A program made the translations under genes and the position numbers. Shown here in pieces: positions 1 through 64,000 of a DNA stretch of 64,000 nucleotides (position 1 is the stretch's first letter; each line of letters begins with the position of its first letter). The DNA is taken from assembly GCF_000019905.1 (NCBI RefSeq), contig NC_010556.1, positions 2,816,001-2,880,000 on the forward strand, read 5' to 3'. The notes under the pieces are model-generated. The model did no database searches and was not told the origin of the DNA. It saw only the letters and a list, made by a program, of their open reading frames with translations. The stretch is from Exiguobacterium artemiae 255-15 (GTDB lineage Bacteria > Bacillota > Bacilli > Exiguobacteriales > Exiguobacteriaceae).

Positions 1-2
1 CG

Positions 3-143
3 AACCCGTATGAACTCGCCTTGATGACACATCTCTTTAAATACGCTTTTGCCTTCTTATCACCGGTTTATGTGCTCCTCCGGCACTTTGCAATCGTTCA
101 CTTACTGTTCACTCAGTTCAAGAAGCACAACACGAAAGGATGA
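3..143 (+). CDS. C-terminal end of an unidentified membrane protein (partial)
   Basis: An open frame enters from the left edge and stops at TGA 141-143, giving about 46 residues that begin NPYELALMTH. Two hydrophobic stretches are followed by a basic tail (FKKHNTKG), as at the cytoplasmic end of an integral membrane protein. Its stop lies just before the start of the next gene, so it belongs to the same envelope operon. Too little is present to name a family; a glycosyltransferase or lipid-modifying enzyme would fit the neighbours, but that is only inference. Confidence 0.55.
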   Translation, partial: NPYELALMTHLFKYAFAFLSPVYVLLRHFAIVHLLFTQFKKHNTKG

Positions 144-148
144 CAATC

Positions 149-1582
149 ATGAAAAGTGCTTCCCGTTTTGAGAAAATCGCCGCACGGATGTGGAACCTAT
201 TGAATGAAGGCAAACCCTTCACACCGATTTTTACCGTCGGCGTTTTCCTGAGTTATCTCCTCTTGACCCAAAGCTCGTTCAGCGGTGCCGGGTTCGGGTT
301 CCTGATGACCGTGCCGCTGTTCGTTTTATATTGGAAATTCGACTTTCCGCTGTTTTTGCGGAACTATCTGTGGCTTCCGTTGATTGTCTGGTTCTTTATA
401 GAAGGAACCGATTCCCGCCTGTTACCGTTGTTCGCTTACGGAGCCGGACTGTACTTCTTCTTTACCGTCTTTTTTTGGGGGACGATTTATTACCATCTCC
501 GAATCGGAACGGACTGGCTTAACTTCACGCGTTTTTGGAAACTCGTGCTGAAGAACAGTGACTCGACGAGTGGAAATGCGCAGGAACAACTGCCGAAAGT
601 CGGGCTGTTGCTCGCCTACTGGCAAACGGCTTCCATCGAGCAGACACTCGACTGGTCTTATCTCTGGTTCCCGCTCGGACTGCTCCTGTTCGCCTGGATC
701 CTACATCATTACCTGTTTGACTGGAAACCAAAACTGCCAACGGAACAGACCGTCGACGCACCGATTCCGACGTCCAGAAAAGTCTACGTCCTGATTGTCG
801 ATGGCATGCGGAAAGACCGTTATATGGCGGCAAATACTCCTTTCCTTGAGCGATTGCGCCAAGAAGGAACAGAGTACACAAACATGGAGACGGTGTATCC
901 GGCCCGAACGGTCGTCTGCTTCAGCTCGATGTTCACAGGTGCACGTCCGGAAGAACACGGCATCCATTCGAACATGGTCTGGAACACGACCGGTGTTAAA
1001 ACAGACACCATTTTCGACCGGTTGCGTGATGTCGGCAAAACCGGCAAGATTCTCGGGATCGCCCATCTTGTCGACGCCTTCGGTGCAAAAGATGTTCATA
1101 CCGTGACGGCGGTCATGCACAATGATGTCGCCGATCGGAACATCATCGACCGGGCCAAACAAATCGTCCAGGACGAGGATCCTGACTTACTGGCGATTCA
1201 GCTGATCGGAACCGATCAGACCGGTCACAGCCGCGGGACGCTCTACTCCGAATATGTTCAAAAAATCGAAGAGGCGGACGCTTTGCTGGCTGAATTTTGT
1301 GATGAGCTTGATCGCCTCGGGAAACTCGATGATGCGACACTGATCGTCATGGCCGATCACGGTCAGGCCGACGGCATCGGCGGTCACGGACATCTCGATG
1401 AAGGCGAACGGTTCGTCCCGTTCTGGATGTACGGGAAACAGATCCATGCCGGACGGAAAGTCGACACACACCGTCATATTCTTTCACTCGGACCAACCGT
1501 TGCGAAGCAGCTCGGGGCTGCAATTCCGCAGGACAGCCGAGGTGTCTTATTGACTGAAGCGTTCAAGGAGGAATCGTCATGA
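149..1582 (+). CDS. Membrane-anchored alkaline-phosphatase-superfamily phosphodiesterase/phosphotransferase
   Basis: 477 residues. The first ~200 hold several membrane segments; the rest is a type I phosphodiesterase/nucleotide pyrophosphatase fold facing outside or the membrane surface. Seen: the metal-binding Asp in VDGMR (about residue 218), the probable nucleophile Thr in PARTVV (about 254), then TDQTGH, MADHGQ and GGHGH metal ligands. An ATG at 140 lies on the ribosome binding site; ATG 149 is 8 nt past GAAAGGA, so I chose it. It probably cleaves or transfers phospho-head groups on a lipid or surface polymer. The substrate is unknown. It overlaps the next gene by 4 bp (ATGA). Confidence 0.8.
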   Translation: MKSASRFEKIAARMWNLLNEGKPFTPIFTVGVFLSYLLLTQSSFSGAGFGFLMTVPLFVLYWKFDFPLFLRNYLWLPLIVWFFIEGTDSRLLPLFAYGAGLYFFFTVFFWGTIYYHLRIGTDWLNFTRFWKLVLKNSDSTSGNAQEQLPKVGLLLAYWQTASIEQTLDWSYLWFPLGLLLFAWILHHYLFDWKPKLPTEQTVDAPIPTSRKVYVLIVDGMRKDRYMAANTPFLERLRQEGTEYTNMETVYPARTVVCFSSMFTGARPEEHGIHSNMVWNTTGVKTDTIFDRLRDVGKTGKILGIAHLVDAFGAKDVHTVTAVMHNDVADRNIIDRAKQIVQDEDPDLLAIQLIGTDQTGHSRGTLYSEYVQKIEEADALLAEFCDELDRLGKLDDATLIVMADHGQADGIGGHGHLDEGERFVPFWMYGKQIHAGRKVDTHRHILSLGPTVAKQLGAAIPQDSRGVLLTEAFKEESS

Positions 1583-2310
1583 AAAAAGTCGTCGTTTTTC
1601 TGCCGGCCCATAACGAAGAAGTATCCTTACCACTCGTCTTAAAACGGATTCCGGCTGAAATTGACGGACTTCCCGTCGAGACGATTGTCATTGATGACGG
1701 ATCGACCGATGCGACTTCGGACATTGCAAAACGCCACGGCGCACATGTCTATCGCTTCTCTAAAAATCAAGGGCTTGGTGCCGCTGTCCGCGAAGGGTTG
1801 CTTCGATCTTACGAGCACGGAGCAACGGTGGCTGTCATGATTGATGCGGACAATGAGTATCCGGCCGATCAGATTCCAGATATCGTCCGGCCGATTCTTG
1901 CAGATGAAGCGGATTATGTCTTCGGTTCCCGTTTCTTAGGCACCGTTGACGGAATGCGTTTGTACCGCTATATTGGAAATCATGTTTTTACGTGGTTGCA
2001 GTGTCTGTTGCTGAAACAACGGATTCACGACGGTCAAAGCGGAATGCGGGCCTTCTCCCGTGCCGCCTGTAAACATGCGGAGATCATCCACGACTATAAC
2101 TATGCCCAAGTCCTGACCTTGAATCTTGTCCGGAAGGGATTCCGGTTGCACGAAGTGCCGATTCGTTACCGCGTGCGGGAAGCCGGCAAGTCCTTTATCC
2201 GTTTGAATTATGTCCAGCGCGTCCTGCCTGCGATTTACCGGGAATGGCGTCGTCCCATCAGCCGCTTATCCGCTGAAGAACGTTTTGAACGAAAGGAGCA
2301 CCTTGGATGA
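1579..2310 (+). CDS. Family 2 glycosyltransferase, dolichol/polyprenyl-phosphate hexose synthase type
   Basis: 243 residues of GT-A fold. Seen: LPAHNEE at the N-terminus, VIDDGSTD (nucleotide-sugar binding), MIDADNEYP (metal-binding DxD) and GSRFLG, all typical of DPM1-like enzymes that load a sugar onto polyprenyl phosphate at the inner membrane face. It lacks the C-terminal membrane pair of GtrB-type proteins. AAGGAGG lies 8 nt before the ATG, inside the preceding gene, so translation is coupled. A donor-lipid role fits the GT-C-like protein at the end of the operon, which would use such a lipid-linked sugar. The sugar cannot be told from sequence. Confidence 0.85.
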   Translation: MKKVVVFLPAHNEEVSLPLVLKRIPAEIDGLPVETIVIDDGSTDATSDIAKRHGAHVYRFSKNQGLGAAVREGLLRSYEHGATVAVMIDADNEYPADQIPDIVRPILADEADYVFGSRFLGTVDGMRLYRYIGNHVFTWLQCLLLKQRIHDGQSGMRAFSRAACKHAEIIHDYNYAQVLTLNLVRKGFRLHEVPIRYRVREAGKSFIRLNYVQRVLPAIYREWRRPISRLSAEERFERKEHLG

Positions 2311-3044
2311 GAAAACCACTTGTATTGACCATCATCGCCTTCCTCTTCCTGCTGACCGCACCGCTGTCGGCATCCGCGTACAGTTACGGGGATCCGGGAA
2401 AAGAGGCGTTTGCGGAAGCTTATAAACAGTTTGAAGAACAACTCGATCAAAAGGATTACAAACTGGCCCGGGAAACGATTGATGCCTATGATAAAGAGTT
2501 CACCCTCTACTTCCCGGAAGCTAAAGAAAAAATCGATGCTGCTTTAGCAGATCAAGATACAGATGCTGCCAAACAGGCCTATCGCGTGGCGTTACGTCAA
2601 AATATCGAACGTCGTCTGCATTTCGCACAGGAACAATTCGATGATTTCGGTCAGGCCAAGCTGCTGCTCGCAAAAGCACGCGGCACATATGACGTCCTCG
2701 CTCCTTACGTCAAGGAAAGTGAGGATGCAAAGACGAGCGATTCCTTGTATACTGCATTTGATGAATCGCTTGCCGCTCTCGGGAATCCCGGATTGTTCGG
2801 CGTCGGGAAGAAAGCCAGCGACCGTGAAGCATTTGATCAAAACATCAAACAGATTGAAGATACGATCACCCCGTTATTCGTTTTACCCGGCGAGGAAAAG
2901 ACCGGTGTCTTCGATGAAGAAGACTCGATATTCGGTCAGTCCTTCGGAACGGACGATATTTGGAAAACGGTCGCCATCAGTCTTGTCATCATCTTAATCG
3001 TCATCGTCATCATCGGTCAGCGTAAGAAACGACGCGCTCAATAA
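2307..3044 (+). CDS. Secreted, C-terminally membrane-anchored helical protein paired with FTR1
   Basis: 245 residues. A signal peptide (basic MRKP, hydrophobic core, SASA cleavage region near 24) is followed by an acidic, Lys-rich, mostly helical domain and then one membrane segment with an RKKRRAQ tail. This leaves the domain outside the cell, anchored at its C-terminus. It overlaps the GT2 gene by 4 bp and precedes the FTR1 permease by 12 bp. In some FTR1 proteins a similar acidic helical domain is fused at the N-terminus, so this may be a split iron-binding partner. That role is inferred; the family is not one I can name. Confidence 0.7.
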   Translation: MRKPLVLTIIAFLFLLTAPLSASAYSYGDPGKEAFAEAYKQFEEQLDQKDYKLARETIDAYDKEFTLYFPEAKEKIDAALADQDTDAAKQAYRVALRQNIERRLHFAQEQFDDFGQAKLLLAKARGTYDVLAPYVKESEDAKTSDSLYTAFDESLAALGNPGLFGVGKKASDREAFDQNIKQIEDTITPLFVLPGEEKTGVFDEEDSIFGQSFGTDDIWKTVAISLVIILIVIVIIGQRKKRRAQ

Positions 3045-3056
3045 GGAGGAAGACAT

Positions 3057-3974
3057 ATGGATTTTCAGGCGTTTTTAATCACCCTTCGCGAATGTCTTGA
3101 AGCCGTCCTGATCGTCGGCTTGATTCTCGGTTATCTCGATCGGCTCAATGCACCACAATATAAAAAATGGGTTTATGCCGGCGTCGGTCTTGCGCTACTC
3201 GCGAGTCTGGGTGTCGCCTTCTTGTTCCAGGTCGTCTTTACGAGCTTCGCAAGCTTCGGCAGCGATACGTATCTGCGTCTCGGTATCATGATTATCTCCG
3301 TCTTCCTCCTGACGCACATGGTCCTGTGGATGGGCAAGGAAGCGAAAGAAAATCAGCAGGCCTCCCAGGCGAAGGTCGCAGCCGCTGTTTCAACCGGCAG
3401 TGCGATCACGATGATCGTCCATTCCTTCCTCGTCATCGTCCGGGAAGGGATCGAAACGGTATTCTTTTTCGCCGCGATTTCCGGCGGTGAAATCGAAAAA
3501 GTCCTGACGAGCTACGGTGCTGTCTCCGGTCTTCTGCTCGCCTTGATTTTCGGTTACCTGTTCGTTTCCGGGACGATGAAGATTCCCGTCAAACGCTTTT
3601 TCCAAGTGACCGGCGTCTTGATTTTGTTCATCGCGGCCGGAATGCTTGTGCAAACGATCGGCCGGTTCCAGGATCTTGGTTTGCTCGGCAGTCTGTTGAC
3701 GAATGCGGACGGAACACCGGCTGCACTTTACAATATCGTCGCTTTCATGCCGGAACACTACATCGATCAAGTCCAGTATTTGCGGGACACGGGCAATACG
3801 ACCTTGATCAGCGGACAAATCGGGACGTTCATGGGCGCGATGTTCGGCTACAGCCACAATCCATCCCTGGAACAAGTCATCGCCTGGTGGGGATACTTTG
3901 CTTTCGCTGGTTTCATGCTGACGCGTCAAAATCGGACGTCAAAAACCGCCAAGAAACTGCAGGAGGTTTCTTGA
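3057..3974 (+). CDS. FTR1-family high-affinity iron permease
   Basis: 305 residues with about seven membrane segments. The two hallmark iron-binding motifs are present: RECLEA at 11-16 (the usual Gly of REGLE is Cys here) and REGIE at 129-133. Family members (EfeU/FTR1) import Fe3+, normally with an oxidase or an acidic binding protein. No EfeB or EfeO is seen, so the preceding secreted protein is the only candidate partner. AAGGAGGAAG precedes the ATG. The stop overlaps the TTG start of the next gene. Its place between glycosyltransferase genes is unusual. Confidence 0.9.
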   Translation: MDFQAFLITLRECLEAVLIVGLILGYLDRLNAPQYKKWVYAGVGLALLASLGVAFLFQVVFTSFASFGSDTYLRLGIMIISVFLLTHMVLWMGKEAKENQQASQAKVAAAVSTGSAITMIVHSFLVIVREGIETVFFFAAISGGEIEKVLTSYGAVSGLLLALIFGYLFVSGTMKIPVKRFFQVTGVLILFIAAGMLVQTIGRFQDLGLLGSLLTNADGTPAALYNIVAFMPEHYIDQVQYLRDTGNTTLISGQIGTFMGAMFGYSHNPSLEQVIAWWGYFAFAGFMLTRQNRTSKTAKKLQEVS

Positions 3975-5353
3975 CGGTTCAGAGCGGTCATCCACAACGA
4001 CGTGGACGATCGCTTTTTTTCATCGTTTGCTTGCTGATGCTTGGCTTTATCGGCATCCGTCTCGCATTCGTCAGCCCTTATGTCGCAAGTTACGATATCG
4101 CGAACTTCACGCTTGCTGTCGGACAATATGATTTAGCCAATCTGCAACCGCACTTCCCCGGATATCCGTTTTTCATTTTGCTTGCGACCGGTCTGGCCCG
4201 GCTCGGTCTCGATCCGGTCCGGGCACTCGGCATGCTCTCGACACTCGGACTCGCAAGCGGTGTAATACCGCTTTATCTCGTATTCAAACGGTATTCTTTT
4301 GATACCGTCCGGTTGCTCGGTGCGTTTACGGTCGTCTCGACGGCTTCGCTCGTTACCTTGGCTGCGACCGGTATGTCGGATGGTCTCGCGCTTGGTGTCC
4401 TCTGCTGGTTCATGTGGAGTGTCGAACAGGCCCGGTACAATCGTTTCCGCCTTTTGCCGTACCTCCTGTTCGGACTGTTAATGGCAACCAGGCTGTCCTA
4501 TGCACCGTTCGGCATCATTCTATTGTTTTTACTCTGGCAGGTCCGGCGCGATCCGTGGCAATGGGTGTCAGAAATCGCCGTATTGTTGCTGGCTCAACTC
4601 GCCTGGTTGTTACCGGTGGCATTCTCCGTCGGCGGACCGGCGTCCTTCGCCCAGTTATCGCTCAGTTTCGTGAGCGGACACTTTTCAGTTTGGGGCGGTA
4701 CAGCACAAACGGATGATGCCTCGCTGCTCGAACGGCTTGGGTTAACACTGAAACAAATCTTCTGGCACGGATTCGGATTGGCGACATGGCTCGGTCTCGC
4801 TTCTGTTTTATTCTTGTGCGCTCAGCGGATCCGTCCGCTTCCACTTTGGTGGTCCGTGACCGGAACCGGTTATTTCCTGTGGGTCTGGTTCGCACAAAAC
4901 ATCGATAAGCCGCGGCATACATTACCGCTTATCCTGCTGCTCGTCATTCTGCTCGTCCGCCGACTGTCAGTCCGTTGGCTTGTTCCGTTTTTATGTCTTC
5001 AGCTTATAATCGGTAGTATGGCTTTGTATCGACAAGCCCATACTGAGCCGGCAACACTTCAGCTGGCAGAAGCCGTCACTGATTTACCGGCGTCAGCAAC
5101 GGTCTTTACGGATGAAGAAGACCGGCAATTTTTAATGAAACGACCTGCCGCCACTATCGTTCCGATCGGATCCGTCAGCAAATGGCGGGCTGAACCAAAA
5201 TCACGGGAGGTCTATCTGACCGGACGCTTGCTCGACCGGTTACAGGCAGCGAACGTATCGATTGAAGCAACGGAAGTTTTCCGTTTTACGAGTGATCCCC
5301 GATTTGAACCGGAGGATGCAGAGGCAAGGTTGTATAAAACTTCATTTAATTAA
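3971..5353 (+). CDS. Multi-pass membrane protein, GT-C (ArnT/PMT-like) glycosyltransferase candidate
   Basis: 460 residues from TTG 3971, which follows AGGAGG by 4 nt and overlaps the FTR1 stop (TTGA); the longer frame would start inside FTR1. About ten membrane segments. An early outside loop carries YDIANF then PHFPGYP, resembling the acidic first loop of GT-C enzymes that take sugar from polyprenyl phosphate. A soluble C-terminal tail of ~90 residues follows. With the GT2 enzyme upstream it would make a complete lipid-linked sugar transfer pathway. The GT-C assignment rests on topology and context, not on a strong motif. It is the last gene of the operon. Confidence 0.65.
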   Translation: MTVQSGHPQRRGRSLFFIVCLLMLGFIGIRLAFVSPYVASYDIANFTLAVGQYDLANLQPHFPGYPFFILLATGLARLGLDPVRALGMLSTLGLASGVIPLYLVFKRYSFDTVRLLGAFTVVSTASLVTLAATGMSDGLALGVLCWFMWSVEQARYNRFRLLPYLLFGLLMATRLSYAPFGIILLFLLWQVRRDPWQWVSEIAVLLLAQLAWLLPVAFSVGGPASFAQLSLSFVSGHFSVWGGTAQTDDASLLERLGLTLKQIFWHGFGLATWLGLASVLFLCAQRIRPLPLWWSVTGTGYFLWVWFAQNIDKPRHTLPLILLLVILLVRRLSVRWLVPFLCLQLIIGSMALYRQAHTEPATLQLAEAVTDLPASATVFTDEEDRQFLMKRPAATIVPIGSVSKWRAEPKSREVYLTGRLLDRLQAANVSIEATEVFRFTSDPRFEPEDAEARLYKTSFN

Positions 5354-5369
5354 AAATAGCCAGAGATAA

Positions 5370-5509
5370 AAGATTCTTTTTTTCCGTGCTTTCCTCGGGC
5401 GAGTCGCAAGCCGCGACTTCTTGACTTGTGGTCAAGGAGCCGGGTCTTGCTTGACTCTGACGTGCGCTAAAACGCACTTTTCCCGTAGGAGTCACGGTCA
5501 AAGAATCTT
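5370..5509. repeat. Inverted-repeat element 1 (multi-hairpin)
   Basis: Outer arms AAGATTCTTT (5370-5379) and AAAGAATCTT (5500-5509) are perfectly complementary, as are CCGTG (5384-5388) and CACGG (5493-5497). Inside lie three perfect hairpins: GTCGC/GCGAC at 5403-5417, TTGAC/GTCAA at 5421-5435 and GTGCG/CGCAC at 5462-5477, the last followed by TTTT. The whole could fold as a multi-branched structure. It shares GCTTTCCTCGGGCGA (5388-5402) and TTTTCCCGTAGGAG (5478-5491) with element 2 in reverse orientation. It may also terminate the upstream operon. Confidence 0.75.
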
Positions 5510-5559
5510 CATCTGTTTTAAGATATTCTATTTAAAATCATACTGCTTTAAAAGACACC

Positions 5560-5680
5560 ATCGTTGAGAAGCAGACAAGACGAAGTCTCCTGCGGGAAAA
5601 GCGGAACAGGTGAGACCCGTAAGTCGCGCAGGCTCACGTTTCGCCCGCGGAAAGCGAAGTCTTGTCTGCGTATCAACGAT
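5560..5680. repeat. Inverted-repeat element 2, related to element 1 in opposite orientation
   Basis: Arms ATCGTTGA (5560-5567) with TCAACGAT (5673-5680), and GCAGACAAGAC (5571-5581) with GTCTTGTCTGC (5659-5669), are perfectly complementary, separated by only 3 nt on each side. An inner hairpin GTGAG/CTCAC spans 5610-5637. Read on the minus strand it carries GCTTTCCGCGGGCGA (5641-5655, 14 of 15 as in element 1) and TTTTCCCGCAGGAG (5587-5600, 13 of 14). It looks like a member of a dispersed palindromic repeat family. Confidence 0.75.
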
Positions 5681-5714
5681 TCTTCAAACGAATTCCAAGT
5701 ACTTCCTTCGTCAT

Positions 5715-6275
5715 TCAAGTTGAATACGGTCTTTCCATATAATCAAATTGCCCGCCGCTGATTGCGAGTGTCTTAACCGGGACGAACCCGAGACGTCGGT
5801 ATAAACGTTGTGCACCAGCATTTGTCTGGTCGGCATTTAACGTAAAGGCCCGTAACCCACACCGTTCACCTTCGTCCGCCGCTGCCTGTAACAGTTCGGA
5901 TCCGATCCCTTTTCCCCCGTACGCTGCATCAACGGATAAGGTGTCGAGATAATAGACATCCCCTTCCGTTTCCTGGTCAATCTGCACATCCCGTCCTGTC
6001 CACTCGCGAAGCTGACGTTTGATCGGCTCATCCAACCGTGCCGCGTCAAATCCCGCATAGGTGATGACAATACCAACGACACGTCCGTCCAGTTCCTTGA
6101 CGAGAATGTTTTCGTGGCTTAACCGGTTTCCCGTTTGCGTGACAAACCACGCGAGCCTCTCCAAAATCATTTCCTTCTCCTGTGTTCCGGTCAACGTCTC
6201 CGCAATTTCATGAATCGCCTGTTCAATTAACGGTGCGATTTGTTCCGCATCCTTTTCCGTTGCTTGTCTGATCAT
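5715..6275 (-). CDS. GNAT-family N-acetyltransferase
   Basis: 186 residues of single-domain GNAT fold. Seen: an N-terminal IRQATEKDAEQIAPLI strand-helix typical of the family, the acetyl-CoA pyrophosphate-binding loop AYGGKGIGSELL, and a C-terminal LYRRLGF motif. It transfers acetyl from acetyl-CoA to an unknown amine. GGGAGAG precedes the ATG. It is separated from the YitT gene upstream by a terminator, so it is probably a single-gene unit, and it converges on the envelope operon. Confidence 0.9.
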   Translation of the reverse strand: MIRQATEKDAEQIAPLIEQAIHEIAETLTGTQEKEMILERLAWFVTQTGNRLSHENILVKELDGRVVGIVITYAGFDAARLDEPIKRQLREWTGRDVQIDQETEGDVYYLDTLSVDAAYGGKGIGSELLQAAADEGERCGLRAFTLNADQTNAGAQRLYRRLGFVPVKTLAISGGQFDYMERPYST

Positions 6276-6320
6276 TGATTACTCTCCCTTCTTCTGCCTC
6301 TTACTCTACTTTATCGTAAA

Positions 6321-6354
6321 ACAAAATCCCTTCTGATATCAGAAGAGATTTTGT
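6321..6354 (-). terminator. Hairpin terminator after the YitT-family gene
   Basis: Arms ACAAAATC and GATTTTGT with an inner CTTCTGAT/ATCAGAAG pairing, just past the stop at 6360. The U-tract on the minus strand is short (TTTACG). Confidence 0.6.
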
Positions 6355-6359
6355 TCATT

Positions 6360-6974
6360 TCATTTCAGTTCAGCTACCGCAGCAGCCGGTGCAGTCACCG
6401 GTTCACGTGTCATGACCGAGACGACACGTCCTGCAATCGCGACGGCAAGTAAGGTATACAATGTTAAGCTCAACGGCAAGTAGACGAGTGAAATCAGAAT
6501 GACGATAGCGTCAAGACCAAATAAAATCGTCCCGATTGATAAGCCGGTCAGCTTACTGAGTCCCATCGACAACAGATCGTCGCCGCCTGTTGCAGCACCG
6601 CTTTTTAAGACAAGTCCGAGACCGTATCCGGTCACGATCCCGCTTGCGATTGCTGCAATCAAGGTTGCCGGCCAAGCCTGCTCCGGAAAATGAAACAGAT
6701 CCAACCGGTACCACATTTCATAAAATAGCGACAACGCGCCGGCTGAGATCAATGCTTCACCGACAAAGCGTTTGCCTTTAAAATAGAGTGCTCCGATAAA
6801 AAACGGAATATCGAGCACAATCATCGAAATCGATGGATTGATGTCAAAAAAGTAGCGTCCGAGCAACGATAAGCCGATAAATCCGCCTTCCGCCAAACCA
6901 AACTGTTCATTCAAGGTATAGTAGCCGAACGCCATAAGCAGCGTTCCGGCCAAGATGGTCATAATTCGTTTCAT
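6360..6974 (-). CDS. YitT-family (DUF161) integral membrane protein
   Basis: 204 residues with five or six membrane segments. The family signatures are visible: GLAEGGFIGLSLL near residue 26 and the second internal repeat SGAATGGDDLLSM near 125. It lacks the C-terminal DUF2179 domain found in longer YitT proteins (~280 residues). Molecular function is not established for the family; a transporter is likely. The start has only a modest SD (GGGAGAGG, 7 nt upstream), and that SD is one arm of a perfect hairpin. A long structured leader precedes it (see 6975-7174). Confidence 0.8.
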   Translation of the reverse strand: MKRIMTILAGTLLMAFGYYTLNEQFGLAEGGFIGLSLLGRYFFDINPSISMIVLDIPFFIGALYFKGKRFVGEALISAGALSLFYEMWYRLDLFHFPEQAWPATLIAAIASGIVTGYGLGLVLKSGAATGGDDLLSMGLSKLTGLSIGTILFGLDAIVILISLVYLPLSLTLYTLLAVAIAGRVVSVMTREPVTAPAAAVAELK

Positions 6975-7174
6975 GTGTTGTCCTCTCCCGTATCTTCCAT
7001 GGGAGAGGATGTAATTGTCCCGTTTGGGTATTCATCTATTTTCGCTCTCCCTGATTTTTTTCAAGCCATTACCTTCCTGTTCAATGAAGATTGGCGCTGC
7101 TAAAAATCAGGTAAGCTGAATAGATGATCGGTCCTCTCGGTATCCATCGGTTTCCACCCTTTCACGTTTTGTCC
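6975..7174 (-). promoter_or_regulatory. Structured 5' leader of the YitT-family gene, candidate riboswitch of unknown class
   Basis: Three nested stems on the minus-strand RNA: P1 7033-7040 with 7119-7126 (8 bp, perfect), P2 7050-7059 with 7102-7111 (10 bp, perfect), and P3 GCCA/TGGC plus CTTC/GAAG within 7065-7095. Toward the gene, 6982-6989 pairs perfectly with 7001-7008; the 6982-6989 arm is the Shine-Dalgarno. A segment at 7132-7138 (GAGAGGA in the RNA) is complementary to the anti-SD arm, giving an alternative pairing that would free the SD. I recognise no known riboswitch consensus. Confidence 0.65.
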
Positions 7175-7180
7175 TTTCTT

Positions 7181-7209
7181 ATTATAACCCGAACTTCAGA
7201 AACTGAAAC
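7181..7209 (-). promoter_or_regulatory. Promoter of the YitT-family gene leader
   Basis: A perfect -10 TATAAT (7181-7186, minus strand) with a weak -35 GTTTCA (7204-7209) at 17 bp. It predicts transcription starting near 7174, about 200 nt before the start codon. Confidence 0.55.
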
Positions 7210-7307
7210 AGTTTTACACGTTTTTAACATAAACGATACAGGAGACTTGTCTTTTGTTTACCATTTCACATTTTAGACAAATCTATGCTCAATAGTGAAC
7301 AAAGTAC

Positions 7308-7336
7308 TTGAAAACGACTTTGTGAAGTAATACACT
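7308..7336 (+). promoter_or_regulatory. Sigma-A promoter of nox
   Basis: -35 TTGAAA (7308-7313) and -10 TACACT (7331-7336) separated by exactly 17 bp. The start of transcription would be near 7343. Confidence 0.7.
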
Positions 7337-7337
7337 A
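7320..7337. promoter_or_regulatory. Rex-like operator overlapping the nox -10
   Basis: TTGTGAAGTAATACACTA matches the Rex consensus TTGTGAA-N4-TTCACAA at 12 of 14 fixed positions and covers the -10 element. Rex senses NADH/NAD+ and represses redox genes such as NADH oxidase. Confidence 0.5.
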
Positions 7338-7352
7338 AGGATATCAAATGAA

Positions 7353-7368
7353 TGTGATTTTTATCACA
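7353..7368. promoter_or_regulatory. Fnr/ArcR/Crp-family palindrome downstream of the nox start point
   Basis: TGTGATTTTTATCACA is a perfect TGTGA-N6-TCACA site, as bound by Fnr, ArcR and Crp-family regulators of Bacillales; it also scores as a weaker Rex box. Its place about 10-25 nt after the predicted start of transcription points to repression. Confidence 0.6.
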
Positions 7369-7394
7369 AACAAAACAAAAAGGGGACTTTACTC

Positions 7395-8747
7395 ATGAAA
7401 GTAGCAGTCATCGGTTGTACACACGCAGGAACAGCAGCAGTTAAAGAATTAACTTCACAGCACGAGCAATTGGATATCACCGTTTACGAACGAAACGATA
7501 ACGTCTCTTTCCTCTCTTGCGGCATCGCGCTTCACGTCGGTGGCGTCGTCGAGCATGCTGAGTCGCTGTTTTATTCTTCACCGGATGAACTGGCTGAGCT
7601 TGGTGCAAACATGCGCTTAAAACATGATGTTCTCGAAATCGACAGCACGAATCAAACGATTGTTGCCAAAAACCTCGTAACGGGTGAAACCGTTTATGAT
7701 ACGTACGATAAATTGATCATGACGACGGGTTCATGGCCGATCATCCCGATGTTACCGGGGATTGAACTCAATCAAATCGAGCTCTGTAAAAACTATCACC
7801 ATGCACAAACAATCATTAAAAAAGCGACAGATGCAAAGCGGATTACAGTCGTCGGTGCCGGCTACATCGGTGCTGAACTGGTCGAAGCGTTTGAAGCCTA
7901 CGGTAAAGAAGTCACGTTCATCGACAGCGCTGACCGAATTTTAAATAAATACCTGGATCGTTCCTTCACCGACATCATTGAAAACGAATTGACGGATCGC
8001 GGCATTCGTTTAGAACTGAACCAGACTGTTCAAAGCTTTACCGGTGTTGACGGAAACGTCACACAAGTCGTCACGGATAAAGGAACGTTTGAAACAGATC
8101 TCGTCATTCTCTGTGTTGGTTTCCGACCAAGCACGGAACTGTTAAAAGGACAAATCGACATGTTACCGAACGGTGCCATCATCGTCGACGACTTTATGCG
8201 GACAAGTAATCCGAACATCTTTGCCGCCGGCGACAGCTGCGCCGTCTACTACAATCCGGCCCGGACACATGCGTATATTCCGCTCGCGACGAATGCCGTC
8301 CGTATGGGAACACTCGTCGGGAAAAACCTGCTTGCTCCGACAATCCGTTATCAAGGAACGCAAGGAACATCCGGTCTGCGGTTATACGACTTGAATATCG
8401 CGTCAACCGGTCTGACGGAAGATGCCGCGCCATTCTTCGGTTTGGAAGTAACGAGCACGACGGTTCAGGATGCCTACCGTCCTGAGTTTATGCCGACAGC
8501 TGAAAATGTCCAATTAAAACTCGTTTATGAAACAACGACTCACCGTCTTGTCGGAGCGCAAATCATCTCAAAAGTTGATTTGACACAAGCCATGAATACA
8601 TTATCGGTGGCCATTCAAAACGACATGACGCTCGAAGAATTGGCGTTTGTCGACTTCTTCTTCCAACCGCATTACAACAAACCATGGAACCTGCTGAACC
8701 AAGCAGCTTTACAAGGCATGAATGAGCTGACATCGGAACGCGTTTAA
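7395..8747 (+). CDS. nox: Water-forming NADH oxidase (CoA-disulfide reductase/Nox family flavoprotein)
   Basis: 450 residues. An FAD-binding Rossmann motif opens the protein (VIGCTHAGTAAVKEL), followed by the single redox Cys42 in SFLSCGIAL, an NADH-binding GAGYIGAEL near 155, the second FAD motif (NIFAAGDSC near 277) and a dimerisation domain at the C-terminus. One active Cys reduced via a sulfenic acid is typical of H2O-forming Nox, which oxidises NADH with O2. CoA-disulfide reductase is the main alternative. The upstream Rex- and Fnr-type boxes favour an NADH oxidase role. AAAAAGGGGAC precedes the ATG. Confidence 0.85.
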   Translation: MKVAVIGCTHAGTAAVKELTSQHEQLDITVYERNDNVSFLSCGIALHVGGVVEHAESLFYSSPDELAELGANMRLKHDVLEIDSTNQTIVAKNLVTGETVYDTYDKLIMTTGSWPIIPMLPGIELNQIELCKNYHHAQTIIKKATDAKRITVVGAGYIGAELVEAFEAYGKEVTFIDSADRILNKYLDRSFTDIIENELTDRGIRLELNQTVQSFTGVDGNVTQVVTDKGTFETDLVILCVGFRPSTELLKGQIDMLPNGAIIVDDFMRTSNPNIFAAGDSCAVYYNPARTHAYIPLATNAVRMGTLVGKNLLAPTIRYQGTQGTSGLRLYDLNIASTGLTEDAAPFFGLEVTSTTVQDAYRPEFMPTAENVQLKLVYETTTHRLVGAQIISKVDLTQAMNTLSVAIQNDMTLEELAFVDFFFQPHYNKPWNLLNQAALQGMNELTSERV

Positions 8748-8773
8748 TACATCACCTTCCCCTTCTCTCTTCA

Positions 8774-8808
8774 AATCGGAGTCCACATCCGTGGATTCCG
8801 ATTTTTTT
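8774..8808 (+). terminator. Rho-independent terminator of nox
   Basis: AATCGGAGTCCAC and GTGGATTCCGATT arms (one mismatch), 4-nt loop, then a run of T. Confidence 0.9.
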
Positions 8809-8903
8809 GTTTTTCATCTAATCAATTCCGATAATCTGTTGCGGCTGCTTTGCCCAGTCTCCTTCCACAGCTGCTAAAAACTTCACTCGGTTAATCAATT
8901 GAC

Positions 8904-8928
8904 GTTTAGACGTGAAGTGACAGGGAAC
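8904..8928 (+). promoter_or_regulatory. Sigma-B-type promoter of the stress SDR gene
   Basis: GTTTAG (8904-8909), 13-bp spacer, GGGAAC (8923-8928) fits the Bacillus sigma-B consensus GTTT-N12-15-GGGWAW. No sigma-A promoter stands out in this 227-bp gap. Confidence 0.55.
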
Positions 8929-8974
8929 ATACTTCTTATGCAAACGAAACCACTATCACAGGAGGAATCAGTTC

Positions 8975-9859
8975 ATGTCACAGTCTAACAATCCACTTAC
9001 ACAATATTTCAATGATGACTTCCCGAAACAATATCAGGAGGCGCCGGCTGTCCAGGCAAAAATGGAACCCGTTCCCGATTGTGGTGAAGAAAGCTACAAA
9101 GGATCCGGTAAATTAAAAGGCAAAAAAGCTTTGATCACAGGAGGCGATTCCGGAATCGGTCGCGCCGCTGCCATCGCTTATGCCCGTGAAGGTGCCGATG
9201 TGTTCCTCAATTATCTTCCGGAAGAGCAGCAAGACGCGGAAGAAGTCAAAGCACTCGTCGAAGCAGCCGGACAAAAGGCATACTTACTTGCCGGTGACCT
9301 CAGTGACGAAACGTTCTGTCAACAACTCGTCAAAAAAGCACATGATTCACTAGGCGGAATTGATATTTTGGCACTCGTCGCCGGTAAACAACAAGCTGTC
9401 GAGGACATCATGGACCTATCGACGGAACAACTCCGCAAAACATATGAAATCAACGTCTTTTCATTGTTCTGGGTCGTTAAAGCCGCTCTTCCGCTGTTAA
9501 AAGAAGGAGCTTCCATCATCACAACGACTTCGGTTCAAGGATACAACCCAAGTGCGAACTTACTCGATTACGCGTCAACAAAATTTGCCATCAATGGTTT
9601 CACACGCGGACTTGCGAAACAAGTCGCGCCAAAAGGCATCCGCGTCAACTCGGTTGCACCGGGTCCAATCTGGACACCGCTTCAGATTTCAGGAGGACAA
9701 CCAAGCGAAAACATTCCAGAATTCGGACAGGAAACACCGCTTAAACGAAGCGGTCAACCGGTCGAACTCTCGAGCGTCTATGTCTTCCTCGCTTCGGATG
9801 ACGCCAGTTATGTAACAGCTCAAATTTATGGTGTCACAGGCGGAATCGAACTCGCTTAA
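8975..9859 (+). CDS. SDR-family oxidoreductase, general-stress type (YhxD/YdaD-like)
   Basis: 294 residues. A ~48-residue N-terminal extension (FNDDFPKQ then [10 protein letters not shown]), typical of the YhdF/YhxC/YdaD group, leads into a Rossmann fold: TGGDSGIG at 55-62, catalytic Ser186, Tyr199 and Lys203 (YASTK) and a PGPIWTPL segment. Substrate unknown; often annotated as glucose dehydrogenase-like. AGGAGG lies 9 nt before ATG. A sigma-B-like promoter upstream agrees with the stress-induced B. subtilis homologues. Confidence 0.88.
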
Positions 9860-9877
9860 TTCAATTTTTTTCAACCA

Positions 9878-9913
9878 GGCAGCTTTGATGGCGACATCAA
9901 AGCTGCCTTTTTT
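9878..9913 (+). terminator. Rho-independent terminator of the SDR gene
   Basis: Perfect 13-bp stem GGCAGCTTTGATG/CATCAAAGCTGCC with loop GCGA and six T. Confidence 0.95.
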
Positions 9914-9982
9914 GGTTATGAGTTGCTTCTCCCTGCCCGGTTTAGTCTAATGAAGGTATACATATGACAGGAGATGATTCAC

Positions 9983-10534
9983 ATGACGGAAAAAGAAAAA
10001 ATGATTCAAGGTCAATTGTATTTAGCCGGAGATGCGGAACTGGTCGCTGATCGAAAGCGGGCTCAGATGCTTTGTCATCAATTTAATCAACTCAGCATCA
10101 ACGAGTTACCTGCCCGAAAGTCGCTCCTGCAGGAACTGTTCCAAATCGAGCAGACCGATTTTTACATCGAACCGTCTTTTAAATGTGATTACGGCTACAA
10201 CATTACATTCGGCGCACGGTTTTATGCCAATTACGATTGTGTGCTGCTCGACATTTGTCCGATTACGATCGGCGACAACTGTATGCTCGCTCCAGGTGTC
10301 CACATCTATACAGCGACGCATCCGCTCGATCCGGTCGAACGCAACAGCGGTTACGAATTCGGAAAACCGGTCGTCATCGGGGATAACGTCTGGATCGGTG
10401 GACGTGCCGTCATCGCACCGGGTATAACGATCGGTGACAATGCTGTCATCGCAGCCGGAAGTGTCGTCGTCAAAGATGTTGCTCCGAATACGGTGGTCGG
10501 AGGAAATCCGGCCCGCTTCATCAAATCGATTTAA
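9983..10534 (+). CDS. Sugar O-acetyltransferase (maltose/galactoside type)
   Basis: 183 residues: an N-terminal helical Mac domain ([13 protein letters not shown]) followed by left-handed beta-helix hexapeptide repeats ([41 protein letters not shown]) and the conserved [11 protein letters not shown] end. His in YTATHPLD is the catalytic histidine. It acetylates sugars with acetyl-CoA. An ATG at 9974 abuts AGGAG; ATG 9983, 9 nt away, is the better start. Confidence 0.9.
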
Positions 10535-10633
10535 TTTCTCATCAAATTTTAATCTAATCCTCAGTCTCCTCTCACGTACGGGCGCTATTCTAAGAATAAG
10601 AAAAGCAGCTACCACTACGGAGGAGGAATTATC

Positions 10634-11530
10634 ATGACAAACGAAAAACGTACGGACAAACCTAAAAAGAACATTGTAAAACGAGGACTCGCTTCGATTG
10701 CTATCACAGGGACCGTTTTGACAGGCGCAGGCGCCTTCTTGCTGTTCACCGGTCCAGGACATTCGCTTATCAATTCAACGGTTACGACGTCAGAACAAGT
10801 GGAACAAAAAGTCGAAGCCGCTTCAACAAAAGTATCAAGTAACGTCAAACAGTCGCTTCCAAGCTCATTCCAGGATGATGATCAGGAAATGGAAGGAACG
10901 TTAAAAGAAGTAACCGACAATTCTGTTACGATTACCCGCAACGGATCGGATCAATCTTATTCGTTCGCTTCATCCGCTGAAATCGAACAGGCACAAGCCG
11001 GCGACTGGATTAAAATCGAACTCAATCAGGACGGTCTTGTCCGGGAACTCGAACGCGAAGATGACCGCAACGACCGAGATGGTCGAGATAATGATTCCGC
11101 CGATGACCGAAATGAAGTGAACGGTGTCGTCAAAGAATTATCGAATGAACAAATCGTTTTGACGCAAAACGGTTCCGATCAAATGTACCGCTTCATCGAG
11201 CAGGCAGAACTTGAACAGGCGCAAGCCGGGGACCGCGTGAAACTGGAATTGAACGCGGACGGTCTCGTCCGGGAACTCGACCGGGAAGATGCGGATGACC
11301 AGGACGCTCGAAGCGATGACCGTCAAGACGATGCGACGCATGACCGAGATATCCGCGGTTCATTGGTTCGTGTGACCGACTCACAAGTCGTCATTGAACA
11401 AAACGATAAAAACGTGACGTTTGAACGTGCGCAAAACATGGAACAGGATAATGATGTACAGGTTGGTTCACAAGTCGAACTGGAGTTGAACGGATCTAAG
11501 CAAGTGACAGAAATCGACGAACAGTCGTAA
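10634..11530 (+). CDS. Membrane-anchored protein with three repeated small beta domains, linked to a two-component system
   Basis: 298 residues. One membrane segment (about 19-40) follows a Lys/Arg-rich N-terminus, so the rest should be outside. Three homologous ~55-residue units at 86-142, 162-218 and 240-297 each read as a five-stranded barrel (for example GTLKEVTDNSVTI then AGDWIKIELN and GLVRELEREDD). The first two share NGSDQ and AEIEQAQAGD/AELEQAQAGD nearly word for word, so the repeat is recent. Asp/Arg-rich linkers separate them. I recognise no named family. It lies 11 bp before the response-regulator gene, so it may be a partner or target of that system. Confidence 0.75.
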   Translation: MTNEKRTDKPKKNIVKRGLASIAITGTVLTGAGAFLLFTGPGHSLINSTVTTSEQVEQKVEAASTKVSSNVKQSLPSSFQDDDQEMEGTLKEVTDNSVTITRNGSDQSYSFASSAEIEQAQAGDWIKIELNQDGLVRELEREDDRNDRDGRDNDSADDRNEVNGVVKELSNEQIVLTQNGSDQMYRFIEQAELEQAQAGDRVKLELNADGLVRELDREDADDQDARSDDRQDDATHDRDIRGSLVRVTDSQVVIEQNDKNVTFERAQNMEQDNDVQVGSQVELELNGSKQVTEIDEQS

Positions 11531-11541
11531 GGAGGAAGTCT

Positions 11542-12225
11542 ATGGCACCGACCATCTTAATCGTCGAGGACGATTCGAAAATCGCCCGCCTACTTGAACT
11601 GGAATTAAACCACGCTGGATACGCGACGCAGGTCGCCTTCAACGGTAAAGATGGCTTAGTAGCTGCTGAGAACGACATCGATCTCGTCTTACTTGACGTG
11701 ATGATGCCGGAGCTCAGCGGCTTCGAGGTGCTTCGGCGGCTTCGCGGAAAAGGTAATCCGGTTCCCGTCATCTTATTGACGGCACGGGGCGAAGTGTATG
11801 ACAAGGTTGCCGGTCTTGATCTCGGAGCCAATGATTATGTGACGAAACCGTTTGAAATCGAAGAATTGTTGGCCCGAATCCGGGGCTTACTCCGCTTGAC
11901 GACACAGGCTGCGGTCGAAACCAATCAACTTCATTATGCCGATGTCTTACTGGATTTAGACCGGCATGAAGCATTTCGTAACGACGTCCCGCTTGATTTG
12001 ACACCACGCGAATTTGATTTGTTGTCTTATCTGATGGAAAACAAGGAGCACGTTTTGACCCGTGAGCAAATCCTCAATCGGGTTTGGGGTTATGATTATT
12101 TCGGAGAAACGAATATCGTCGATGTCTACATCCGGTATTTACGCAAAAAAATGGACCGTAGCCAGTCTCCCCTCATTCAGACCGTTCGTGGCATCGGTTA
12201 TGTCTTAAGGGAGGAGAAAGGATGA
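11542..12225 (+). CDS. OmpR-family response regulator
   Basis: 227 residues: an N-terminal receiver (ILIVEDDSKIARLL, phospho-acceptor Asp in LVLLDVMMPE near 52, Lys in YVTKPF near 101) and a C-terminal winged-helix DNA-binding domain ending RTVRGIGYVLREEK. It overlaps the kinase gene by 4 bp (ATGA), so the two are co-made. It resembles ArlR/YkoG-type regulators. The upstream repeat protein and the M50 gene downstream are plausible targets, but no operator was identified with certainty. Confidence 0.92.
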   Translation: MAPTILIVEDDSKIARLLELELNHAGYATQVAFNGKDGLVAAENDIDLVLLDVMMPELSGFEVLRRLRGKGNPVPVILLTARGEVYDKVAGLDLGANDYVTKPFEIEELLARIRGLLRLTTQAAVETNQLHYADVLLDLDRHEAFRNDVPLDLTPREFDLLSYLMENKEHVLTREQILNRVWGYDYFGETNIVDVYIRYLRKKMDRSQSPLIQTVRGIGYVLREEKG

Positions 12226-13487
12226 AGTTACGGACGAAACTCGCCTTATCCGTCACATTGTTCACGACCCTTTTATTGCTGTTGTCTTTTTTAGTCGTCA
12301 CGTATGTCGTCCGTGATCATTTGATCGAATCCCGCTTCACGCAACTCGAACAAGCGGAAGAACTGATGGAGGATGATTCGACGACCCGGGCGTTATTGAC
12401 ACTTCATGAAGATTCCGTCGTCCTGTCGCGGAGTGACGGACGCTGGGTCATCGCGAACGATGAAGAGGAGGATGATTCCGCTACTATCAACGGTGATGTC
12501 CGGGCACGCGATCTTCCCGGTATCCCGACGACCCGCGACGAACCGTTCAAATCCGGTGACTGGTTTGGCGTCGTCCATCAAGATCAGGCGTATCTGTTTG
12601 AAGACGATACGGTGGATGATACGGTCTCGACGCTGATTTTCGCCTTTTCGATCGTCCTGATCGCCGCCGTCATCATTGCCTTTCTCAGCAGTTTTTTCAT
12701 CGCCTATCAAACGTTGCGTCCACTCCGTCAACTCGGTCAGACGATGGAACGGATTTCCGACTCCGGCACACTTGAAACTGTTCCGGAACAGCAAAATGAT
12801 GAAATCGGACAACTCGGAAAAGTCTTTAACCGGATGATCGGCCGTGTCGATCAAACAATGGAACAGCAACGGCAGTTCGTCGCCGATGTTTCACATGAGA
12901 TGAAGACACCACTGACCGTCATCGAAGGGTATGCAAAGCTCCTGAAACGCTGGGGTAAAACAAATCCTGACGTCCTTGAAGAATCCATCAGCAATATTCT
13001 GAACGAAACGCATACGATGCGGAGTGGACTGATTGAACCGATGCTCGAATTATCACGGCTCGGCTACGGCGAAACGACGACAGAAACCATCGATTTGAAA
13101 CAGCTCGGCGCCGAGGTCGCGGACCGAATGCACCATGCCTATGCCATCACGATTCCCGTGGATGCGACCGGTACCGTTACGGCCAATCACGAGGCACTCG
13201 TCCGGATTTTGACGATTTTCATCGATAATGCGATCAAATACGCTAAAGATCCGGAAATCCGTCTCCGACCGGACCGGCTTGAGGTCCTGGACCGCGGCAC
13301 CCACTTATCTGACGCGCAGCGCGCTCGTTTGTTTGATCGGTTTTACCGGCTCGATGAAGCACGTGACCGGTCCGGCAGCGGTCTGGGTCTGTCGATTGCG
13401 GCCGCTTTGGCGGAACATCATCAGCTGTCGGTCGGCAGTGAGGCCCGCCCGGACGGCGGCAGCTGTTTTTACATCACCTGTCGCTGA
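12222..13487 (+). CDS. Sensor histidine kinase with a short, diverged ATPase domain
   Basis: 421 residues. TM1 near 7-28, a ~110-residue outer sensor domain very rich in Asp (EEDDSATINGD, DTVDDTVS), TM2 near 135-158, HAMP, HisKA with FVADVSHEMKTPL (phospho-His), then a compact HATPase: an N-box IDNAIKY, a G1 box reduced to LDRGTHLS instead of DxGxGI, and GSGLGLS as G2. Partner of the response regulator it overlaps. The acidic sensor could bind cations or cationic peptides; that is inference. Confidence 0.9.
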   Translation: MKLRTKLALSVTLFTTLLLLLSFLVVTYVVRDHLIESRFTQLEQAEELMEDDSTTRALLTLHEDSVVLSRSDGRWVIANDEEEDDSATINGDVRARDLPGIPTTRDEPFKSGDWFGVVHQDQAYLFEDDTVDDTVSTLIFAFSIVLIAAVIIAFLSSFFIAYQTLRPLRQLGQTMERISDSGTLETVPEQQNDEIGQLGKVFNRMIGRVDQTMEQQRQFVADVSHEMKTPLTVIEGYAKLLKRWGKTNPDVLEESISNILNETHTMRSGLIEPMLELSRLGYGETTTETIDLKQLGAEVADRMHHAYAITIPVDATGTVTANHEALVRILTIFIDNAIKYAKDPEIRLRPDRLEVLDRGTHLSDAQRARLFDRFYRLDEARDRSGSGLGLSIAAALAEHHQLSVGSEARPDGGSCFYITCR

Positions 13488-13566
13488 ACACTCGGAATGA
13501 AACCTTCCCTCGTCTTTTGGCGTACACTAGAGACAAGAGTCAGATGAGGAAAGAAGGTTATGAACA

Positions 13567-14646
13567 ATGGCTAAAAAACGTTGGGGAGGCTTAGCCGTCG
13601 CCGGAGCATTTCTGCTCTCAAAAGGTAAAGTGCTGCTCGCTCTCTTAAAATTCTCTAAATTTGGCGGAACGTTAATCTCGTTCGGAATTTCGTTATTGTT
13701 TTACGCACAAATTTTCGGCGTCTGGTTTGGCGTCGGCTTATTGTATCTGTTGTTCATTCACGAAATGGGGCATCTCGCAGCCGCCAAACGGCTAGGCTTC
13801 AAGACAGGACCGGCCATCTTTGTGCCGTTCATGGGAGCTGTCATCGGAATCAAGGATACATTCCGGACACCGAAACAAGAAGCGATTTTGGCTTACGGTG
13901 GACCGTTTGCCGGATTACTTTCCCTCATTCCGCTTTTAATCGGATATGCGGTGACCGGAAACGATTTTTGGCTTGTCATCTTCCACTTGGGTGCCTTGCT
14001 GAACCTGTTTAATCTGCTGCCGGTCAGCCCGCTTGACGGCGGACGGATTTTAGCCGGTCTGCCGATTGTCGTCTGGATCGCCGGTCTCGCGGCCTTGATT
14101 GCCTACGGTATCACCCATTTCAGCATTATTCTGTTGTTGATTGCTTTCCTTGGCGGAAGTGCAGTCTGGAAACGATATCAGTTCGCTAAACAATATGAGA
14201 ACAACAAATCGGTTCTGATGTTATACCGGGCAGCCCGCAGCCGTGTTCTGCAGGCGAAAGTCGAGCAGGAACACGCGACCGCAACAGAAACCGGTTCGGA
14301 CGAAATGATTGATGAAACGGACGACACAACGGTTTCCACTTATGATCCGATTGCCTGGTCACTCCGGCACGACCTCCAGGATTTACGGAGCGCCAGTCCG
14401 GAAGACGCAAAAAGTGCCGCCGATGAGTTGCTCCGCTATCAATATGACTCGGCCAATGATTATGATGCTTTGATCCGTCGACTTGACCAACGGATTGAAC
14501 CGTTACTCGAGGCTGAAAAATCAGTTGAATACCATCAGATGCCAAAGAAACAACAGACGATTACGCTGTTTGCTTACCTGGCTCTCGGTGCGATTCTCTT
14601 CATTGCATTTGAATACTCAAAAGGATATCTTCCGACGCCATCCTAA
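13567..14646 (+). CDS. M50-family membrane metalloprotease (site-2-protease-like)
   Basis: 359 residues. Zinc site HEMGH at 65-69 and the second ligand motif LPVSPLDGGR with Asp157 are in membrane segments, as in intramembrane S2P proteases. A cytoplasmic tail of ~150 acidic and helical residues follows, with a final membrane segment near the C-terminus. No PDZ domain is seen. Its substrate may be a transcription factor or membrane protein. It lies 80 bp past the kinase gene with its own ribosome binding site (AAAGAAGG). Confidence 0.85.
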   Translation: MAKKRWGGLAVAGAFLLSKGKVLLALLKFSKFGGTLISFGISLLFYAQIFGVWFGVGLLYLLFIHEMGHLAAAKRLGFKTGPAIFVPFMGAVIGIKDTFRTPKQEAILAYGGPFAGLLSLIPLLIGYAVTGNDFWLVIFHLGALLNLFNLLPVSPLDGGRILAGLPIVVWIAGLAALIAYGITHFSIILLLIAFLGGSAVWKRYQFAKQYENNKSVLMLYRAARSRVLQAKVEQEHATATETGSDEMIDETDDTTVSTYDPIAWSLRHDLQDLRSASPEDAKSAADELLRYQYDSANDYDALIRRLDQRIEPLLEAEKSVEYHQMPKKQQTITLFAYLALGAILFIAFEYSKGYLPTPS

Positions 14647-14665
14647 GCGGTCGCGACATTTAAAC

Positions 14666-14699
14666 AGACACTCCGTCGTTCATATCCGGAGTGTCTTTT
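14666..14699 (+). terminator. Terminator of the M50 protease gene
   Basis: AGACACTCCG/CGGAGTGTCT stem followed by TTTT, 20 bp past the stop. Confidence 0.85.
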
Positions 14700-14805
14700 A
14701 ATCGTTTTGCACATTGCTTGATTCGATTACTTGCATCCGTCCGGGGAAGCGACTAATCTGAATGAAAATCTATGTCCCTGTTTTGAAAAAAAGGAGGCTC
14801 TCCTG

Positions 14806-16203
14806 ATGATGAATAAAAATACGGCACGTTTGGGAGAAGCACCCATCAATAAACTCCTGATCGGCCTGTCGCTCCCGGCGATGATCGGGATGCTCGTGAC
14901 CGCCCTGTACAATATCGTCGACACGATTTTTGTCGCCCAGGGAATCGGAACGGTTGCCGTCGCTGCTGTCGGTATCGCTTTTCCCGTCCAGCTTGTCTTG
15001 ATGGCGATTTCGAATTCGGTTGGTATCGGCGGTGCAGCCATTGCTTCTCAGCGGCTCGGTCAAAAAAATCTGGCCGGTGCCAGCAGAGCCTATGCGAATG
15101 TCCTGATGACCGTCTTCGTCGTCAGTATGCTTGCGATTATCACGGCCTTCATCTTCGTCGAACCGTTGTTACGAGTGTTCGGTGCGACGCCGGAAATCAC
15201 GCCGTACAGCATTGATTTCCTCCGGGTCCTGTTACTCGGTTCCCCGTTCTTCATGTTGACGATGGCTTCCAGTGCCATGCTTCGGGCAGAAGGACGGGCC
15301 AGTTATCAAATGCGGGTCATGCTGACGACGGTCGCGATCAACATCGTCCTGACTCCGCTGTTTATTTTCGGACTCGACTGGGGCATTCAAGGTGCCGCTC
15401 TCGGGACAGTTGTTGCGCAAATCGTCGGATCCGTCCTGATTTTCCGATTCTTTTTTACGAAATCAAAAAAGACGAGTCTAGTCCTTGACCGGGAAGCGTT
15501 CCGGTTTGATCCGAAACTGGTCGGCCGGATAGGACAAATCGGCTCTTCTTCTTTTATCATGCAAGTATCACAGTCGATTTTGTTCATCACCGTCAATCAT
15601 ATGCTCGTCCGTTACGGTGGTACGACAGAACTCGCAACCTTTGCCGTCATCAATAAGTTCATGGCACTCGTCGGAATGCCGATCATGGGCATCGTCCAAG
15701 GCATGCAACCGATTGTCGGGTATAATTTCGGATCGAAACAGTTTGACCGGATGTCACAAGCCATCAAACTGGCCATTCGTTACGGCTTGACGTTATCCAT
15801 CACCCTATGGCTGTTGATTCAGCTGTTTCCCCGTTTTTGGGTCGGGATGTTTACGGAAGACGCGACGTTACTTAACGAAGGTTCGACTGCGATGCGGATT
15901 TTATTCGCCATTTCATTCGTGTATGGCATTCAGATGATTGTCAACGGTATGTATCAATCGCTCGCCAAGGCACGGATCGCCCTGTTCCTGTCGCTCTCAC
16001 GGCAGACCTTATATACGATTCCACTCGTTCTGATCTTACCGATGTTCTTCGGCGTACAAGGAGTTTGGTTCGCCTTTCCGATCGCCGATTTGATGGCGGT
16101 TTTAACGGCAGTTGTCTTTGCCTACCGTGACCGGATCATGCTCTTTAAGCCGGATGAGTATGCAGCACCGGAAGAACAGGAAAAAGCGGCACAAGCCAAA
16201 TAA
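14806..16203 (+). CDS. MATE-family multidrug/Na+ exporter
   Basis: 465 residues with 12 membrane segments in two homologous halves; SLPAMIGMLVTALYNIVDTIFV opens the first MatE domain and QSILFITVNHMLV the second. It exports drugs or metabolites against Na+ or H+. AAGGAGG lies 8 nt before ATG 14806 (a second ATG follows at 14809); the open frame extends upstream to 14731 but without a site. The Shine-Dalgarno is part of an AGGAG-GCT-CTCCT inverted repeat. Confidence 0.9.
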   Translation: MMNKNTARLGEAPINKLLIGLSLPAMIGMLVTALYNIVDTIFVAQGIGTVAVAAVGIAFPVQLVLMAISNSVGIGGAAIASQRLGQKNLAGASRAYANVLMTVFVVSMLAIITAFIFVEPLLRVFGATPEITPYSIDFLRVLLLGSPFFMLTMASSAMLRAEGRASYQMRVMLTTVAINIVLTPLFIFGLDWGIQGAALGTVVAQIVGSVLIFRFFFTKSKKTSLVLDREAFRFDPKLVGRIGQIGSSSFIMQVSQSILFITVNHMLVRYGGTTELATFAVINKFMALVGMPIMGIVQGMQPIVGYNFGSKQFDRMSQAIKLAIRYGLTLSITLWLLIQLFPRFWVGMFTEDATLLNEGSTAMRILFAISFVYGIQMIVNGMYQSLAKARIALFLSLSRQTLYTIPLVLILPMFFGVQGVWFAFPIADLMAVLTAVVFAYRDRIMLFKPDEYAAPEEQEKAAQAK

Positions 16204-16247
16204 CCAAAAAGTCCGTTCTGTCTTAAAGGCAGACGGACTTTTTGGTT
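16202..16247 (+). terminator. Terminator of the MATE gene
   Basis: AACCAAAAAGTCCGT/ACGGACTTTTTGGTT, a perfect 15-bp stem with a 16-nt loop. Confidence 0.9.
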
Positions 16248-16313
16248 AAAATAAAAAGACGAACATGCATTCTAAATCAAAATACGGTATGCTGTTTAAA
16301 AAGGAGAGATGAC

Positions 16314-16886
16314 ATGCCACCTTATACCTTAGCGATTGATTTTGAAACCGCGAACCGAAACAGCCGCAGCATCTGTGCCTTCGGCTGGTCTGTTTTATCC
16401 GAAGGACGCGTCGTGACGAGCGAGCAGGTTCTGATTAATCCGGAAGAAGATTTTGATGCCGGCAACATCCGTGTCCACGGCATTCGCCCGAGTGACGTTT
16501 GGGATGCACCGGCCTTACCGGAAGCAATGGAAGCACACGGATTGTTTAAGTTAATCGAGAAGGCCGAACTTGTCATTGCCCATAATGCGGCTTTTGATAT
16601 GGGAGCGCTCCAAAAAGCCGTTCAAAAATATGACTTATATCAAATGCCGACGTTTCAATATGGCTGTACGGTTAAACTGTCACGCAAGCTGTATCCATGG
16701 TTACCGAACCATAAGTTAAATACGATGGCGGAATTTTTAAATGTTTCGTTTAAGCACCATGATGCGAAAGAAGATGCCTACATCTGTGCTTTATTACTGC
16801 AGGATATGTTTGACCGGACGAATATCGAACATCCGGTCGAACTACACCGTTTTTGTGGCGTTCGGATGGGTGAAGTCGCTTACTGA
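16314..16886 (+). CDS. DEDDh-family 3'-5' exonuclease (DNA polymerase III epsilon-like)
   Basis: 190 residues. Exo motifs are visible: AIDFETAN (Asp9, Glu11), AHNAAFDMGAL (second Asp) and HDAKEDAYIC (His and last Asp). Stand-alone members of this type trim 3' ends of DNA or RNA. The open frame reaches back to 16242, inside the MATE terminator; ATG 16314, 8 nt after AAGGAGAG, is the real start. Probably monocistronic. DNA or RNA preference cannot be told. Confidence 0.85.
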   Translation: MPPYTLAIDFETANRNSRSICAFGWSVLSEGRVVTSEQVLINPEEDFDAGNIRVHGIRPSDVWDAPALPEAMEAHGLFKLIEKAELVIAHNAAFDMGALQKAVQKYDLYQMPTFQYGCTVKLSRKLYPWLPNHKLNTMAEFLNVSFKHHDAKEDAYICALLLQDMFDRTNIEHPVELHRFCGVRMGEVAY

Positions 16887-16892
16887 TGCTAA

Positions 16893-16928
16893 AAAAGGAG
16901 CCACTCAAAATTCTGAGTGGCTCCTTTT
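16893..16928. terminator. Shared bidirectional terminator
   Basis: AAAAGGAGCCACTCA/TGAGTGGCTCCTTTT perfect stem between the convergent exonuclease and flavin oxidoreductase genes. Confidence 0.95.
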
Positions 16929-16936
16929 CGTATTTC

Positions 16937-18052
16937 TTATTTCGTTGTTTGTTTAATCGGGAACCAGCCTGGACGGCTCGTGATTCCCTGCCATAGTGCA
17001 TCCGGTACGACGAGTTCCGCCTGTGCCGACGGATCGAGTTCTGTCCGGATTGATTCCGTTTCACCAGCTTCGACTTTTTCGACCCATTTCGGTTCCATGA
17101 TTAACTCACGGCCCAGGGCGACGAGTGGCACGACTTCAAGCGAACGCTCGACTTCTTCCGGTGTATGGAGTGAACCGACACCGATAACTGGAACCTGTTG
17201 ACCGACACGCTCTTGAACTAAGCTGATTGGCGAACGTGTTTCGTTTTGATCACGAATTGATCCGGCAAAGAAGTCCATCACAGAAACGTGCAGGTAGTCG
17301 AGATCTTTTTTCGCAAGTGCATCAACGAGTTGCATCGTATCGTCGAGTGTAATTCCCGGATTTTCAACTTCTTCCGGTGAGAAACGGTAACCGACGATGA
17401 ACGAAGGATCTTGTTTTGCAACGGCTTCGACCGCATCGACGACGGCTAGTGGGAAAGCAAGACGTTTTTCAAGACTGCCGCCCCATTTGTCCTCACGACG
17501 GTTCGAATGCGGAGAAACGAATTGTTGAATTAAGTACGTGTTCGCACCATGAATCTCCACTCCATCAAATCCGGCTTCCATTGCCCGGCGTGTCGCTTGA
17601 CCGAACGCTTCGATGATCGCTTCGACTTCTGCTGCTTCCAGTGCACGTGGTGTCATTGCGCCTTCACGTTCTGGTGCTACTGCACTTGCGCTGACGGTTT
17701 GTCCGCCGACGAGTTCCGGTGGTGCCATACGACCCGCGTGGAAAATTTGCAGAATCGCTTTTGCGCCTTGATCTTGGATTGTTGTCGCGAGACGTTTCAG
17801 GCTCGGAACCAATTCGTCGCGCTCCGCGCCAAACTCATTCGGGAATCCTTGACCGTCTGCTGTGACGTTAGCACATGCTGTGATGACTGCACCGACTCCA
17901 CCTGAACGTGCTGCGTAATAGGCAAGCTCCGCTTCTGAAACTTCACCGTTTTCTTCTGCCGCGTAGTTCGTCATCGGCGCCATCATAATCCGGTTTTTAA
18001 GGGTCACTCCGTTTGGAAGTGTAAACGTATCAAACATCTTTTCATTAGCCAT
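16937..18052 (-). CDS. Old yellow enzyme family NADH:flavin oxidoreductase
   Basis: 371 residues forming a single FMN-binding TIM barrel. Seen: MMAPMTNYAAEENG at the N-terminus, ILQIFHAGRM, the substrate-anion His/Asn pair in EIHGANTYL, and SPHSNRREDKWGGSLEKR. Such enzymes reduce activated C=C bonds of enones or nitroesters with NAD(P)H. There is no C-terminal FeS/pyridine-nucleotide domain, so it is not a 2,4-dienoyl-CoA reductase. GAGGAGG precedes the ATG by 10 nt. Confidence 0.9.
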   Translation of the reverse strand: MANEKMFDTFTLPNGVTLKNRIMMAPMTNYAAEENGEVSEAELAYYAARSGGVGAVITACANVTADGQGFPNEFGAERDELVPSLKRLATTIQDQGAKAILQIFHAGRMAPPELVGGQTVSASAVAPEREGAMTPRALEAAEVEAIIEAFGQATRRAMEAGFDGVEIHGANTYLIQQFVSPHSNRREDKWGGSLEKRLAFPLAVVDAVEAVAKQDPSFIVGYRFSPEEVENPGITLDDTMQLVDALAKKDLDYLHVSVMDFFAGSIRDQNETRSPISLVQERVGQQVPVIGVGSLHTPEEVERSLEVVPLVALGRELIMEPKWVEKVEAGETESIRTELDPSAQAELVVPDALWQGITSRPGWFPIKQTTK

Positions 18053-18155
18053 TGAAGCATATCCTCCTCTGAAATCTTAACTTGAATATCGTCAGTATAC
18101 GCCCGCTCTGCTTTAAATGACTAATGATGTGCTTCACTGATGTTCTGAACGCTGA

Positions 18156-20261
18156 TCAGATCCGGTACTTCCGTTTTCGCCGCCCGCCCGGCCACCACCA
18201 GTTCCAGTGTCCGAACAGCTTCATCAGCGCCGGAACGAGGAACATGCGAACGATCGTCGCATCAATGAAGATCGCAAGCGCAATTCCGACACCAAGTTGC
18301 TTGATCGGACTGACGCCGGTAAAGGCAAAGGCCCCGGTGACGACAATCATGATTAAGGCGGCTGAAGTGATGATTTTACTTGTCTTCGCCAGTCCCATTT
18401 CCGTCGCGAGATCATTATCTCCGGTCTCATCGTAGTATTCTTCCATCCGTGAGACGAGAAACACTTCGTAATCCATCGACAGACCAAACACCAGCGAGAA
18501 GATGAAGACCGGTGTTAAAATACCAATTGTCTCGGCCGGGAACACCCAACCGGACTCAAACAAAATGACAAGCAACCCGAATGTGGCACCGAGGCTGAGC
18601 AGATTCATCAAAATCGCTTTGATCGGAATCAAGATCGACTGGAATGCAAACAACAGGATGATGAATGTGGCAAGTAAGACAAGACCTAACGCGAGCGGCA
18701 TCTTCGAGTAGATTTCATCATAAATTTCCTGATTGAAGGCCGCCGGTCCTCCGACCTGATAGCCCTGGTCCCGTACTTCACGGACCCATTTTTGTGAACT
18801 CTTGTCTCCCGGATCTCCCGTCAACTTGACGTTAACCCGTGCAATTCCTGAATCAAACGCAATCAACGATGCTAACTGTTGTTTCCCTTGTTCACTTGCG
18901 GCAATCTGAGTCACGCTCTGTCCGTTCGCTTCCGCCAGTGACGTCGCTGAGATGACGCTGCTGACTCCGGCATCTGCTTCGAGACGTGTCGTCAATGCTT
19001 CCAGTTTTTCGACACCCTGTTCTGTTTGAAAATCAGCTTTCAGCAAGACAACGGCATCCGTTCCGTCGTCCCCGAAGGTTTTTTCCCACGCTTCAAAGGC
19101 AAGGCGCGATTCATAATCTTCCGGCAAAGCACTCGCTTGCGGAATGTTCAGTTCCAAATCACGCAACGGAATTAAACACGGCAACAGCAATAGAAGTGAA
19201 AAGATGGTAATGGCGACCGGACGTTTCATGACGAACCGGGCGAGCTTACGCCACCTGACTTCTCCCTGGTCCGAATCCGCTTTGAAAATCCGGCCCTTTT
19301 CCAAACTCCCGCCCAGTAATGCCAGCAAAGCCGGAAGTAAGGTTACGGCGCTGATGACAGCACCAAGCACCGAGACCAATGTTCCGAGCGCAACTGCTTG
19401 AAAGACGTCGACGTCAATGACAAGTAATCCCGCCAATCCGACAAAAACACAAATTCCGGAAAATAAAATGGATCGTCCGGCCGTCGCCACCGAAACTTCC
19501 GCCGCTTCCGTAATCGATCGTCCGGCTGTCCGTTCTTCCCGGAACCGATTGACATACAGCAGGGAAAAATCAATTCCGAGGGCAAGTGAAATCATCGCTA
19601 CGGCATTTAAGACAAAGATGGATAATTCCTGTTGTCCGGCGATGAAATACAGTGTTCCGGCCCCGAAGATGAATGTGACGAGTCCCATGATGAGCGGCAA
19701 GATAGCCGCGAGCGGTGTACCGAAAACGAGAAACAGGACCAGTAAGGCTGCCGGGACGCCAATCAATTCAGCACGGACCAAATCATTTTTGGACGCTGTA
19801 TTCAAATCGTCAACGATCAACGGCTCCCCTGTCAGTCGAATCGTACTGCCGTCCTGTGGATCGAGTTTTTGTTGTACTGTCTTGACCCAAGAGGAATCAA
19901 TGTCCGGTATCCCGATCGAGACATATCCTTTCCCGTCTTTGAATGCTTCTGGATTTTCCTGCGGACCGACGACCTGTCCGACACCTTGAATCGTCCGAAA
20001 CGCTTTGACGTGGCGTTCCATTTCCTGCCGGATGCTTTCTTTTTCCCCTTCAAACAACACGATAATTTGGTGAGGATCCTGCTTAAATTCCTTTTCTAAC
20101 GTGCGTTCGACTTGTTGAAATTCCCCGTCCCGCGTAAAGCCGTTTCCTTTCAGCTGATCCGGCAGCTGCACTGCAAAATAACCGAGGATCAGCAACAATA
20201 CCACCCAAGTCACGCTGATGCCTTTTCGAAAACGGACTACGTATCGACCAAAACGTTCCAT
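18156..20261 (-). CDS. MMPL/RND-family transporter
   Basis: 701 residues in two repeats, each a membrane segment, a large outer loop and five membrane segments. Seen: LALGIDFSLLYVNRFREER in the first half and FGLSMDYEVFLVSRMEEYYDETG in the second, the GxxxDY/DF pair of MMPL proton channels. Likely exports lipids, siderophores or drugs (YdfJ-like). No regulator is adjacent. GGGAGGAAG precedes the ATG. A hairpin in its 5' region (20289-20324) may terminate the preceding gene. Confidence 0.9.
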   Translation of the reverse strand: MERFGRYVVRFRKGISVTWVVLLLILGYFAVQLPDQLKGNGFTRDGEFQQVERTLEKEFKQDPHQIIVLFEGEKESIRQEMERHVKAFRTIQGVGQVVGPQENPEAFKDGKGYVSIGIPDIDSSWVKTVQQKLDPQDGSTIRLTGEPLIVDDLNTASKNDLVRAELIGVPAALLVLFLVFGTPLAAILPLIMGLVTFIFGAGTLYFIAGQQELSIFVLNAVAMISLALGIDFSLLYVNRFREERTAGRSITEAAEVSVATAGRSILFSGICVFVGLAGLLVIDVDVFQAVALGTLVSVLGAVISAVTLLPALLALLGGSLEKGRIFKADSDQGEVRWRKLARFVMKRPVAITIFSLLLLLPCLIPLRDLELNIPQASALPEDYESRLAFEAWEKTFGDDGTDAVVLLKADFQTEQGVEKLEALTTRLEADAGVSSVISATSLAEANGQSVTQIAASEQGKQQLASLIAFDSGIARVNVKLTGDPGDKSSQKWVREVRDQGYQVGGPAAFNQEIYDEIYSKMPLALGLVLLATFIILLFAFQSILIPIKAILMNLLSLGATFGLLVILFESGWVFPAETIGILTPVFIFSLVFGLSMDYEVFLVSRMEEYYDETGDNDLATEMGLAKTSKIITSAALIMIVVTGAFAFTGVSPIKQLGVGIALAIFIDATIVRMFLVPALMKLFGHWNWWWPGGRRKRKYRI

Positions 20262-20288
20262 CTGTCATCTTCCTCCCTGTATACAAGA

Positions 20289-20324
20289 AACACATCCTTC
20301 GCCTGCTGCGACAAAGGATGTGTT
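20289..20324 (-). terminator. Hairpin between the hypothetical gene and the MMPL gene
   Basis: AACACATCCTT/AAGGATGTGTT perfect 11-bp stem overlapping the stop of the upstream gene. The U-tract is poor (TTTCTTG), so it may only attenuate. Confidence 0.5.
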
Positions 20325-21124
20325 TACGTCTTCTGAAAAATTTGGAGCCACGTATTTCCGAAATTTGCCGACGTCGAGACGATGGCCAGTCGTTGCGCCG
20401 ATTCATCCAGTAAGATCGTCTTTAACAGGATAGATGACTGGCATCCATCAAATTTAAATTTCAGTTGCTCTTTTTCGTACAGATAAAATCGATTGGCATC
20501 CGTTACAGAAAACAGATGTTCCCGGCTGTCGACCAGCAAATAATCATCGTACTCGGAAAACGGAATCAATTGTTCCTGTTCCGTAAACGCATCCCAAATG
20601 ACATAACGCGCTTGATTCACATCATAGGAAATCATCGTTCCCGGTGCCAGCAGACGTTCAAACGCATACTGCGGGTCATACCCCCGTTCAATCAAACGTC
20701 CTAATAAAGGAGCTTCGTCATAATCCGAAAAAGTTCCTTCCTGTTTTTCAAAATCATAACGTACGACATCGGTTTCAGCCGAATACATAAAAATTTGTTC
20801 GCCTCGCCATTCATAAAGATTACTGAACCAAGCGTCCGCAAAGTGGCTGGGACGATTCATATATTGGAGACGTCCGTCTCTTAAATCGAGTAAACCAAAC
20901 AATGAAGTTTCTTCAAAAACGATGAACACACGGTATCCGTCCGGTTCAAAGAACCAGGTAAACGGAACATACGCACATGCTGTCTCCCACCGTATTCTCA
21001 AATCCAAATCACATTTTGTAAATCCGCCTTGATCCCGGTATAAAACCAGATCATCACCGAATCGGTCAAAAAGTGAAACAGATTCATGGAACAACAGCTC
21101 AGCGGCTGGTTTATACATACGCAT
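20324..21124 (-). CDS. Hypothetical protein, possibly a beta-propeller-like repeat protein
   Basis: 266 residues, no signal peptide or membrane segment, rich in aromatic residues (WFF, YEW, FMYSAE) and in repeated short strands ending in Asp, Tyr or Gln, such as VFIVFEETSLFGLLDLRDG and LLVDSREHLFSVTDANRFYLYEKEQ. This rhythm suggests a beta-propeller. No motif identifies a function. GTG 21127, ATG 21124 and ATG 21118 are all possible starts; ATG 21124 is about 9 nt after AGGGAG. Confidence 0.65.
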   Translation of the reverse strand: MRMYKPAAELLFHESVSLFDRFGDDLVLYRDQGGFTKCDLDLRIRWETACAYVPFTWFFEPDGYRVFIVFEETSLFGLLDLRDGRLQYMNRPSHFADAWFSNLYEWRGEQIFMYSAETDVVRYDFEKQEGTFSDYDEAPLLGRLIERGYDPQYAFERLLAPGTMISYDVNQARYVIWDAFTEQEQLIPFSEYDDYLLVDSREHLFSVTDANRFYLYEKEQLKFKFDGCQSSILLKTILLDESAQRLAIVSTSANFGNTWLQIFQKT

Positions 21125-21233
21125 CACTTCCTACTCCCTACGGTATCAACCTTCTTCATTTCTAGCTACTGTCGATGCGCTCGAAGAGCATGTCCTGTAT
21201 ACTTAAAGGAAACAAAAAGGAGGTCTACACACA

Positions 21234-21410
21234 ATGAAACCCCTACAACTGTCTGCTGATACAGCTGTTGAACTTTCGAAACGTCTCAATGTGCCGCTCG
21301 AACAGTTAATGCATATGCCGCGGCATATTTTAATACAAAAACTGGTCGAATTAGAAGCGGAACAATCCGACTCTTCTTCTGCGGATGATACATCTTCAGA
21401 AGACAAATGA
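21234..21410 (+). CDS. yycC: YycC-like small protein
   Basis: 58 residues starting MKPLQLSADTAVELS, after a perfect AAAGGAGGT ribosome binding site 9 nt upstream. The N-terminal half (LSKRLNVPLEQLMHMPRHIL) looks like a short helical domain and matches what I remember of the YycC family of Bacillales; the tail is acidic and Ser-rich. Function unknown. It is divergent from the hypothetical gene and ends at a strong terminator. The family name is from memory and should be checked. Confidence 0.7.
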   Translation: MKPLQLSADTAVELSKRLNVPLEQLMHMPRHILIQKLVELEAEQSDSSSADDTSSEDK

Positions 21411-21417
21411 TACAAAT

Positions 21418-21458
21418 ATGCCCTTCTTTCGTGCGCTGGCCGCATAAAAGAAGGGCAT
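21418..21458. terminator. Shared bidirectional terminator after the YycC-like gene
   Basis: ATGCCCTTCTTT/AAAGAAGGGCAT perfect stem between convergent genes. Confidence 0.9.
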
Positions 21459-21472
21459 TGTTCTTTATAAAA

Positions 21473-21955
21473 TTAAGATTGTGGATTATATTCAGACTTT
21501 CCATAACGGAATACATTAACAATCGCTTTTCCATCACTCGGATAACCGTTCGGATGATCGATCGGAAACAACGAGAAGAAAATGAAATAGAACGAGAAAT
21601 AGGCGAATTGATACGTAAAGATCGAAGCCTCGAAGACACCCGCATAAATCAAACCGTTTACGATCAGGATACTCGCCAGATTGAAGATGGCTCCACCGGC
21701 GTAAACCATGATGTTCGTAAACTTATTTTCGTGACGAAGCGCCTCGTACTGACACCACCCGTCCCAAAAATAAACGCGGTTCAAGCGGATGGGACCGACG
21801 CGTAACAAGGATTTTCCCGATCCGATATTGATTTCCATGTTACCGCCAAACAGACGTGCAAAAAAGTAATGACCCATCTCATGAATTAACGTGACGATTG
21901 GTAAGAGTAAAAAAAACGAGAAGAAAAATTTCCAGATATCATTGAAACCAAACAT
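21473..21955 (-). CDS. Small M50-like membrane zinc metalloprotease
   Basis: 160 residues, about half the size of most M50 proteins. Seen: HEMGH (His25, Glu26, His29) inside the first hydrophobic segment, and a diverged second site FPIDHPNGYPSDGKA, where the final Asp would be the third zinc ligand. Three or four membrane segments. Of the in-frame ATGs, 21964 abuts AAAGG; 21955 is 8 nt downstream and is preferred. Substrate unknown. Many small proteins of this kind are annotated only as hypothetical. Confidence 0.7.
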   Translation of the reverse strand: MFGFNDIWKFFFSFFLLLPIVTLIHEMGHYFFARLFGGNMEINIGSGKSLLRVGPIRLNRVYFWDGWCQYEALRHENKFTNIMVYAGGAIFNLASILIVNGLIYAGVFEASIFTYQFAYFSFYFIFFSLFPIDHPNGYPSDGKAIVNVFRYGKSEYNPQS

Positions 21956-22104
21956 ACGATACATCCTTTCAAAAAAACCAGCACTCTAAATACTACTTAT
22001 AGTATGTTCCCGGAAGTCATGAATTAAAACAGTAAACTTAGAAATTCATTAAGTCATTCTGATGACACCGCAACACGACTGTCACGTCATGCACTACGGC
22101 TAAA

Positions 22105-22144
22105 TCAAAAAAAAAATCGGAGTCCACATCAGCGAACCCCGATT
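22105..22144 (-). terminator. Terminator of the pullulanase gene
   Basis: AATCGG.../...CCGATT stem with partial inner pairing, followed on the minus strand by about ten T. Confidence 0.75.
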
Positions 22145-22163
22145 CTTACAAGCGTCTTATCCA

Positions 22164-24176
22164 TCATTTATTATTTTTACGTCGTTTGTTCGCTGCATAG
22201 AGCAAACCAAGAATCGTCAGTGCGGCACCGCCTGCCACTGCATATTTCTTATAGTCTGCTTTTCGTTCGGCAATCACCGTCGTCGATAAGGCTTTCACGA
22301 CAAGTTGTTTTTCTTCGTGTAGACGGGGGGCGTGGATTTTTACGACCCCTTCTTCGACGAGAATTTCGAACTCGCCGCTCGGTAACTCGATTGTCACATC
22401 ATGGTCCGTCGCATTGTGATATACCCGCTGACGCTCCACATATCCTTCGTACGTCCGCTTCAATTCATACGCAATGATACCTTCCCCTTCTTCCAGGAAG
22501 CGGAGATGTTTCCGAATCATTGCTGTATTTTCCAGACGGAACATCGGATACTGGCGCCGCAGGGCAATCAATCCTTTGACATATTCGACGCCGGCACGGA
22601 ATTGTTCCGCGCGCTCATAATCCAATTGATTCACGACTTCTCCGGAATTAAAACTGTCCCGAATCCCGTTTTTCGTCCGGAAAAACTCCTGCCCTGCATG
22701 TAAAAACGGAATACCTTGGCCGGTTAAGATAATCGCATTCGCTAGCATTTGCCGCTTTCGACGGATTTCATCCGTATCTTCCGGTTTTGACACGGACAAT
22801 TTGTCCCAAATCGTTAAATCATCATGGGCTTCAACATACGAAACGACCTGATTCGGTTCATCCGCAAAGCCTTGCGAAGAGACGTTTCCGGCGATTCCCC
22901 GTTTGACTTCATTCGTCCGCTCGAAAGCCCCGCTGATGAATCCCCGGTCAGCCGGTGTCTGAACGTCACCTTTGACACCGTCACGTAATCCGTTGTTGAA
23001 ATGAGCGATTCCCGGCATCTGCGGCGCATTAAAGTAGTTGGCTTTTTGATCGGCTGCGAGTGGTGTGTCAAGATCCCACCCTTCCCCGATAATCAAAATC
23101 GACGGGTCAATCCGGTCAAGGGCATGACGAACCTGAATCATCGTTTCGACGTCATGTAAGCCCATCAAATCGAACCGGAATCCGTCCAGATGATACTCTT
23201 TCGCCCAATAGGTCACACAATCAAGAATGAATTTCCGCATCATAAAGCGTTCTGATGCTGTGTCGTTCCCGCAGAAACTTCCGTTTGAAAGTGTTCCGTC
23301 CGCTGCCTGCCGGAAAAAGTAACCCGGAACGAATTGTCCAAGTGGTGCCGTTTCCGCATCATAGACATGATTAAAAACGACGTCCATTACAACGCGAATG
23401 CCTCGATCGTGCAAGGCTTGAATCAAGGCTTTTAATTCCCGGATCCGTGCTGCCGGATCATCCGGATTCGACGAATAGGATCCTTCCGGCGCAAAGTAAT
23501 TGACGGGATCATATCCCCAGTTGTAGTTATCCGGATCATTTGGTGCCGCTTCATTGACTGAACCGAAATCATAAATCGGAAGAAGTTGGACATGCGTCAC
23601 ACCTAGGTCCGTCAGATAATCAAGACCCGTCAATCCGCCTGCCGGTGTCCGTGTTCCCGCTTCCGTTAATCCGCGGAATGTGCCCCGCTCGATGACCCCA
23701 CTCGCCGGATGGCTCGTCGCGTCTCGAACATGCAATTCATAGATGACAGCGTCTTGTGACGAATGGAACAAAGGACGTTCCTCAATCCAACGTTCCGGGT
23801 GAATCGCCGACGGATCGATTAATGCCCCCCGTTTGCCGTTGGTCCCGACTGCTTTCGCGTACGGATCGACTGCTTCGACTTTCTGTCCGTTGATGCTGGC
23901 TTGAAACGTATAAAAGTAACCTTCATACACAGCGCGATCCAGTTCGACGACGAATGTCCCCTGCTGATCTGCCGTCAATTCAAGTTCTTCAACTTTCCTT
24001 GCCCGCAATGTCCGGTACAAACGAATTACGACACGTTCCGCCGTCGGTGCCCATAAACGGACACGTATCGTATGCTCATCAAACGTCGCTCCTAAATCCG
24101 ATCCTTTATAGGCATAGCGCTCATCCAACTCTTCCGGTGTGAGCGTCAACATATCTGCTGTTTGTTTCAAAGCCAT
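22164..24176 (-). CDS. pulA: Type I pullulanase with a C-terminal membrane tail
   Basis: 670 residues. An N-terminal CBM48-type domain (IRVRLWAPTAERVVIRLY) leads into a GH13 barrel with the type I pullulanase signature YNWGYDPVNY, DVVFNHV, catalytic Asp in DGFRFDLMG, Glu in IIGEGWD and Asp in VEAHDDLT. It cleaves alpha-1,6 links of pullulan, glycogen or limit dextrins. There is no signal peptide, yet the last ~30 residues form one hydrophobic segment followed by NKRRKNNK, so it looks anchored to the inner membrane face. No LPxTG is present. Confidence 0.88.
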   Translation of the reverse strand: MALKQTADMLTLTPEELDERYAYKGSDLGATFDEHTIRVRLWAPTAERVVIRLYRTLRARKVEELELTADQQGTFVVELDRAVYEGYFYTFQASINGQKVEAVDPYAKAVGTNGKRGALIDPSAIHPERWIEERPLFHSSQDAVIYELHVRDATSHPASGVIERGTFRGLTEAGTRTPAGGLTGLDYLTDLGVTHVQLLPIYDFGSVNEAAPNDPDNYNWGYDPVNYFAPEGSYSSNPDDPAARIRELKALIQALHDRGIRVVMDVVFNHVYDAETAPLGQFVPGYFFRQAADGTLSNGSFCGNDTASERFMMRKFILDCVTYWAKEYHLDGFRFDLMGLHDVETMIQVRHALDRIDPSILIIGEGWDLDTPLAADQKANYFNAPQMPGIAHFNNGLRDGVKGDVQTPADRGFISGAFERTNEVKRGIAGNVSSQGFADEPNQVVSYVEAHDDLTIWDKLSVSKPEDTDEIRRKRQMLANAIILTGQGIPFLHAGQEFFRTKNGIRDSFNSGEVVNQLDYERAEQFRAGVEYVKGLIALRRQYPMFRLENTAMIRKHLRFLEEGEGIIAYELKRTYEGYVERQRVYHNATDHDVTIELPSGEFEILVEEGVVKIHAPRLHEEKQLVVKALSTTVIAERKADYKKYAVAGGAALTILGLLYAANKRRKNNK

Positions 24177-24336
24177 GCACCCCTTTCATTTCATGGTTTT
24201 CATTATAACAAAATTTCATCCGGATGAACGATTCGACTCTGTTCCTTGCTTTTTCTTTGCCGAAAATTCAACCTGAAGTCAAAGCATTTCCGGGCAAATA
24301 TGCTAAAATGGTTGTGGAACGAAAGGGGAGATTCTT

Positions 24337-24831
24337 ATGGCAGCAAAAGACAATTCATTTGATATCGTGTCACAAATCAACATCGAAGAAGTTAAAAACG
24401 CGATGCAGGTTGCACTAAAGGAAATTACGAACCGCTTTGATTTCAAAGGATCAAAAAGCGACATGAAACTCGAGAAAGAAGATTTGATTCTGATCTCAGA
24501 TGACGACTTCAAACTCGATCAAGTCAAAGATGTCCTGACAGCTAAACTCATCAAACGGGAAGTCCCGACGAAAAACCTGCAATACGAAAAAGTCGAGCAG
24601 GCAGCCGGAAATACTGTCCGTCAACGCGTTATTCTCAAAAGCGGAATCGATCGTGATGATGCTAAAAAAATCAATAACGCCGTCAAGGAATCAAAACTCA
24701 AGGTGAAAACTCAGATTCAAGACGATCAAATCCGTGTTACGGGAAAATCACGCGATGACTTACAGCAAGTTATGCAAATCGTCCGTGAGTTACCGTTATC
24801 GGTCGACGTCCAGTTCATTAATTTCCGTTAA
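24337..24831 (+). CDS. yajQ: YajQ-family nucleotide-binding protein
   Basis: 164 residues, the normal family length, with two ferredoxin-like domains: [46 protein letters not shown], and a closing [13 protein letters not shown]. YajQ proteins bind nucleic acid or nucleotides; some bind cyclic di-GMP. GAAAGGGGAG lies 8 nt before ATG. Single gene with its own terminator. Confidence 0.95.
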
Positions 24832-24878
24832 GCATAAAAAATCCCTTGCTCCGGTTGGAGCAAGGGATTTTTTATGCT
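24831..24878. terminator. Shared bidirectional terminator between yajQ and bdhA
   Basis: AGCATAAAAAATCCCTTGCT and its complement form a perfect 22-bp stem with a 4-nt loop (GGTT). Confidence 0.95.
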
Positions 24879-25660
24879 TATTGAGCGGTATATCCGCCGT
24901 CAAGAACGACAGCTTGACCGGTGACACCGGCTGCTTTGTCACTTGCGAGGAAGATCGCGTAGTCGGCAATCTCTTTGACTTGCAGTAAGCGATGTTGCGG
25001 AACGAGCGGGTAGATGACTTCTTCAAGTACCCGGTCGAGCGGCACATTCCGTGTTTCGGCAAGCGAAGACAATTGTTTTTGGACGAGCGGTGTATCAACA
25101 TAACCCGGACAAATCGCATTGACGGTAATACCGGACGTTGCCCCTTCTAGTGCGGCAACTTTCGTCAAACCGATGACACCGTGTTTCGCACTGTTGTAAG
25201 CGGCTTTACCGGCAAATCCGATCAAACCGTTAATGGATGACATGTTCAGGATACGACCGAATCCTTGTTTTTTCATGATCGGGAACACGTATTTCGTATA
25301 GAGGAACGGTGCCCGTAACATGATGCTTTGAAGTAAATCAAATTTTTCAGTCGAGAACTCTTCGATTGGTGAAACATGTTGCATGCCGGCATTGTTGATG
25401 ACGATATCGATCCGTCCGTAGTGATTCATCGTTTGTTCAATGCTTGACTGAATCGCCGTTTCACTTGTGACGTCCCCTGCGACAGCAAAGGCTTCGAATC
25501 CTTTACTTTGAAGTGTTTCCGCCGCCTGTTTGGCTGCATTCTCCTGTAAATCAACGATGACGACTTTTGCACCTTCCTGTGCAAATTCTTCCGCAATTTC
25601 GAGACCGATTCCGCTTGCTGCTCCGGTAATCAATGCGACTTTTCCTTCAAGTTGTTTCAT
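24878..25660 (-). CDS. bdhA: 3-hydroxybutyrate dehydrogenase (SDR family)
   Basis: 260 residues. NAD-binding TGAASGIG, NNAGMQHVSPIEEF, catalytic SSINGLIGFAGKAAYNSAK (Ser, Tyr, Lys) and CPGYVDTPLV are the pattern of D-3-hydroxybutyrate dehydrogenases, which interconvert 3-hydroxybutyrate and acetoacetate. Of two close ATGs, 25660 is 9 nt from AAGGAG and is chosen over 25666. It is divergent from a LysR gene across a perfect palindrome, which probably controls it. Confidence 0.85.
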   Translation of the reverse strand: MKQLEGKVALITGAASGIGLEIAEEFAQEGAKVVIVDLQENAAKQAAETLQSKGFEAFAVAGDVTSETAIQSSIEQTMNHYGRIDIVINNAGMQHVSPIEEFSTEKFDLLQSIMLRAPFLYTKYVFPIMKKQGFGRILNMSSINGLIGFAGKAAYNSAKHGVIGLTKVAALEGATSGITVNAICPGYVDTPLVQKQLSSLAETRNVPLDRVLEEVIYPLVPQHRLLQVKEIADYAIFLASDKAAGVTGQAVVLDGGYTAQ

Positions 25661-25732
25661 CTTCATCTACTCCTTTTTACTCGTTTGTTTCTTTTACTGT
25701 ACGCTTAGGCAATGAATAATAAAAATGAATAC

Positions 25733-25753
25733 TTGTTATGATAGATATAACAA
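25733..25753. promoter_or_regulatory. LysR-type operator between bdhA and the LysR gene
   Basis: TTGTTAT-GATAGAT-ATAACAA is a perfect interrupted palindrome of the T-N11-A form. Its right arm overlaps a TTGTTA that could act as the bdhA -35. Confidence 0.65.
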
Positions 25754-25774
25754 AAACGAATAGGAGTGAATCAG

Positions 25775-26650
25775 ATGGATTTTCGCCAGTTGGAATATTT
25801 CACGGAAGTCGCCCGCTTCAAAAGCTTTACAAAGGCGGCGGATCACCTGCATGTCACTCAGCCGACCCTCAGTAAGATGGTCCGCCATTTAGAAGAAGAA
25901 TTGGATATCGAACTGTTTGATCGGAGTAAACGGCAAATCGTCTTAACGGATGCCGGGGAAACTTTACTTGTCGAAGGCGAAAAAATTCTGAATCAGCTTG
26001 CCGATCTGCCGTCTCATCTCTATGACGTCATGCACTTGACGAAAGGGACAATCCGGATTGGTGTTCCGCCTTTGATCGGTTCATTGTTTTTCCCGCGTCT
26101 GCTCCGTTTGTTCCGTGAACGGTATCCGATGGTGACAATCGAGATTACGGAAGCCGGCGGACACGCGCTTGAGAAGGCTGTCGTTGCCGGAGAAGTCGAT
26201 TTAATCGCGACTGTCTTTCCGGCCGATGAACATTTGACGGTCTATCCCTTCATTGAAGAGGAGCTGCATCTGTTTTTACCGGAGCAACATCCTCTCGCGG
26301 ATCAGCCGTCCATTGCCTTGGAAAATGTCGCCGAGATGCCGTTCGTTCTGTTTAATGAAACCTTTTCACTTCACGACGTCGTTTTACAGGCCTGTGAGAC
26401 AGCAGGGTTCCGCCCGGCCGTCGCCCATGTCAGTTCGCAGTGGGACTTCTTGTGCCTGCTCGTTGCGGAAGGAAATGCCGTGACTGTTCTTCCGCGGTCT
26501 TTGGCACAGCAAATGACGATCAAAGGTGTGAAAACCATTCCGCTCGATGTCCGTGTACCGTGGCAGATCGGTGTCGCTGTCCCGACCGGACGCTATCAGT
26601 CTTATGTGACACGTGAATGGATTCGCTTCATTCAAGAAAATCATTCTTAA
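25775..26650 (+). CDS. LysR-family transcriptional regulator
   Basis: 291 residues: N-terminal winged helix (MDFRQLEYFTEVARFKSFTKAADHLHVTQPTLSKMVRHLE) and a periplasmic-binding-like effector domain from about 90 on. GTG 25766 lies within the ribosome binding site; ATG 25775 is 7 nt past AGGAGTG. Divergent from bdhA, with the operator between. It is probably an activator of bdhA and repressor of itself; the effector is unknown. Confidence 0.93.
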   Translation: MDFRQLEYFTEVARFKSFTKAADHLHVTQPTLSKMVRHLEEELDIELFDRSKRQIVLTDAGETLLVEGEKILNQLADLPSHLYDVMHLTKGTIRIGVPPLIGSLFFPRLLRLFRERYPMVTIEITEAGGHALEKAVVAGEVDLIATVFPADEHLTVYPFIEEELHLFLPEQHPLADQPSIALENVAEMPFVLFNETFSLHDVVLQACETAGFRPAVAHVSSQWDFLCLLVAEGNAVTVLPRSLAQQMTIKGVKTIPLDVRVPWQIGVAVPTGRYQSYVTREWIRFIQENHS

Positions 26651-26746
26651 AATGAATGACACATATAAAAACCATGTATTTGTAGCATGAGTATTCTTCC
26701 TTTAAGATAAACCGTATCGTTCATAACAGAAAGGAAGTTATTCATC

Positions 26747-27160
26747 ATGGCTACACACTTAAACAACCGACACGAAGTAGGACTTAAAAAATTAAACGAA
26801 TTTACCGATACGAATTCTGCGCAATCAACACACGAAAAAATCGCCGAATCGTTAAAAGATATCGCTCCGGCAGTTGGTGAATGGATCACCGATTTTGCTT
26901 ACGGGGAAGTTTACAGCCGCAACGGGCTCGTCAATCGCGACCGCGCGATCGTCACGATCGCAACACTTGTCACCCAAGGAACTGAACCACAACTCGCGCT
27001 TCATATTAATACCGGATTAACGGCCGGATTAACAGGAAACGAAATCGTCGAAGCCATCATGCACCTTGTTCCTTATACCGGCTTCCCGCGTGTCCTTAAC
27101 GCACTCGAAGTCGCAAAAGTTGTTTTCTCTGAACGCGGCGTGACCGTCAACCCGGCTTAA
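26747..27160 (+). CDS. Carboxymuconolactone decarboxylase family protein
   Basis: 137 residues matching the gamma-carboxymuconolactone decarboxylase/AhpD-like helical fold: DIAPAVGEWITDFAYGEVYSR, LVNRDRAIVTIATLV and EIVEAIMHLVPYTGFPRVLNAL. The CxxC of AhpD peroxidases is absent, so it is not a thiol peroxidase partner. Aromatic-degradation genes are not nearby, so the name reflects fold only. AAGGAAG precedes ATG. It follows the LysR gene by 96 bp and might be under the same regulator. Confidence 0.85.
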   Translation: MATHLNNRHEVGLKKLNEFTDTNSAQSTHEKIAESLKDIAPAVGEWITDFAYGEVYSRNGLVNRDRAIVTIATLVTQGTEPQLALHINTGLTAGLTGNEIVEAIMHLVPYTGFPRVLNALEVAKVVFSERGVTVNPA

Positions 27161-27223
27161 TTAAAAACAGGATGAGCCGCATGAAACGCGGGGTATACTC
27201 TTAGTACAAGGGAGCGATGCCAC

Positions 27224-27817
27224 ATGCAGTATGCACTCATCACCGATCTGCACAGTTCATTATCCGATACACGTGCTGTGTTGACAGCTATTCAACGGAC
27301 GGCTCCGCAAGCAATTGTTTTTTCGCTCGGAGACGTCCACGAATGTCATATCGGAAAAAAACGGGCCAAGCGGTATACGTTTGAAGAAATCGAACAAGTC
27401 GTGACGCTTGATCCGGATTTTTTGAAGTTGCTGTTTTTTGAAACGTTGCTCGGAAATCAGGAAGAACGGTTGTTTTCATTGATTCCGACAGGCGTATCCC
27501 ATTATCTCGATCAGCTGCGCTCATCGGATCGGACAAAACAAACGGATTCTGCTTTGTTCATTCATGGTGATCAATTGAAATGGAGTTATGATTTGACGCC
27601 CGACACCTCTTCTTATCCGGACCGGCTCTTATTTTTCGGTCACAGTCATGTACGCGGATTGTTTAAAGAGGGCAAACGATTAACCGTTCATCATGATATT
27701 CCGATTTCGATCAAACGCGGCCGTTACGCCATCAACGTCGGACCGGTTCTGGTCGAACGGGAATGGTTGCTGTACGATACGACGACCGAAACCATCACGT
27801 TTTATCGAGCCAAATGA
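27224..27817 (+). CDS. Metallophosphoesterase
   Basis: 197 residues of calcineurin-like fold. Motifs: ITDLHSS (Asp8, His10), LGDVHE, LGNQEE (Gln in place of the His of GNHD/E), FIHGDQ and FGHSHVRG. The GNH-to-GNQ change loses the usual proton donor, so activity may be altered. Substrate unknown. AAGGGAG is ~9 nt before ATG. Confidence 0.85.
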   Translation: MQYALITDLHSSLSDTRAVLTAIQRTAPQAIVFSLGDVHECHIGKKRAKRYTFEEIEQVVTLDPDFLKLLFFETLLGNQEERLFSLIPTGVSHYLDQLRSSDRTKQTDSALFIHGDQLKWSYDLTPDTSSYPDRLLFFGHSHVRGLFKEGKRLTVHHDIPISIKRGRYAINVGPVLVEREWLLYDTTTETITFYRAK

Positions 27818-27830
27818 CTGCCTGACATGA

Positions 27831-27875
27831 AAAATCCCCCGTTCCTTCACAATTCGTGAAGGAACGGGGGATTTT
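27831..27875. terminator. Shared bidirectional terminator
   Basis: AAAATCCCCCGTTCCTTCAC and its perfect complement form a 20-bp stem with loop AATTC. Confidence 0.95.
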
Positions 27876-27888
27876 GAGTTATCCGCTG

Positions 27889-28494
27889 TTACAGATAACG
27901 GACAAGAGAAGCACGAACTAAATCCACTTGTGTGAACTCTGTCTTATCGGCAAACTGATTGACGACGTGACGGACTTCACCTTGACGACGGACGAAGCTT
28001 GTCGGAACCGGTGTTTTACGGACCAATTGTTCGTATAACGTCGTCAACTGATGATCATCGATGACCGTCGTCATCTGATCAAGGAATAACAGGACATGGA
28101 GACGGTTCAAATAGTCCCACGGCTTGTCTTCCGAACGAAATTCATTGCGGGCCAACCATTTCTTCAAACCGATCGCATCAATCTGGTTCAACGTCTCTTT
28201 TGTACGGGGTGCTTTCCATAACGCCAGCAACTCACCGAGTTTTTTGCGTGTCTGCTTTTTCGTCATGAAGAACTCAAAGTTGGTTTTCGTATCGAGTGCG
28301 TCACCGCTGATTGGAGCAATTTGATCAGCTCCTGGTGCTGTCACGAAATCGAATACGAAATCAACTGATTCGCCCGGAAGCCATGCAGCGACTTTTCCGT
28401 GAAAGTCAGCAATAAAAGCGATCGATGCAGCTGAGTCTTCCTGGTTCATTTGTGTAGATGCGTGCTGTAACCGTTCCATTGTCTCTTTGTTCAT
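27889..28494 (-). CDS. Hypothetical cytoplasmic protein
   Basis: 201 residues with no signal peptide or membrane segment. The N-terminal half has mixed strands (SIAFIADFHGKVAAWLPGES, VDFVFDFVTAPG); the C-terminal half is helical and basic (KKQTRKKLGELLALWK, LYEQLVRKTPVPTSFVRRQGEV). No family is recognised. GGGG is 8 nt before ATG. It ends at the terminator shared with the phosphoesterase gene and lies just downstream of argS, reading the same way away from it, so it is not in the argS operon. Confidence 0.7.
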   Translation of the reverse strand: MNKETMERLQHASTQMNQEDSAASIAFIADFHGKVAAWLPGESVDFVFDFVTAPGADQIAPISGDALDTKTNFEFFMTKKQTRKKLGELLALWKAPRTKETLNQIDAIGLKKWLARNEFRSEDKPWDYLNRLHVLLFLDQMTTVIDDHQLTTLYEQLVRKTPVPTSFVRRQGEVRHVVNQFADKTEFTQVDLVRASLVRYL

Positions 28495-28524
28495 ATGATA
28501 ACCCCATCTTTAATCTGATTTATT

Positions 28525-30207
28525 TTACATTTCTTCCGGAGCGCCGACGCCAAGCAGGCGTAATCCTTCCGTCAATACAATCGTAACCGATTTTACGAGT
28601 GCGAGGCGAGATTGTTTTTCCGCATCGTCTTCGAGGACACGAACTTGTCCGTAGTATTTATTGAAGCTTTGAGCCAAATCAAGGACATAACGGCTGATGA
28701 TCGACGGTTCGCGGCGTGTAAACGCCCGGTCAATGACAGCCGAGAACTGGTTCAGCATCGATACGACACCCCATGAATAATCATCCGCACTTCCGTTGAA
28801 CGCTGATCCGTCATAAGCACCTTTACGAAGCAGTGAATTTGCCCGTGCATTCGTATATTGGACGTATGGACCGGTTTCTCCTTCAAATTTCAACATCTGC
28901 TCGAGATCAAACTCAATGTTGTTCATGCGTTCATTTTTTAAATCATGGAAAATGACGGCGCCGACACCGACTTCGCGTGCTGTCTGTTCTGCATTGGCAA
29001 GGTTCGGATTTTTTTCAGCGATGTTTTGTTTGGCAACGTTAATTGCATCTTGAAGCACTTCTTCAAGCAGAACAATCCGTCCTTTACGTGTCGACATCTT
29101 TTTCCCGTCTTTCATGATTAAACCAAACGGAACATGGTGCATGCCGTCAACATTTTCAAATCCGAGTTTCTTCAGGACAGCAAACAGTTGTTTGAAGTGA
29201 AGGGCTTGTTCGCCGCCGACAACATAAAACGCCTGTTCGAAGCCGTAAGTCTCAAGACGATACACGGCAGCCGCCAAATCACGTGTCGCATACAGTGTCG
29301 CACCGTCTTTTTTCTTGATCAAGGCAGGAGGCATGCCTTCTGCTTCAAGGTCGACGACCATTGCGCCTTCCGACTCGACGAGCAAATCTTTTTCTTCCAA
29401 TAAGTCGATGACGTGTTGCATCTTATCATTATAGAAGGCTTCTCCGTTTAAGCTGTCAAAGCTGACACCAAGCATTTCATATACACGGCTGAACTCGACG
29501 AGTGAGACTTCACGGAACCATGTCCAAAGTGCTGTCGCCTGTTCGTCCCCCTGCTCGAGTTTTTTAAACCAAGCCCGACCTTCGTCTTCTAAGCCTGGGT
29601 TTTCTTCCGCTTCTTCGTGGAAACGAACGTACAGTTTCAGCAATTCTTTGATCGGCTCAGAGCGGACATCTTCTTCTTTCCCCCACATATTGTAGGCAAC
29701 CATCAATTTACCGAACTGAGTTCCCCAGTCTCCTAAATGGTTGATGCCGACGACCTCATATCCTTTTTTTCGTGAAATCTGGTTCAATGCATTTCCGATG
29801 ACCGTCGAACGCAAATGTCCCATCGAGAATGGTTTTGCGATGTTCGGAGATGAGAAATCCGTGACGATCGTTTTTCCGTTCAGCTCGCTTGATCCGTATG
29901 CCTGTTGTTCTTCTAAGACACGTTTAATAATTTCACGCGAAACCACTTCCCGGTTCAGAAAGACGTTTACATACGGTCCGGCTGCCTGGACGTTTGAAAA
30001 CAGCGGGTTATCGATTTTTTCAGCCAGTTCCGTCGCAATCATCATTGGAGCTTTGCGGAAGGCTTTTGCGAGTTGGAAACATGGGAAAGCCAGGTCTCCG
30101 TGATCCTCGTGCTTCGGCTGTTCGATCAGTTGTTCAATCTCTTCTTGTGACAGGGCGTCACCGATCACATCGTGTAATACTTGGGCATACTGTTGCTTGT
30201 AACTCAT
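28525..30207 (-). CDS. argS: Arginyl-tRNA synthetase
   Basis: 560 residues, normal for ArgS. Arg_tRNA_synt_N domain first, then class I signature FSSPNIAKPFSMGHLRST (HIGH-type), the KMSTRKGRI loop (KMSKS-type) and a DALR anticodon-binding domain from about 440. It charges tRNA-Arg. The frame reaches back to 30225, but ATG 30207 has a GGAGG site 8 nt upstream. An arginine T-box precedes it. Confidence 0.97.
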   Translation of the reverse strand: MSYKQQYAQVLHDVIGDALSQEEIEQLIEQPKHEDHGDLAFPCFQLAKAFRKAPMMIATELAEKIDNPLFSNVQAAGPYVNVFLNREVVSREIIKRVLEEQQAYGSSELNGKTIVTDFSSPNIAKPFSMGHLRSTVIGNALNQISRKKGYEVVGINHLGDWGTQFGKLMVAYNMWGKEEDVRSEPIKELLKLYVRFHEEAEENPGLEDEGRAWFKKLEQGDEQATALWTWFREVSLVEFSRVYEMLGVSFDSLNGEAFYNDKMQHVIDLLEEKDLLVESEGAMVVDLEAEGMPPALIKKKDGATLYATRDLAAAVYRLETYGFEQAFYVVGGEQALHFKQLFAVLKKLGFENVDGMHHVPFGLIMKDGKKMSTRKGRIVLLEEVLQDAINVAKQNIAEKNPNLANAEQTAREVGVGAVIFHDLKNERMNNIEFDLEQMLKFEGETGPYVQYTNARANSLLRKGAYDGSAFNGSADDYSWGVVSMLNQFSAVIDRAFTRREPSIISRYVLDLAQSFNKYYGQVRVLEDDAEKQSRLALVKSVTIVLTEGLRLLGVGAPEEM

Positions 30208-30235
30208 TTTATTTCCTCCAAACAATTATTTTTTC

Positions 30236-30492
30236 CAATAAAAAACGCCCTTTGCGCAACACGCAAAGAGACGGAAAGACCGCGGTACCACTCTTCTTGG
30301 TGTCGACGGTACGACACCCACTTTAACGGGGATAACGGGGTTCCCCCGGCTAGGCCTGATCACATGGATTCGGATAGCATCTCGGAAGTGCGTTTCACGA
30401 TGGTCTAATCTGTTCAGGCTTCCACCATTCCCTGATTCGCTGGTCGATTACATCCTATCGTTACTTTCTTCGTCATCGATTGTCTGATATCT
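30236..30492 (-). ncRNA. T-box leader of argS (arginine specific)
   Basis: The minus strand carries the T-box core AGTGGTACCGCGG (around 30280-30292) followed by a terminator stem CTTTGCG/CGCAAAG and GGCGTTTTTT. Upstream is stem I with GAAAGTAAC and AGGGAATGG-type bulges. In the likely specifier loop (GTGAAACGCACTTCC) the codon is CGC (30390-30392), an arginine codon followed by a purine. Uncharged tRNA-Arg would favour antitermination. Confidence 0.93.
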
Positions 30493-30497
30493 TTCAC

Positions 30498-30526
30498 ATT
30501 ATACGCAATTCACCCCATTCTCTCAA
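30498..30526 (-). promoter_or_regulatory. argS promoter
   Basis: -35 TTGAGA (30521-30526) and -10 TATAAT (30498-30503), 17-bp spacer, directly upstream of the T-box. Confidence 0.85.
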
Positions 30527-30610
30527 CCTTATTTTTTTGTAAATCCCTTATCATAATTTCCACAAAACGGGTATAAGTAGGGAAGGACTGTTAAAGGAGG
30601 GGGACGCACC

Positions 30611-32287
30611 ATGGTCTACTATCAAAAAGTGGCACGAAACAGTTGGCTCGTCTTGTGTCTCGTCGCCAGCCTGCTTACCTTCACTTTACTTACACATCCG
30701 ACACTCATTGACTTCCCACTCTCACTTGGCAATGCCGCCTACCTTCTCGCACTCATCATCCTGTTTCAGTTCGACAACATCCGGCGGGGAGGCATTTATT
30801 ATACGTTTCAGGAAGGAATCATCTTATTCATCTTCCTTAACTACGGATTAGGGCCGTCCATCTTTCTCAGTCAGATTGGTATCATCATTTTTCAATATTT
30901 TTCTCACAAAAAAGAAATTCGCCGTCAACGCTTTTTATACTTGTATCCAATCAACGTTCTGTTTGATTTGGTTTATCTCGCCTGTCCATCCCTTGTCTAT
31001 TTAGCACTCGGTGGACCAATTGGGACCGGTTTTACTTACTCGAAAGCGCTCCTTCCGCTTCTCGGATATTTAACGACCGTGATGCTCGTTTCCTATCTCC
31101 AGTGCCGGTTCGTCAACCGGATCCTCTACTTAAAATATGATTGGGTCCGCCTTGTCCGCCTGCAGACGCTGGTCTACGGTATCAGCATCTTATGTGCCCT
31201 GCTCGGAATCTGGTTTTACGATGAGAATCCGCTCATCGCCGCATCTGTCTCGACACTGATTTTATTTTTATTCAAACGTTTGCTCCAACAACGCGTGGAG
31301 ACGATTGAAGCGAATGAGAAAGCCAAACGGTTTGATGACGCAAAAGAACACCTGCTGATTTCCCGGTTTGAAAAAGAAACGATTGATTCCTTATTATGCG
31401 ACTTGCCACATCTGATTGATTTCTCAGAAGGATGGATATCGATTCAGCAACAGCGTAAGCAAACGATCTACAACATACGAACGAAGACAATCATTGACGT
31501 GTTGCCTCTATTCCATTCCCTGTCGGCCGAACAGTTACACACCCCAATCATCCACGGTCTCCGATGCGATTGGGGCTCGGATATTCAAATCGATTTACCC
31601 GTTGACCGTCATTCGATGATTGCCATTCCGTCGATTACGAACGAAGATGTCGATGTATCGATCGTTCTGTTCCATCAAATTGCCGATGCCTATGATGCGA
31701 CAAGTGCAGACGAGCTTTCGCGTTTGTTACGCATTTTTTGCCGGGTGGTGCACCGTTCACGGGAAACGTATCAACTGTACGCCGAAAGCCGGACGGATGC
31801 CTTGACGGAACTCGCCAACAGCCGTGCTTTTTACGAGGAAGGGGCGCAACAGTTTGCTTCCGACCGTTATCCGTTGTCGATTGTTTTATTTGATATCGAC
31901 CACTTTAAGTATGTCAACGATACGTACGGGCATAAGGTCGGTGACCTCGTCCTGCGTGAACTCGGTCGCAGAATCCGGTCCATCCAGCAGAAAAAGCACA
32001 ATGTCTTCGCAGCACGGTACGGCGGGGAGGAATTTGTCCTGTTACTTCATCAGTCTCCACAGAATCAGGCTATCGATGTCGCAGAAGAGGTCCGGCATGC
32101 TGTACTCGATCGACCGTTCGTCGTCGACGGACATCGTTTATCCATCACCATCAGCCTCGGCGTCGATACCGTCGAATATCAGTCGGAACGATCGTTTGAA
32201 GAATCGCTTCGTCAAGCGGATCATGCCCTTTATGTCGGAGGCAAACACAACGGTCGCAATTGTACTGCTCATTACGCTAATCTTTGA
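30611..32287 (+). CDS. Membrane-bound diguanylate cyclase (GGDEF)
   Basis: 558 residues. About seven membrane segments (to ~215), a linker with coiled-coil and GAF-like features, and a C-terminal GGDEF domain with the active-site loop RYGGEEFVLL, FDIDHFKYVNDTYGH and SLGVDTV. It makes cyclic di-GMP from two GTP. The RxxD product-inhibition site expected just before the GGEEF loop is not seen (KKHN there). AAAGGAGGGGG precedes ATG. The 5' sensory signal is unknown; yajQ in this window is a possible cyclic di-GMP-binding relative. Confidence 0.9.
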   Translation: MVYYQKVARNSWLVLCLVASLLTFTLLTHPTLIDFPLSLGNAAYLLALIILFQFDNIRRGGIYYTFQEGIILFIFLNYGLGPSIFLSQIGIIIFQYFSHKKEIRRQRFLYLYPINVLFDLVYLACPSLVYLALGGPIGTGFTYSKALLPLLGYLTTVMLVSYLQCRFVNRILYLKYDWVRLVRLQTLVYGISILCALLGIWFYDENPLIAASVSTLILFLFKRLLQQRVETIEANEKAKRFDDAKEHLLISRFEKETIDSLLCDLPHLIDFSEGWISIQQQRKQTIYNIRTKTIIDVLPLFHSLSAEQLHTPIIHGLRCDWGSDIQIDLPVDRHSMIAIPSITNEDVDVSIVLFHQIADAYDATSADELSRLLRIFCRVVHRSRETYQLYAESRTDALTELANSRAFYEEGAQQFASDRYPLSIVLFDIDHFKYVNDTYGHKVGDLVLRELGRRIRSIQQKKHNVFAARYGGEEFVLLLHQSPQNQAIDVAEEVRHAVLDRPFVVDGHRLSITISLGVDTVEYQSERSFEESLRQADHALYVGGKHNGRNCTAHYANL

Positions 32288-32302
32288 AAGGTCGTGACTA
32301 TC

Positions 32303-33082
32303 TTGTCGATTACTGAAATTGAACGATTGGTTCCTACACTTGAAATGCCCCGAACGATCCGAATTTATCGTCCGACTGAACTCCCGGCCGATGAAGCACT
32401 CCCGGTCATCTATATGCACGATGGACAAAATGTATTCAGCGGTGAAACCGCCTCTTTCGGAAAAGGCTGGGAAGTCCATCATGCTTTACACACCGTTCAG
32501 TTACACGCGATGATCGTCGCCATCGACAGTCCGGATGACGGGATGGACCGTTACGATGAATATGCCCCCTGGACAGATGAAGCCCTTTTGATGCGCACTG
32601 CATATCCGTCTCATCGCAAGACGATCGGCGGTAACGGAAAACAATACATGCACTGGATTGTTCATGAATTAAAACCGTATATCGATGCGCAGTATGCGAC
32701 GATTCCGACGGATACGACCATGATCGGCAGTTCCATGGGAGGTGTCATTTCACTGTACGGCCTATTTGCTTATCCGGAAGTCTTCACACGTGTGGCTGCT
32801 TTATCGACGGCCGGTTGGGCGAATTTTTCTTCTTTACTGGAATTCATCGAGCGCAGTCCGGGTTTATCAGAGGACCATCGTTGTTACATGGACGTCGGTA
32901 CGAAGGAAGTCAGCGGACCGATGACAGAAAATGACTATCTGCATACGAACGAGGTTTTGGCGAAAGCGGTGCAGAAAAAAGTTCAACAAGCGGCTTATGA
33001 AATCATTCCGGGTGCCGTCCATCATGAAACCGAATGGGCAAAACGGATGCCGGATATTCTCCGCTTCTTATTTTCATCCTAA
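32303..33082 (+). CDS. Alpha/beta-hydrolase, esterase D/Fes-like
   Basis: 259 residues from TTG 32303. MHDGQNVFSG (oxyanion and substrate loop), GSSMGGVISLYG with the nucleophilic Ser, and a late VHHETEW catalytic His fit the esterase D/putative esterase family; DE loops near 80-90 are typical. GTG 32294 lies only 2 nt past GAAAGG; TTG 32303, 11 nt away, is more likely, though this is not certain. It follows the GGDEF gene by ~15 bp and may be co-transcribed. Confidence 0.82.
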   Translation: MSITEIERLVPTLEMPRTIRIYRPTELPADEALPVIYMHDGQNVFSGETASFGKGWEVHHALHTVQLHAMIVAIDSPDDGMDRYDEYAPWTDEALLMRTAYPSHRKTIGGNGKQYMHWIVHELKPYIDAQYATIPTDTTMIGSSMGGVISLYGLFAYPEVFTRVAALSTAGWANFSSLLEFIERSPGLSEDHRCYMDVGTKEVSGPMTENDYLHTNEVLAKAVQKKVQQAAYEIIPGAVHHETEWAKRMPDILRFLFSS

Positions 33083-33084
33083 AA

Positions 33085-33130
33085 AAACAGGCTGACAAAA
33101 TCCAGAATCCGGATTTTGTCAGCCTGTTTT
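33085..33130. terminator. Shared bidirectional terminator
   Basis: AAAACAGGCTGACAAAATCC and its complement form a near-perfect stem with short loop AGAATCC. Confidence 0.95.
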
Positions 33131-33142
33131 ATTTATACGCCG

Positions 33143-34060
33143 TCACTTTACCAATTCTTCCATCTGCTCTTTGACATAACGGTTGCGCGGGTGTTCCCGG
33201 CATTCGTCTGAACAAGAACGCATGACTTTCGGTTCACACTCTTCACAGCAGAAGTGTTGACGATTACATTCCGGATTTGCACAATTCACGTAACGTGTTT
33301 CGTCTTTCCCACAGTAATAGCATGTTGAGACAACGGTTGGATTCACTTCGTTGACCGGTACTTGGATGCGTTCGTCGAACACATACAATTCCCCTTCCCA
33401 GTCTTCTCCGCGTGTCGCTTCATCTTTCCCGTACATGACGACGCCGCCTTTAAGGTGGAAGATGTCGTCACTGTTTTGACGTTTACGGAAATACGCTGTG
33501 AATTTTTCACAACGAACACCACCCGTGCAGTACGTCAGGACTTTTTTTCCTTCAAACAAGTGTTCATTTTCATCGAGCCATTGCGGAAACTCACGTGACG
33601 CATCGACATCGACCTTGACGGCATTTTTAAAATGACCGAGATCGTATTCGTAGTTGTTCCGAACATCGAGAATGACGACATCTTCATTTTGCATCATGTT
33701 TTTCCATTCGGCCGGTTCAAGATACGCGGCATGTTCTTCCGGGACGTTGAACTCGTCTTCAAAACGCCATGTGACCAGTTCGCTTTTATAACGAACGAAG
33801 ATTTTTTTGAAGGCATGTTCGTCGACCTCATCGATTTTAAATTCGATATCATTAAACCGTGGGTCGGCAAGCAGGTCTTGCATGTATTGATCGGTTTGTT
33901 CGACTGTTCCGGATAAAGTACCGTTGATTCCTTCCGGAGCAATCAAGATTCTTCCTTTGATGCCGAGCTCTTTGCAATAAGCAAGGTGCTCTTTTGTTAA
34001 TTGTTCCGCATTGTCAATCGGAACATACTTATAAAATAATAGTACCCGATAAGGTTTCAT
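33143..34060 (-). CDS. trhO: tRNA uridine(34) hydroxylase (rhodanese domain)
   Basis: 305 residues. KGRILIAPEGINGTLSGT at the N-terminus and a rhodanese domain with the active-site Cys in TYCTGGVRCEKFTAYF identify the YceA/YbfQ/TrhO family, which makes 5-hydroxyuridine at wobble position 34 of tRNA. A Cys-rich C-terminal zinc-binding segment (CYYCGK, CANPECNRQHFCCEEC) is present. MKPYRVLL (ATG 34060) matches the family start; ATG 34069 is possible. A structured leader precedes it. Confidence 0.93.
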   Translation of the reverse strand: MKPYRVLLFYKYVPIDNAEQLTKEHLAYCKELGIKGRILIAPEGINGTLSGTVEQTDQYMQDLLADPRFNDIEFKIDEVDEHAFKKIFVRYKSELVTWRFEDEFNVPEEHAAYLEPAEWKNMMQNEDVVILDVRNNYEYDLGHFKNAVKVDVDASREFPQWLDENEHLFEGKKVLTYCTGGVRCEKFTAYFRKRQNSDDIFHLKGGVVMYGKDEATRGEDWEGELYVFDERIQVPVNEVNPTVVSTCYYCGKDETRYVNCANPECNRQHFCCEECEPKVMRSCSDECREHPRNRYVKEQMEELVK

Positions 34061-34083
34061 AATCCTCATTGGCCCCCATGTCA

Positions 34084-34156
34084 GTTTTTTGCAGTAAAAC
34101 GAACGTTGGCGAACGAAGCGTCATAGCTATAAGCTAGCTGGGAACGCCTGCAAAAC
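34084..34156 (-). promoter_or_regulatory. Stem-enclosed 5' leader of trhO
   Basis: On the minus-strand RNA GTTTTGCAG (34148-34156) can pair with CTGCAAAAAAC (34084-34094), enclosing about 53 nt that hold AGCTA/TAGCT and GCGT/ACGC pairings. Its place between promoter and start codon suggests a cis-acting RNA, class unknown. Confidence 0.4.
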
Positions 34157-34170
34157 GCACCCATTTAAGT

Positions 34171-34199
34171 ATAATACCAACTTCATTTGAAATGCACAA
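34171..34199 (-). promoter_or_regulatory. trhO promoter
   Basis: -35 TTGTGC (34194-34199) and -10 TATTAT (34171-34176) with a 17-bp spacer. Confidence 0.65.
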
Positions 34200-34299
34200 T
34201 TACTAGTTTCAGAAGAAGCTCCGGACAAACTTTCTCCCTTTCTGGCGGGGAAAGAGTTAAAATAGAAATTAGCAGTTTATATTGTAAGGAGGATTCCGA

Positions 34300-34944
34300 A
34301 TGCTCCAAACCGTCCGTCAGTGGATTGAACAGATGATTACGTTTCTCCAGGATCTTCCGGGTGGTGCTGCGACCGGATTGATCGCACCCTTTTTGGAATC
34401 ACTTTTTCCGTTCCTCCCACTTGTTCTGATCATTTCCGCCAATGCCGCCACTTATGGATTTTGGATGGGTGTGCTCGTCTCTTGGGTCGGAAGCATGCTC
34501 GGCTCACTTGTTGTCTTTGCCTGTATCCGTTATTTATTCCGTCGCCCTGTCACGAGGTGGCTTGAACAACATAAAGCCGCTCAACAGTGGATTGAACGGG
34601 TTCGCCATATGAGTCCGATTTCGCTCGGTTTTTTCTTTTCCCTTCCGTTCATGCCGGCGTTTATCATTACAGCCATCTCCGCCATGATTCAACTGTCGCT
34701 TCGGACGTATTTGATTGCTGCCGGAGCAGGACGACTGATCGTCGTCATCATCTTCTCCTTAATCGGTAAAGAATGGTCGACATTTTTGGAACGGCCGATC
34801 CGGCTTGTTTTTCTGTTCCTGATTTTACTCGCCATCTGGGGAGTCAGTCGCGGCGTCGAAGAAATCATCAAGCGCCGTGCCTTGGCACGACGTTCGAAGT
34901 CATTACGTGAGCTTAAACAAGAAATCGAGCACAATAACAAATGA
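34300..34944 (+). CDS. VTT/SNARE-associated (TVP38/DedA-like) membrane protein
   Basis: 214 residues with five or six membrane segments. FLESLFPFLPLVLIISANAATYGFW and GSMLGSLVVFACIRYLFRR are typical of the VTT domain, as is the re-entrant SPISLGFFFSLPFMPAFI. Relatives scramble or transport lipids, including undecaprenyl phosphate. A basic and acidic helical tail is cytoplasmic. GTAAGGAGG precedes ATG. Substrate not determined. Confidence 0.85.
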   Translation: MLQTVRQWIEQMITFLQDLPGGAATGLIAPFLESLFPFLPLVLIISANAATYGFWMGVLVSWVGSMLGSLVVFACIRYLFRRPVTRWLEQHKAAQQWIERVRHMSPISLGFFFSLPFMPAFIITAISAMIQLSLRTYLIAAGAGRLIVVIIFSLIGKEWSTFLERPIRLVFLFLILLAIWGVSRGVEEIIKRRALARRSKSLRELKQEIEHNNK

Positions 34945-34953
34945 TTTACCTCT

Positions 34954-34985
34954 AAAGATACATCCTGATGAAGGGTGTGTCTTTT
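34954..34985 (+). terminator. Terminator of the VTT gene
   Basis: AAAGATACATCC/GGGTGTGTCTTT stem with G-U pairs and TTTT. Confidence 0.7.
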
Positions 34986-35102
34986 AATTATGCTGTTTCA
35001 TCACGCTTTTCTAAGGTTTGAATCCATTTTCCAGAGCAGGACTTTTGAATCATTTTTTGAAATCAATATGTTATTAAAATAACGTTCACATTTTGTTCAC
35101 TA

Positions 35103-35118
35103 TTGAAAACGCTTACAA
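35103..35118. promoter_or_regulatory. cre site (CcpA) upstream of the acetate-uptake genes
   Basis: TTGAAAACGCTTACAA fits the cre consensus WTGNAANCGNWNNCA without a mismatch. It is ~120 bp before the DUF485 start and just ahead of a TATAAT at 35142-35147, so CcpA binding would block transcription when glucose is present. Confidence 0.8.
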
Positions 35119-35202
35119 TTAATTGGTAAGACCAATACTAGTATAATATCTCTGTTTCCCCCTTCTAAATTAGGATAGATTTTCCAAAGTAAGTGTCTCT
35201 AT

Positions 35203-35220
35203 AATGAATTTAAATTCATT
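35203..35220. promoter_or_regulatory. 18-bp perfect palindrome before the DUF485 ribosome binding site
   Basis: AATGAATTTAAATTCATT is a perfect palindrome 5 nt before AAAGGAGGCG. In RNA it forms a hairpin abutting the Shine-Dalgarno; in DNA it could be an operator. Confidence 0.45.
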
Positions 35221-35237
35221 TTCAAAGGAGGCGTCCC

Positions 35238-35564
35238 ATGCATCAGGTATCCGAAACAGCTAAGACGGAAACAACACGCTCTGCTGAAGCGATTGTCGAA
35301 AGTCCATCATTTAAACAATTGATGCGAGAAAAAAAGGCATTCATCTTACCTGCTATTCTATTTTGTCTCATTTTTTATTTTACGTTGCCTATCATGACCA
35401 GCTATTTTACCTTCTTGAATCGGCCGTTGCTTGGTGATATTACAGGAGCTTGGCTATTCGCTTTCCTGCAGTTCATCATGACGTGGACGTTCTGTACCCT
35501 TTACAGCAAAAAAGCGCGTTCGTTTGATCGGTTGGTCGAACAAATCAAGGGGGAATCGAAATGA
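35238..35564 (+). CDS. DUF485 small membrane protein (YwcB-like)
   Basis: 108 residues with two membrane segments (about 34-56 and 70-92): KKAFILPAILFCLIFYFTLP and WLFAFLQFIMTWTFCTLY. DUF485 proteins are almost always encoded with the ActP/YwcA acetate symporter, as here (4-bp ATGA overlap). AAAGGAGG precedes ATG. It may stabilise or regulate the symporter. Confidence 0.92.
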   Translation: MHQVSETAKTETTRSAEAIVESPSFKQLMREKKAFILPAILFCLIFYFTLPIMTSYFTFLNRPLLGDITGAWLFAFLQFIMTWTFCTLYSKKARSFDRLVEQIKGESK

Positions 35565-37117
35565 ACTATACAGCTGTCGCCCTATTCGCCGCGATTGTCG
35601 GGTTGACACTCGTCATTACATACTTCGCCGCCCGTAAAACGAAGACGGCAAACGATTTTTATACCGCGGACGGTGGTTTGACCGGTGCCCAAAACGGAAT
35701 TGCCATTGCCGGCGACTATATGTCAGCTGCTTCTTTCCTTGGAATTGCCGGAATGATTGCCTTGGCCGGATTTGACGGATTCTTTTATTCGATCGGTTTC
35801 CTGGTCGCCTACCTCGTCGTTCTTTACCTTGTCGCCGAACCGTTGCGTAATTTAGGAAAATATACGATGGCAGATATGATTGCCGCCCGCTTTAATGCCT
35901 CGAAAGTTCGGGGTGTCGCAGCGATGAACTCCATCGTCATCTCCATTTTCTATATGATTGCCCAGTTGGTAGGAGCCGGTGCCCTGATTGAGTTATTACT
36001 CGGGATTCCTTATACGACAAGTGTCATCATCGTCGGTATTTTGATGACGGTGTACGTTGTGTTCGGCGGGATGACGGCCACTTCCTGGGTGCAAATCATT
36101 AAAGCCATTCTGTTGATGGCCGGAACAGCTGTTATTTCCTTTATGGTATTTGCTAAATTCGACTTCTCAGTCATGAAGATGTTTTCGGAAGTGAAACAAG
36201 CAACGCCGCTCGGTGATTCATTCCTGAACCCCGGTAATAAGTTTAAGTTGCCGCTCGATACGATTTCCTTAAACTTGGCACTTGTTCTCGGAACAGCCGG
36301 CTTGCCGCATATCTTAATCCGCTTCTTTACGGTTAAAGATGCACCGACTGCCCGGAAATCAGTAGTGTATGCGACCTGGATCATCGGTGCGTTTTATATC
36401 TTAACGATTTTCCTCGGCTTTGGAGCCGCGGCTTTCGTCGGAGCAGATGACATCATTGCTGCGAATGCTGCCGGTAACATGGCGGCCCCTCTCCTTGCGC
36501 AGGCGCTTGGTGGAGACTTACTGTTCGCCTTTGTTGCAGCTGTTGCTTTTGCGACAATCCTTGCCGTCGTCGCCGGACTCGTTTTATCGGCTGCTTCCGC
36601 CTTTGCCCATGATTTCTACAGTCACATCCTGCGCAAAGGACAAGCGACGGAAAAAGAACAAATGACGGCTGCCCGTCTCGCTTCCATTGCCGTCGCACTC
36701 GTTTCGATGGTACTGGCGTTATTCGCGCAATCGATGAATGTCGCTTTCCTCGTTTCACTGGCCTTTGCAGTTGCAGCCAGTGCTAACCTGCCCGTCATTT
36801 TGCTGACGATTTTCTGGCGCCGTTTCAATACTGGCGGAGCTGTCACAGGTATGGTCGTCGGTCTTTTCTCTTCACTGCTTCTCGTCGCGCTCAGTCCTAA
36901 CATCTGGGCAGTCGACGGTTCAGCCTTATTCGTCGGGGAAGCGTTATTCCCACTGTCGAATCCAGGAATTGTTTCGATTCCACTTGGTTTTCTAGGTGCG
37001 ATCATCGGAACACTTGTTACGAAATCGGACGAAGTGGCCGGTAACTTCGAACGTATTCTTGTCAAAGCCAATACCGGTATTGATACAGCAACTGAAGTTG
37101 CGGCATCAAAAGAATAA
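35561..37117 (+). CDS. Cation/acetate symporter (ActP/YwcA, SSS family)
   Basis: 518 residues, 13 membrane segments. SSS-family motifs: YTADGGLTGAQNGIAIAGDYMSAASFLGIAGMIAL, GGMTATSWVQIIKA, and GTAGLPHILIRFFTVKDA. It imports acetate with Na+ or H+. Coupled to DUF485 by a 4-bp overlap, and the pair sits under a cre box, in keeping with use of acetate after glucose is gone. Confidence 0.93.
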   Translation: MNYTAVALFAAIVGLTLVITYFAARKTKTANDFYTADGGLTGAQNGIAIAGDYMSAASFLGIAGMIALAGFDGFFYSIGFLVAYLVVLYLVAEPLRNLGKYTMADMIAARFNASKVRGVAAMNSIVISIFYMIAQLVGAGALIELLLGIPYTTSVIIVGILMTVYVVFGGMTATSWVQIIKAILLMAGTAVISFMVFAKFDFSVMKMFSEVKQATPLGDSFLNPGNKFKLPLDTISLNLALVLGTAGLPHILIRFFTVKDAPTARKSVVYATWIIGAFYILTIFLGFGAAAFVGADDIIAANAAGNMAAPLLAQALGGDLLFAFVAAVAFATILAVVAGLVLSAASAFAHDFYSHILRKGQATEKEQMTAARLASIAVALVSMVLALFAQSMNVAFLVSLAFAVAASANLPVILLTIFWRRFNTGGAVTGMVVGLFSSLLLVALSPNIWAVDGSALFVGEALFPLSNPGIVSIPLGFLGAIIGTLVTKSDEVAGNFERILVKANTGIDTATEVAASKE

Positions 37118-37124
37118 TCCCCTT

Positions 37125-37165
37125 AACGGCTCCTTCAACCCCCTTGAAGGAGCCGTTCCCTTTTA
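37125..37165 (+). terminator. Terminator of the acetate-uptake operon
   Basis: AACGGCTCCTTCAA/TTGAAGGAGCCGTT perfect stem followed by CCCTTTT. Confidence 0.85.
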
Positions 37166-37224
37166 CATTTTGCGAAGGGATTGCCATACTAACCGTATGA
37201 AAGAACGTGAAAGGAATGTCTCAA

Positions 37225-38079
37225 ATGGAATTTTATTATTTTTTACCGCTCGGCTTTTTCATTGGTATCATCTCCGGTTTCTTCGGAATCGGCGGCGGCA
37301 TCATCTTAACACCGCTTTTGCTGATTCTCGGTTTTGCCCCGAGCGTCGCCATCGCGACCAGCTTAATGTTGACGCTCGGCTCGACCGTATCTGGTACGCT
37401 CTCACACTTGCGCCTTAAAAACGTGGTCTGGCGTGACAGTCTGGTCGTCGGTCTCGTCGGGATCATCGGTTCTACCATCGCAACGCCGATCGTTCTCCGC
37501 TTGGAAGAAGTGAACGGTGCCCATCTCGTCATCTCGATCGTCTATATTGGTTTGCTGCTGTATTTCGCCAATAAATTTTTACGTCCCAAAACAACGACCG
37601 GATCACAGACCGGTTGGAAAAACCGTTACCTGGCGCTTGGATTCATCGGACTGTTTGCCGGATTCATCTCGTCGTTGCTCGGTGTCAGCGGTGGTTTTAT
37701 CATCACGCCGCTCCTGGTCGGTATTGCCGGATATGAGTTGAAGCGCGCAGTCGGAACAAGTATTGCTTCTGCCTTATTGATCGTCTTGTCCGGGCTCGTC
37801 AACTATACGGTCGCAAGTACCGATGTCGATCTGCTCGTCGGAGTGATGTTGATCATCGGAGCGTTACTCGGTGCACCGATCGGGGCCAAACAATTGGCGC
37901 ATTTCGACAGCCCGTTCGTCAAAAAATATCTCGGTATTTTTTATCTGACCGTTGCAACAAGCGTTCTTCTTGAGGTCCTTCATTTCAATACGGCTTCACT
38001 GATTGTCTTGATTGCCCTCAGTCTTGTCTTCTTGCTGACACTTGTCGTCTACAGTCGTAAACGCTCTGTCCGCCGCTGA
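37225..38079 (+). CDS. TauE/SafE-family sulfite/anion exporter-like protein
   Basis: 284 residues, eight membrane segments in two repeats, each with GIGGGIILTPLL (near 21) or GVSGGFIITPLLV (near 156). Family members move sulfite, sulfoacetate or similar anions. Starts at 37207 (GTG) and 37216 are too close to GAAAGGA; ATG 37225 is 9 nt away. Single-gene unit. Confidence 0.9.
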   Translation: MEFYYFLPLGFFIGIISGFFGIGGGIILTPLLLILGFAPSVAIATSLMLTLGSTVSGTLSHLRLKNVVWRDSLVVGLVGIIGSTIATPIVLRLEEVNGAHLVISIVYIGLLLYFANKFLRPKTTTGSQTGWKNRYLALGFIGLFAGFISSLLGVSGGFIITPLLVGIAGYELKRAVGTSIASALLIVLSGLVNYTVASTDVDLLVGVMLIIGALLGAPIGAKQLAHFDSPFVKKYLGIFYLTVATSVLLEVLHFNTASLIVLIALSLVFLLTLVVYSRKRSVRR

Positions 38080-38096
38080 TTCTTTGTATAATCTCG

Positions 38097-38145
38097 CCTC
38101 CCGACAGTTCCCCGGTAAATCCGGTTAACTGTCGGGAGGTTTTTT
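38097..38145 (+). terminator. Terminator of the TauE gene
   Basis: CCTCCCGACAGTT/AACTGTCGGGAGG perfect stem and TTTTTT. Confidence 0.95.
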
Positions 38146-38209
38146 GTGTCTGATTTTGACGTGGAGTCGTTTTATATTTTGTTAAAATTTACAACTTACA
38201 GGAATTTCT

Positions 38210-38238
38210 TTGTGCTTGTACACAACCAAAGATATACT
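38210..38238 (+). promoter_or_regulatory. adeR promoter overlapped by TTGTG-N6-CACAA palindrome
   Basis: -35 TTGTGC (38210-38215) and -10 TATACT (38233-38238), 17-bp spacer. The palindrome TTGTG-CTTGTA-CACAA (38210-38225) covers the -35, and the same form occurs before ald at 39496-39511, so it is probably the AdeR operator. Confidence 0.6.
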
Positions 38239-38283
38239 TACTTCAATAGGATTTTTTAAATAGAGAAAGAAGGTCTGATTTTT

Positions 38284-39501
38284 ATGTTGGAAGCGACGTA
38301 TCATTCCCTTGAGGATTTAGCCGAAGCGATTGGTGTCGCACTGAGTGCTCCCATTACGATCGAGGACCGGAATCACCGGTTACTTGCCTACAGCACACAC
38401 ACAGCTGATACGGATCCGGCCCGGATTGCAACAATTATTGGGCGGCGCGTCCCCGAATCGGTCATCGATCAACTGTGGAAAGACGAAGTCATCCAGAATC
38501 TTGCTGCGCAAGACGAACCTTTAATCATTTCAGCCCGGACGGGTGTCGGATTGAATGACCGCGTCGCGATTGCAATCAAACAGGACACAGAAATTTTAGG
38601 GTATATTTGGTCGATTGCCCGCAGCACTCCCTTTTCGGAAACGGAGTTATCCGATTTTAAAAAAGGAGCGTTGCTTGCCCAGCGCCAGTTGCTCGCGATC
38701 GACATGCAAAAGAAACGCCAGGAAGAAAAAACGGAACAATTCTTTTTTGAACTACTGCATGAAGACATGCCCGAATCGGAAATTTTAAAGACCTTCTCTA
38801 AGTTACATGTTGCGCCACCCGGAATCAGCCGTCTGATGGTGATCCGGTTTTCAGAAGCCATCACGCCGCGACTCGCGGATCGTTTACGCTATTTGCTGAC
38901 TATCCAGCAAACCGTCCGACCGCTTTTGTACGCATATGATGAAACTGATTTTATTTTGTGGATCAGCACAAACGATCAAGATGCCCATCATGAACGACTC
39001 CAGTTCGATGCGTTCATCCAGTCATTCCGACAGATGCTCGCGGAACGGTTTAATTATACGAACTTCATCTCTGCCAGCAGCGAAGTGTTTACCGGCGTCC
39101 AATCGATTCCGGAACGGTACGAGGAAACCGGCATCGTTCTGCGGTTAAAAGATGCTTTTCCGTTTGAACTCAGTACGGTTACACGATATGAACGTCTTGG
39201 TCTGTTTCAACTCTTGCCGATTTTTTCTGAACGGTTGCGCAGAAGAACTGTCCGCTTGGAAGAAATCGAACGCTTGCGTTCCTATGACGAGAAGCATGCC
39301 GCTTCCCTTTGCGAGACGTTGGAATGGTTCCTTCATTATGACGGAAACGTCAAACAGGTCGCTTCTCATCTCCATGTTCACCCGAATACGATTTTGTACC
39401 GGATGCGAAGAATCGAAGAAGAAGCCGGTATTCGGATGGAGTCGCTTCCGGAACGGGCCCTTCTCTACCTATACCTAAAAGCAGACCGTTATCCTTTGTG
39501 A
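38284..39501 (+). CDS. adeR: PucR-family regulator, AdeR-type activator of alanine dehydrogenase
   Basis: 405 residues: an N-terminal GAF-like sensor region, a GGDEF-like middle segment, and a C-terminal PucR HTH (YDGNVKQVASHLHVHPNTILYRMRRIEE). B. subtilis AdeR of this family activates ald, and ald lies directly downstream here. GAAAGAAGG precedes ATG. The gene ends inside a perfect 26-bp palindrome. The name rests on family plus synteny. Confidence 0.82.
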   Translation: MLEATYHSLEDLAEAIGVALSAPITIEDRNHRLLAYSTHTADTDPARIATIIGRRVPESVIDQLWKDEVIQNLAAQDEPLIISARTGVGLNDRVAIAIKQDTEILGYIWSIARSTPFSETELSDFKKGALLAQRQLLAIDMQKKRQEEKTEQFFFELLHEDMPESEILKTFSKLHVAPPGISRLMVIRFSEAITPRLADRLRYLLTIQQTVRPLLYAYDETDFILWISTNDQDAHHERLQFDAFIQSFRQMLAERFNYTNFISASSEVFTGVQSIPERYEETGIVLRLKDAFPFELSTVTRYERLGLFQLLPIFSERLRRRTVRLEEIERLRSYDEKHAASLCETLEWFLHYDGNVKQVASHLHVHPNTILYRMRRIEEEAGIRMESLPERALLYLYLKADRYPL

Positions 39502-39516
39502 TTTTTCACAAAGGAT
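39491..39516. promoter_or_regulatory. Perfect 26-bp palindrome upstream of ald, candidate AdeR operator
   Basis: ATCCTTTGTGA-TTTT-TCACAAAGGAT overlaps the adeR stop. Its core TTGTG-N6-CACAA (39496-39511) has the same form as the site in the adeR promoter. It lies ~55 bp before the ald -10 (TATACT 39566-39571), which lacks a good -35, as expected for an activated promoter. No U-tract follows, so a terminator is unlikely. Confidence 0.6.
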
Positions 39517-39621
39517 TGCTTGTATTTTTGAAATCGCCGATAAAGTAGAACGCTTTCATTTCTCGTATACTGAAGAAGAAGTGACACACTGTTTGTTTAT
39601 TCGCGAAAGGGGATCGCATTT

Positions 39622-40746
39622 ATGATCATCGGAGTATTAAAGGAAATCAAAAACAATGAAAACCGTGTCGCGTTAACGCCTGCTGGGGTAGCAGCATTAA
39701 TGGGTCAAGGACATACGGTCATCGTCGAAACAACTGCTGGTATGGGGAGCGGCTTTACAAACGAAGAGTACACGCAAGCAGGGGCACAAATCATCGAGAC
39801 AGCGGCTGAAGTTTGGGCGACTGCAGAACTCGCACTGAAAGTGAAAGAACCGGTTGCTTCAGAATATCAATACTTCCGTCCGGAACTGACACTGTTCACA
39901 TATCTTCACCTGGCTGCAGAACCTGAATTGACACGCGCACTCGTCGATTCAAAAATTACAGCTATCGCATACGAAACGGTCGAAAAAAACCGGACATTAC
40001 CACTCTTGACACCAATGAGCGAAGTCGCTGGTCGGATGGCATCACAAATCGGAGCGCAGTTCCTCGAAAAACCACACGGCGGCATGGGAATCCTGCTCGC
40101 AGGTGTTCCGGGTGTGCGTCGCGGTAAAGTAACGGTTATCGGCGGTGGTGTCGTTGGAACAAACGCAGCGAAACTTGCGGTTGGTCTCGGTGCAGACGTA
40201 ACAATCATCGATGTCAGTCCGGAACGCCTTCGTCAACTCGATGATATTTTCGGTAATTCCATCAACACATTGATTTCAAACCCGTATACGATCGCAGAAG
40301 CTGTCGCTGAAAGTGATCTCGTTGTCGGTGCCGTCTTGATTCCTGGAGCAAAAGCTCCGAAACTTGTCACGGCTGAAATGGTCGAGCGGATGAAACCGGG
40401 TTCTGTCATCGTTGACGTAGCGATCGACCAAGGTGGAATCTTCGAAACAGTCGATCGTATTTCGACACACGATGATCCGACATATGAGAAGTTCGGTGTC
40501 GTTCACTATGCGGTCGCCAACATGCCAGGTGCGGTTCCACGCACATCGACACTCGCTTTGACGAACGCGACACTTCCTTATGTATTAGAGCTTGCGAACA
40601 AAGGCACGCATCGCGCGCTGGCTGAAAACGCCGCTCTTGAAAAAGGTCTGAACGTTGTCCAAGGATTCGTCACGTACGAAGCAGTTGCACGCGATCTTGG
40701 ATACACGTACAAATCGGTGGAAGATGTGCTTCATCTACACGCTTAA
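39622..40746 (+). CDS. ald: Alanine dehydrogenase
   Basis: 374 residues. N-terminal [20 protein letters not shown], catalytic Lys in LKVKEP (~74) and His in YLHLA (~95), and NAD-binding [18 protein letters not shown]. It deaminates L-alanine to pyruvate and ammonium with NAD+. GAAAGGGG is ~8 nt before ATG. Activated by the adjacent PucR-family regulator, by analogy with B. subtilis. Confidence 0.97.
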
Positions 40747-40763
40747 GCCTATCTGATAAAGAT

Positions 40764-40801
40764 AAGAAACAGCCCGTTGCTGAAGCAATGGGCTGTTTCT
40801 T
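40764..40801 (+). terminator. Terminator of ald
   Basis: AAGAAACAGCCC...GGGCTGTTTCTT stem with loop TGAA. Confidence 0.9.
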
Positions 40802-40854
40802 GTCTTCTCTTTCCATTATCATGAAGATATCACATGACATAAGGTGGTCTTCAC

Positions 40855-41718
40855 ATGATCCATACGTTACAAGCACAATCAAATGAGATTACAATCCCTT
40901 TCGCAGAGCTTGATCTGTTGTCGCATTTGACGTCTGAATTTGAACCCAAGCTGTTTCAGCAAAAAATTGAACGCCTGCACCAGTTGGACCCTGGGCATCC
41001 GCTTCCCGGGATTGCCAAAGCCTATGCTTTCTTTCACGAACAAAACTTTTCAGCCGCACGTCGACAACTTGAACAGGCACGTTCCGAAACCGGTGATCAT
41101 GTCCGGGCGCACCTGCTGCTCGGTTTGATGAGTGAAGTCGAAAATTTTCAACATGAGGCCGAACGGCATTTCCTGGATGCGTTGTCGCTTTTTCCGGAGG
41201 AGCCGAGTGTGCATCGTCATTTAGCCGTTCATTATCACGAACGGGAATTTTTCGGCGAGGCCGCGTCTCATGCACTCCAATACCTGAAAAAAATCGGTCC
41301 CGGTGGAGAAGGGACCTTGATGACCATCGATATGATGCAGTCGATGCCGGGGCATGATGAACATGTGCTGGAGTCTCTTTACTCATTGCTGTTCGAAATT
41401 CCGGAACATCACCACGATATGGTGTTCCATTCGATTGCCGCCAACAATGCGGAAATGCGTTATGAGTTATTCCATCAGGCACTGGACGGCGAACCGGATG
41501 AAGCAACCGTCTTTCGGCTCGATTCCATGCTTTCCCTGATGGTCGAACACAGCATGTGGGCAGCCGTCTACGATCAGACGAAAGACCGGATGTGTCGGAC
41601 CGTTTTTGATACGCTTTGCCGTGACTTGACGTATCGCCATGCCGGAATCCGGTCCATTCCGCTCTACCTGACGATCCGGTCCCGGTATTTCATGCGTTGT
41701 CTGTTGCACCGTTCGTAA
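40855..41718 (+). CDS. TPR-repeat protein
   Basis: 287 residues, soluble. Several ~34-residue helical hairpins fit tetratricopeptide repeats, for example GIAKAYAFFHEQNFSAARRQLEQA, AHLLLGLMSEVENFQHEAERHFLDAL and VHRHLAVHYHEREFFGEAASHALQYL. Such proteins act as scaffolds. The last 100 residues are less regular. ATAAGGTGG precedes ATG. No partner can be named. Confidence 0.75.
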   Translation: MIHTLQAQSNEITIPFAELDLLSHLTSEFEPKLFQQKIERLHQLDPGHPLPGIAKAYAFFHEQNFSAARRQLEQARSETGDHVRAHLLLGLMSEVENFQHEAERHFLDALSLFPEEPSVHRHLAVHYHEREFFGEAASHALQYLKKIGPGGEGTLMTIDMMQSMPGHDEHVLESLYSLLFEIPEHHHDMVFHSIAANNAEMRYELFHQALDGEPDEATVFRLDSMLSLMVEHSMWAAVYDQTKDRMCRTVFDTLCRDLTYRHAGIRSIPLYLTIRSRYFMRCLLHRS

Positions 41719-41719
41719 T

Positions 41720-42367
41720 TCACAGGGCGAATGCGACAAGAGCTCCGATCGTCAGCGGAATCAACAGGTTATCGGTATCCCGGTAAGAGACCGCTTCAAT
41801 CAAGGCCGCAATGTTGGCCAGTAAAAAACCGTAACTGACGGCAAGCCAAGCCGGTTCTTCATACAATAGGAAGGTCACTGTCAACACGAGAAACGAGGCG
41901 AGAAACATCGTGATGCTACCTTCGAACGAACGACGGATTTTTCCGCGGGTGTAGAATGTTTTCCCAAAGCGTTTTCCGACGAGGGCGGCTAATCCGTCTC
42001 CCCAGGCAAGGACCATACTTCCTGCGACAAGCGCCATCGGTTCCTGTTCGAAAAAGAACAGAACCAGCAGGGCCAAGGCCATCGGGTAATACACTGTTCC
42101 ATACGAAACCCGTTCCACCTGATTCATCCGCCCGGTCCCTCGTTTCAATGTAATCCAATTGATCAGTGTGAAAAAAAGCAGCGGTGTGATGGCGACATAC
42201 CAATGCTCCATCCAAGCGAGGGCTAAAAACACCCAGTGCCCGACCGCGATATGAATCCACTTCCGTATCGTCTCGGGTTGCATCTGCAATTTTTTTCCCG
42301 TCCATTCGAGAAGGGCTAAGACGATTCCAACGATGACGATTGTTCCGACTGCAGCAATCCACTCCAT
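41720..42367 (-). CDS. Polyprenol/phytol/diacylglycerol kinase-like membrane protein
   Basis: 215 residues, seven membrane segments. RKWIHIAVGHW, AWGDGLAALVGKRFGK, KIRRSFEGSITMF and YRDTDNLLIPL are the motifs of the CTP-dependent dolichol kinase/phytol kinase (VTE5) family, related to phosphatidate cytidylyltransferase. It may phosphorylate a prenol such as undecaprenol. AAGGGGGA precedes ATG. Converges on the TPR gene with 1 bp between stops, and no terminator hairpin is seen there. Confidence 0.8.
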   Translation of the reverse strand: MEWIAAVGTIVIVGIVLALLEWTGKKLQMQPETIRKWIHIAVGHWVFLALAWMEHWYVAITPLLFFTLINWITLKRGTGRMNQVERVSYGTVYYPMALALLVLFFFEQEPMALVAGSMVLAWGDGLAALVGKRFGKTFYTRGKIRRSFEGSITMFLASFLVLTVTFLLYEEPAWLAVSYGFLLANIAALIEAVSYRDTDNLLIPLTIGALVAFAL

Positions 42368-42482
42368 ACGAATCCCCCTTTTTTGATAGTTTCATTGTAC
42401 TTCGTTCAATTGGCGTTTGCTCTTTCGAACCTTCATTTGTTAACATAAGGTCAAATGACGTTCTAGAGAGGAAGTATTCTGC

Positions 42483-43103
42483 ATGTATGATGCTCAAGCA
42501 GTACAAACGTTATCCAGTTGCCTGCTTCGTTTGAAAGAAGGCAAAGGAATCGGGACACTTGTGTCAGAAGATGAAGCCGATCTGCCGAAAGTAATGACCC
42601 GTCTCAAACAGTTCGATCCTTCCAAAAACGGTTTATCCATTAATGAAATCGTTCACCTTGCCAATGCATTGATCGGGGAACATATGTCGGCAACGACGAT
42701 TCAAAATTGGACGAAGCGCGAAGTCCGTGACATCATCGGCGTTCCGCACCGGGGTAAGAAGTATTCCATTAACCAGGCTGCCATCATTTACTTACTGGAT
42801 GATTTAAAGCATTTGTTTTCACTGGAGGAAACACGTGAATTATTGACGATTGTCTTCAAAAATCCAAACATTGATGAAGATGATTTAATCAGTCCGCTTG
42901 ACTTCTATCTTGTGTATACACAACATGCGGAAACAAGCGGTCCGATCGAGTTGACGGAAAAACGCTTGAGACGGTCCTTAGAGCGCATCAACGCCTACCG
43001 CCCTGAAACTGTCCACGTTCTCCAACTGTGCCTCTATGCGCGCCGTATATCGCATCTGACGCACGAAGCGAAGCAACGTCTTCAACATGTCTTACAAACT
43101 TAA
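42483..43103 (+). CDS. DUF1836-type putative HTH protein
   Basis: 206 residues. The middle (LSINEIVHLANALIGEHMSATTIQNWTKREVRDIIGVPHRGKKYSINQAAIIYLLDDL) resembles a MerR-like helix-turn-helix and matches what I remember of DUF1836. The C-terminal part is helical. Probably a DNA-binding regulator. GAGAGGAAG precedes ATG. Divergent from the polyprenol kinase-like gene across 115 bp; it could control it, but no operator is obvious. Confidence 0.65.
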   Translation: MYDAQAVQTLSSCLLRLKEGKGIGTLVSEDEADLPKVMTRLKQFDPSKNGLSINEIVHLANALIGEHMSATTIQNWTKREVRDIIGVPHRGKKYSINQAAIIYLLDDLKHLFSLEETRELLTIVFKNPNIDEDDLISPLDFYLVYTQHAETSGPIELTEKRLRRSLERINAYRPETVHVLQLCLYARRISHLTHEAKQRLQHVLQT

Positions 43104-43104
43104 T

Positions 43105-43148
43105 AAAAAAAGATGTCCGGTCATCATCGATGGCCAGACATCTTTTTT
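43105..43148. terminator. Shared bidirectional terminator
   Basis: AAAAAAGATGTC...GACATCTTTTTT stem with inner GG/CC pairing. Confidence 0.9.
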
Positions 43149-43151
43149 ATT

Positions 43152-43628
43152 TTAGACTGCTGTAAGTGACTTGTAGTTGACGTTATTCGTCAGGCTCTTT
43201 AGAACCGAGAGTAATTCGTACATCGAAAGCTTATCCGCATCTTTGACGAGACGGTATTCATCGCCGTCTTGCAGCAATTCTGCGACGACTTCTCCCGCTG
43301 AACTCCGTACTGAGAATTTTCCTTTTGTCAGGTCGAAGGAAATGGTGTACGTACCTCGTTCGTAAACGTTGTACTCACATTTCTTCGAGAAGAGTGAAAA
43401 TTTCTCACGCATTTGACCTACTTCTTGACCATCGTGGTTCATCACGACCCATTTCTTGCATGTCGGGATGAACTTACCAAACGCTACCCCTCTACCTTCA
43501 CCATTCATTACTTGAACACGACCTGTATCGTCGTGTTGAACCGCCCCAATCATTTGGTGGGATTCATCATAAATCGCGGCATGACCTTGCGAAAAAACGC
43601 AACCCTGCACATAGACAACTTTGCGCAA
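43152..43628 (-). CDS. Small beta-rich protein, possibly tubby/LURP-one-like
   Basis: 158 residues from TTG 43628, 9 nt after GAGGAGA; the longer frame starts with a GTG inside the ribosome binding site. A succession of short strands (AAIYDESHQMIGAVQHDD, WVVMNHDGQEVGQMREKFSLFSKKCEYNVYERGTYTISFDLTKGKFSVRSSAGEVVAELLQ) followed by a short helix resembles the tubby-like/LURP fold, but I cannot confirm it. A perfect palindrome lies ~100 bp upstream (43725-43738). Confidence 0.6.
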   Translation of the reverse strand: MRKVVYVQGCVFSQGHAAIYDESHQMIGAVQHDDTGRVQVMNGEGRGVAFGKFIPTCKKWVVMNHDGQEVGQMREKFSLFSKKCEYNVYERGTYTISFDLTKGKFSVRSSAGEVVAELLQDGDEYRLVKDADKLSMYELLSVLKSLTNNVNYKSLTAV

Positions 43629-43724
43629 CAGAAATTCTCCTCTCACTGCTAAAAAGTGCTGGTATTTCGTCCCCAGTATATTTAGACATTCCGTATAATT
43701 TTGATTTTCTTTATCTGACTGATA

Positions 43725-43738
43725 TTTCGTTAACGAAA
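43725..43738. promoter_or_regulatory. Perfect 14-bp palindrome upstream of the LURP-like gene
   Basis: TTTCGTTAACGAAA, about 100 bp before the TTG start and ~55 bp before a TATACT-type -10. Candidate operator; regulator unknown. Confidence 0.4.
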
Positions 43739-43800
43739 ATGATTATTGCACCGTTTGAACAAATTGACAACCCCCTTTTGTCGACAATCATTCGACAACA

Positions 43801-44325
43801 TTAGCGAAAGCCAATTTCATGAGCAAATTCCAGTAATTCGTTCCGATCAATCAACCGAACCTGATTCGGTTCTGCCAGACGATACGCGGCTTCCGTATAG
43901 GTCGAGTTCGTCACGACCCATCCTTCATCCATACCGTAAAACGGGACGGCCGCCGCCACTTGTTGAACGGCTTCGAGTCCTACGACCGAACCATATCGTT
44001 TCGCTTGAATCGCAATCCTATACCCTTGTGCGTCTTCAATCAATAAATCTGCTCCGAAATCACGTGAGGCCGGTGTCAACTCGACACGATACCCGGCTTT
44101 TTCAAAAAGCTCGACCAACCATTCCTCAAACTCTCGTCCTTCCATCCGGTCCAGCCGATTGGCGAGTGACGGTGTCAGGAAGGAAAGGATTAAAAAGAGT
44201 GTACACCCTACTATACTGACAATCAAGATTAAAGGTTCCCAAGAACTCGAAAAAAAATAAGCAGCGGCTCCCCCGCCTCCTGCAAATAAGAAGGCAATCA
44301 TTCTTCGTTTCGTATGTGTTTGCAT
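43801..44325 (-). CDS. Membrane-anchored Mrr-type PD-(D/E)xK endonuclease-like protein
   Basis: 174 residues. Two membrane segments (9-28 and 30-52), then an Mrr_cat domain: EGREFEEWLVELFEKAGY (Glu65/67), RDFGADLL (Asp93) and IAIQAKRYG (Gln107, Lys109), the full PD-(D/E)xK set. A VVTNSTYTEAAYRLAEPNQVRLIDRNEL end is typical. Such proteins cut DNA, perhaps incoming or modified DNA at the membrane. No methylase or specificity subunit is nearby. Two 7-nt arms (43778-43798) lie past its stop. Confidence 0.85.
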   Translation of the reverse strand: MQTHTKRRMIAFLFAGGGGAAAYFFSSSWEPLILIVSIVGCTLFLILSFLTPSLANRLDRMEGREFEEWLVELFEKAGYRVELTPASRDFGADLLIEDAQGYRIAIQAKRYGSVVGLEAVQQVAAAVPFYGMDEGWVVTNSTYTEAAYRLAEPNQVRLIDRNELLEFAHEIGFR

Positions 44326-44542
44326 CGTTTTGTTCCGCCCTTCCGAGTCCGCTCGTCGGTTTACGTGTCACACCCGTCCGTAGTCGGATTCGTTCTCTAT
44401 ATTCATCATACTAAATTCGTGCCTGTCTTGCGTAAGTGATAGGAACGACGTCATGGGATGGAGAATATATAGAGAATACGTCACCTTACTGACTTTTTTG
44501 TACACATTCGTCTACCGCTCATTTCTTTTAAGGAGGCAGCTC

Positions 44543-46687
44543 ATGGCAGAACATTCATCTCCTTCTTCCAGCAGAGTCATCCATGCAACGTTGCGCGCTC
44601 TCGAAGAGCCTATCGTGTTAGTGGATCGACTTGGTATCATCGACTTTGCGAACCCTGCATTTCATAATCAGTTCCAGCTGTCATCAGCTGATACATCGCT
44701 TTCTTCATTCTTCTTACTGGAGGATACACTTTTCCCGATTTCAAGCCGGATTCAAGTCGTCTCGCTTCCATACACGTTGACGATTTCTCCGGTCGAGCAG
44801 ACGGATTTCTTTTTAGTCACGATCAAGTCACTTGATCTCCACCAACTATTGAATTCAACGATTGATGCCGCGATTCTCGTGACAGATCCGGATTTCCGCA
44901 TCACCGCCATCAATGAGACAGCCGGCACGATGTTCGGCGTCGATCCCGCTGCGCTGCCTCAGGAGATGACACCGATCTCGATTCATGATCCGGAAGAATT
45001 CCAACTCCGGAAACAACATCTTGAACAGTTAAATCTAAAAAACTTGTCCGATGAAGATATTCTCTTGTTACACGGACGGGATACAGAAAATGACTGGACA
45101 TATCACCGGACAGACGGTTCTTATTTCTACGGCCGCCTGTATATGACGCGTCTCCAAAATGGCGGTTTCTTTTTATTCATCACGGATATCAGTTCTCAAA
45201 AGCAAGTCGAGCTGCATCTCGCGAAAAGTGAACGGCGTTTCCGTCTGATTGCCGAATCGGTTCTTGAAGCCGTCATCTTTCATGATAACGGCGTCATTCT
45301 CGATGCGAACCGGGCGGCGGAAATTATTTTCCGGACCCGACTCGAACTGATGAAAGGTCATCAGATTCTCGACTTTATCCAACCCGAGTTTCAGAACTCC
45401 GTCACTCAGCGAATCATGAAGCATCATGAAGAACCGTATGAAGTCATCGGGCGGCGGGCGGACGGCACTTCTGTCGAAATTGAAGTCTTTCCCCGTGAAA
45501 TAACCTACGAAAAGACCCGGATGCGCGTCGACGTTGTTCGCGACATGACCGAACAAAAGAAAATCGAAAAGATGTTAGAACGTGAAAAAAATGCCATCAT
45601 GCGCCAACGCGATATCACACAGTCGATTCTCCAAGCTTCCAATGAAGGTTTTTTACTGACCGGGGAAGACGGCAGTTTTACCTATATGAACGTCAAAGCA
45701 CGCAAGCTGCTGGATGTACCGGGTATCGCGCCAAGTAAAATCCAGGAACGGATTAGCATGATTCCGAATCTCGATTTAGCGACACGGTACGCCATGCTGC
45801 AGCAGGTCGAGGAATTGTTGGCAGGGAAACATTCCGAGATCTCCTTCCGCTTCACCTTGCAGCAACCGGATGAATCCGGTCATCATTACTTTGAATTTTA
45901 TGCGACCTCGATCAAAAAAGAACGGAGCCGCTTTTCACGACACGGCTTCCTGTTCGTCTTCCGTGACCGGACGGAAGAACAGAAAATGGATCACGTCAAA
46001 GATGAACTGATCAGCACCGTCTCCCATGAATTACGGACACCGCTCTCATCTATCCTTGGTTTCATGGAACTGTTGCGTTACCGGCAACCGACACCTGAAA
46101 AAACGACGCGGTATGTGGAAATCGTCCATGAAGAAGCGAAGCGCCTGACGAATCTTCTCAATGATTTCTTAGACATCCAACGCATGGAAGGCGGCAAACA
46201 GGATTATGCCTTTAAACCATTTTCGTTACGCCAATTGTTGGAAGAAACGATCGAAACCTTCGGGGAGACAGCAGAGACTCATACGATCCATGCTGTGACG
46301 GACGATGACCCGATCCTTATTTTTGCCGATGAAGACAAGGTCAAACAAGTCATCATCAATCTGTTGTCCAATGCCATTAAGTATTCCCCTGCCGCTGATC
46401 ATATTGATGTCCGTTTGGAAAAAACAGCAGATCAGGCCATCTTAAGCGTGACAGATTACGGCATCGGCATTCCGCCCACCGCTTTTGATAAATTATTCAC
46501 GAAATTTTATCGCGTCGATAACTCCGCCGTCCGAAAAATCGGCGGAACCGGCTTAGGACTAGCTATTTGTAAAGAAATCATCGAATCTCACGGAGGCGCC
46601 ATCTCCGTCGAATCGGAGTTAAATCAAGGATCGACGTTCACGATTGTATTGGAGCTGGATCCACGAAAGGATTTTGAGAAAAAATGA
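44543..46687 (+). CDS. Soluble multi-PAS sensor histidine kinase
   Basis: 714 residues, no membrane segment. Four PAS-like units: ~16-70, ~105-215, ~230-350 (LIAESVLEAVIFHDNGVILDANRAAEI) and ~375-490 (ILQASNEGFLLTGEDGSFTYMN). Then HisKA with TVSHELRTPLSS and an intact HATPase (LLSNAIKYSP, DYGIGIPP, GGTGLGLA). No response-regulator gene is adjacent. ATG 44543 is 6 nt after TTAAGGAGG; the frame extends to 44453 with no site. It overlaps the next gene by 4 bp. Confidence 0.92.
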   Translation: MAEHSSPSSSRVIHATLRALEEPIVLVDRLGIIDFANPAFHNQFQLSSADTSLSSFFLLEDTLFPISSRIQVVSLPYTLTISPVEQTDFFLVTIKSLDLHQLLNSTIDAAILVTDPDFRITAINETAGTMFGVDPAALPQEMTPISIHDPEEFQLRKQHLEQLNLKNLSDEDILLLHGRDTENDWTYHRTDGSYFYGRLYMTRLQNGGFFLFITDISSQKQVELHLAKSERRFRLIAESVLEAVIFHDNGVILDANRAAEIIFRTRLELMKGHQILDFIQPEFQNSVTQRIMKHHEEPYEVIGRRADGTSVEIEVFPREITYEKTRMRVDVVRDMTEQKKIEKMLEREKNAIMRQRDITQSILQASNEGFLLTGEDGSFTYMNVKARKLLDVPGIAPSKIQERISMIPNLDLATRYAMLQQVEELLAGKHSEISFRFTLQQPDESGHHYFEFYATSIKKERSRFSRHGFLFVFRDRTEEQKMDHVKDELISTVSHELRTPLSSILGFMELLRYRQPTPEKTTRYVEIVHEEAKRLTNLLNDFLDIQRMEGGKQDYAFKPFSLRQLLEETIETFGETAETHTIHAVTDDDPILIFADEDKVKQVIINLLSNAIKYSPAADHIDVRLEKTADQAILSVTDYGIGIPPTAFDKLFTKFYRVDNSAVRKIGGTGLGLAICKEIIESHGGAISVESELNQGSTFTIVLELDPRKDFEKK

Positions 46688-47769
46688 CGCGAACTTATCT
46701 GATGACAGGATTCCCCGGATTTTTGGCAACGAAGCTGATCGAACGTTTAGCTTTGGTTCCTGAACAAATCGACTGCTTTTATCTGTTGCATCTTAAACAT
46801 GAATACGCGAGCGCCGTCTCGCAGAAGGAACAGTTTTTACGGACGACGTCGCTCAAGGAAGAACAGCTGATTTTAATTGAAGGCGACATTACGAAAGAGG
46901 GGTTGGGTTTGCCCGAGTCCATCCGGAAGGAGCTGGTAAGTCGCGTCACTCATCTCTTCCATCTGGCTGCTCTTTATGACTTGGCGACTGCTTACGCTGC
47001 TGCCTTTCGGATTAACGTCACCGGCACCTCGAATGTGACGCGCCTTGCCCATACATTCGTCCACCTGGAACGTTATGTCTATTTCAGTACGGCTTATGTT
47101 TCCGGTCTCCGGATCGGAACGATTTCTGAAAACGAGTTAACACATCAGGTCGACTTTAAAAATGCCTATGAAGAAACGAAATATTTGGCAGAAGTACGAT
47201 TCCGTGAAGAAGTCGGAACGTTACCCTATACGATCATCCGGCCCGGAATCGTCGTCGGACATTCCCAGACCGGTGAAACCCCGAAGTGGGATGGTGTGTA
47301 TTTTGTTCTGAATGCGCTACGGCTGCTCCGTCCTTTTGCCCCGTTACCGTATGCCGGACGAGCAAACGCACTCGTCAATCTTGTTCCGTATGATTACGTC
47401 GTCAATGCGACGACGTATCTCAGTCATGCGCCAGCCGGCATCCGGACGACGTATCACCTGACCGATCCGTTCCCGCATGGTGCCCGCGCGATTTACGAGA
47501 TGCTGCACGTCGTCTATTACGGTTCATATCCGAGAGGTACTGTTCCGTTTCGACTGGTCACGTCTCTTCTCACACCGCGGATCGCGAAACGCCTGCAGAT
47601 GCAACGGCAGACACTCGATTACTTCGTCCATCCGGCCCGATATGATACGAGTAACGCCTTACGTGATTTGGACGGAACGGGTATCATCTGTCCGGATTTA
47701 GCGGAACTGATTCCCCGCCTTGTCACCTATTACAAAACAAAACATCCGCAGACAGGAGAACCCGTATGA
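46684..47769 (+). CDS. NAD(P)-binding extended SDR, thioester-reductase/fatty acyl-CoA-reductase-like
   Basis: 361 residues. A Rossmann start (MTGFPGFLATKLIERL, a TGxxGFxxxxL variant), ILIEGDITKEGLGL, HLAALYD, and an AYEETKYLAE with the catalytic Tyr and Lys fit the NAD_binding_4 (male-sterility/thioester reductase) group. Substrate unknown, perhaps an acyl thioester or sugar nucleotide. Translationally coupled to the multi-PAS kinase upstream and to the next SDR downstream, both by 4-bp overlaps. Confidence 0.8.
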   Translation: MTRTYLMTGFPGFLATKLIERLALVPEQIDCFYLLHLKHEYASAVSQKEQFLRTTSLKEEQLILIEGDITKEGLGLPESIRKELVSRVTHLFHLAALYDLATAYAAAFRINVTGTSNVTRLAHTFVHLERYVYFSTAYVSGLRIGTISENELTHQVDFKNAYEETKYLAEVRFREEVGTLPYTIIRPGIVVGHSQTGETPKWDGVYFVLNALRLLRPFAPLPYAGRANALVNLVPYDYVVNATTYLSHAPAGIRTTYHLTDPFPHGARAIYEMLHVVYYGSYPRGTVPFRLVTSLLTPRIAKRLQMQRQTLDYFVHPARYDTSNALRDLDGTGIICPDLAELIPRLVTYYKTKHPQTGEPV

Positions 47770-48509
47770 ATGTTTTAATAACAGGTATGAACGGAACGGT
47801 CGCGCCCGTTCTCGCAGACGTCTTCCGTTCCCATCACTACGATATCACCGCCTGGGACCGGTCCGTCGTCTCTACGACTGATTCTGCCGTCATGGAAGCG
47901 TTCATCGATCGTGTTCAACCCGACCTCTTGCTGCATATCGGGATGGGTCCGGCTGAATTCGCCGAAACACTTGCACGACTGTCCTTCGAACGAAACATTC
48001 CGTTTCTTTTTACAAGCACGGCTTCCGTCTATTCCGACGAACAAAAAGGACCTCATGATCCTGCAATCGTCCCTGCAGCAACGGATGAGTACGGAGCTTA
48101 CAAACGAACGTGCGAACGGCTGATTCAAGCGGTCAATCCCGATGCCTACATCGTCCGGATTGGTTGGCAGATTGGGCAGGCAGCCGGCTCCAATAATATG
48201 ATTGATTATTTGGAACGCCATGCTATCGCAGGTCCAATTCCCGCCAGCACACAGTGGTATCCTTCCTGTGCTTTTCTAGAGGATACGGCCCAGACGCTTT
48301 ATACGATCGTCACGACGTATACTCCCGGTCTCTATTTGGCAAACGGAAATGCAAGTCATTCCTTTTTTGACATCGTGACCGCTTTGAACATCCTACATGG
48401 GTCGAAGTGGCACATTACTGAAGATAACAGTATGACGCGCGACGATCGGATGACCGACTCACGGGTTGTCATCCGACCAATTTCAGAACACCTGTCCTTC
48501 GTTCATTAA
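47766..48509 (+). CDS. RmlD-like NAD(P)-dependent sugar reductase/epimerase
   Basis: 247 residues. TGMNGTVAPVLADVF (a GxxGxxG variant), FTSTASVYSDE and catalytic YGAYKRTCERLI (Tyr, Lys) followed by RIGWQIGQAAGSNNMIDYL resemble dTDP-4-dehydrorhamnose reductases. No rhamnose pathway genes adjoin. Overlaps the preceding SDR by 4 bp, so the three genes are one operon. Confidence 0.8.
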   Translation: MNVLITGMNGTVAPVLADVFRSHHYDITAWDRSVVSTTDSAVMEAFIDRVQPDLLLHIGMGPAEFAETLARLSFERNIPFLFTSTASVYSDEQKGPHDPAIVPAATDEYGAYKRTCERLIQAVNPDAYIVRIGWQIGQAAGSNNMIDYLERHAIAGPIPASTQWYPSCAFLEDTAQTLYTIVTTYTPGLYLANGNASHSFFDIVTALNILHGSKWHITEDNSMTRDDRMTDSRVVIRPISEHLSFVH

Positions 48510-48556
48510 AAAAGTGTCGTCCGTCCCATAAAAAATGGGAGAGACGACACTTTTTT
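48508..48556. terminator. Shared bidirectional terminator
   Basis: AAAAAGTGTCGTC/GACGACACTTTTT with inner TCCCAT/ATGGGA. Confidence 0.95.
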
Positions 48557-48572
48557 AACCATTCCCGGAAAA

Positions 48573-49964
48573 TCAGCCAATCAGCATATTTTCTTTCGGA
48601 TAACGAATCAAACGATCGTGTTGAGCGGCAAACGTAAACAGAATCGTTAACGATCCGACACGTCCGAGTAACATCATAAACATGATCAAGGCTTTCCCGA
48701 AGTCGTTTAATTCCGCCGTGACATTCAACGACAGACCAACTGTCCCGAATGCGGACACCGTCTCGAAAAACAGACCGACAAAGGAGAGATTCGGTTGGGA
48801 CAAAGCAAGCAACGTCGTCACGAGAGCGATGAACAACAGACTGAACACGGCGATGGCGTAAGCTTTTTGAATTGCCTGCGGCCGGACAGTTCGCCGCATC
48901 AAGACGGTTTCCCGTTGTCCGCGCAGGTACGTCCAGACGTTTTTCAAGATGACCGCTGCCGTCGTGACCTTGATTCCGGATCCTGTCGAAGCAGAACCTG
49001 CCCCGATATACATCAAGACCATCATCAAGCCGATTGATAACGGGACCATCGTCGTTAAATCGATCGTTTGGAACCCTGCCGTCCGCGTCGTAACGACTTG
49101 GAAGAAGACGATGTGCAATGCTGCAAAAAAAGATTTATCGTGAAGCGATCCGAGATGTGATACCCACTCATAAATCATCATCGCAAGAACCCCAAGACCG
49201 TTGATGACGACAAGTGATAAGAGCATCAATTTCGAATGTAAGGAGATCTTCTTGAAATTCCGTTTAGCCGATATATCCGCGATGACGGTAAAACCGAGTC
49301 CACCGATCATCAGTAATGCTGAAATCGTCAGGATGAACGTCGTATCCTGTTGAAAACCGACCAGATTATCGCCCCATAACGCAAAGCCCGCATTATTGAA
49401 GGCCGATACAGCATGGAACAATCCGTAATACAAGGACTTACCGAACGTGTACTTATATTGAATGAACAGATCAAGCGCAATCAACAGCATCCCGATCAAT
49501 TCGACGACGACAGTCGTCAGAATAATGTTCCGGGCCAGACGGATCGTACCGCCCGGACTGTCGAGATTAAACATCTCTTGAATGATGATGCGTTGCCGGA
49601 TTCCGATCTTCCGTCCTGTTACGCTCAACAGGACAAGCGCAATCGTCATGAATCCGAGTCCCCCGACCTGAATCAGCAGCATCATAATGATTTGTCCCAA
49701 CAGATTAAAGGATTCGGCGATATTGACCGTCGAAAGACCGGTGACCGTCCCGGCCGAAGTCGCGACAAACAAACAGTCGATGAACGGTATGTCCTGACCG
49801 TCCTGTTGAGCAATCGGTAACCACAGTAAAAATCCACCCAATAAGATGGTCAACGTAAAACCGGTCGCGATAAAACGGGCCGGTTTATCGAATAACTGAT
49901 GATAAATCAGTTCCCCGAACCGTCCGAACTTCGCGAGCCGCGAACGTCTTTTATGAGAAAACAT
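48573..49964 (-). CDS. ktrB: Ktr/Trk-type potassium transporter subunit
   Basis: 463 residues, four M1-P-M2 repeats. Filter-like Gly motifs: TSAGTVTGLSTVN, NNAGFALWG, RTAGFQTIDL and GTVGLSLNV. KtrB proteins import K+ with Na+, gated by a cytoplasmic KtrA/C. No KtrA gene is adjacent here. ATG 49964 follows AGGAGGAG by 7 nt; the frame extends to 50024 without a site. No c-di-AMP riboswitch is evident upstream. Confidence 0.9.
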   Translation of the reverse strand: MFSHKRRSRLAKFGRFGELIYHQLFDKPARFIATGFTLTILLGGFLLWLPIAQQDGQDIPFIDCLFVATSAGTVTGLSTVNIAESFNLLGQIIMMLLIQVGGLGFMTIALVLLSVTGRKIGIRQRIIIQEMFNLDSPGGTIRLARNIILTTVVVELIGMLLIALDLFIQYKYTFGKSLYYGLFHAVSAFNNAGFALWGDNLVGFQQDTTFILTISALLMIGGLGFTVIADISAKRNFKKISLHSKLMLLSLVVINGLGVLAMMIYEWVSHLGSLHDKSFFAALHIVFFQVVTTRTAGFQTIDLTTMVPLSIGLMMVLMYIGAGSASTGSGIKVTTAAVILKNVWTYLRGQRETVLMRRTVRPQAIQKAYAIAVFSLLFIALVTTLLALSQPNLSFVGLFFETVSAFGTVGLSLNVTAELNDFGKALIMFMMLLGRVGSLTILFTFAAQHDRLIRYPKENMLIG

Positions 49965-50124
49965 ATTCGTACTCCTCCTAGATGAAATGACCCAATTGCA
50001 TCTATCATACTCCCCCAAAAACATTTGTTCTATTTAAATTTTGAATCTGCTAAACGTTTTCGTTTTTTTTTGGTAAAATAGATAAAAGTCGACGTTTAAT
50101 CATAAAAGGAGGTTGAGGGAAACA

Positions 50125-50364
50125 GTGGACCCTAGGACGGCTGACCATTCGATTGAAGATGTCTCGCGAAGGCTTGAACGCCAATCGCAATGGATGCCCG
50201 CACAGTTATATTATCAATTCGAGGAGTTATTATCGCTGCATGTGGATCAATCAATTCTAAACGAATTGTATATTGCATTAAAAAAATACGATGTATTAAC
50301 CGATATAGAGCGTGACGAACGAAACGAAAGCATTCAATTGCTGATCGACGAAAACGGCGCGTGA
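50125..50364 (+). CDS. Small hypothetical protein upstream of motA
   Basis: 79 residues from GTG 50125; a TTG at 50113 directly follows AAAGGAGG, so the start is uncertain. Mostly helical and charged (SIEDVSRRLERQSQWMPAQLYYQFEELLSLHVDQSILNELYIALKKYD). Start and promoter-like TAAAAT (50072) suggest a real gene. A terminator separates it from motA. No family recognised. Confidence 0.6.
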   Translation: MDPRTADHSIEDVSRRLERQSQWMPAQLYYQFEELLSLHVDQSILNELYIALKKYDVLTDIERDERNESIQLLIDENGA

Positions 50365-50384
50365 TTCTCGGTTTTTGGATTTCC

Positions 50385-50420
50385 GAGCAGAAGACGCCCT
50401 CTTCTGCTCTTTTTATTTTT
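50385..50420 (+). terminator. Terminator between the small gene and motA
   Basis: GAGCAGAAG/CTTCTGCTC perfect stem and TTTTTATTTTT. It overlaps the motA leader, so some readthrough may occur. Confidence 0.85.
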
Positions 50421-50462
50421 CGTTCACGATTGGACAACATGAGGAAAGGTGGCACAACTGAA

Positions 50463-51248
50463 ATGGATATCGTGTCGATTATTGGTATTATACTGGGGCT
50501 CATCACCTTAGTCGGAGGAATGATTTTAAAAGGGGCCTCCCCGATTGCATTGCTGAACCCTGCAGCACTTGTCATCATTTTTGTCGGTACAGCGGCAGCA
50601 ATCATGATCTCATTTCCAAAAGAACGTTTAAAGATCATCCCGGCTTTGTTTAAAGTCATTTTCTTTGAGCAACAACTGATGACGAAACAAACATTGCTCC
50701 AACAATTCCTGACCCTTTCGACACAAGCCCGAAAAGAAGGTTTGCTGTCGCTTGAGACGGCACTCGAAGAAGTCGATAATGCGTTCATGCGACGTGGTGT
50801 CATGATGGTCATCGACGGTCAGCCGTCGGAATATGTCGAAGATGTCATGACGCGTGACCTTGAAAACATGACCGAACGACATCATGCAAATGCCAATATC
50901 TTCACGCAGGCCGGTACATATGCCCCAACGCTCGGTGTACTCGGAGCCGTCGTCGGACTTGTCGCCGCGCTGTCTGATTTATCCGATATCGAAAAGCTCG
51001 GACATGCGATTTCCGGTGCCTTCATCGCAACGCTGTTCGGGATTTTTACAGGATACGTCCTCTGGTTCCCGTTCGCGACAAAATTAAAGCAAAAATCAGC
51101 GACTGAAATTCAACTGTATGAAATGATGATTGAAGGGATTTTATCGATCCAGAACGGAGAATCGCCTAAAAACCTGGAGGATAAGTTACTTGTCTATCTG
51201 ACACCGAAGGAGCGTGCGACGTATGAAACGGAAAAAGAAGCCGCATGA
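50463..51248 (+). CDS. motA: Flagellar motor stator protein MotA/MotP
   Basis: 261 residues, four membrane segments. MDIVSIIGIILGLITLVGGMILKG, GTAAAIMISFP, and the second membrane pair TLGVLGAVVGLVAALSDLSDIEKLGHAISGAFIATLFGIFTGY are typical. It forms a ring around MotB and converts ion flow into torque. AAAGGTGG is ~10 nt before ATG 50463. Overlaps motB by 26 bp. Whether H+ or Na+ drives it is not clear from sequence alone. Confidence 0.95.
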   Translation: MDIVSIIGIILGLITLVGGMILKGASPIALLNPAALVIIFVGTAAAIMISFPKERLKIIPALFKVIFFEQQLMTKQTLLQQFLTLSTQARKEGLLSLETALEEVDNAFMRRGVMMVIDGQPSEYVEDVMTRDLENMTERHHANANIFTQAGTYAPTLGVLGAVVGLVAALSDLSDIEKLGHAISGAFIATLFGIFTGYVLWFPFATKLKQKSATEIQLYEMMIEGILSIQNGESPKNLEDKLLVYLTPKERATYETEKEAA

Positions 51249-51996
51249 CGAACACATTTCCGAAGGCTGGCTGATTCCTTACGCCGATCTCCTGACGCTG
51301 TTATTGGCCTTATTCATTGTCCTGTTCGCTTCGAGTAACGTCGATGCCGTCAAGCTGAAAGCGATGTCCCAATCGTTCAGCTCCGTCTTTAACGGCGGCT
51401 CCGGCATGATTACGAACAGTTCCTTATCGACCTCACAAGAAGAAGAGGACTCGAAAAAGACGGATGCCCGGACGAAAGCACAAAGCTATGAAATTGCTGA
51501 ACTTGAAAAAATCAAGGAAGAAGCCAATGACTACATCAAACAACAGAAGCTTGAGAAGGACATCAAAGTCGAGGTTACGAATGAAGGGCTTGTCTTCAAC
51601 ATTCGCGACCGGGCTCTCTTCTCCCCTGCCCAAGCAGATGTCAAAGGTGACGCGATTCAAATTGCCCAAGGCATGAGTAATCTGCTCGTCAAAGCGGGAC
51701 AGCGTCAAATTCAGGTGTCGGGTCATACCGATAATATTCCGATCAATACCGTTCAATATCCATCGAACTGGGAACTCAGTGCAGAACGCGCCATCAGTTT
51801 CATGCGTGCTCTTCAGCGGAATCCAAAACTGACCCCTAAACGATTTACAGTCAGCGGCTACGGCGAGTATCAACCGATTGCTTCGAATGATACGGAAAGC
51901 GGCCGCAGTCAAAATCGCCGGGTCGAAGTCTTGATCCGTCCGCTGATTGATATCAAGGCACAAAATGTCCTCGATGAGACAAAGGTCAAACCATAA
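51223..51996 (+). CDS. motB: Flagellar motor stator protein MotB/MotS
   Basis: 257 residues. Basic N-terminus, one membrane segment with the ion-binding Asp22 in YADLLTLLLALF, a linker with coiled-coil (LEKIKEEANDYIKQQK), and a C-terminal OmpA-like peptidoglycan-binding domain (VSGHTDNIPI, LSAERAISFMRAL). GTG 51214 abuts AAGGAG; ATG 51223 is 10 nt away. Confidence 0.95.
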   Translation: MKRKKKPHDEHISEGWLIPYADLLTLLLALFIVLFASSNVDAVKLKAMSQSFSSVFNGGSGMITNSSLSTSQEEEDSKKTDARTKAQSYEIAELEKIKEEANDYIKQQKLEKDIKVEVTNEGLVFNIRDRALFSPAQADVKGDAIQIAQGMSNLLVKAGQRQIQVSGHTDNIPINTVQYPSNWELSAERAISFMRALQRNPKLTPKRFTVSGYGEYQPIASNDTESGRSQNRRVEVLIRPLIDIKAQNVLDETKVKP

Positions 51997-52012
51997 TATC
52001 CACTTACTAATC

Positions 52013-52054
52013 AAAACAGGCCCACTCCGAAAAAAATCGGAATGGGCCTGTTTT
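52013..52054. terminator. Shared bidirectional terminator
   Basis: AAAACAGGCCCACTCCGA/TCGGAATGGGCCTGTTTT stem between motB and the DUF420 gene. Confidence 0.95.
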
Positions 52055-52064
52055 AACGTGCTGT

Positions 52065-52598
52065 TTAATAATATGGACGAATCATCACATACACGATGAC
52101 ACCCGTCAGACTGACATATAACCAAAGCGGCATTGTAAAACGGGTCCACTTTTTATGTTTCTCAAAGTTTTGATTCAAGGCATGAGCGAGTGACATCAAG
52201 ACGAGCGGGACGATAATCGCCGCCAAAATGATATGCGAAATGAGAATAAAGAAGTAGACGGGACGGACAAATCCTTCGCCGCCGAATTTCGTTGATTCAC
52301 TGACCGCATGATACGTCACGTACGAAATCAAGAATAACGTCGTCGTCGTGATGGCACCGCCGATGAAACGACGGTGATTGATCCGGTTGCCCCGGCGGAT
52401 CGAAATCCAGGCACCGAGCAACAGCATAAAGGTAAAGCTGTTAAAGATCGCGTTTAAAAAAGGAAGCAGCGTCCAGTCAAACCCGTCACCGACCTGAACA
52501 GGCGGTGCAAAAAACAACAGTGCGACCAACAGATTGATGACGAGCGTCAAGAGGATGACGACCGGAACGAAATTACGTTTTTTAGCAGATTGTTGCAT
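52065..52598 (-). CDS. DUF420 membrane protein (CtaM/YozB-like)
   Basis: 177 residues, five membrane segments. LPFLNAIFNSFTFMLLLGAWISIRRGNRINHRR, YVTYHAVSESTKFGG and ILISHIILAAIIVPLVL match DUF420, whose members (CtaM, YozB) assist assembly of haem-copper oxidase. Conserved His in these segments could bind copper or haem. AAGGAGAA lies in the end of the preceding gene, 3 bp upstream. Confidence 0.88.
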   Translation of the reverse strand: MQQSAKKRNFVPVVILLTLVINLLVALLFFAPPVQVGDGFDWTLLPFLNAIFNSFTFMLLLGAWISIRRGNRINHRRFIGGAITTTTLFLISYVTYHAVSESTKFGGEGFVRPVYFFILISHIILAAIIVPLVLMSLAHALNQNFEKHKKWTRFTMPLWLYVSLTGVIVYVMIRPYY

Positions 52599-52601
52599 GT
52601 A

Positions 52602-54029
52602 TTATTCTCCTTGTTTCCAATCAAAGTATCGTTTTAACCATTTTGGCAATGGACCGTCAAACAGACGTTCACGCCAGTAAAGATCGGCGGCACGCTGGAC
52701 GGCTGCTCCCCGGATCGGGTACGGATGCACGACACGTGACAGCTGACCGACTTTATCTTTGCGAGCCATCGCATACACGACTTCCTGCATCCATTCACCG
52801 GCCTGTTCGCCGATGGCATGGGCACCAATCAATTTCCCGCGTTTATCGGCAATCAGTTTGACATGCCCTTCTGTCCGGCCGTTGATGACAAACCGGTCGA
52901 CTTCATCCAGTCCGGTTTCGTAGACTTTGATGTCGCTGTACTTTTGACGGGCTTCTTCTTCCGTCAGTCCGAGGTGGAACAGTTCCGGTGTCGTAAACGT
53001 CACCCACGGAACGGCACGGTAATCCGGTTTGGTCCGTAAACCGAACAGAGCGTTTGTGACGACGGTTTTTCCTTCAAGACCTGCGACATGCGTAAACGGT
53101 AACGATTGAATCGTATCACCGACCGCAAAGATATGACGTTGATTCGTCCGAAGTGAACCGTCAACTTGAACATAACCTTTTTCAACATGGACGCCGGCAC
53201 GGTCGAGACGTAACGCATCAATCCGCGGCTTGCGACCGACCGCAACGAGGACGGCATCTGTTTCAATGACACGGGACTCTTCACCGGTTTTGACCGTAAC
53301 TTCGATTCCTTTTGCCGCTTTACGGACACTTGTCACCGTCGTATCCAAATGGAGCGTCAATTCCTGTTCAATTTGCCGTTGTAACACTTCGACCATACTG
53401 CGGTCTTCTTTCGGCATCAGTGATTTGGCACCTTCAATCACGGTTACTTCCGTTCCGAGATGCGCATAAGCTTGCGATAATTCAAGGCCAATCGCACCGC
53501 CGCCGATAACGAGTAATCGTTCCGGACGTTCCGTTTGTTCAAAAATCGTCTCATTCGTTAAGTACGGAATCGTATCGAGACCCTCAATCGGTGGAATAAT
53601 CGGCTGTGATCCGGTCGAAATCGCGAATTTCTCTCCGACGACCAACTGCCCCGCCACTTCCACTTCATTGGCACTCAAGAAACTGGCTTCACCGATATAG
53701 ACATCCACGCCTAAATCCTTAAACCGTTTTGTTCCGTCATGCGACTGGATGATGTTCCGGGCACGGTCAACGCTTGCTTTCGTCTTGCTGTAGACCGCTT
53801 CCCCGTTCAACGTCACATTGTATTTGGCGGCTGTCTGCTTCATGACATGAACATCGTGTGCCGCTTCAATCAATGCTTTTGACGGGACACAACCGTAATG
53901 CAGGCAATCACCGCCGAGATGCGTATGTTTTTCAATTAATGCGACGTGTGCGCCGAGACTGGCAGCCCCTGCTGCAATCGTCATTCCAGCTGCTCCGCCG
54001 CCGATTACGACCAACTGATAACTTTTCAT
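52602..54029 (-). CDS. FAD-dependent pyridine nucleotide-disulfide oxidoreductase (mercuric-reductase/LpdA-like)
   Basis: 475 residues. VIGGGAAGMTIAAGA, redox-active pair Cys42/Cys47 in GGDCLHYGCVPSK, NAD-binding GGGAIGLELSQAYAHLG, NIFAVGD-type FAD motif and a C-terminal HPYPIRGAA with the active-site His. It lacks MerA's C-terminal Cys pair. Not with any 2-oxoacid dehydrogenase genes, so a disulfide or metal reductase role is more likely than LpdA. It overlaps the DUF1499 gene by 4 bp. Confidence 0.87.
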   Translation of the reverse strand: MKSYQLVVIGGGAAGMTIAAGAASLGAHVALIEKHTHLGGDCLHYGCVPSKALIEAAHDVHVMKQTAAKYNVTLNGEAVYSKTKASVDRARNIIQSHDGTKRFKDLGVDVYIGEASFLSANEVEVAGQLVVGEKFAISTGSQPIIPPIEGLDTIPYLTNETIFEQTERPERLLVIGGGAIGLELSQAYAHLGTEVTVIEGAKSLMPKEDRSMVEVLQRQIEQELTLHLDTTVTSVRKAAKGIEVTVKTGEESRVIETDAVLVAVGRKPRIDALRLDRAGVHVEKGYVQVDGSLRTNQRHIFAVGDTIQSLPFTHVAGLEGKTVVTNALFGLRTKPDYRAVPWVTFTTPELFHLGLTEEEARQKYSDIKVYETGLDEVDRFVINGRTEGHVKLIADKRGKLIGAHAIGEQAGEWMQEVVYAMARKDKVGQLSRVVHPYPIRGAAVQRAADLYWRERLFDGPLPKWLKRYFDWKQGE

Positions 54030-54403
54030 CGGGAAGCCTCCTTATAGCGTGCCGAGATGTCTTCCATTCGTTTGCGGTTGACGCCCCAGTCGGAATAGCC
54101 GACGCGGGAAGCTGAACGGAAATGGATTTGTTGAGAAGACTCGTCGAAGTAAAATTCAACATCATCTTTAAAACGAAACACTTTACTCGAGAAGATGGAA
54201 TGAATGTACGTCGAATCTTCTTTGACTACTTTCACCCGCTCAAGACTTTGAAGAATCCGCATGATTTGAAATTTTGATTCTGCTAGATTTCCGTGAAAAG
54301 GTAAAGGTGTCATCTTCAACGCTTCTTTATCCGTCTGTGTCGATACCGCGTTCGGTTTCCCTGTGAGCGGACTTAATTTGCCGTTCGATACGCCAAGTGC
54401 CAT
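54026..54403 (-). CDS. DUF1499 family protein
   Basis: 125 residues. The end FYFDESSQQIHFRSASRVGYSDWGVNRKRMEDI is the DUF1499 signature; the rest (LESTIAL-type, KFQIMRILQSLERVKVVKEDSTYIHSIFSSKVFRFKDDVEFYF) is the small beta domain. GGAGG is 8 nt before ATG 54403. First gene of a coupled operon with the disulfide reductase and DUF420 protein. Function unknown. Confidence 0.85.
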   Translation of the reverse strand: MALGVSNGKLSPLTGKPNAVSTQTDKEALKMTPLPFHGNLAESKFQIMRILQSLERVKVVKEDSTYIHSIFSSKVFRFKDDVEFYFDESSQQIHFRSASRVGYSDWGVNRKRMEDISARYKEASR

Positions 54404-54500
54404 GACTGATTCCTCCATTCGTTTCGTCTTGCTGTGAATCATGATTCTGATTTTACTTTACCAGTTCAGTTTCGAAAGCGCTTCTCATTTGACTTTTCCG

Positions 54501-55886
54501 TTATGCTTTCGTGACCGGCAACAGGATGGTCGCAATGGCTCCGCCTTCCGGTTGGTTATCGATGAACAATTTCCCTTCATGGGCTTCCACCAGTTCCCGG
54601 CAAATCGCCAGTCCGAGTCCTGTTCCACCTTTCCCTTTTTGGACCTGATAAAACTTCTCCGTCACGTGGCGGAGATGATTTTTCGGAATCCCGGGACCTT
54701 CATCGCTGAAGGATAAAAAGAGGACACGTTCCGAACGGACAAGACGGATCGTAATTTCACCGTCAACCGGCGAAAAGCGGATTGCATTGTCGAGCAAATT
54801 CAAAAAGACCTGTTTCAAACGGTTCTCATCATATAAACCGACGACCTGTGCCGGTAATTTCCGGATGATCCGGATGTTTTTCTCCTCCAGCTTTTGCCGG
54901 AGTTGCGCCGTCACCGTCTCGATGACTTCCGTCAGATTCACTTCCTGCCGGTACAGAACTAAACGACTCGTTTCGAGCTTTGAAAAATCCAGTAACTGTT
55001 CGACGAGGGAAATCAGGCGTTCGGTTTCGGAATGGATGATCCCCATTCCGAGCGAGGCTTCTTCCGGCAATCGTTCCGGCTCTGCGAGCAACGTTTCACT
55101 CCACCCTTTGATCGAGGTCAAAGGTGTTCGCAACTCATGCGAAATACCGGAAATGAACTCATCTTTTAACGTTTCCTGTTGTTTGATCTGTTGTCCCATA
55201 TAGTTGATCGTCCGGGCCAGCTCCCCCAGTTCAAACGTATACTCTTCATTGACTTTGACATCATAATGCTGTTTGGCAATTTGATCGGACGCACCGATGA
55301 CTTCCTGAATCGGACGAACGATCGACGATACGAGACGGGACGAATAAATGTAGGCCAGTCCCCAAATGACGACACCTAACAGGAGAATCGCCAAACAAAT
55401 TTCAATGACCCGCTGATCGATTTTCGCAAGCGACGTCGTATAACGCAGTGCTCCCGTCGTCTGTCCGAAAGAAACAATCGGTTCCGTCACTTCAAGCAGA
55501 TGTTCCCCTGTCGTCGGATCATCATAACGTTTCGTGATTGTTCCCCCGCTCAACAGACGGGTCACTTCCTGTTTCGTCATGTTTCGTTTTGAGACGAATC
55601 CCGTCGACGAATAGCGGGGAATCCCCTTCGCATCTAGGACTTCGATTTCTGCATCCGTGTAGGCATAGGAATCGAGTACGTCATGAATCGTCGCCTCTGA
55701 ATCTTGAAAATCATAGGCAAGACCGCTGTTCGCAAATAAGACGGCACTGGCATTCGCATGTCGTTTCAAGACATCGGTCGCCGTCACATAATAATAGTTA
55801 TACGTCACGAAGGATAAGATTCCGATGACGAGCAGCACCGTCACCGTGATGATCGTCATGAACCGCATCAAAATCTGTCGTTTCAT
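54501..55886 (-). CDS. Membrane sensor histidine kinase
   Basis: 461 residues. TM1 (11-31), a ~125-residue outer domain, TM2 (~160-180), HAMP, HisKA with GISHELRTPLTSIKGW and HATPase (LLDNAIRFSP, DEGPGIPK, GGTGLGLAIC). It phosphorylates the response regulator whose gene overlaps by 4 bp. Signal unknown; the lipoprotein at the head of the operon may contribute. Confidence 0.93.
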   Translation of the reverse strand: MKRQILMRFMTIITVTVLLVIGILSFVTYNYYYVTATDVLKRHANASAVLFANSGLAYDFQDSEATIHDVLDSYAYTDAEIEVLDAKGIPRYSSTGFVSKRNMTKQEVTRLLSGGTITKRYDDPTTGEHLLEVTEPIVSFGQTTGALRYTTSLAKIDQRVIEICLAILLLGVVIWGLAYIYSSRLVSSIVRPIQEVIGASDQIAKQHYDVKVNEEYTFELGELARTINYMGQQIKQQETLKDEFISGISHELRTPLTSIKGWSETLLAEPERLPEEASLGMGIIHSETERLISLVEQLLDFSKLETSRLVLYRQEVNLTEVIETVTAQLRQKLEEKNIRIIRKLPAQVVGLYDENRLKQVFLNLLDNAIRFSPVDGEITIRLVRSERVLFLSFSDEGPGIPKNHLRHVTEKFYQVQKGKGGTGLGLAICRELVEAHEGKLFIDNQPEGGAIATILLPVTKA

Positions 55887-56575
55887 TTTTCGTTACGCCA
55901 CTTATAGCCATGACCCCACAACGTCTCGATGAATTGGGGTTCCGCTGGATTTTCTTCGATTTTCTGACGCAACCGGCGAATGTTGACGTCGACCGTCTTA
56001 CGATCTCCGAAATAATTTTCGCCCCACACCGCATCGAGCAACTCATCCCGCGACATGACTTGATCTTCATTTTTGATGAAATGGCACAACAAATCATATT
56101 CCGTCGGTGTGACTTCGACATCGACTCCTGCTTTTTGCACCCGCTTCGCTCCGAGATCAATCCGAAATGGTCCGGAGACCAGTTCACGCGGTTGTTTCCG
56201 GCGGCGGAGCGTCTCGACCCGGCGGAGCAGGGATTGAATACGTGCCAACAGTTCAGCCGGACTGAACGGCTTCGCAATATAATCATCCGCCCCGACGCTG
56301 AGTCCCATGACTTTATCTTCTTCGCGCGTTCGCGCAGTCAGCATGATGATGCCGACAACTTCATCTTTCGAGCGGGCCTGTTCGCAGACCGCGAATCCGT
56401 CGACTTCGGGCATCATGATGTCGAGCAGCAGGATATCGAACGTCTGCTGTTCAAAATAGTCCAGTGCTTCCCGTCCGTTCTCCGCTTCAATCACTTCATA
56501 TCCTGCACGTTTTAAATTAATGACGATGAAACTGCGAATCGCATGTTCATCCTCGGCCACTAATATTTTAGTCAT
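55883..56575 (-). CDS. OmpR/PhoB-family response regulator
   Basis: 230 residues. Receiver with ILVAEDEHAIR, Asp in LLLDIMMPEVDG and Lys in YIAKPF; C-terminal winged helix (VTPTEYDLLCHFIKNEDQV, DVNIRRLRQKIEENPAEPQFIETLWGHGYKW). Cognate to the overlapping kinase. 24 bp after the lipoprotein gene. Confidence 0.95.
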   Translation of the reverse strand: MTKILVAEDEHAIRSFIVINLKRAGYEVIEAENGREALDYFEQQTFDILLLDIMMPEVDGFAVCEQARSKDEVVGIIMLTARTREEDKVMGLSVGADDYIAKPFSPAELLARIQSLLRRVETLRRRKQPRELVSGPFRIDLGAKRVQKAGVDVEVTPTEYDLLCHFIKNEDQVMSRDELLDAVWGENYFGDRKTVDVNIRRLRQKIEENPAEPQFIETLWGHGYKWRNEK

Positions 56576-56599
56576 CTTATTTTCCTCCTGCTTTTTCCT

Positions 56600-57862
56600 T
56601 TATTCCACGAGTGCTACGTTGGCAGCGTACTCTTCATAGGATTGATTGGTCGAGATGACATACACGTAATCAATGCCTTCTTTGATTTTTTTCTTGCGAT
56701 GACTGGCGATGTATTGCGTCTTCGGAATGATTTCGAGCTCAAAATCAATCGTCCCGGTATCCCGGTTGATGAACCGGACCCGGTTGTCCTTTTTCTCAAT
56801 CGTTTCACGCGTCGCCCAGTTTGCCGGGAAACGCATCACGAAATTGTATTCGAGATCGATGTATTGCTCTTCCCGAAGTTCAAAGCCGCTTTCGAGAAAT
56901 GGTTGCACGTCGGCGCCATTCCAAGCGTAATATGCCGTAATCCGCGGTTTTTCTTCGGCCGCGCGTCCGATGCTTCCGTCAGGCGTATATTGATGCGCAA
57001 ATTCGATGACACCGTCCTGATCGACATCTTTCGGGAACGTATACATCGGCTCGACGATTTCTGATGTCTCACCCCAACGGATGGGTGTCAGCCGGGTTTC
57101 TTCAAGCTGAAAGACCAGCAGATGCATCTTGGCTTCACGGGTAAAGGAGACGAATACCCCTTTTTTCTTGGCCGGATTGACGGTATCGATTTCAAACAGG
57201 TCATGATCCGCAAACAAATCACCGTCTTTGACCGGCAGTGTGATGTCTTGCCGGTTGGTCGGATTTAAGGCTTCTTCATAATATATGAGTTCTGTCGTCT
57301 GTTCTTTTTTGAGCAACACCATATCCTGACGTCGATCCTGATTCAAATCGGCAATCGTCAATCGATCATATGTATCGATTTTCGTAACGTGAATCGATGG
57401 CTTCATCAAATCTTTCAGGAGATAAACGGTATTCTTTTCAAGACTCGTCACACCAATCATCAGTTGATTCGACTTTTGGGATTCATCCAGGATGACATGG
57501 AGCTGGTCAATCGATCGGCCTGTCGCAATCGGCTGGCTGACACGCAACACCCACTTCTTTTTCAGGCGTTCATGTACCAACACTCTGATTTGAAATGCTC
57601 CCTGATGTTCAATCCGGTAAAACGTAATGGCTTCGTCCCGCCCATCCCGGTTTAAATCAATCAATTCATACAGCCTGGAAATGGATTGATTACGCGGCGC
57701 CACGATTTCCGCCTCTGTCGGCAAATCGGTATCAATTCTTGCTTTTAATGACTTTTCCCATTCCGGTAAAGCCGGGTGCTCCAGCAAGGAAGCAGGATGA
57801 GGCAGTGTAAGACCACATCCGGCCAAATATAGGGTCGATAAGAAAATTATAAAATATTTCAT
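56600..57862 (-). CDS. Lipoprotein with FG-GAP/VCBS-like repeats
   Basis: 420 residues. Signal peptide with lipobox LYLAGC; Cys16 would be lipidated. Three blocks with Asp-rich calcium-type loops DLNRDGRDEA, DLNQDRRQDM and DVDQDGVIEF point to a beta-propeller of FG-GAP type on the outer face of the membrane. ATG 57862 is 9 nt after AAAGGA. First gene of the operon with the two-component system, so it may be its accessory sensor. The last ~110 residues form a separate domain. Confidence 0.8.
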   Translation of the reverse strand: MKYFIIFLSTLYLAGCGLTLPHPASLLEHPALPEWEKSLKARIDTDLPTEAEIVAPRNQSISRLYELIDLNRDGRDEAITFYRIEHQGAFQIRVLVHERLKKKWVLRVSQPIATGRSIDQLHVILDESQKSNQLMIGVTSLEKNTVYLLKDLMKPSIHVTKIDTYDRLTIADLNQDRRQDMVLLKKEQTTELIYYEEALNPTNRQDITLPVKDGDLFADHDLFEIDTVNPAKKKGVFVSFTREAKMHLLVFQLEETRLTPIRWGETSEIVEPMYTFPKDVDQDGVIEFAHQYTPDGSIGRAAEEKPRITAYYAWNGADVQPFLESGFELREEQYIDLEYNFVMRFPANWATRETIEKKDNRVRFINRDTGTIDFELEIIPKTQYIASHRKKKIKEGIDYVYVISTNQSYEEYAANVALVE

Positions 57863-57928
57863 CAGACTTAAATCCTTTCCATACATGCTCTTCTCAAACT
57901 TTATCACACTCTTTCAAGCGAGAGTATA

Positions 57929-57957
57929 TTGTGGAATAAGAGTCAACTTGTTAAGAT
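57929..57957 (+). promoter_or_regulatory. Promoter of the HAD phosphatase gene
   Basis: -35 TTGTGG (57929-57934) and -10 TAAGAT (57952-57957), 17-bp spacer, 30 bp before the ATG. Confidence 0.6.
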
Positions 57958-57987
57958 GTAACAGATATTCGAAAGGGGTTTATATTT

Positions 57988-58794
57988 ATGGCTTACGAAA
58001 TGATTGTACTTGATCTTGACGATACATTATTGACGAGCGACCACACGATTTCTCCAAAAACAAAACAATCGTTACTCGATGCACAGCGTCGCGGAAAAAA
58101 AGTCGTGCTCGCGAGCGGCCGTCCGACTTACGCGATGATTGATTTGGCAAAAGAGCTCGAACTTGCCCGCTACGGCAGTTATATTCTGAGTTTCAACGGG
58201 GCTTCGATCATCGACTGTAAAACAAACGAGTCCCTGTTCTCCAGTACCCTTCTTCCGGAAACCGTACATCGCCTTTACGATTTAAGTAAACGTGAAAATA
58301 TCGATATCCACACATATGTCGGGCACGAGATTTTTACGGAACGGGCTAACGAATTTTCGACGATTGAAGGCGAACTGACAGGAATGGATGTCATCACGGT
58401 TCCGGACTTCAAGGCAGCCATTACAGAACCGGTCGTCAAGTGTTTGATGCTTGCGGAAGAAAATCGTTTGGCGGAAGTCGAGCTGAAACTTCAGCTTGAG
58501 TTAGCCGGTGAGCTCGCCGTCGCCCGCTCCAAACCGTTTTTCCTCGAATTTACGGAGGCCGGCGTGACGAAAGGAACAAGTCTCGCGTTGCTGGCTGAAC
58601 GCCTCGGGATCAAACAGGCAGATGTCATCGCGTGCGGAGACGGCAACAATGATTTATCGATGATTGAATGGGCCGGTCTTGGTGTTGCCATGGCAAATGC
58701 TGCCGATACCGTCAAAGAAAAAGCCCAGTACATGACTGCCTCTAATGATGAAGACGGCATTGCCCTCGTCATCGAAAAATTCATGATGGACTGA
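57988..58794 (+). CDS. Cof-type HAD-family phosphatase
   Basis: 268 residues. DLDDTLLTSDHTIS (nucleophile and acid Asp), ASGRPTYA, a C2B cap domain, and ACGDGNNDLSMIEWAGLGVAMANA (Mg2+ and Lys region). It dephosphorylates sugar phosphates or FMN-like substrates; the substrate is not predictable. GAAAGGGG precedes ATG. Confidence 0.92.
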   Translation: MAYEMIVLDLDDTLLTSDHTISPKTKQSLLDAQRRGKKVVLASGRPTYAMIDLAKELELARYGSYILSFNGASIIDCKTNESLFSSTLLPETVHRLYDLSKRENIDIHTYVGHEIFTERANEFSTIEGELTGMDVITVPDFKAAITEPVVKCLMLAEENRLAEVELKLQLELAGELAVARSKPFFLEFTEAGVTKGTSLALLAERLGIKQADVIACGDGNNDLSMIEWAGLGVAMANAADTVKEKAQYMTASNDEDGIALVIEKFMMD

Positions 58795-58796
58795 AC

Positions 58797-58842
58797 AAAA
58801 AAACCAATCCACTCCATTGTTGTCGGAGTAGATTGGTTTTTT
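58797..58842. terminator. Shared bidirectional terminator
   Basis: AAAAAACCAATC...GATTGGTTTTTT stem between the HAD and ung genes. Confidence 0.92.
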
Positions 58843-58848
58843 GGGATG

Positions 58849-59508
58849 TCAGGAGATACACCAGTCGATCGGTGTTCGATTTTGTTGCTGCAACCAGTCG
58901 TTCGTTTGCGAGTACGGCCGGCTGCCGAAAAACCCGCGGCTCGCCGAAAGCGGACTCGGATGAACGGATTCGAGAACAAGGTGCCGATTCGTATCAATCA
59001 AACTCTTTTTACTTTTCGCATGGTTTCCCCAAAGAATGAATACAATCGGTTGTTCCTGTTGTCCAAGCACTTCGATGACGCGATCCGTAAACGATTCCCA
59101 ACCTTTTTTGGCGTGAGAACCCGCTTTTCCTGCTTCGACTGTCAAGGACGTATTCAGTAAAAACACACCTTGGTTCGACCAGGCTTCCAGATTACCCGTC
59201 GTCGGTGCAGGACATCCGAGATCGGACATTAATTCCTTGTACATGTTACGTAAGGACGGCGGAATTGCAACCCCGTCATTGACGGAAAAACTCAGTCCAT
59301 TCGCCTGATTCGGTCCGTGGTACGGATCCTGCCCCAAGATGACGCAACGGACATCCTGCGGTGCCACCGCGTCAAAGGCATGGAAAATCCGATCCTTCGG
59401 CGGATAAACCGTCGTTTCCCGGTAAGCAGTCTTGACGAAATCCCAGAGCCGGATAAAGTAGTCTTTTTCTTTCTCTTCTTTTAAAATCTCTTGCCAGGCT
59501 GTATGCAT
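58849..59508 (-). CDS. ung: Uracil-DNA glycosylase
   Basis: 219 residues. Catalytic Asp61 in GQDPYHGP, the NTSLTVEAGK and the His in HPSPLSASRGFFG loop identify family 1 UDG, which removes uracil from DNA. ATG 59508 is ~9 nt after AAGGAG; the frame extends to 59637 without a site. Confidence 0.97.
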   Translation of the reverse strand: MHTAWQEILKEEKEKDYFIRLWDFVKTAYRETTVYPPKDRIFHAFDAVAPQDVRCVILGQDPYHGPNQANGLSFSVNDGVAIPPSLRNMYKELMSDLGCPAPTTGNLEAWSNQGVFLLNTSLTVEAGKAGSHAKKGWESFTDRVIEVLGQQEQPIVFILWGNHAKSKKSLIDTNRHLVLESVHPSPLSASRGFFGSRPYSQTNDWLQQQNRTPIDWCIS

Positions 59509-59588
59509 CCCGTTCGCTCCTTTTTCAGTCTCAAGCCCCTGTTCGTCCGGCCTGATTCTGCTATGATGGTATATGAGGTGGAATAAAG

Positions 59589-60311
59589 ATGATTCAAACA
59601 ATTCAGTTGTTCGGGTTGCCTTTTGTCGATGCAACACCGTCGCATTGGTATACCCATATTAAAACGATTTTACACAATAACGAAAAGGCTTTTCTCGTCA
59701 CCGCTAATCCGGAACTCGTTTTACGGTCTTTGCGTGATCCCGCGTACAAGCATATTTTACAACAAGCGACGTTCATCACGCCTGACGGAATCGGCGTGAC
59801 GGCAGCCAGTAAACGGATGGGGAAACCGCTCACTGCGACATTACCCGGCATCGAGACGGCCCGTGAACTGCTCCGGACTGCCGATGCTTTAAAAAAACGT
59901 GTCTTTCTGCTCGGCGGTCGTCCGGAAGTCATGAAGTCGCTGATTCAGCAATTATCGATTCGTTTTCCTGATATCCAGTTCGTCGGAACCTTTCACGGAT
60001 TCGGCAAGGAAGAAGAAGCCGCAAAAGCAATCCGGTCGGTCGAAGCGGATTTGATTTTGGTCGCTCTCGGGGCACCGAAACAGGAAGAATGGATTGCCTC
60101 TGTTTACGATCAGGTCGACCGCGGACTTTTCATCGGTGTCGGTGGTGCCTTTGATGTCTGGTCGGGTCACAGTAAACGGGCGCCCAAATTATTCCGGCAG
60201 TTAAAGTTGGAATGGCTGTACCGGATTTCGAGTCATCCGCGCGGACTCGAGAAATTGAAGGATTTACTCCTGTTTGCGTCTCTCGTCTTACGGAAAAAAA
60301 CGCATCTGTAA
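59589..60311 (+). CDS. WecG/TagA-family glycosyltransferase
   Basis: 240 residues. TANPELVLRSLRDPAYKHIL, FITPDGIGVTAASKRMG, FLLGGRPEV and GVGGAFDVWSG are the family signature; TagA adds ManNAc to GlcNAc-PP-undecaprenol in teichoic acid linkage-unit synthesis. No other teichoic acid genes lie nearby, so the exact product is uncertain. GAGGTGG precedes ATG. Confidence 0.9.
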   Translation: MIQTIQLFGLPFVDATPSHWYTHIKTILHNNEKAFLVTANPELVLRSLRDPAYKHILQQATFITPDGIGVTAASKRMGKPLTATLPGIETARELLRTADALKKRVFLLGGRPEVMKSLIQQLSIRFPDIQFVGTFHGFGKEEEAAKAIRSVEADLILVALGAPKQEEWIASVYDQVDRGLFIGVGGAFDVWSGHSKRAPKLFRQLKLEWLYRISSHPRGLEKLKDLLLFASLVLRKKTHL

Positions 60312-60315
60312 ACAA

Positions 60316-60355
60316 AAAATACCCGCTGTCCGGTTGAACGGACAGCGGGTATTTT
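60316..60355. terminator. Shared bidirectional terminator
   Basis: AAAATACCCGCTGTCCG/CGGACAGCGGGTATTTT perfect stem. Confidence 0.97.
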
Positions 60356-60361
60356 CGTTTC

Positions 60362-60994
60362 TTATGCGTTGACTGTTGAGAATGAACGGCCAAGTTCTTT
60401 TGCTTTTGCGATTGCTTCTTCTTTAATTTCTTCTGCTTTTTCTGGGTTCATTGCCATACCTTCGATGAACAATGAGTTGTAGTCTGTTACACCAGTGAAA
60501 GCAAGTGCTTGACGGAGGTAGTCATCACCGAAGTTGAGGCCAGAACCAGTGTAGACACCGCCTGTTGCCTGGATGTGGAGCGCTTTTTTGCCTTCCATCA
60601 ATCCTTTAGGACCTTCTGCCGTGTAAGCAAATGTTTTACCTGCAAGAAGAACGCTGTCGATGTACATTTTAAGACGTGCTGGGAATGAGAAGTTCCACAT
60701 TGGCGTCACGAATACGTATTCGTCCGCTTCCATGTACTGCTCAAGGTGTTTCGTCATTGTACCGACTTTAGCGATTTCTACTTCTGAAAGCTCTTCGCCT
60801 GTAGCGAATTTGCCCCATGCGCTGAGTACGTCTGTATCGATTTCTTGGACATCTTCTTTATATAGATCAAGAACTTGGACTTCAGCGTTCGGGTTAGCTG
60901 CTTTGTAGCTTTCGAGGAAAGCTTCACCAGCTTGAAGGCTGAATGAATGTTCTGTTGATTTCGGGTTTACAGTTACATAAAGTAATTTAGTCAT
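60362..60994 (-). CDS. azoR: FMN-dependent NADH-azoreductase
   Basis: 210 residues of flavodoxin-like fold. LLYVTVNPKSTEHSFSLQAGEAFLE binds the FMN phosphate; MWNFSFPARLKMYIDSV and ATGGVYTGS are family motifs. It reduces quinones and azo dyes with NADH, protecting against electrophiles. The promoter and direct-repeat operator lie upstream, and a MarR gene follows on the same strand. Confidence 0.93.
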   Translation of the reverse strand: MTKLLYVTVNPKSTEHSFSLQAGEAFLESYKAANPNAEVQVLDLYKEDVQEIDTDVLSAWGKFATGEELSEVEIAKVGTMTKHLEQYMEADEYVFVTPMWNFSFPARLKMYIDSVLLAGKTFAYTAEGPKGLMEGKKALHIQATGGVYTGSGLNFGDDYLRQALAFTGVTDYNSLFIEGMAMNPEKAEEIKEEAIAKAKELGRSFSTVNA

Positions 60995-61016
60995 TTTTAT
61001 TTCTCCCTTTTATTTA

Positions 61017-61063
61017 AAGTAAATTCTGTAAGTAAATATACCAACACCATTTTCTTTTGTCAA
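61017..61063 (-). promoter_or_regulatory. azoR promoter with a downstream direct-repeat operator
   Basis: A perfect -35 TTGACA (61058-61063), 17-bp spacer and -10 TATATT (61035-61040). Just past it, AAGTAAAT occurs twice (61017-61024 and 61030-61037, plus strand), a likely repressor site over the start point. Confidence 0.65.
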
Positions 61064-61088
61064 TTAGTTTGATTTCAAAGAAAGCAAC

Positions 61089-61123
61089 AAAAAAAGCTTA
61101 ATCAGGATGATTAGGCTTTTTTT
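61089..61123 (-). terminator. Terminator overlapping the end of the MarR gene
   Basis: AAAAAAAGC/GCTTTTTTT stem with TAATCA/TGATTA pairing; its arm covers the last MarR codons. Confidence 0.85.
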
Positions 61124-61569
61124 GAATGTGTATAATGGTCTGCACGATGACCGATCCGTTTGAGCTGATCGATCAACTGTTCTTTTTCTGGAATCGAAAG
61201 GTCACTGAACAAGTCTGTGAGGAACGCTTCGTGCTTCGGGAACGTTTCTTCCATTAATTCTCTTCCCGCCTCCGTCAGTGTTCCGAACGTTACACGACGA
61301 TCCGTCGGGCATGATCGTCGGGCCAGGAGACCCCGGTTCTCTAATTTATCCACGACGTACGTGACACTGCCACTCGTTAATAAGATTTTATCGCCGATTT
61401 GTTGAAGTGGTGTATCGCCTTTGTGGTACAACAATTCCAGTACACCAAATTCCGATAAATTCAGCTGATGGGTCTTGATGTCTACTTTCACTTGTTCCGC
61501 TACTGCATGCATTGTGCGAGATAGAACAACGAGCATTTTTAATGCCAGCTTCGAGTCTGTCGATTCCAT
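61111..61569 (-). CDS. MarR-family regulator, likely of azoR
   Basis: 152 residues. Winged helix with LSEFGVLELLYHKGDTPLQQIGDKILLTSGSVTYVVDKLENRGLLAR and RRVTFGTLTEAG wing. In B. subtilis MhqR of this family represses azoreductase genes, and azoR lies just downstream here. ATG 61569 follows GAGGGG by ~10 nt. The promoter (TTGACC -35 at 61628, TATGAT -10 at 61605) is flanked by ACCAAT/ATTGGT. Target assignment is inferred from position. Confidence 0.85.
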   Translation of the reverse strand: MESTDSKLALKMLVVLSRTMHAVAEQVKVDIKTHQLNLSEFGVLELLYHKGDTPLQQIGDKILLTSGSVTYVVDKLENRGLLARRSCPTDRRVTFGTLTEAGRELMEETFPKHEAFLTDLFSDLSIPEKEQLIDQLKRIGHRADHYTHSKKA

Positions 61570-61686
61570 TTTACGTTCGCCCCTCTTTATCTTGATTCGA
61601 ACCAATCATAGACCTCTTTTTTCCATTGGTCAATTCCAGTCCGGATTTTCCACTTTTATGACGGACCTCTCAGTTTTTGCTTGCCG

Positions 61687-61700
61687 TGAAACGCGTTTCA
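61687..61700. promoter_or_regulatory. Candidate LacI-family operator
   Basis: TGAAACGCGTTTCA is a perfect 14-bp palindrome overlapping a weak -35 (TTTCAT) that pairs with TACACT at 61719 after 17 bp. It resembles cre but has GC rather than CG at its centre, so the LacI-type protein encoded downstream is the likelier ligand. Confidence 0.5.
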
Positions 61701-61741
61701 TAGTTTACGGTCTTGATATACACTACAAGGGAGGTCTTCTC

Positions 61742-61999
61742 ATGTCAGTTCAAACATTCTTGTCTCGTCTCGTTCAGAAAAATGTTGCTTACGAATTAGC
61801 GATTGAACAGTTGCACACATCGACCGGTTACTATTTGTGTAAGCATACGTTGGTCGATCAATTCCCGGACTTGCCGCCAGCTCATCAGGTCGAACTGCTT
61901 CAAAGAATTTCGGAACAACTCGATCGTTCGGCTTGGCTGGAAGGCCCGATCACGAGACAGGACTGGATTAAGATCCATCAACAATTATCCAACAGCTAG
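61742..61999 (+). CDS. Small hypothetical protein co-encoded with a LacI regulator
   Basis: 85 residues, mostly helical (MSVQTFLSRLVQKNVAYELAIEQLHTSTGYYLCKHTL, HQVELLQRISEQLD). AAGGGAGG is ~8 nt before ATG 61742. No family recognised. It ends 12 bp before the LacI start, so they are one transcript. Confidence 0.65.
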   Translation: MSVQTFLSRLVQKNVAYELAIEQLHTSTGYYLCKHTLVDQFPDLPPAHQVELLQRISEQLDRSAWLEGPITRQDWIKIHQQLSNS

Positions 62000-62011
62000 G
62001 AGGAACCTTTG

Positions 62012-62977
62012 ATGACCAACATTCGTGACTTAGCACGTGAAGCAGAGGTTTCAGTGACGACAGTCTCGCGTGTCCTCAATGATCATCCGTACGTCGCGGA
62101 AGATAAACGCCGGGCCGTCCAGGACGCCATCACAAAGCTCGGTTATATCCGTAATCAAACCGCTGTCCAGTTGTCGACCGGTCAAACGAAAACGATCGGT
62201 GTCATGCTACCTTACGTCGATCATCCCTACCACGCTGCCATCCTGCACGGGATTGCCCAGTGCGCTTTTGAGGAAGGCTATCGTTTTTTGACGTGGCAGA
62301 CGAACTATATTGCGTCACATGAACAGACGGTTCTTCAAGCCCTCGCCCAACGTGAAGTTGACGGACTGATTGTCGTGTCCCACAGTCTGCCGGTCGATGA
62401 GATTTTACGATACGAGCAGTACGGTCCGATTGTGTTTTGTGAGCATCATGAAGATGTCTCTTCCGTCTATATCAATCATTATACCGCGTTTCAAAGCGGG
62501 TTAAAGACCCTTCAGTCTTTCGGGCATACTCAGATCGGGATTTGTCTTGGTCGCCCTGACAGCACAAACAGCCGTGCCCGAAAGCAGGCCTATCAGGATA
62601 CCGTGTCACCGGAAGATACGTCATGGATTTATCAACAGGCGTTGACGATTGAGGACGGAGCCGACATCGCCCGGCAGTGGTCCAATCAATCCTGTCGCCC
62701 AAGTGCTTTGTTAACCGCCAGTGACCATGTGGCCGCGGGTATCATTCTCGAGCTTCGCAAACAAGGTTACCGGATTCCGGAAGATTTAGCCGTGATCGGA
62801 TTCGACGGCAGTGATTTGGCTGTCGTCCTGAATCTGACGACGGTTGCCGTCCCTTATGAGACGATCGGCCGCCAAGCCTTTTTCATCGCGATCAGCGACA
62901 ATTGGCGCGACCATCCTCAAATCGAAATCCCGACTGCTCTGCTGAGTGGATTAACGGCTGTTAAAGTCAAAGAATAG
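62012..62977 (+). CDS. LacI/GalR-family transcriptional regulator
   Basis: 321 residues: N-terminal LacI HTH (IRDLAREAEVSVTTVSRVLNDHPYV) and a sugar-binding-like domain (IGVMLPYVDHPYHAAIL through DLAVIGFDGSDLAVVLNLTTVAVPYE). TTG 62009 sits close to AGGAGG; ATG 62012, 8 nt away, is preferred. No sugar operon is adjacent, so its targets lie elsewhere or are only its own operon, which carries a TGAAACGCGTTTCA palindrome. Confidence 0.92.
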   Translation: MTNIRDLAREAEVSVTTVSRVLNDHPYVAEDKRRAVQDAITKLGYIRNQTAVQLSTGQTKTIGVMLPYVDHPYHAAILHGIAQCAFEEGYRFLTWQTNYIASHEQTVLQALAQREVDGLIVVSHSLPVDEILRYEQYGPIVFCEHHEDVSSVYINHYTAFQSGLKTLQSFGHTQIGICLGRPDSTNSRARKQAYQDTVSPEDTSWIYQQALTIEDGADIARQWSNQSCRPSALLTASDHVAAGIILELRKQGYRIPEDLAVIGFDGSDLAVVLNLTTVAVPYETIGRQAFFIAISDNWRDHPQIEIPTALLSGLTAVKVKE

Positions 62978-62980
62978 ATG

Positions 62981-63024
62981 AAAACCCGCTCTTGTCTCGC
63001 AAATGCGTCAAGAGCGGGTTTTTT
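62981..63024. terminator. Shared bidirectional terminator
   Basis: AAAACCCGCTCTTG/CAAGAGCGGGTTTT stem and TT run, between convergent genes. Confidence 0.92.
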
Positions 63025-63039
63025 GAATGATTTGCTGTT

Positions 63040-63702
63040 TTATAGAGAACCTGCCGCAATGTAACGCGATCCCCAGTAGCCGCTCCGGAATGATTCTTTG
63101 ACGACCTGTCCGTAATAGGAATTGGCATTGATCATCGTCGATCCATCAACCGCAATCCCGACATGCTGAATTCCGCTTCCGTGCGTGAAGAAGACGAGAT
63201 CTCCGGCAACGGGAGCCGTTCGTTTCGTCGCGCCGTATTGTGCCGCTGCCGTCCGCGGTAACGACTTGCCTAACGCGTTGTAAACATAACGTGTGAAGCC
63301 GGAACAGTCGAAACTGACAGGCCCCGTCGCACCGAATACGTACGGACGTCCTTTTAAGCCTTCTGCGACCGATACGACGGCTGCTCCATTTTTAGTTAAT
63401 CCTGTTGTCGCTTTGGCATTAAATGCTTTTGTATATGTAGCCGCTATGTACGCATTTTTTCCCGCATACCGGAGTTGATACCAATTGTTTGCTGTTTTAC
63501 CGAGGACCGTTACCGTTTGCCCTAGTTTCAGTTGACCCAGTTTTTGTCCCATCGTCGTCGCTTTGGACCGGACATTCAACACATCGACCGCTACGACAAC
63601 TTTTTTCGATGTACTGGCTTTCGTTTGTTGTGGAACAGCCGCGAAGCTGCTGATGAGTAATGTTGCCAATACAACGATCCGCACTAAAAATGAACTTTTC
63701 AT
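63040..63702 (-). CDS. Secreted NlpC/P60 cell-wall endopeptidase with SH3b domain
   Basis: 220 residues. Signal peptide (to ~29), one bacterial SH3 domain (~33-95), then NlpC/P60 with catalytic Cys133 in FDCSGF, His180 in QHVGIA and Asn192. It cuts D-gamma-glutamyl-meso-DAP or similar peptidoglycan bonds. ATG 63702 is 8 nt after AAGGAG. Its 5' side (63703-63919) holds a terminator for the next gene and no other gene. Confidence 0.92.
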   Translation of the reverse strand: MKSSFLVRIVVLATLLISSFAAVPQQTKASTSKKVVVAVDVLNVRSKATTMGQKLGQLKLGQTVTVLGKTANNWYQLRYAGKNAYIAATYTKAFNAKATTGLTKNGAAVVSVAEGLKGRPYVFGATGPVSFDCSGFTRYVYNALGKSLPRTAAAQYGATKRTAPVAGDLVFFTHGSGIQHVGIAVDGSTMINANSYYGQVVKESFRSGYWGSRYIAAGSL

Positions 63703-63849
63703 CCGTCTGTCTCCTTTATAAATATGTTTATGCAAAAAACTAAATTATCAGATAATTACTGTTTTTATCCTATCATGCTGATTTCTTCCATCGCGTTACA
63801 GTTTATTAACAGGGTTAGTTTCCCGTAACACTTCTGTAACAAATAAAAA

Positions 63850-63895
63850 AACAGGTCTTGAAACGGCAGTTTAGAGCCGTTTCAAGAAACCTGTT
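63850..63895 (-). terminator. Terminator of the RND exporter gene
   Basis: AACAGGT...AACCTGTT with inner TTGAAACGGC/GCCGTTTCAA perfect 10-bp pairing and a T run. Confidence 0.9.
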
Positions 63896-63919
63896 CAAAT
63901 GATTAAACCTTAAGTCTGC

Positions 63920-64000
63920 TTAATCCATTGACTTATTTTTCCGAAAGCGTGCAAAGAATTCGTAGACGATCGGAACAATCAGCAACGTCAAGAGTGTCGA
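63920..64000 (-). CDS. RND-family efflux transporter, C-terminal end (partial)
   Basis: 26 residues entering from the right edge, STLLTLLIVPIVYEFFARFR then KNKSMD and stop TAA (63920-63922). TLLIVPIVYEFF matches the last membrane segment of AcrB/HAE1-type RND proteins. Too little remains to name the subfamily; SwrC-like drug exporters are a good guess. Confidence 0.75.
   Translation of the reverse strand, partial: STLLTLLIVPIVYEFFARFRKNKSMD

Follow-up and report, generated by a model that had tools for sequence, protein, structure and literature searches.

The window, that is, the whole 64,000-nt stretch of DNA analysed here, carries on its minus strand the gene yitT, preceded by a leader that holds two short upstream open reading frames, uORF1 and uORF2, together with a series of stems (Table 1). 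The gene was found in all 38 Exiguobacteriaceae genomes. YitT proteins occur widely and, to our knowledge, their function has yet to be settled. The predicted model of this protein (pLDDT 81.8) gave no PDB match in a fold search at E<=0.001, and a sequence search with the membrane domain found no relative in the PDB. No conserved neighbour genes of yitT that could serve as a clue to function were found across the compared loci, and since the flanking genes are not conserved the switch described below appears to serve yitT alone. The divergent neighbour at 7395-8747 (+) is a CoA-disulfide reductase / NADH-oxidase-like flavoprotein that reaches the curated cut-off for neither name. Doubt has been cast on grouping the YitT family with ABC proteins (PMC9408558), and macrolide-selected Mycoplasma pneumoniae carried YitT mutations (PMC10240068), which concern a different YitT protein and may give a faint lead to function. 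No description of a YitT leader peptide was found in the collection of open-access papers searched.

Table 1. Features of yitT and its leader, with positions counted from the first letter of the window.
Feature	Position	Strand	Sequence or detail	Basis
yitT	6360..6974	-	204-aa YitT-family membrane protein	PF02588, E = 7e-36
uORF2	6907..7035	-	42 codons, MNTQTGQLHPLPWKIRERTTHETNYDHLGRNAAYGVRLLYLE	SD, ATG and open frame
Segment 4 (yitT SD)	6981..6989	-	GGGAGAGGA	folding, stem finder
Segment 3 (anti-SD)	7001..7009	-	UCCUCUCCC	folding, stem finder
SD hairpin of yitT	7009-7001 / 6989-6981	-	UCCUCUCCC / GGGAGAGGA, 9 bp	
Segment 2	7045..7059	-	P2 3' arm (7059-7050) overlapping GGGAGAG (7051-7045)	stem finder, null tests
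P2	7111-7102 / 7059-7050	-	CCUGAUUUUU / AAAAAUCAGG, 10 bp	
P1	7127-7119 / 7040-7032	-	5' arm UCAUCUAUU inside uORF1 / 3' arm AAUAGAUGA, 9 bp	
Segment 1	7102..7111	-	P2 5' arm, last uORF1 codons up to the stop	folding, stem finder, compensatory changes
uORF1	7100..7147	-	15 codons, peptide MDTERTDHLFSLPDF*, stop TAG then C	conservation, pN/pS
GAGAGGA	7132..7138	-	uORF1 codons 4-6	sequence
uORF1 SD	7154..7161	-	AAGGGTGG	sequence
TATAAT	7181..7186	-	probable -10 of the leader promoter	sequence

From the position of the probable -10 box, transcription of the leader would begin near 7174. The string TTATAAT is retained in nearly all close relatives within Exiguobacterium, and TATAAT-like boxes stand at a comparable position in leaders of other families. 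The leader is strongly structured, with a minimum free energy of -68.4 against -40.8 ± 3.9 for 200 dinucleotide shuffles (z = -7.1). P2 and the inner hairpin, P3, were recovered in the minus-strand sequence as originally predicted; P1 and the hairpin with the yitT SD as one arm are likewise present, but each has 9 bp instead of the claimed 8. The 3' arm of P1 covers the AUG of uORF2. The scan of 6900-7400 against Rfam gave only chance-level matches even at lax thresholds (E<=10), and no family reached its gathering score at the yitT leader or at 14 related loci, in agreement with the original prediction, which had matched the leader to no riboswitch consensus. With the T-box covariance model (RF00230) the yitT leader gave no match. 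The sole T-box of the window lies at 30264-30485 (-) with 102 bits, directly 5' of the ORF at 28525-30225 (-), which by eye reads as an arginyl-tRNA synthetase. The string AAAGGGTGGAAACCG near 7160 was considered as a T-box antiterminator motif and rejected, lying ~15 nt past the probable transcription start with no preceding leader.

The conserved object of the leader is uORF1, within which GAGAGGA lies, a circumstance absent from the original prediction. uORF1 is intact in 38/38 Exiguobacteriaceae genomes of two genera, GAGAGG is invariant in all of them, and the peptide differs between the two genera, MDTERxxxLFxLPDF against MDTER(T/A)WPLFQLPDF. At a threshold of E<=1e-33 for the short form of the YitT orthologue, 70 genomes outside Exiguobacteriaceae were retained among 400 sampled Bacilli, and all 70 carry a related uORF1 upstream of the orthologous yitT, ending in ...RTIWKRYDLSYT* with UAG-C. 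These loci comprise 61 genomes located with a degenerate pattern and nine variants, a residue or two off the pattern, that were read directly; because the leaders share descent, such counts across genomes overstate independence. Their consensus is M-x-P-R-R-T-I-W-K-R-Y-D-L-S-Y-T/I followed by TAG-C, and their uORF1 SD and start read AAAGGATCAGGATACC-ATG or near variants. The 62 pattern matches in the 400 Bacilli genomes all fell in genomes with a yitT orthologue, just 5' of yitT, and the reversed-pattern control gave 0 matches in the same genomes. uORF1 was found at no other gene in the 400 Bacilli genomes, in 399 phylum-wide genomes, in viral contigs or in plasmids; the Exiguobacterium variant was found in no other genus except for one match in a Candidatus Roizmanbacteria contig, taken as chance.

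The Exiguobacterium and other-family forms have in common the start M-x-(P/T)-(R/E)-R-T, an AGG-AC core, Y/F at -6 and L at -4 from the stop, and are probably homologous. Nearly all copies are 15-21 codons long, most retain the AGG Arg codon, and every copy ends in UAG-C, while UAG ends only 2/54 long ORFs of the window. In its true frame uORF1 has a pN/pS of 0.23 in Exiguobacterium and 0.16 in the other families, with values above 1 in the other frames (one exception at 0.8), and in the 36 nt past its stop no frame is constrained (pN/pS about 0.65/0.65). As judged from these substitution patterns, uORF1 is under selection at the peptide level. In one leader (L105, genome G377) uORF1 is duplicated in tandem, with MFPQSIWKRQDLSYT and MFPHFIWKRHDLSYT located some 293 and 187 nt 5' of yitT. 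In the group L071-L101 (alignment A3, columns 3-63), a pairing is predicted between the conserved AAAGGATCAGGATACC that precedes uORF1 and the GATCTCTC codons within uORF1, which could render the frame self-limiting.

Downstream of uORF1 the RNA diverges freely between families, while its pairing arrangement recurs. Segment 1 ends at the uORF1 stop or begins directly after it, and segment 2 consists of an SD followed by ATG. In the window the stem finder gives 10 bp for 1:2 and 7 bp for 2:3 (GGGAGAG/CUCUCCC); the GGGAGAG at 7051-7045, a second copy on the 3' arm of P2 that is complementary to the anti-SD and had been missed by the original prediction, doubles as uORF2 SD and anti-anti-SD. All the leaders examined contain stems 1:2, 2:3 and 3:4, each 5 bp or longer, and the stem sequences vary between groups; the longest 2:3 stem reaches 16 bp (CAACTAACTACGAAAG/TTTTCGTAGTTAGTTG, in the leader with the duplicated uORF1). 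Compared with shuffled partners, 1:2 and 2:3 gave median p values of 0.02-0.03, against 0.43-0.80 for the control 1:3. Stem 3:4 was significant in 16/16 Exiguobacterium leaders, the zone used for it in other families being too narrow. Covarying pairs among orthologous leaders, which the original prediction had made a test of its claim, were found in part: 1:2 is supported by compensatory changes, with a double change from A-U to G-C in P1 that 13/26 sequences retain and three pairs in a further leader group, but covariation of 2:3 was not significant in the alignable group. In addition, 3:4 holds a compensatory change in one leader, L019 (CCTCTCCG/CGGAGAGG). On this comparative evidence the leader has the layout of a four-segment attenuator in which 1:2 plus 3:4 and 2:3 exclude each other, which supports the earlier proposal of a translational cis-regulatory switch with mutually exclusive folds governing the yitT SD.

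uORF2 is out of frame with yitT, spans the SD hairpin and ends beyond the yitT start; its end was taken from the window sequence because the Exiguobacterium comparison sequences end 60 nt into yitT. Of 79 leaders, nearly all have an SD, supplied by segment 2, an ATG and an open frame; uORF2 enters or crosses the yitT SD hairpin, and its overlap with the yitT start recurs in Exiguobacterium and many other leaders. The pN/pS comparison revealed no clear conservation of the uORF2 peptide, so the case for its translation rests on the start site and the openness of the frame; such drift would fit a role in which ribosome passage alone matters.

The consequences of a ribosome on uORF1 were examined with folding models in which a 29-nt footprint, itself an approximation, was moved along 16 non-redundant Exiguobacterium leaders and 37 leaders of other families, with energies that leave out kinetics and proteins. 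In the Exiguobacterium models the cost of opening the uORF2 SD fell from 10.7 to 1.6 kcal/mol with the A site four codons before the uORF1 stop, and to 3.3 kcal/mol with the stop in the A site, while the yitT SD went from 10.1 to 5.4 and 7.8 kcal/mol at the same two positions. In the 37 other leaders the uORF2 SD fell from 6.2 to 3.8 kcal/mol and the yitT SD from 6.2 to 4.1 kcal/mol, or to 3.5 kcal/mol at +12. A ribosome near the end of uORF1 lowered the modelled cost for uORF2 in 16/16 Exiguobacterium and 28/37 other leaders, and that for yitT in 13/16 and 27/37 (mean drop about 2 kcal/mol), with an increase for yitT in 4/37 of the other leaders. The effect peaked when the A site stood within 12 nt of the uORF1 stop on either side (-12 to +12), and shuffling of the downstream segments removed most of this effect, leaving a change of only -0.3 to -1.0. 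A ribosome over the first part of uORF1 produced no SD opening in the model. In the window leader, a ribosome at the uORF1 start raised the yitT SD cost from 8.4 to 13.1 kcal/mol, because GAGAGGA is then hidden. The minimum-energy fold of the Exiguobacterium leaders still contains the 3:4 hairpin with the ribosome parked; release of the yitT SD there would accordingly have to use uORF2 translation or kinetics, which favours a relay through uORF2 in this genus.

Taken together, and on computational evidence throughout, the leader is very probably a ribosome-mediated translational attenuator of the ermB/ermC kind, in which an inducer stalls uORF1 at or near termination, as the comparative sequence data and the folding models both suggest. 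By default, uORF1 would be translated and its ribosome quickly released, 1:2 and P1 would conceal the uORF2 start, and 3:4 would conceal the yitT SD, keeping YitT low. A ribosome stalled at or just before the uORF1 stop would cover segment 1 and free segment 2. By a direct route, expected to be strongest in the other families, segment 2 would then pair with segment 3 and release the yitT SD; by a relay, probably dominant in Exiguobacterium, the freed segment 2 would permit initiation on uORF2, and the passing ribosome would melt 3:4. Through either route the yitT SD would be opened and YitT made. That the stall would fall at or close to termination is suggested by where segment 1 lies and by the invariance of UAG-C. 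The ribosome tunnel accommodates about 30-40 residues, so a peptide of 15-21 residues is too short to leave it and the signal is expected inside the ribosome; a force-sensing arrest peptide such as SecM, MifM or ApdA needs a chain long enough to emerge and be pulled, which the codons of uORF1 do not provide. The signal may be a small molecule in the tunnel, either an antibiotic or some metabolite that YitT handles, or slow termination by release factor 1.

The original prediction had placed the sensor in the RNA itself, as a translational riboswitch in which the leader binds a metabolite and toggles between SD-locked and SD-free folds. The high stability of the leader, its alternative pairings and the lack of a competing Rfam family would suit such a device; however, no conserved unpaired, aptamer-like core was seen in the compared leaders, the downstream RNA has diverged while the uORF1 peptide and its stop have been kept, and what moves the switch in the folding models is a ribosome close to the uORF1 end. 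The proposed switch pair fares no better: the sequence allows GAGAGGA to pair with UCCUCUC, but ~0 base pairs are expected at equilibrium in 10/10 leaders, and outside Exiguobacteriaceae hiding GAGAGGA has no modelled effect. Sensing of a ligand by the RNA thus finds no support, and we regard it as highly improbable; within Exiguobacterium the pairing of GAGAGGA with the anti-SD does act as a weak competitor in the models, with an equilibrium weight of ~0. Even less credible is transcription attenuation of the MsrDL type, in which the stalled uORF1 ribosome would prevent an intrinsic terminator from forming. This shares the leader-peptide logic of MsrDL (PMC10314930), but a search of the minus-strand leader for an intrinsic terminator found no hairpin of that type followed by a U-run, and the last hairpin holds the SD itself.

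Two other explanations keep the uORFs at the centre and dispense with a dedicated inducer. The uORFs might act constitutively, as brakes or as devices for translational coupling that answer to no specific signal, as the overlap of uORF2 with the yitT start and the lack of a known inducer would allow; yet the conservation of the peptide across families and the exclusive helices 1:2, 2:3 and 3:4 would then be unnecessary, and this explanation seems improbable to us. A variant of the attenuator in which the switch opens on slow decoding of AGG or slow termination at UAG-C, under limitation of release factor 1 or translation stress, has a somewhat better though still small chance of being right. 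It would account for the invariance of UAG-C in spite of the rarity of UAG in the window and for the frequent retention of AGG, but sensing of the rate at a stop codon needs no strong conservation of the preceding residues, whereas those of uORF1 are constrained. More specific, and offered tentatively as a reading that may well fail, is the proposal that uORF1 senses a particular small molecule, endogenous or environmental, which is transported by YitT, and acts by blocking release factor 1 at UAG-C, making the leader a translational, two-ORF, Gram-positive counterpart of TnaC and SpeFL. If true, it would offer a first way to learn what a YitT protein has as its substrate. With the ermB/ermC-like attenuator as the preferred reading, the recurrence of the same switch before the same gene in many Bacilli means that the trigger of the pause should reveal the role of YitT, and a leader peptide tied to yitT alone in several families of Bacilli turns the question of YitT function into a screen for what stalls uORF1.

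Among known systems, the segment logic is that of ermC and cat, where 1:2 and 3:4 lock the SD and a ribosome stalled on segment 1 allows 2:3 to form and frees the SD. The yitT leader has the same 1:2, 2:3 and 3:4 arrangement with the SD in segment 4, and uORF1 resembles their leader ORFs as a conserved short frame with its own SD and stop and peptide-level selection. The ermC and cat leaders differ in having only one leader ORF, in which the stall codon is internal, another peptide and drug-resistance genes as targets. In ermB, two leader peptides, ermBL and ermBL2, must both be translated for induction, stalling on the first leader ORF is held to be the trigger and erythromycin is the inducer (PMC8274638). 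There, as before yitT, two successive short ORFs precede the gene; in contrast, the peptides, the RNA and the target differ (an rRNA methylase against the YitT membrane protein), and the stall on the yitT leader is predicted at or near the UAG stop. Stalling at a stop codon is known for MsrDL, a 6-residue leader peptide that halts at UAA by blocking release factors in response to a macrolide (PMC10314930). It shares with uORF1 a very short peptide and, as predicted here, the site of the stall, but it governs transcription termination and uses UAA where uORF1 has UAG. The nascent leader peptide of SpeFL stalls at its own stop codon in a metabolite-dependent manner, and both TnaC and SpeFL act via transcription termination, with tryptophan and ornithine, respectively, as ligands. 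Both are Gram-negative systems whose peptides show no recognisable similarity to uORF1 by eye; the TnaC nascent peptide, too, stalls at the stop in dependence on a metabolite (PMC8429421). Leader-peptide attenuators are known for the most part from genes of antibiotic resistance; the yitT leader would join them as a chromosomal example that is broadly inherited.
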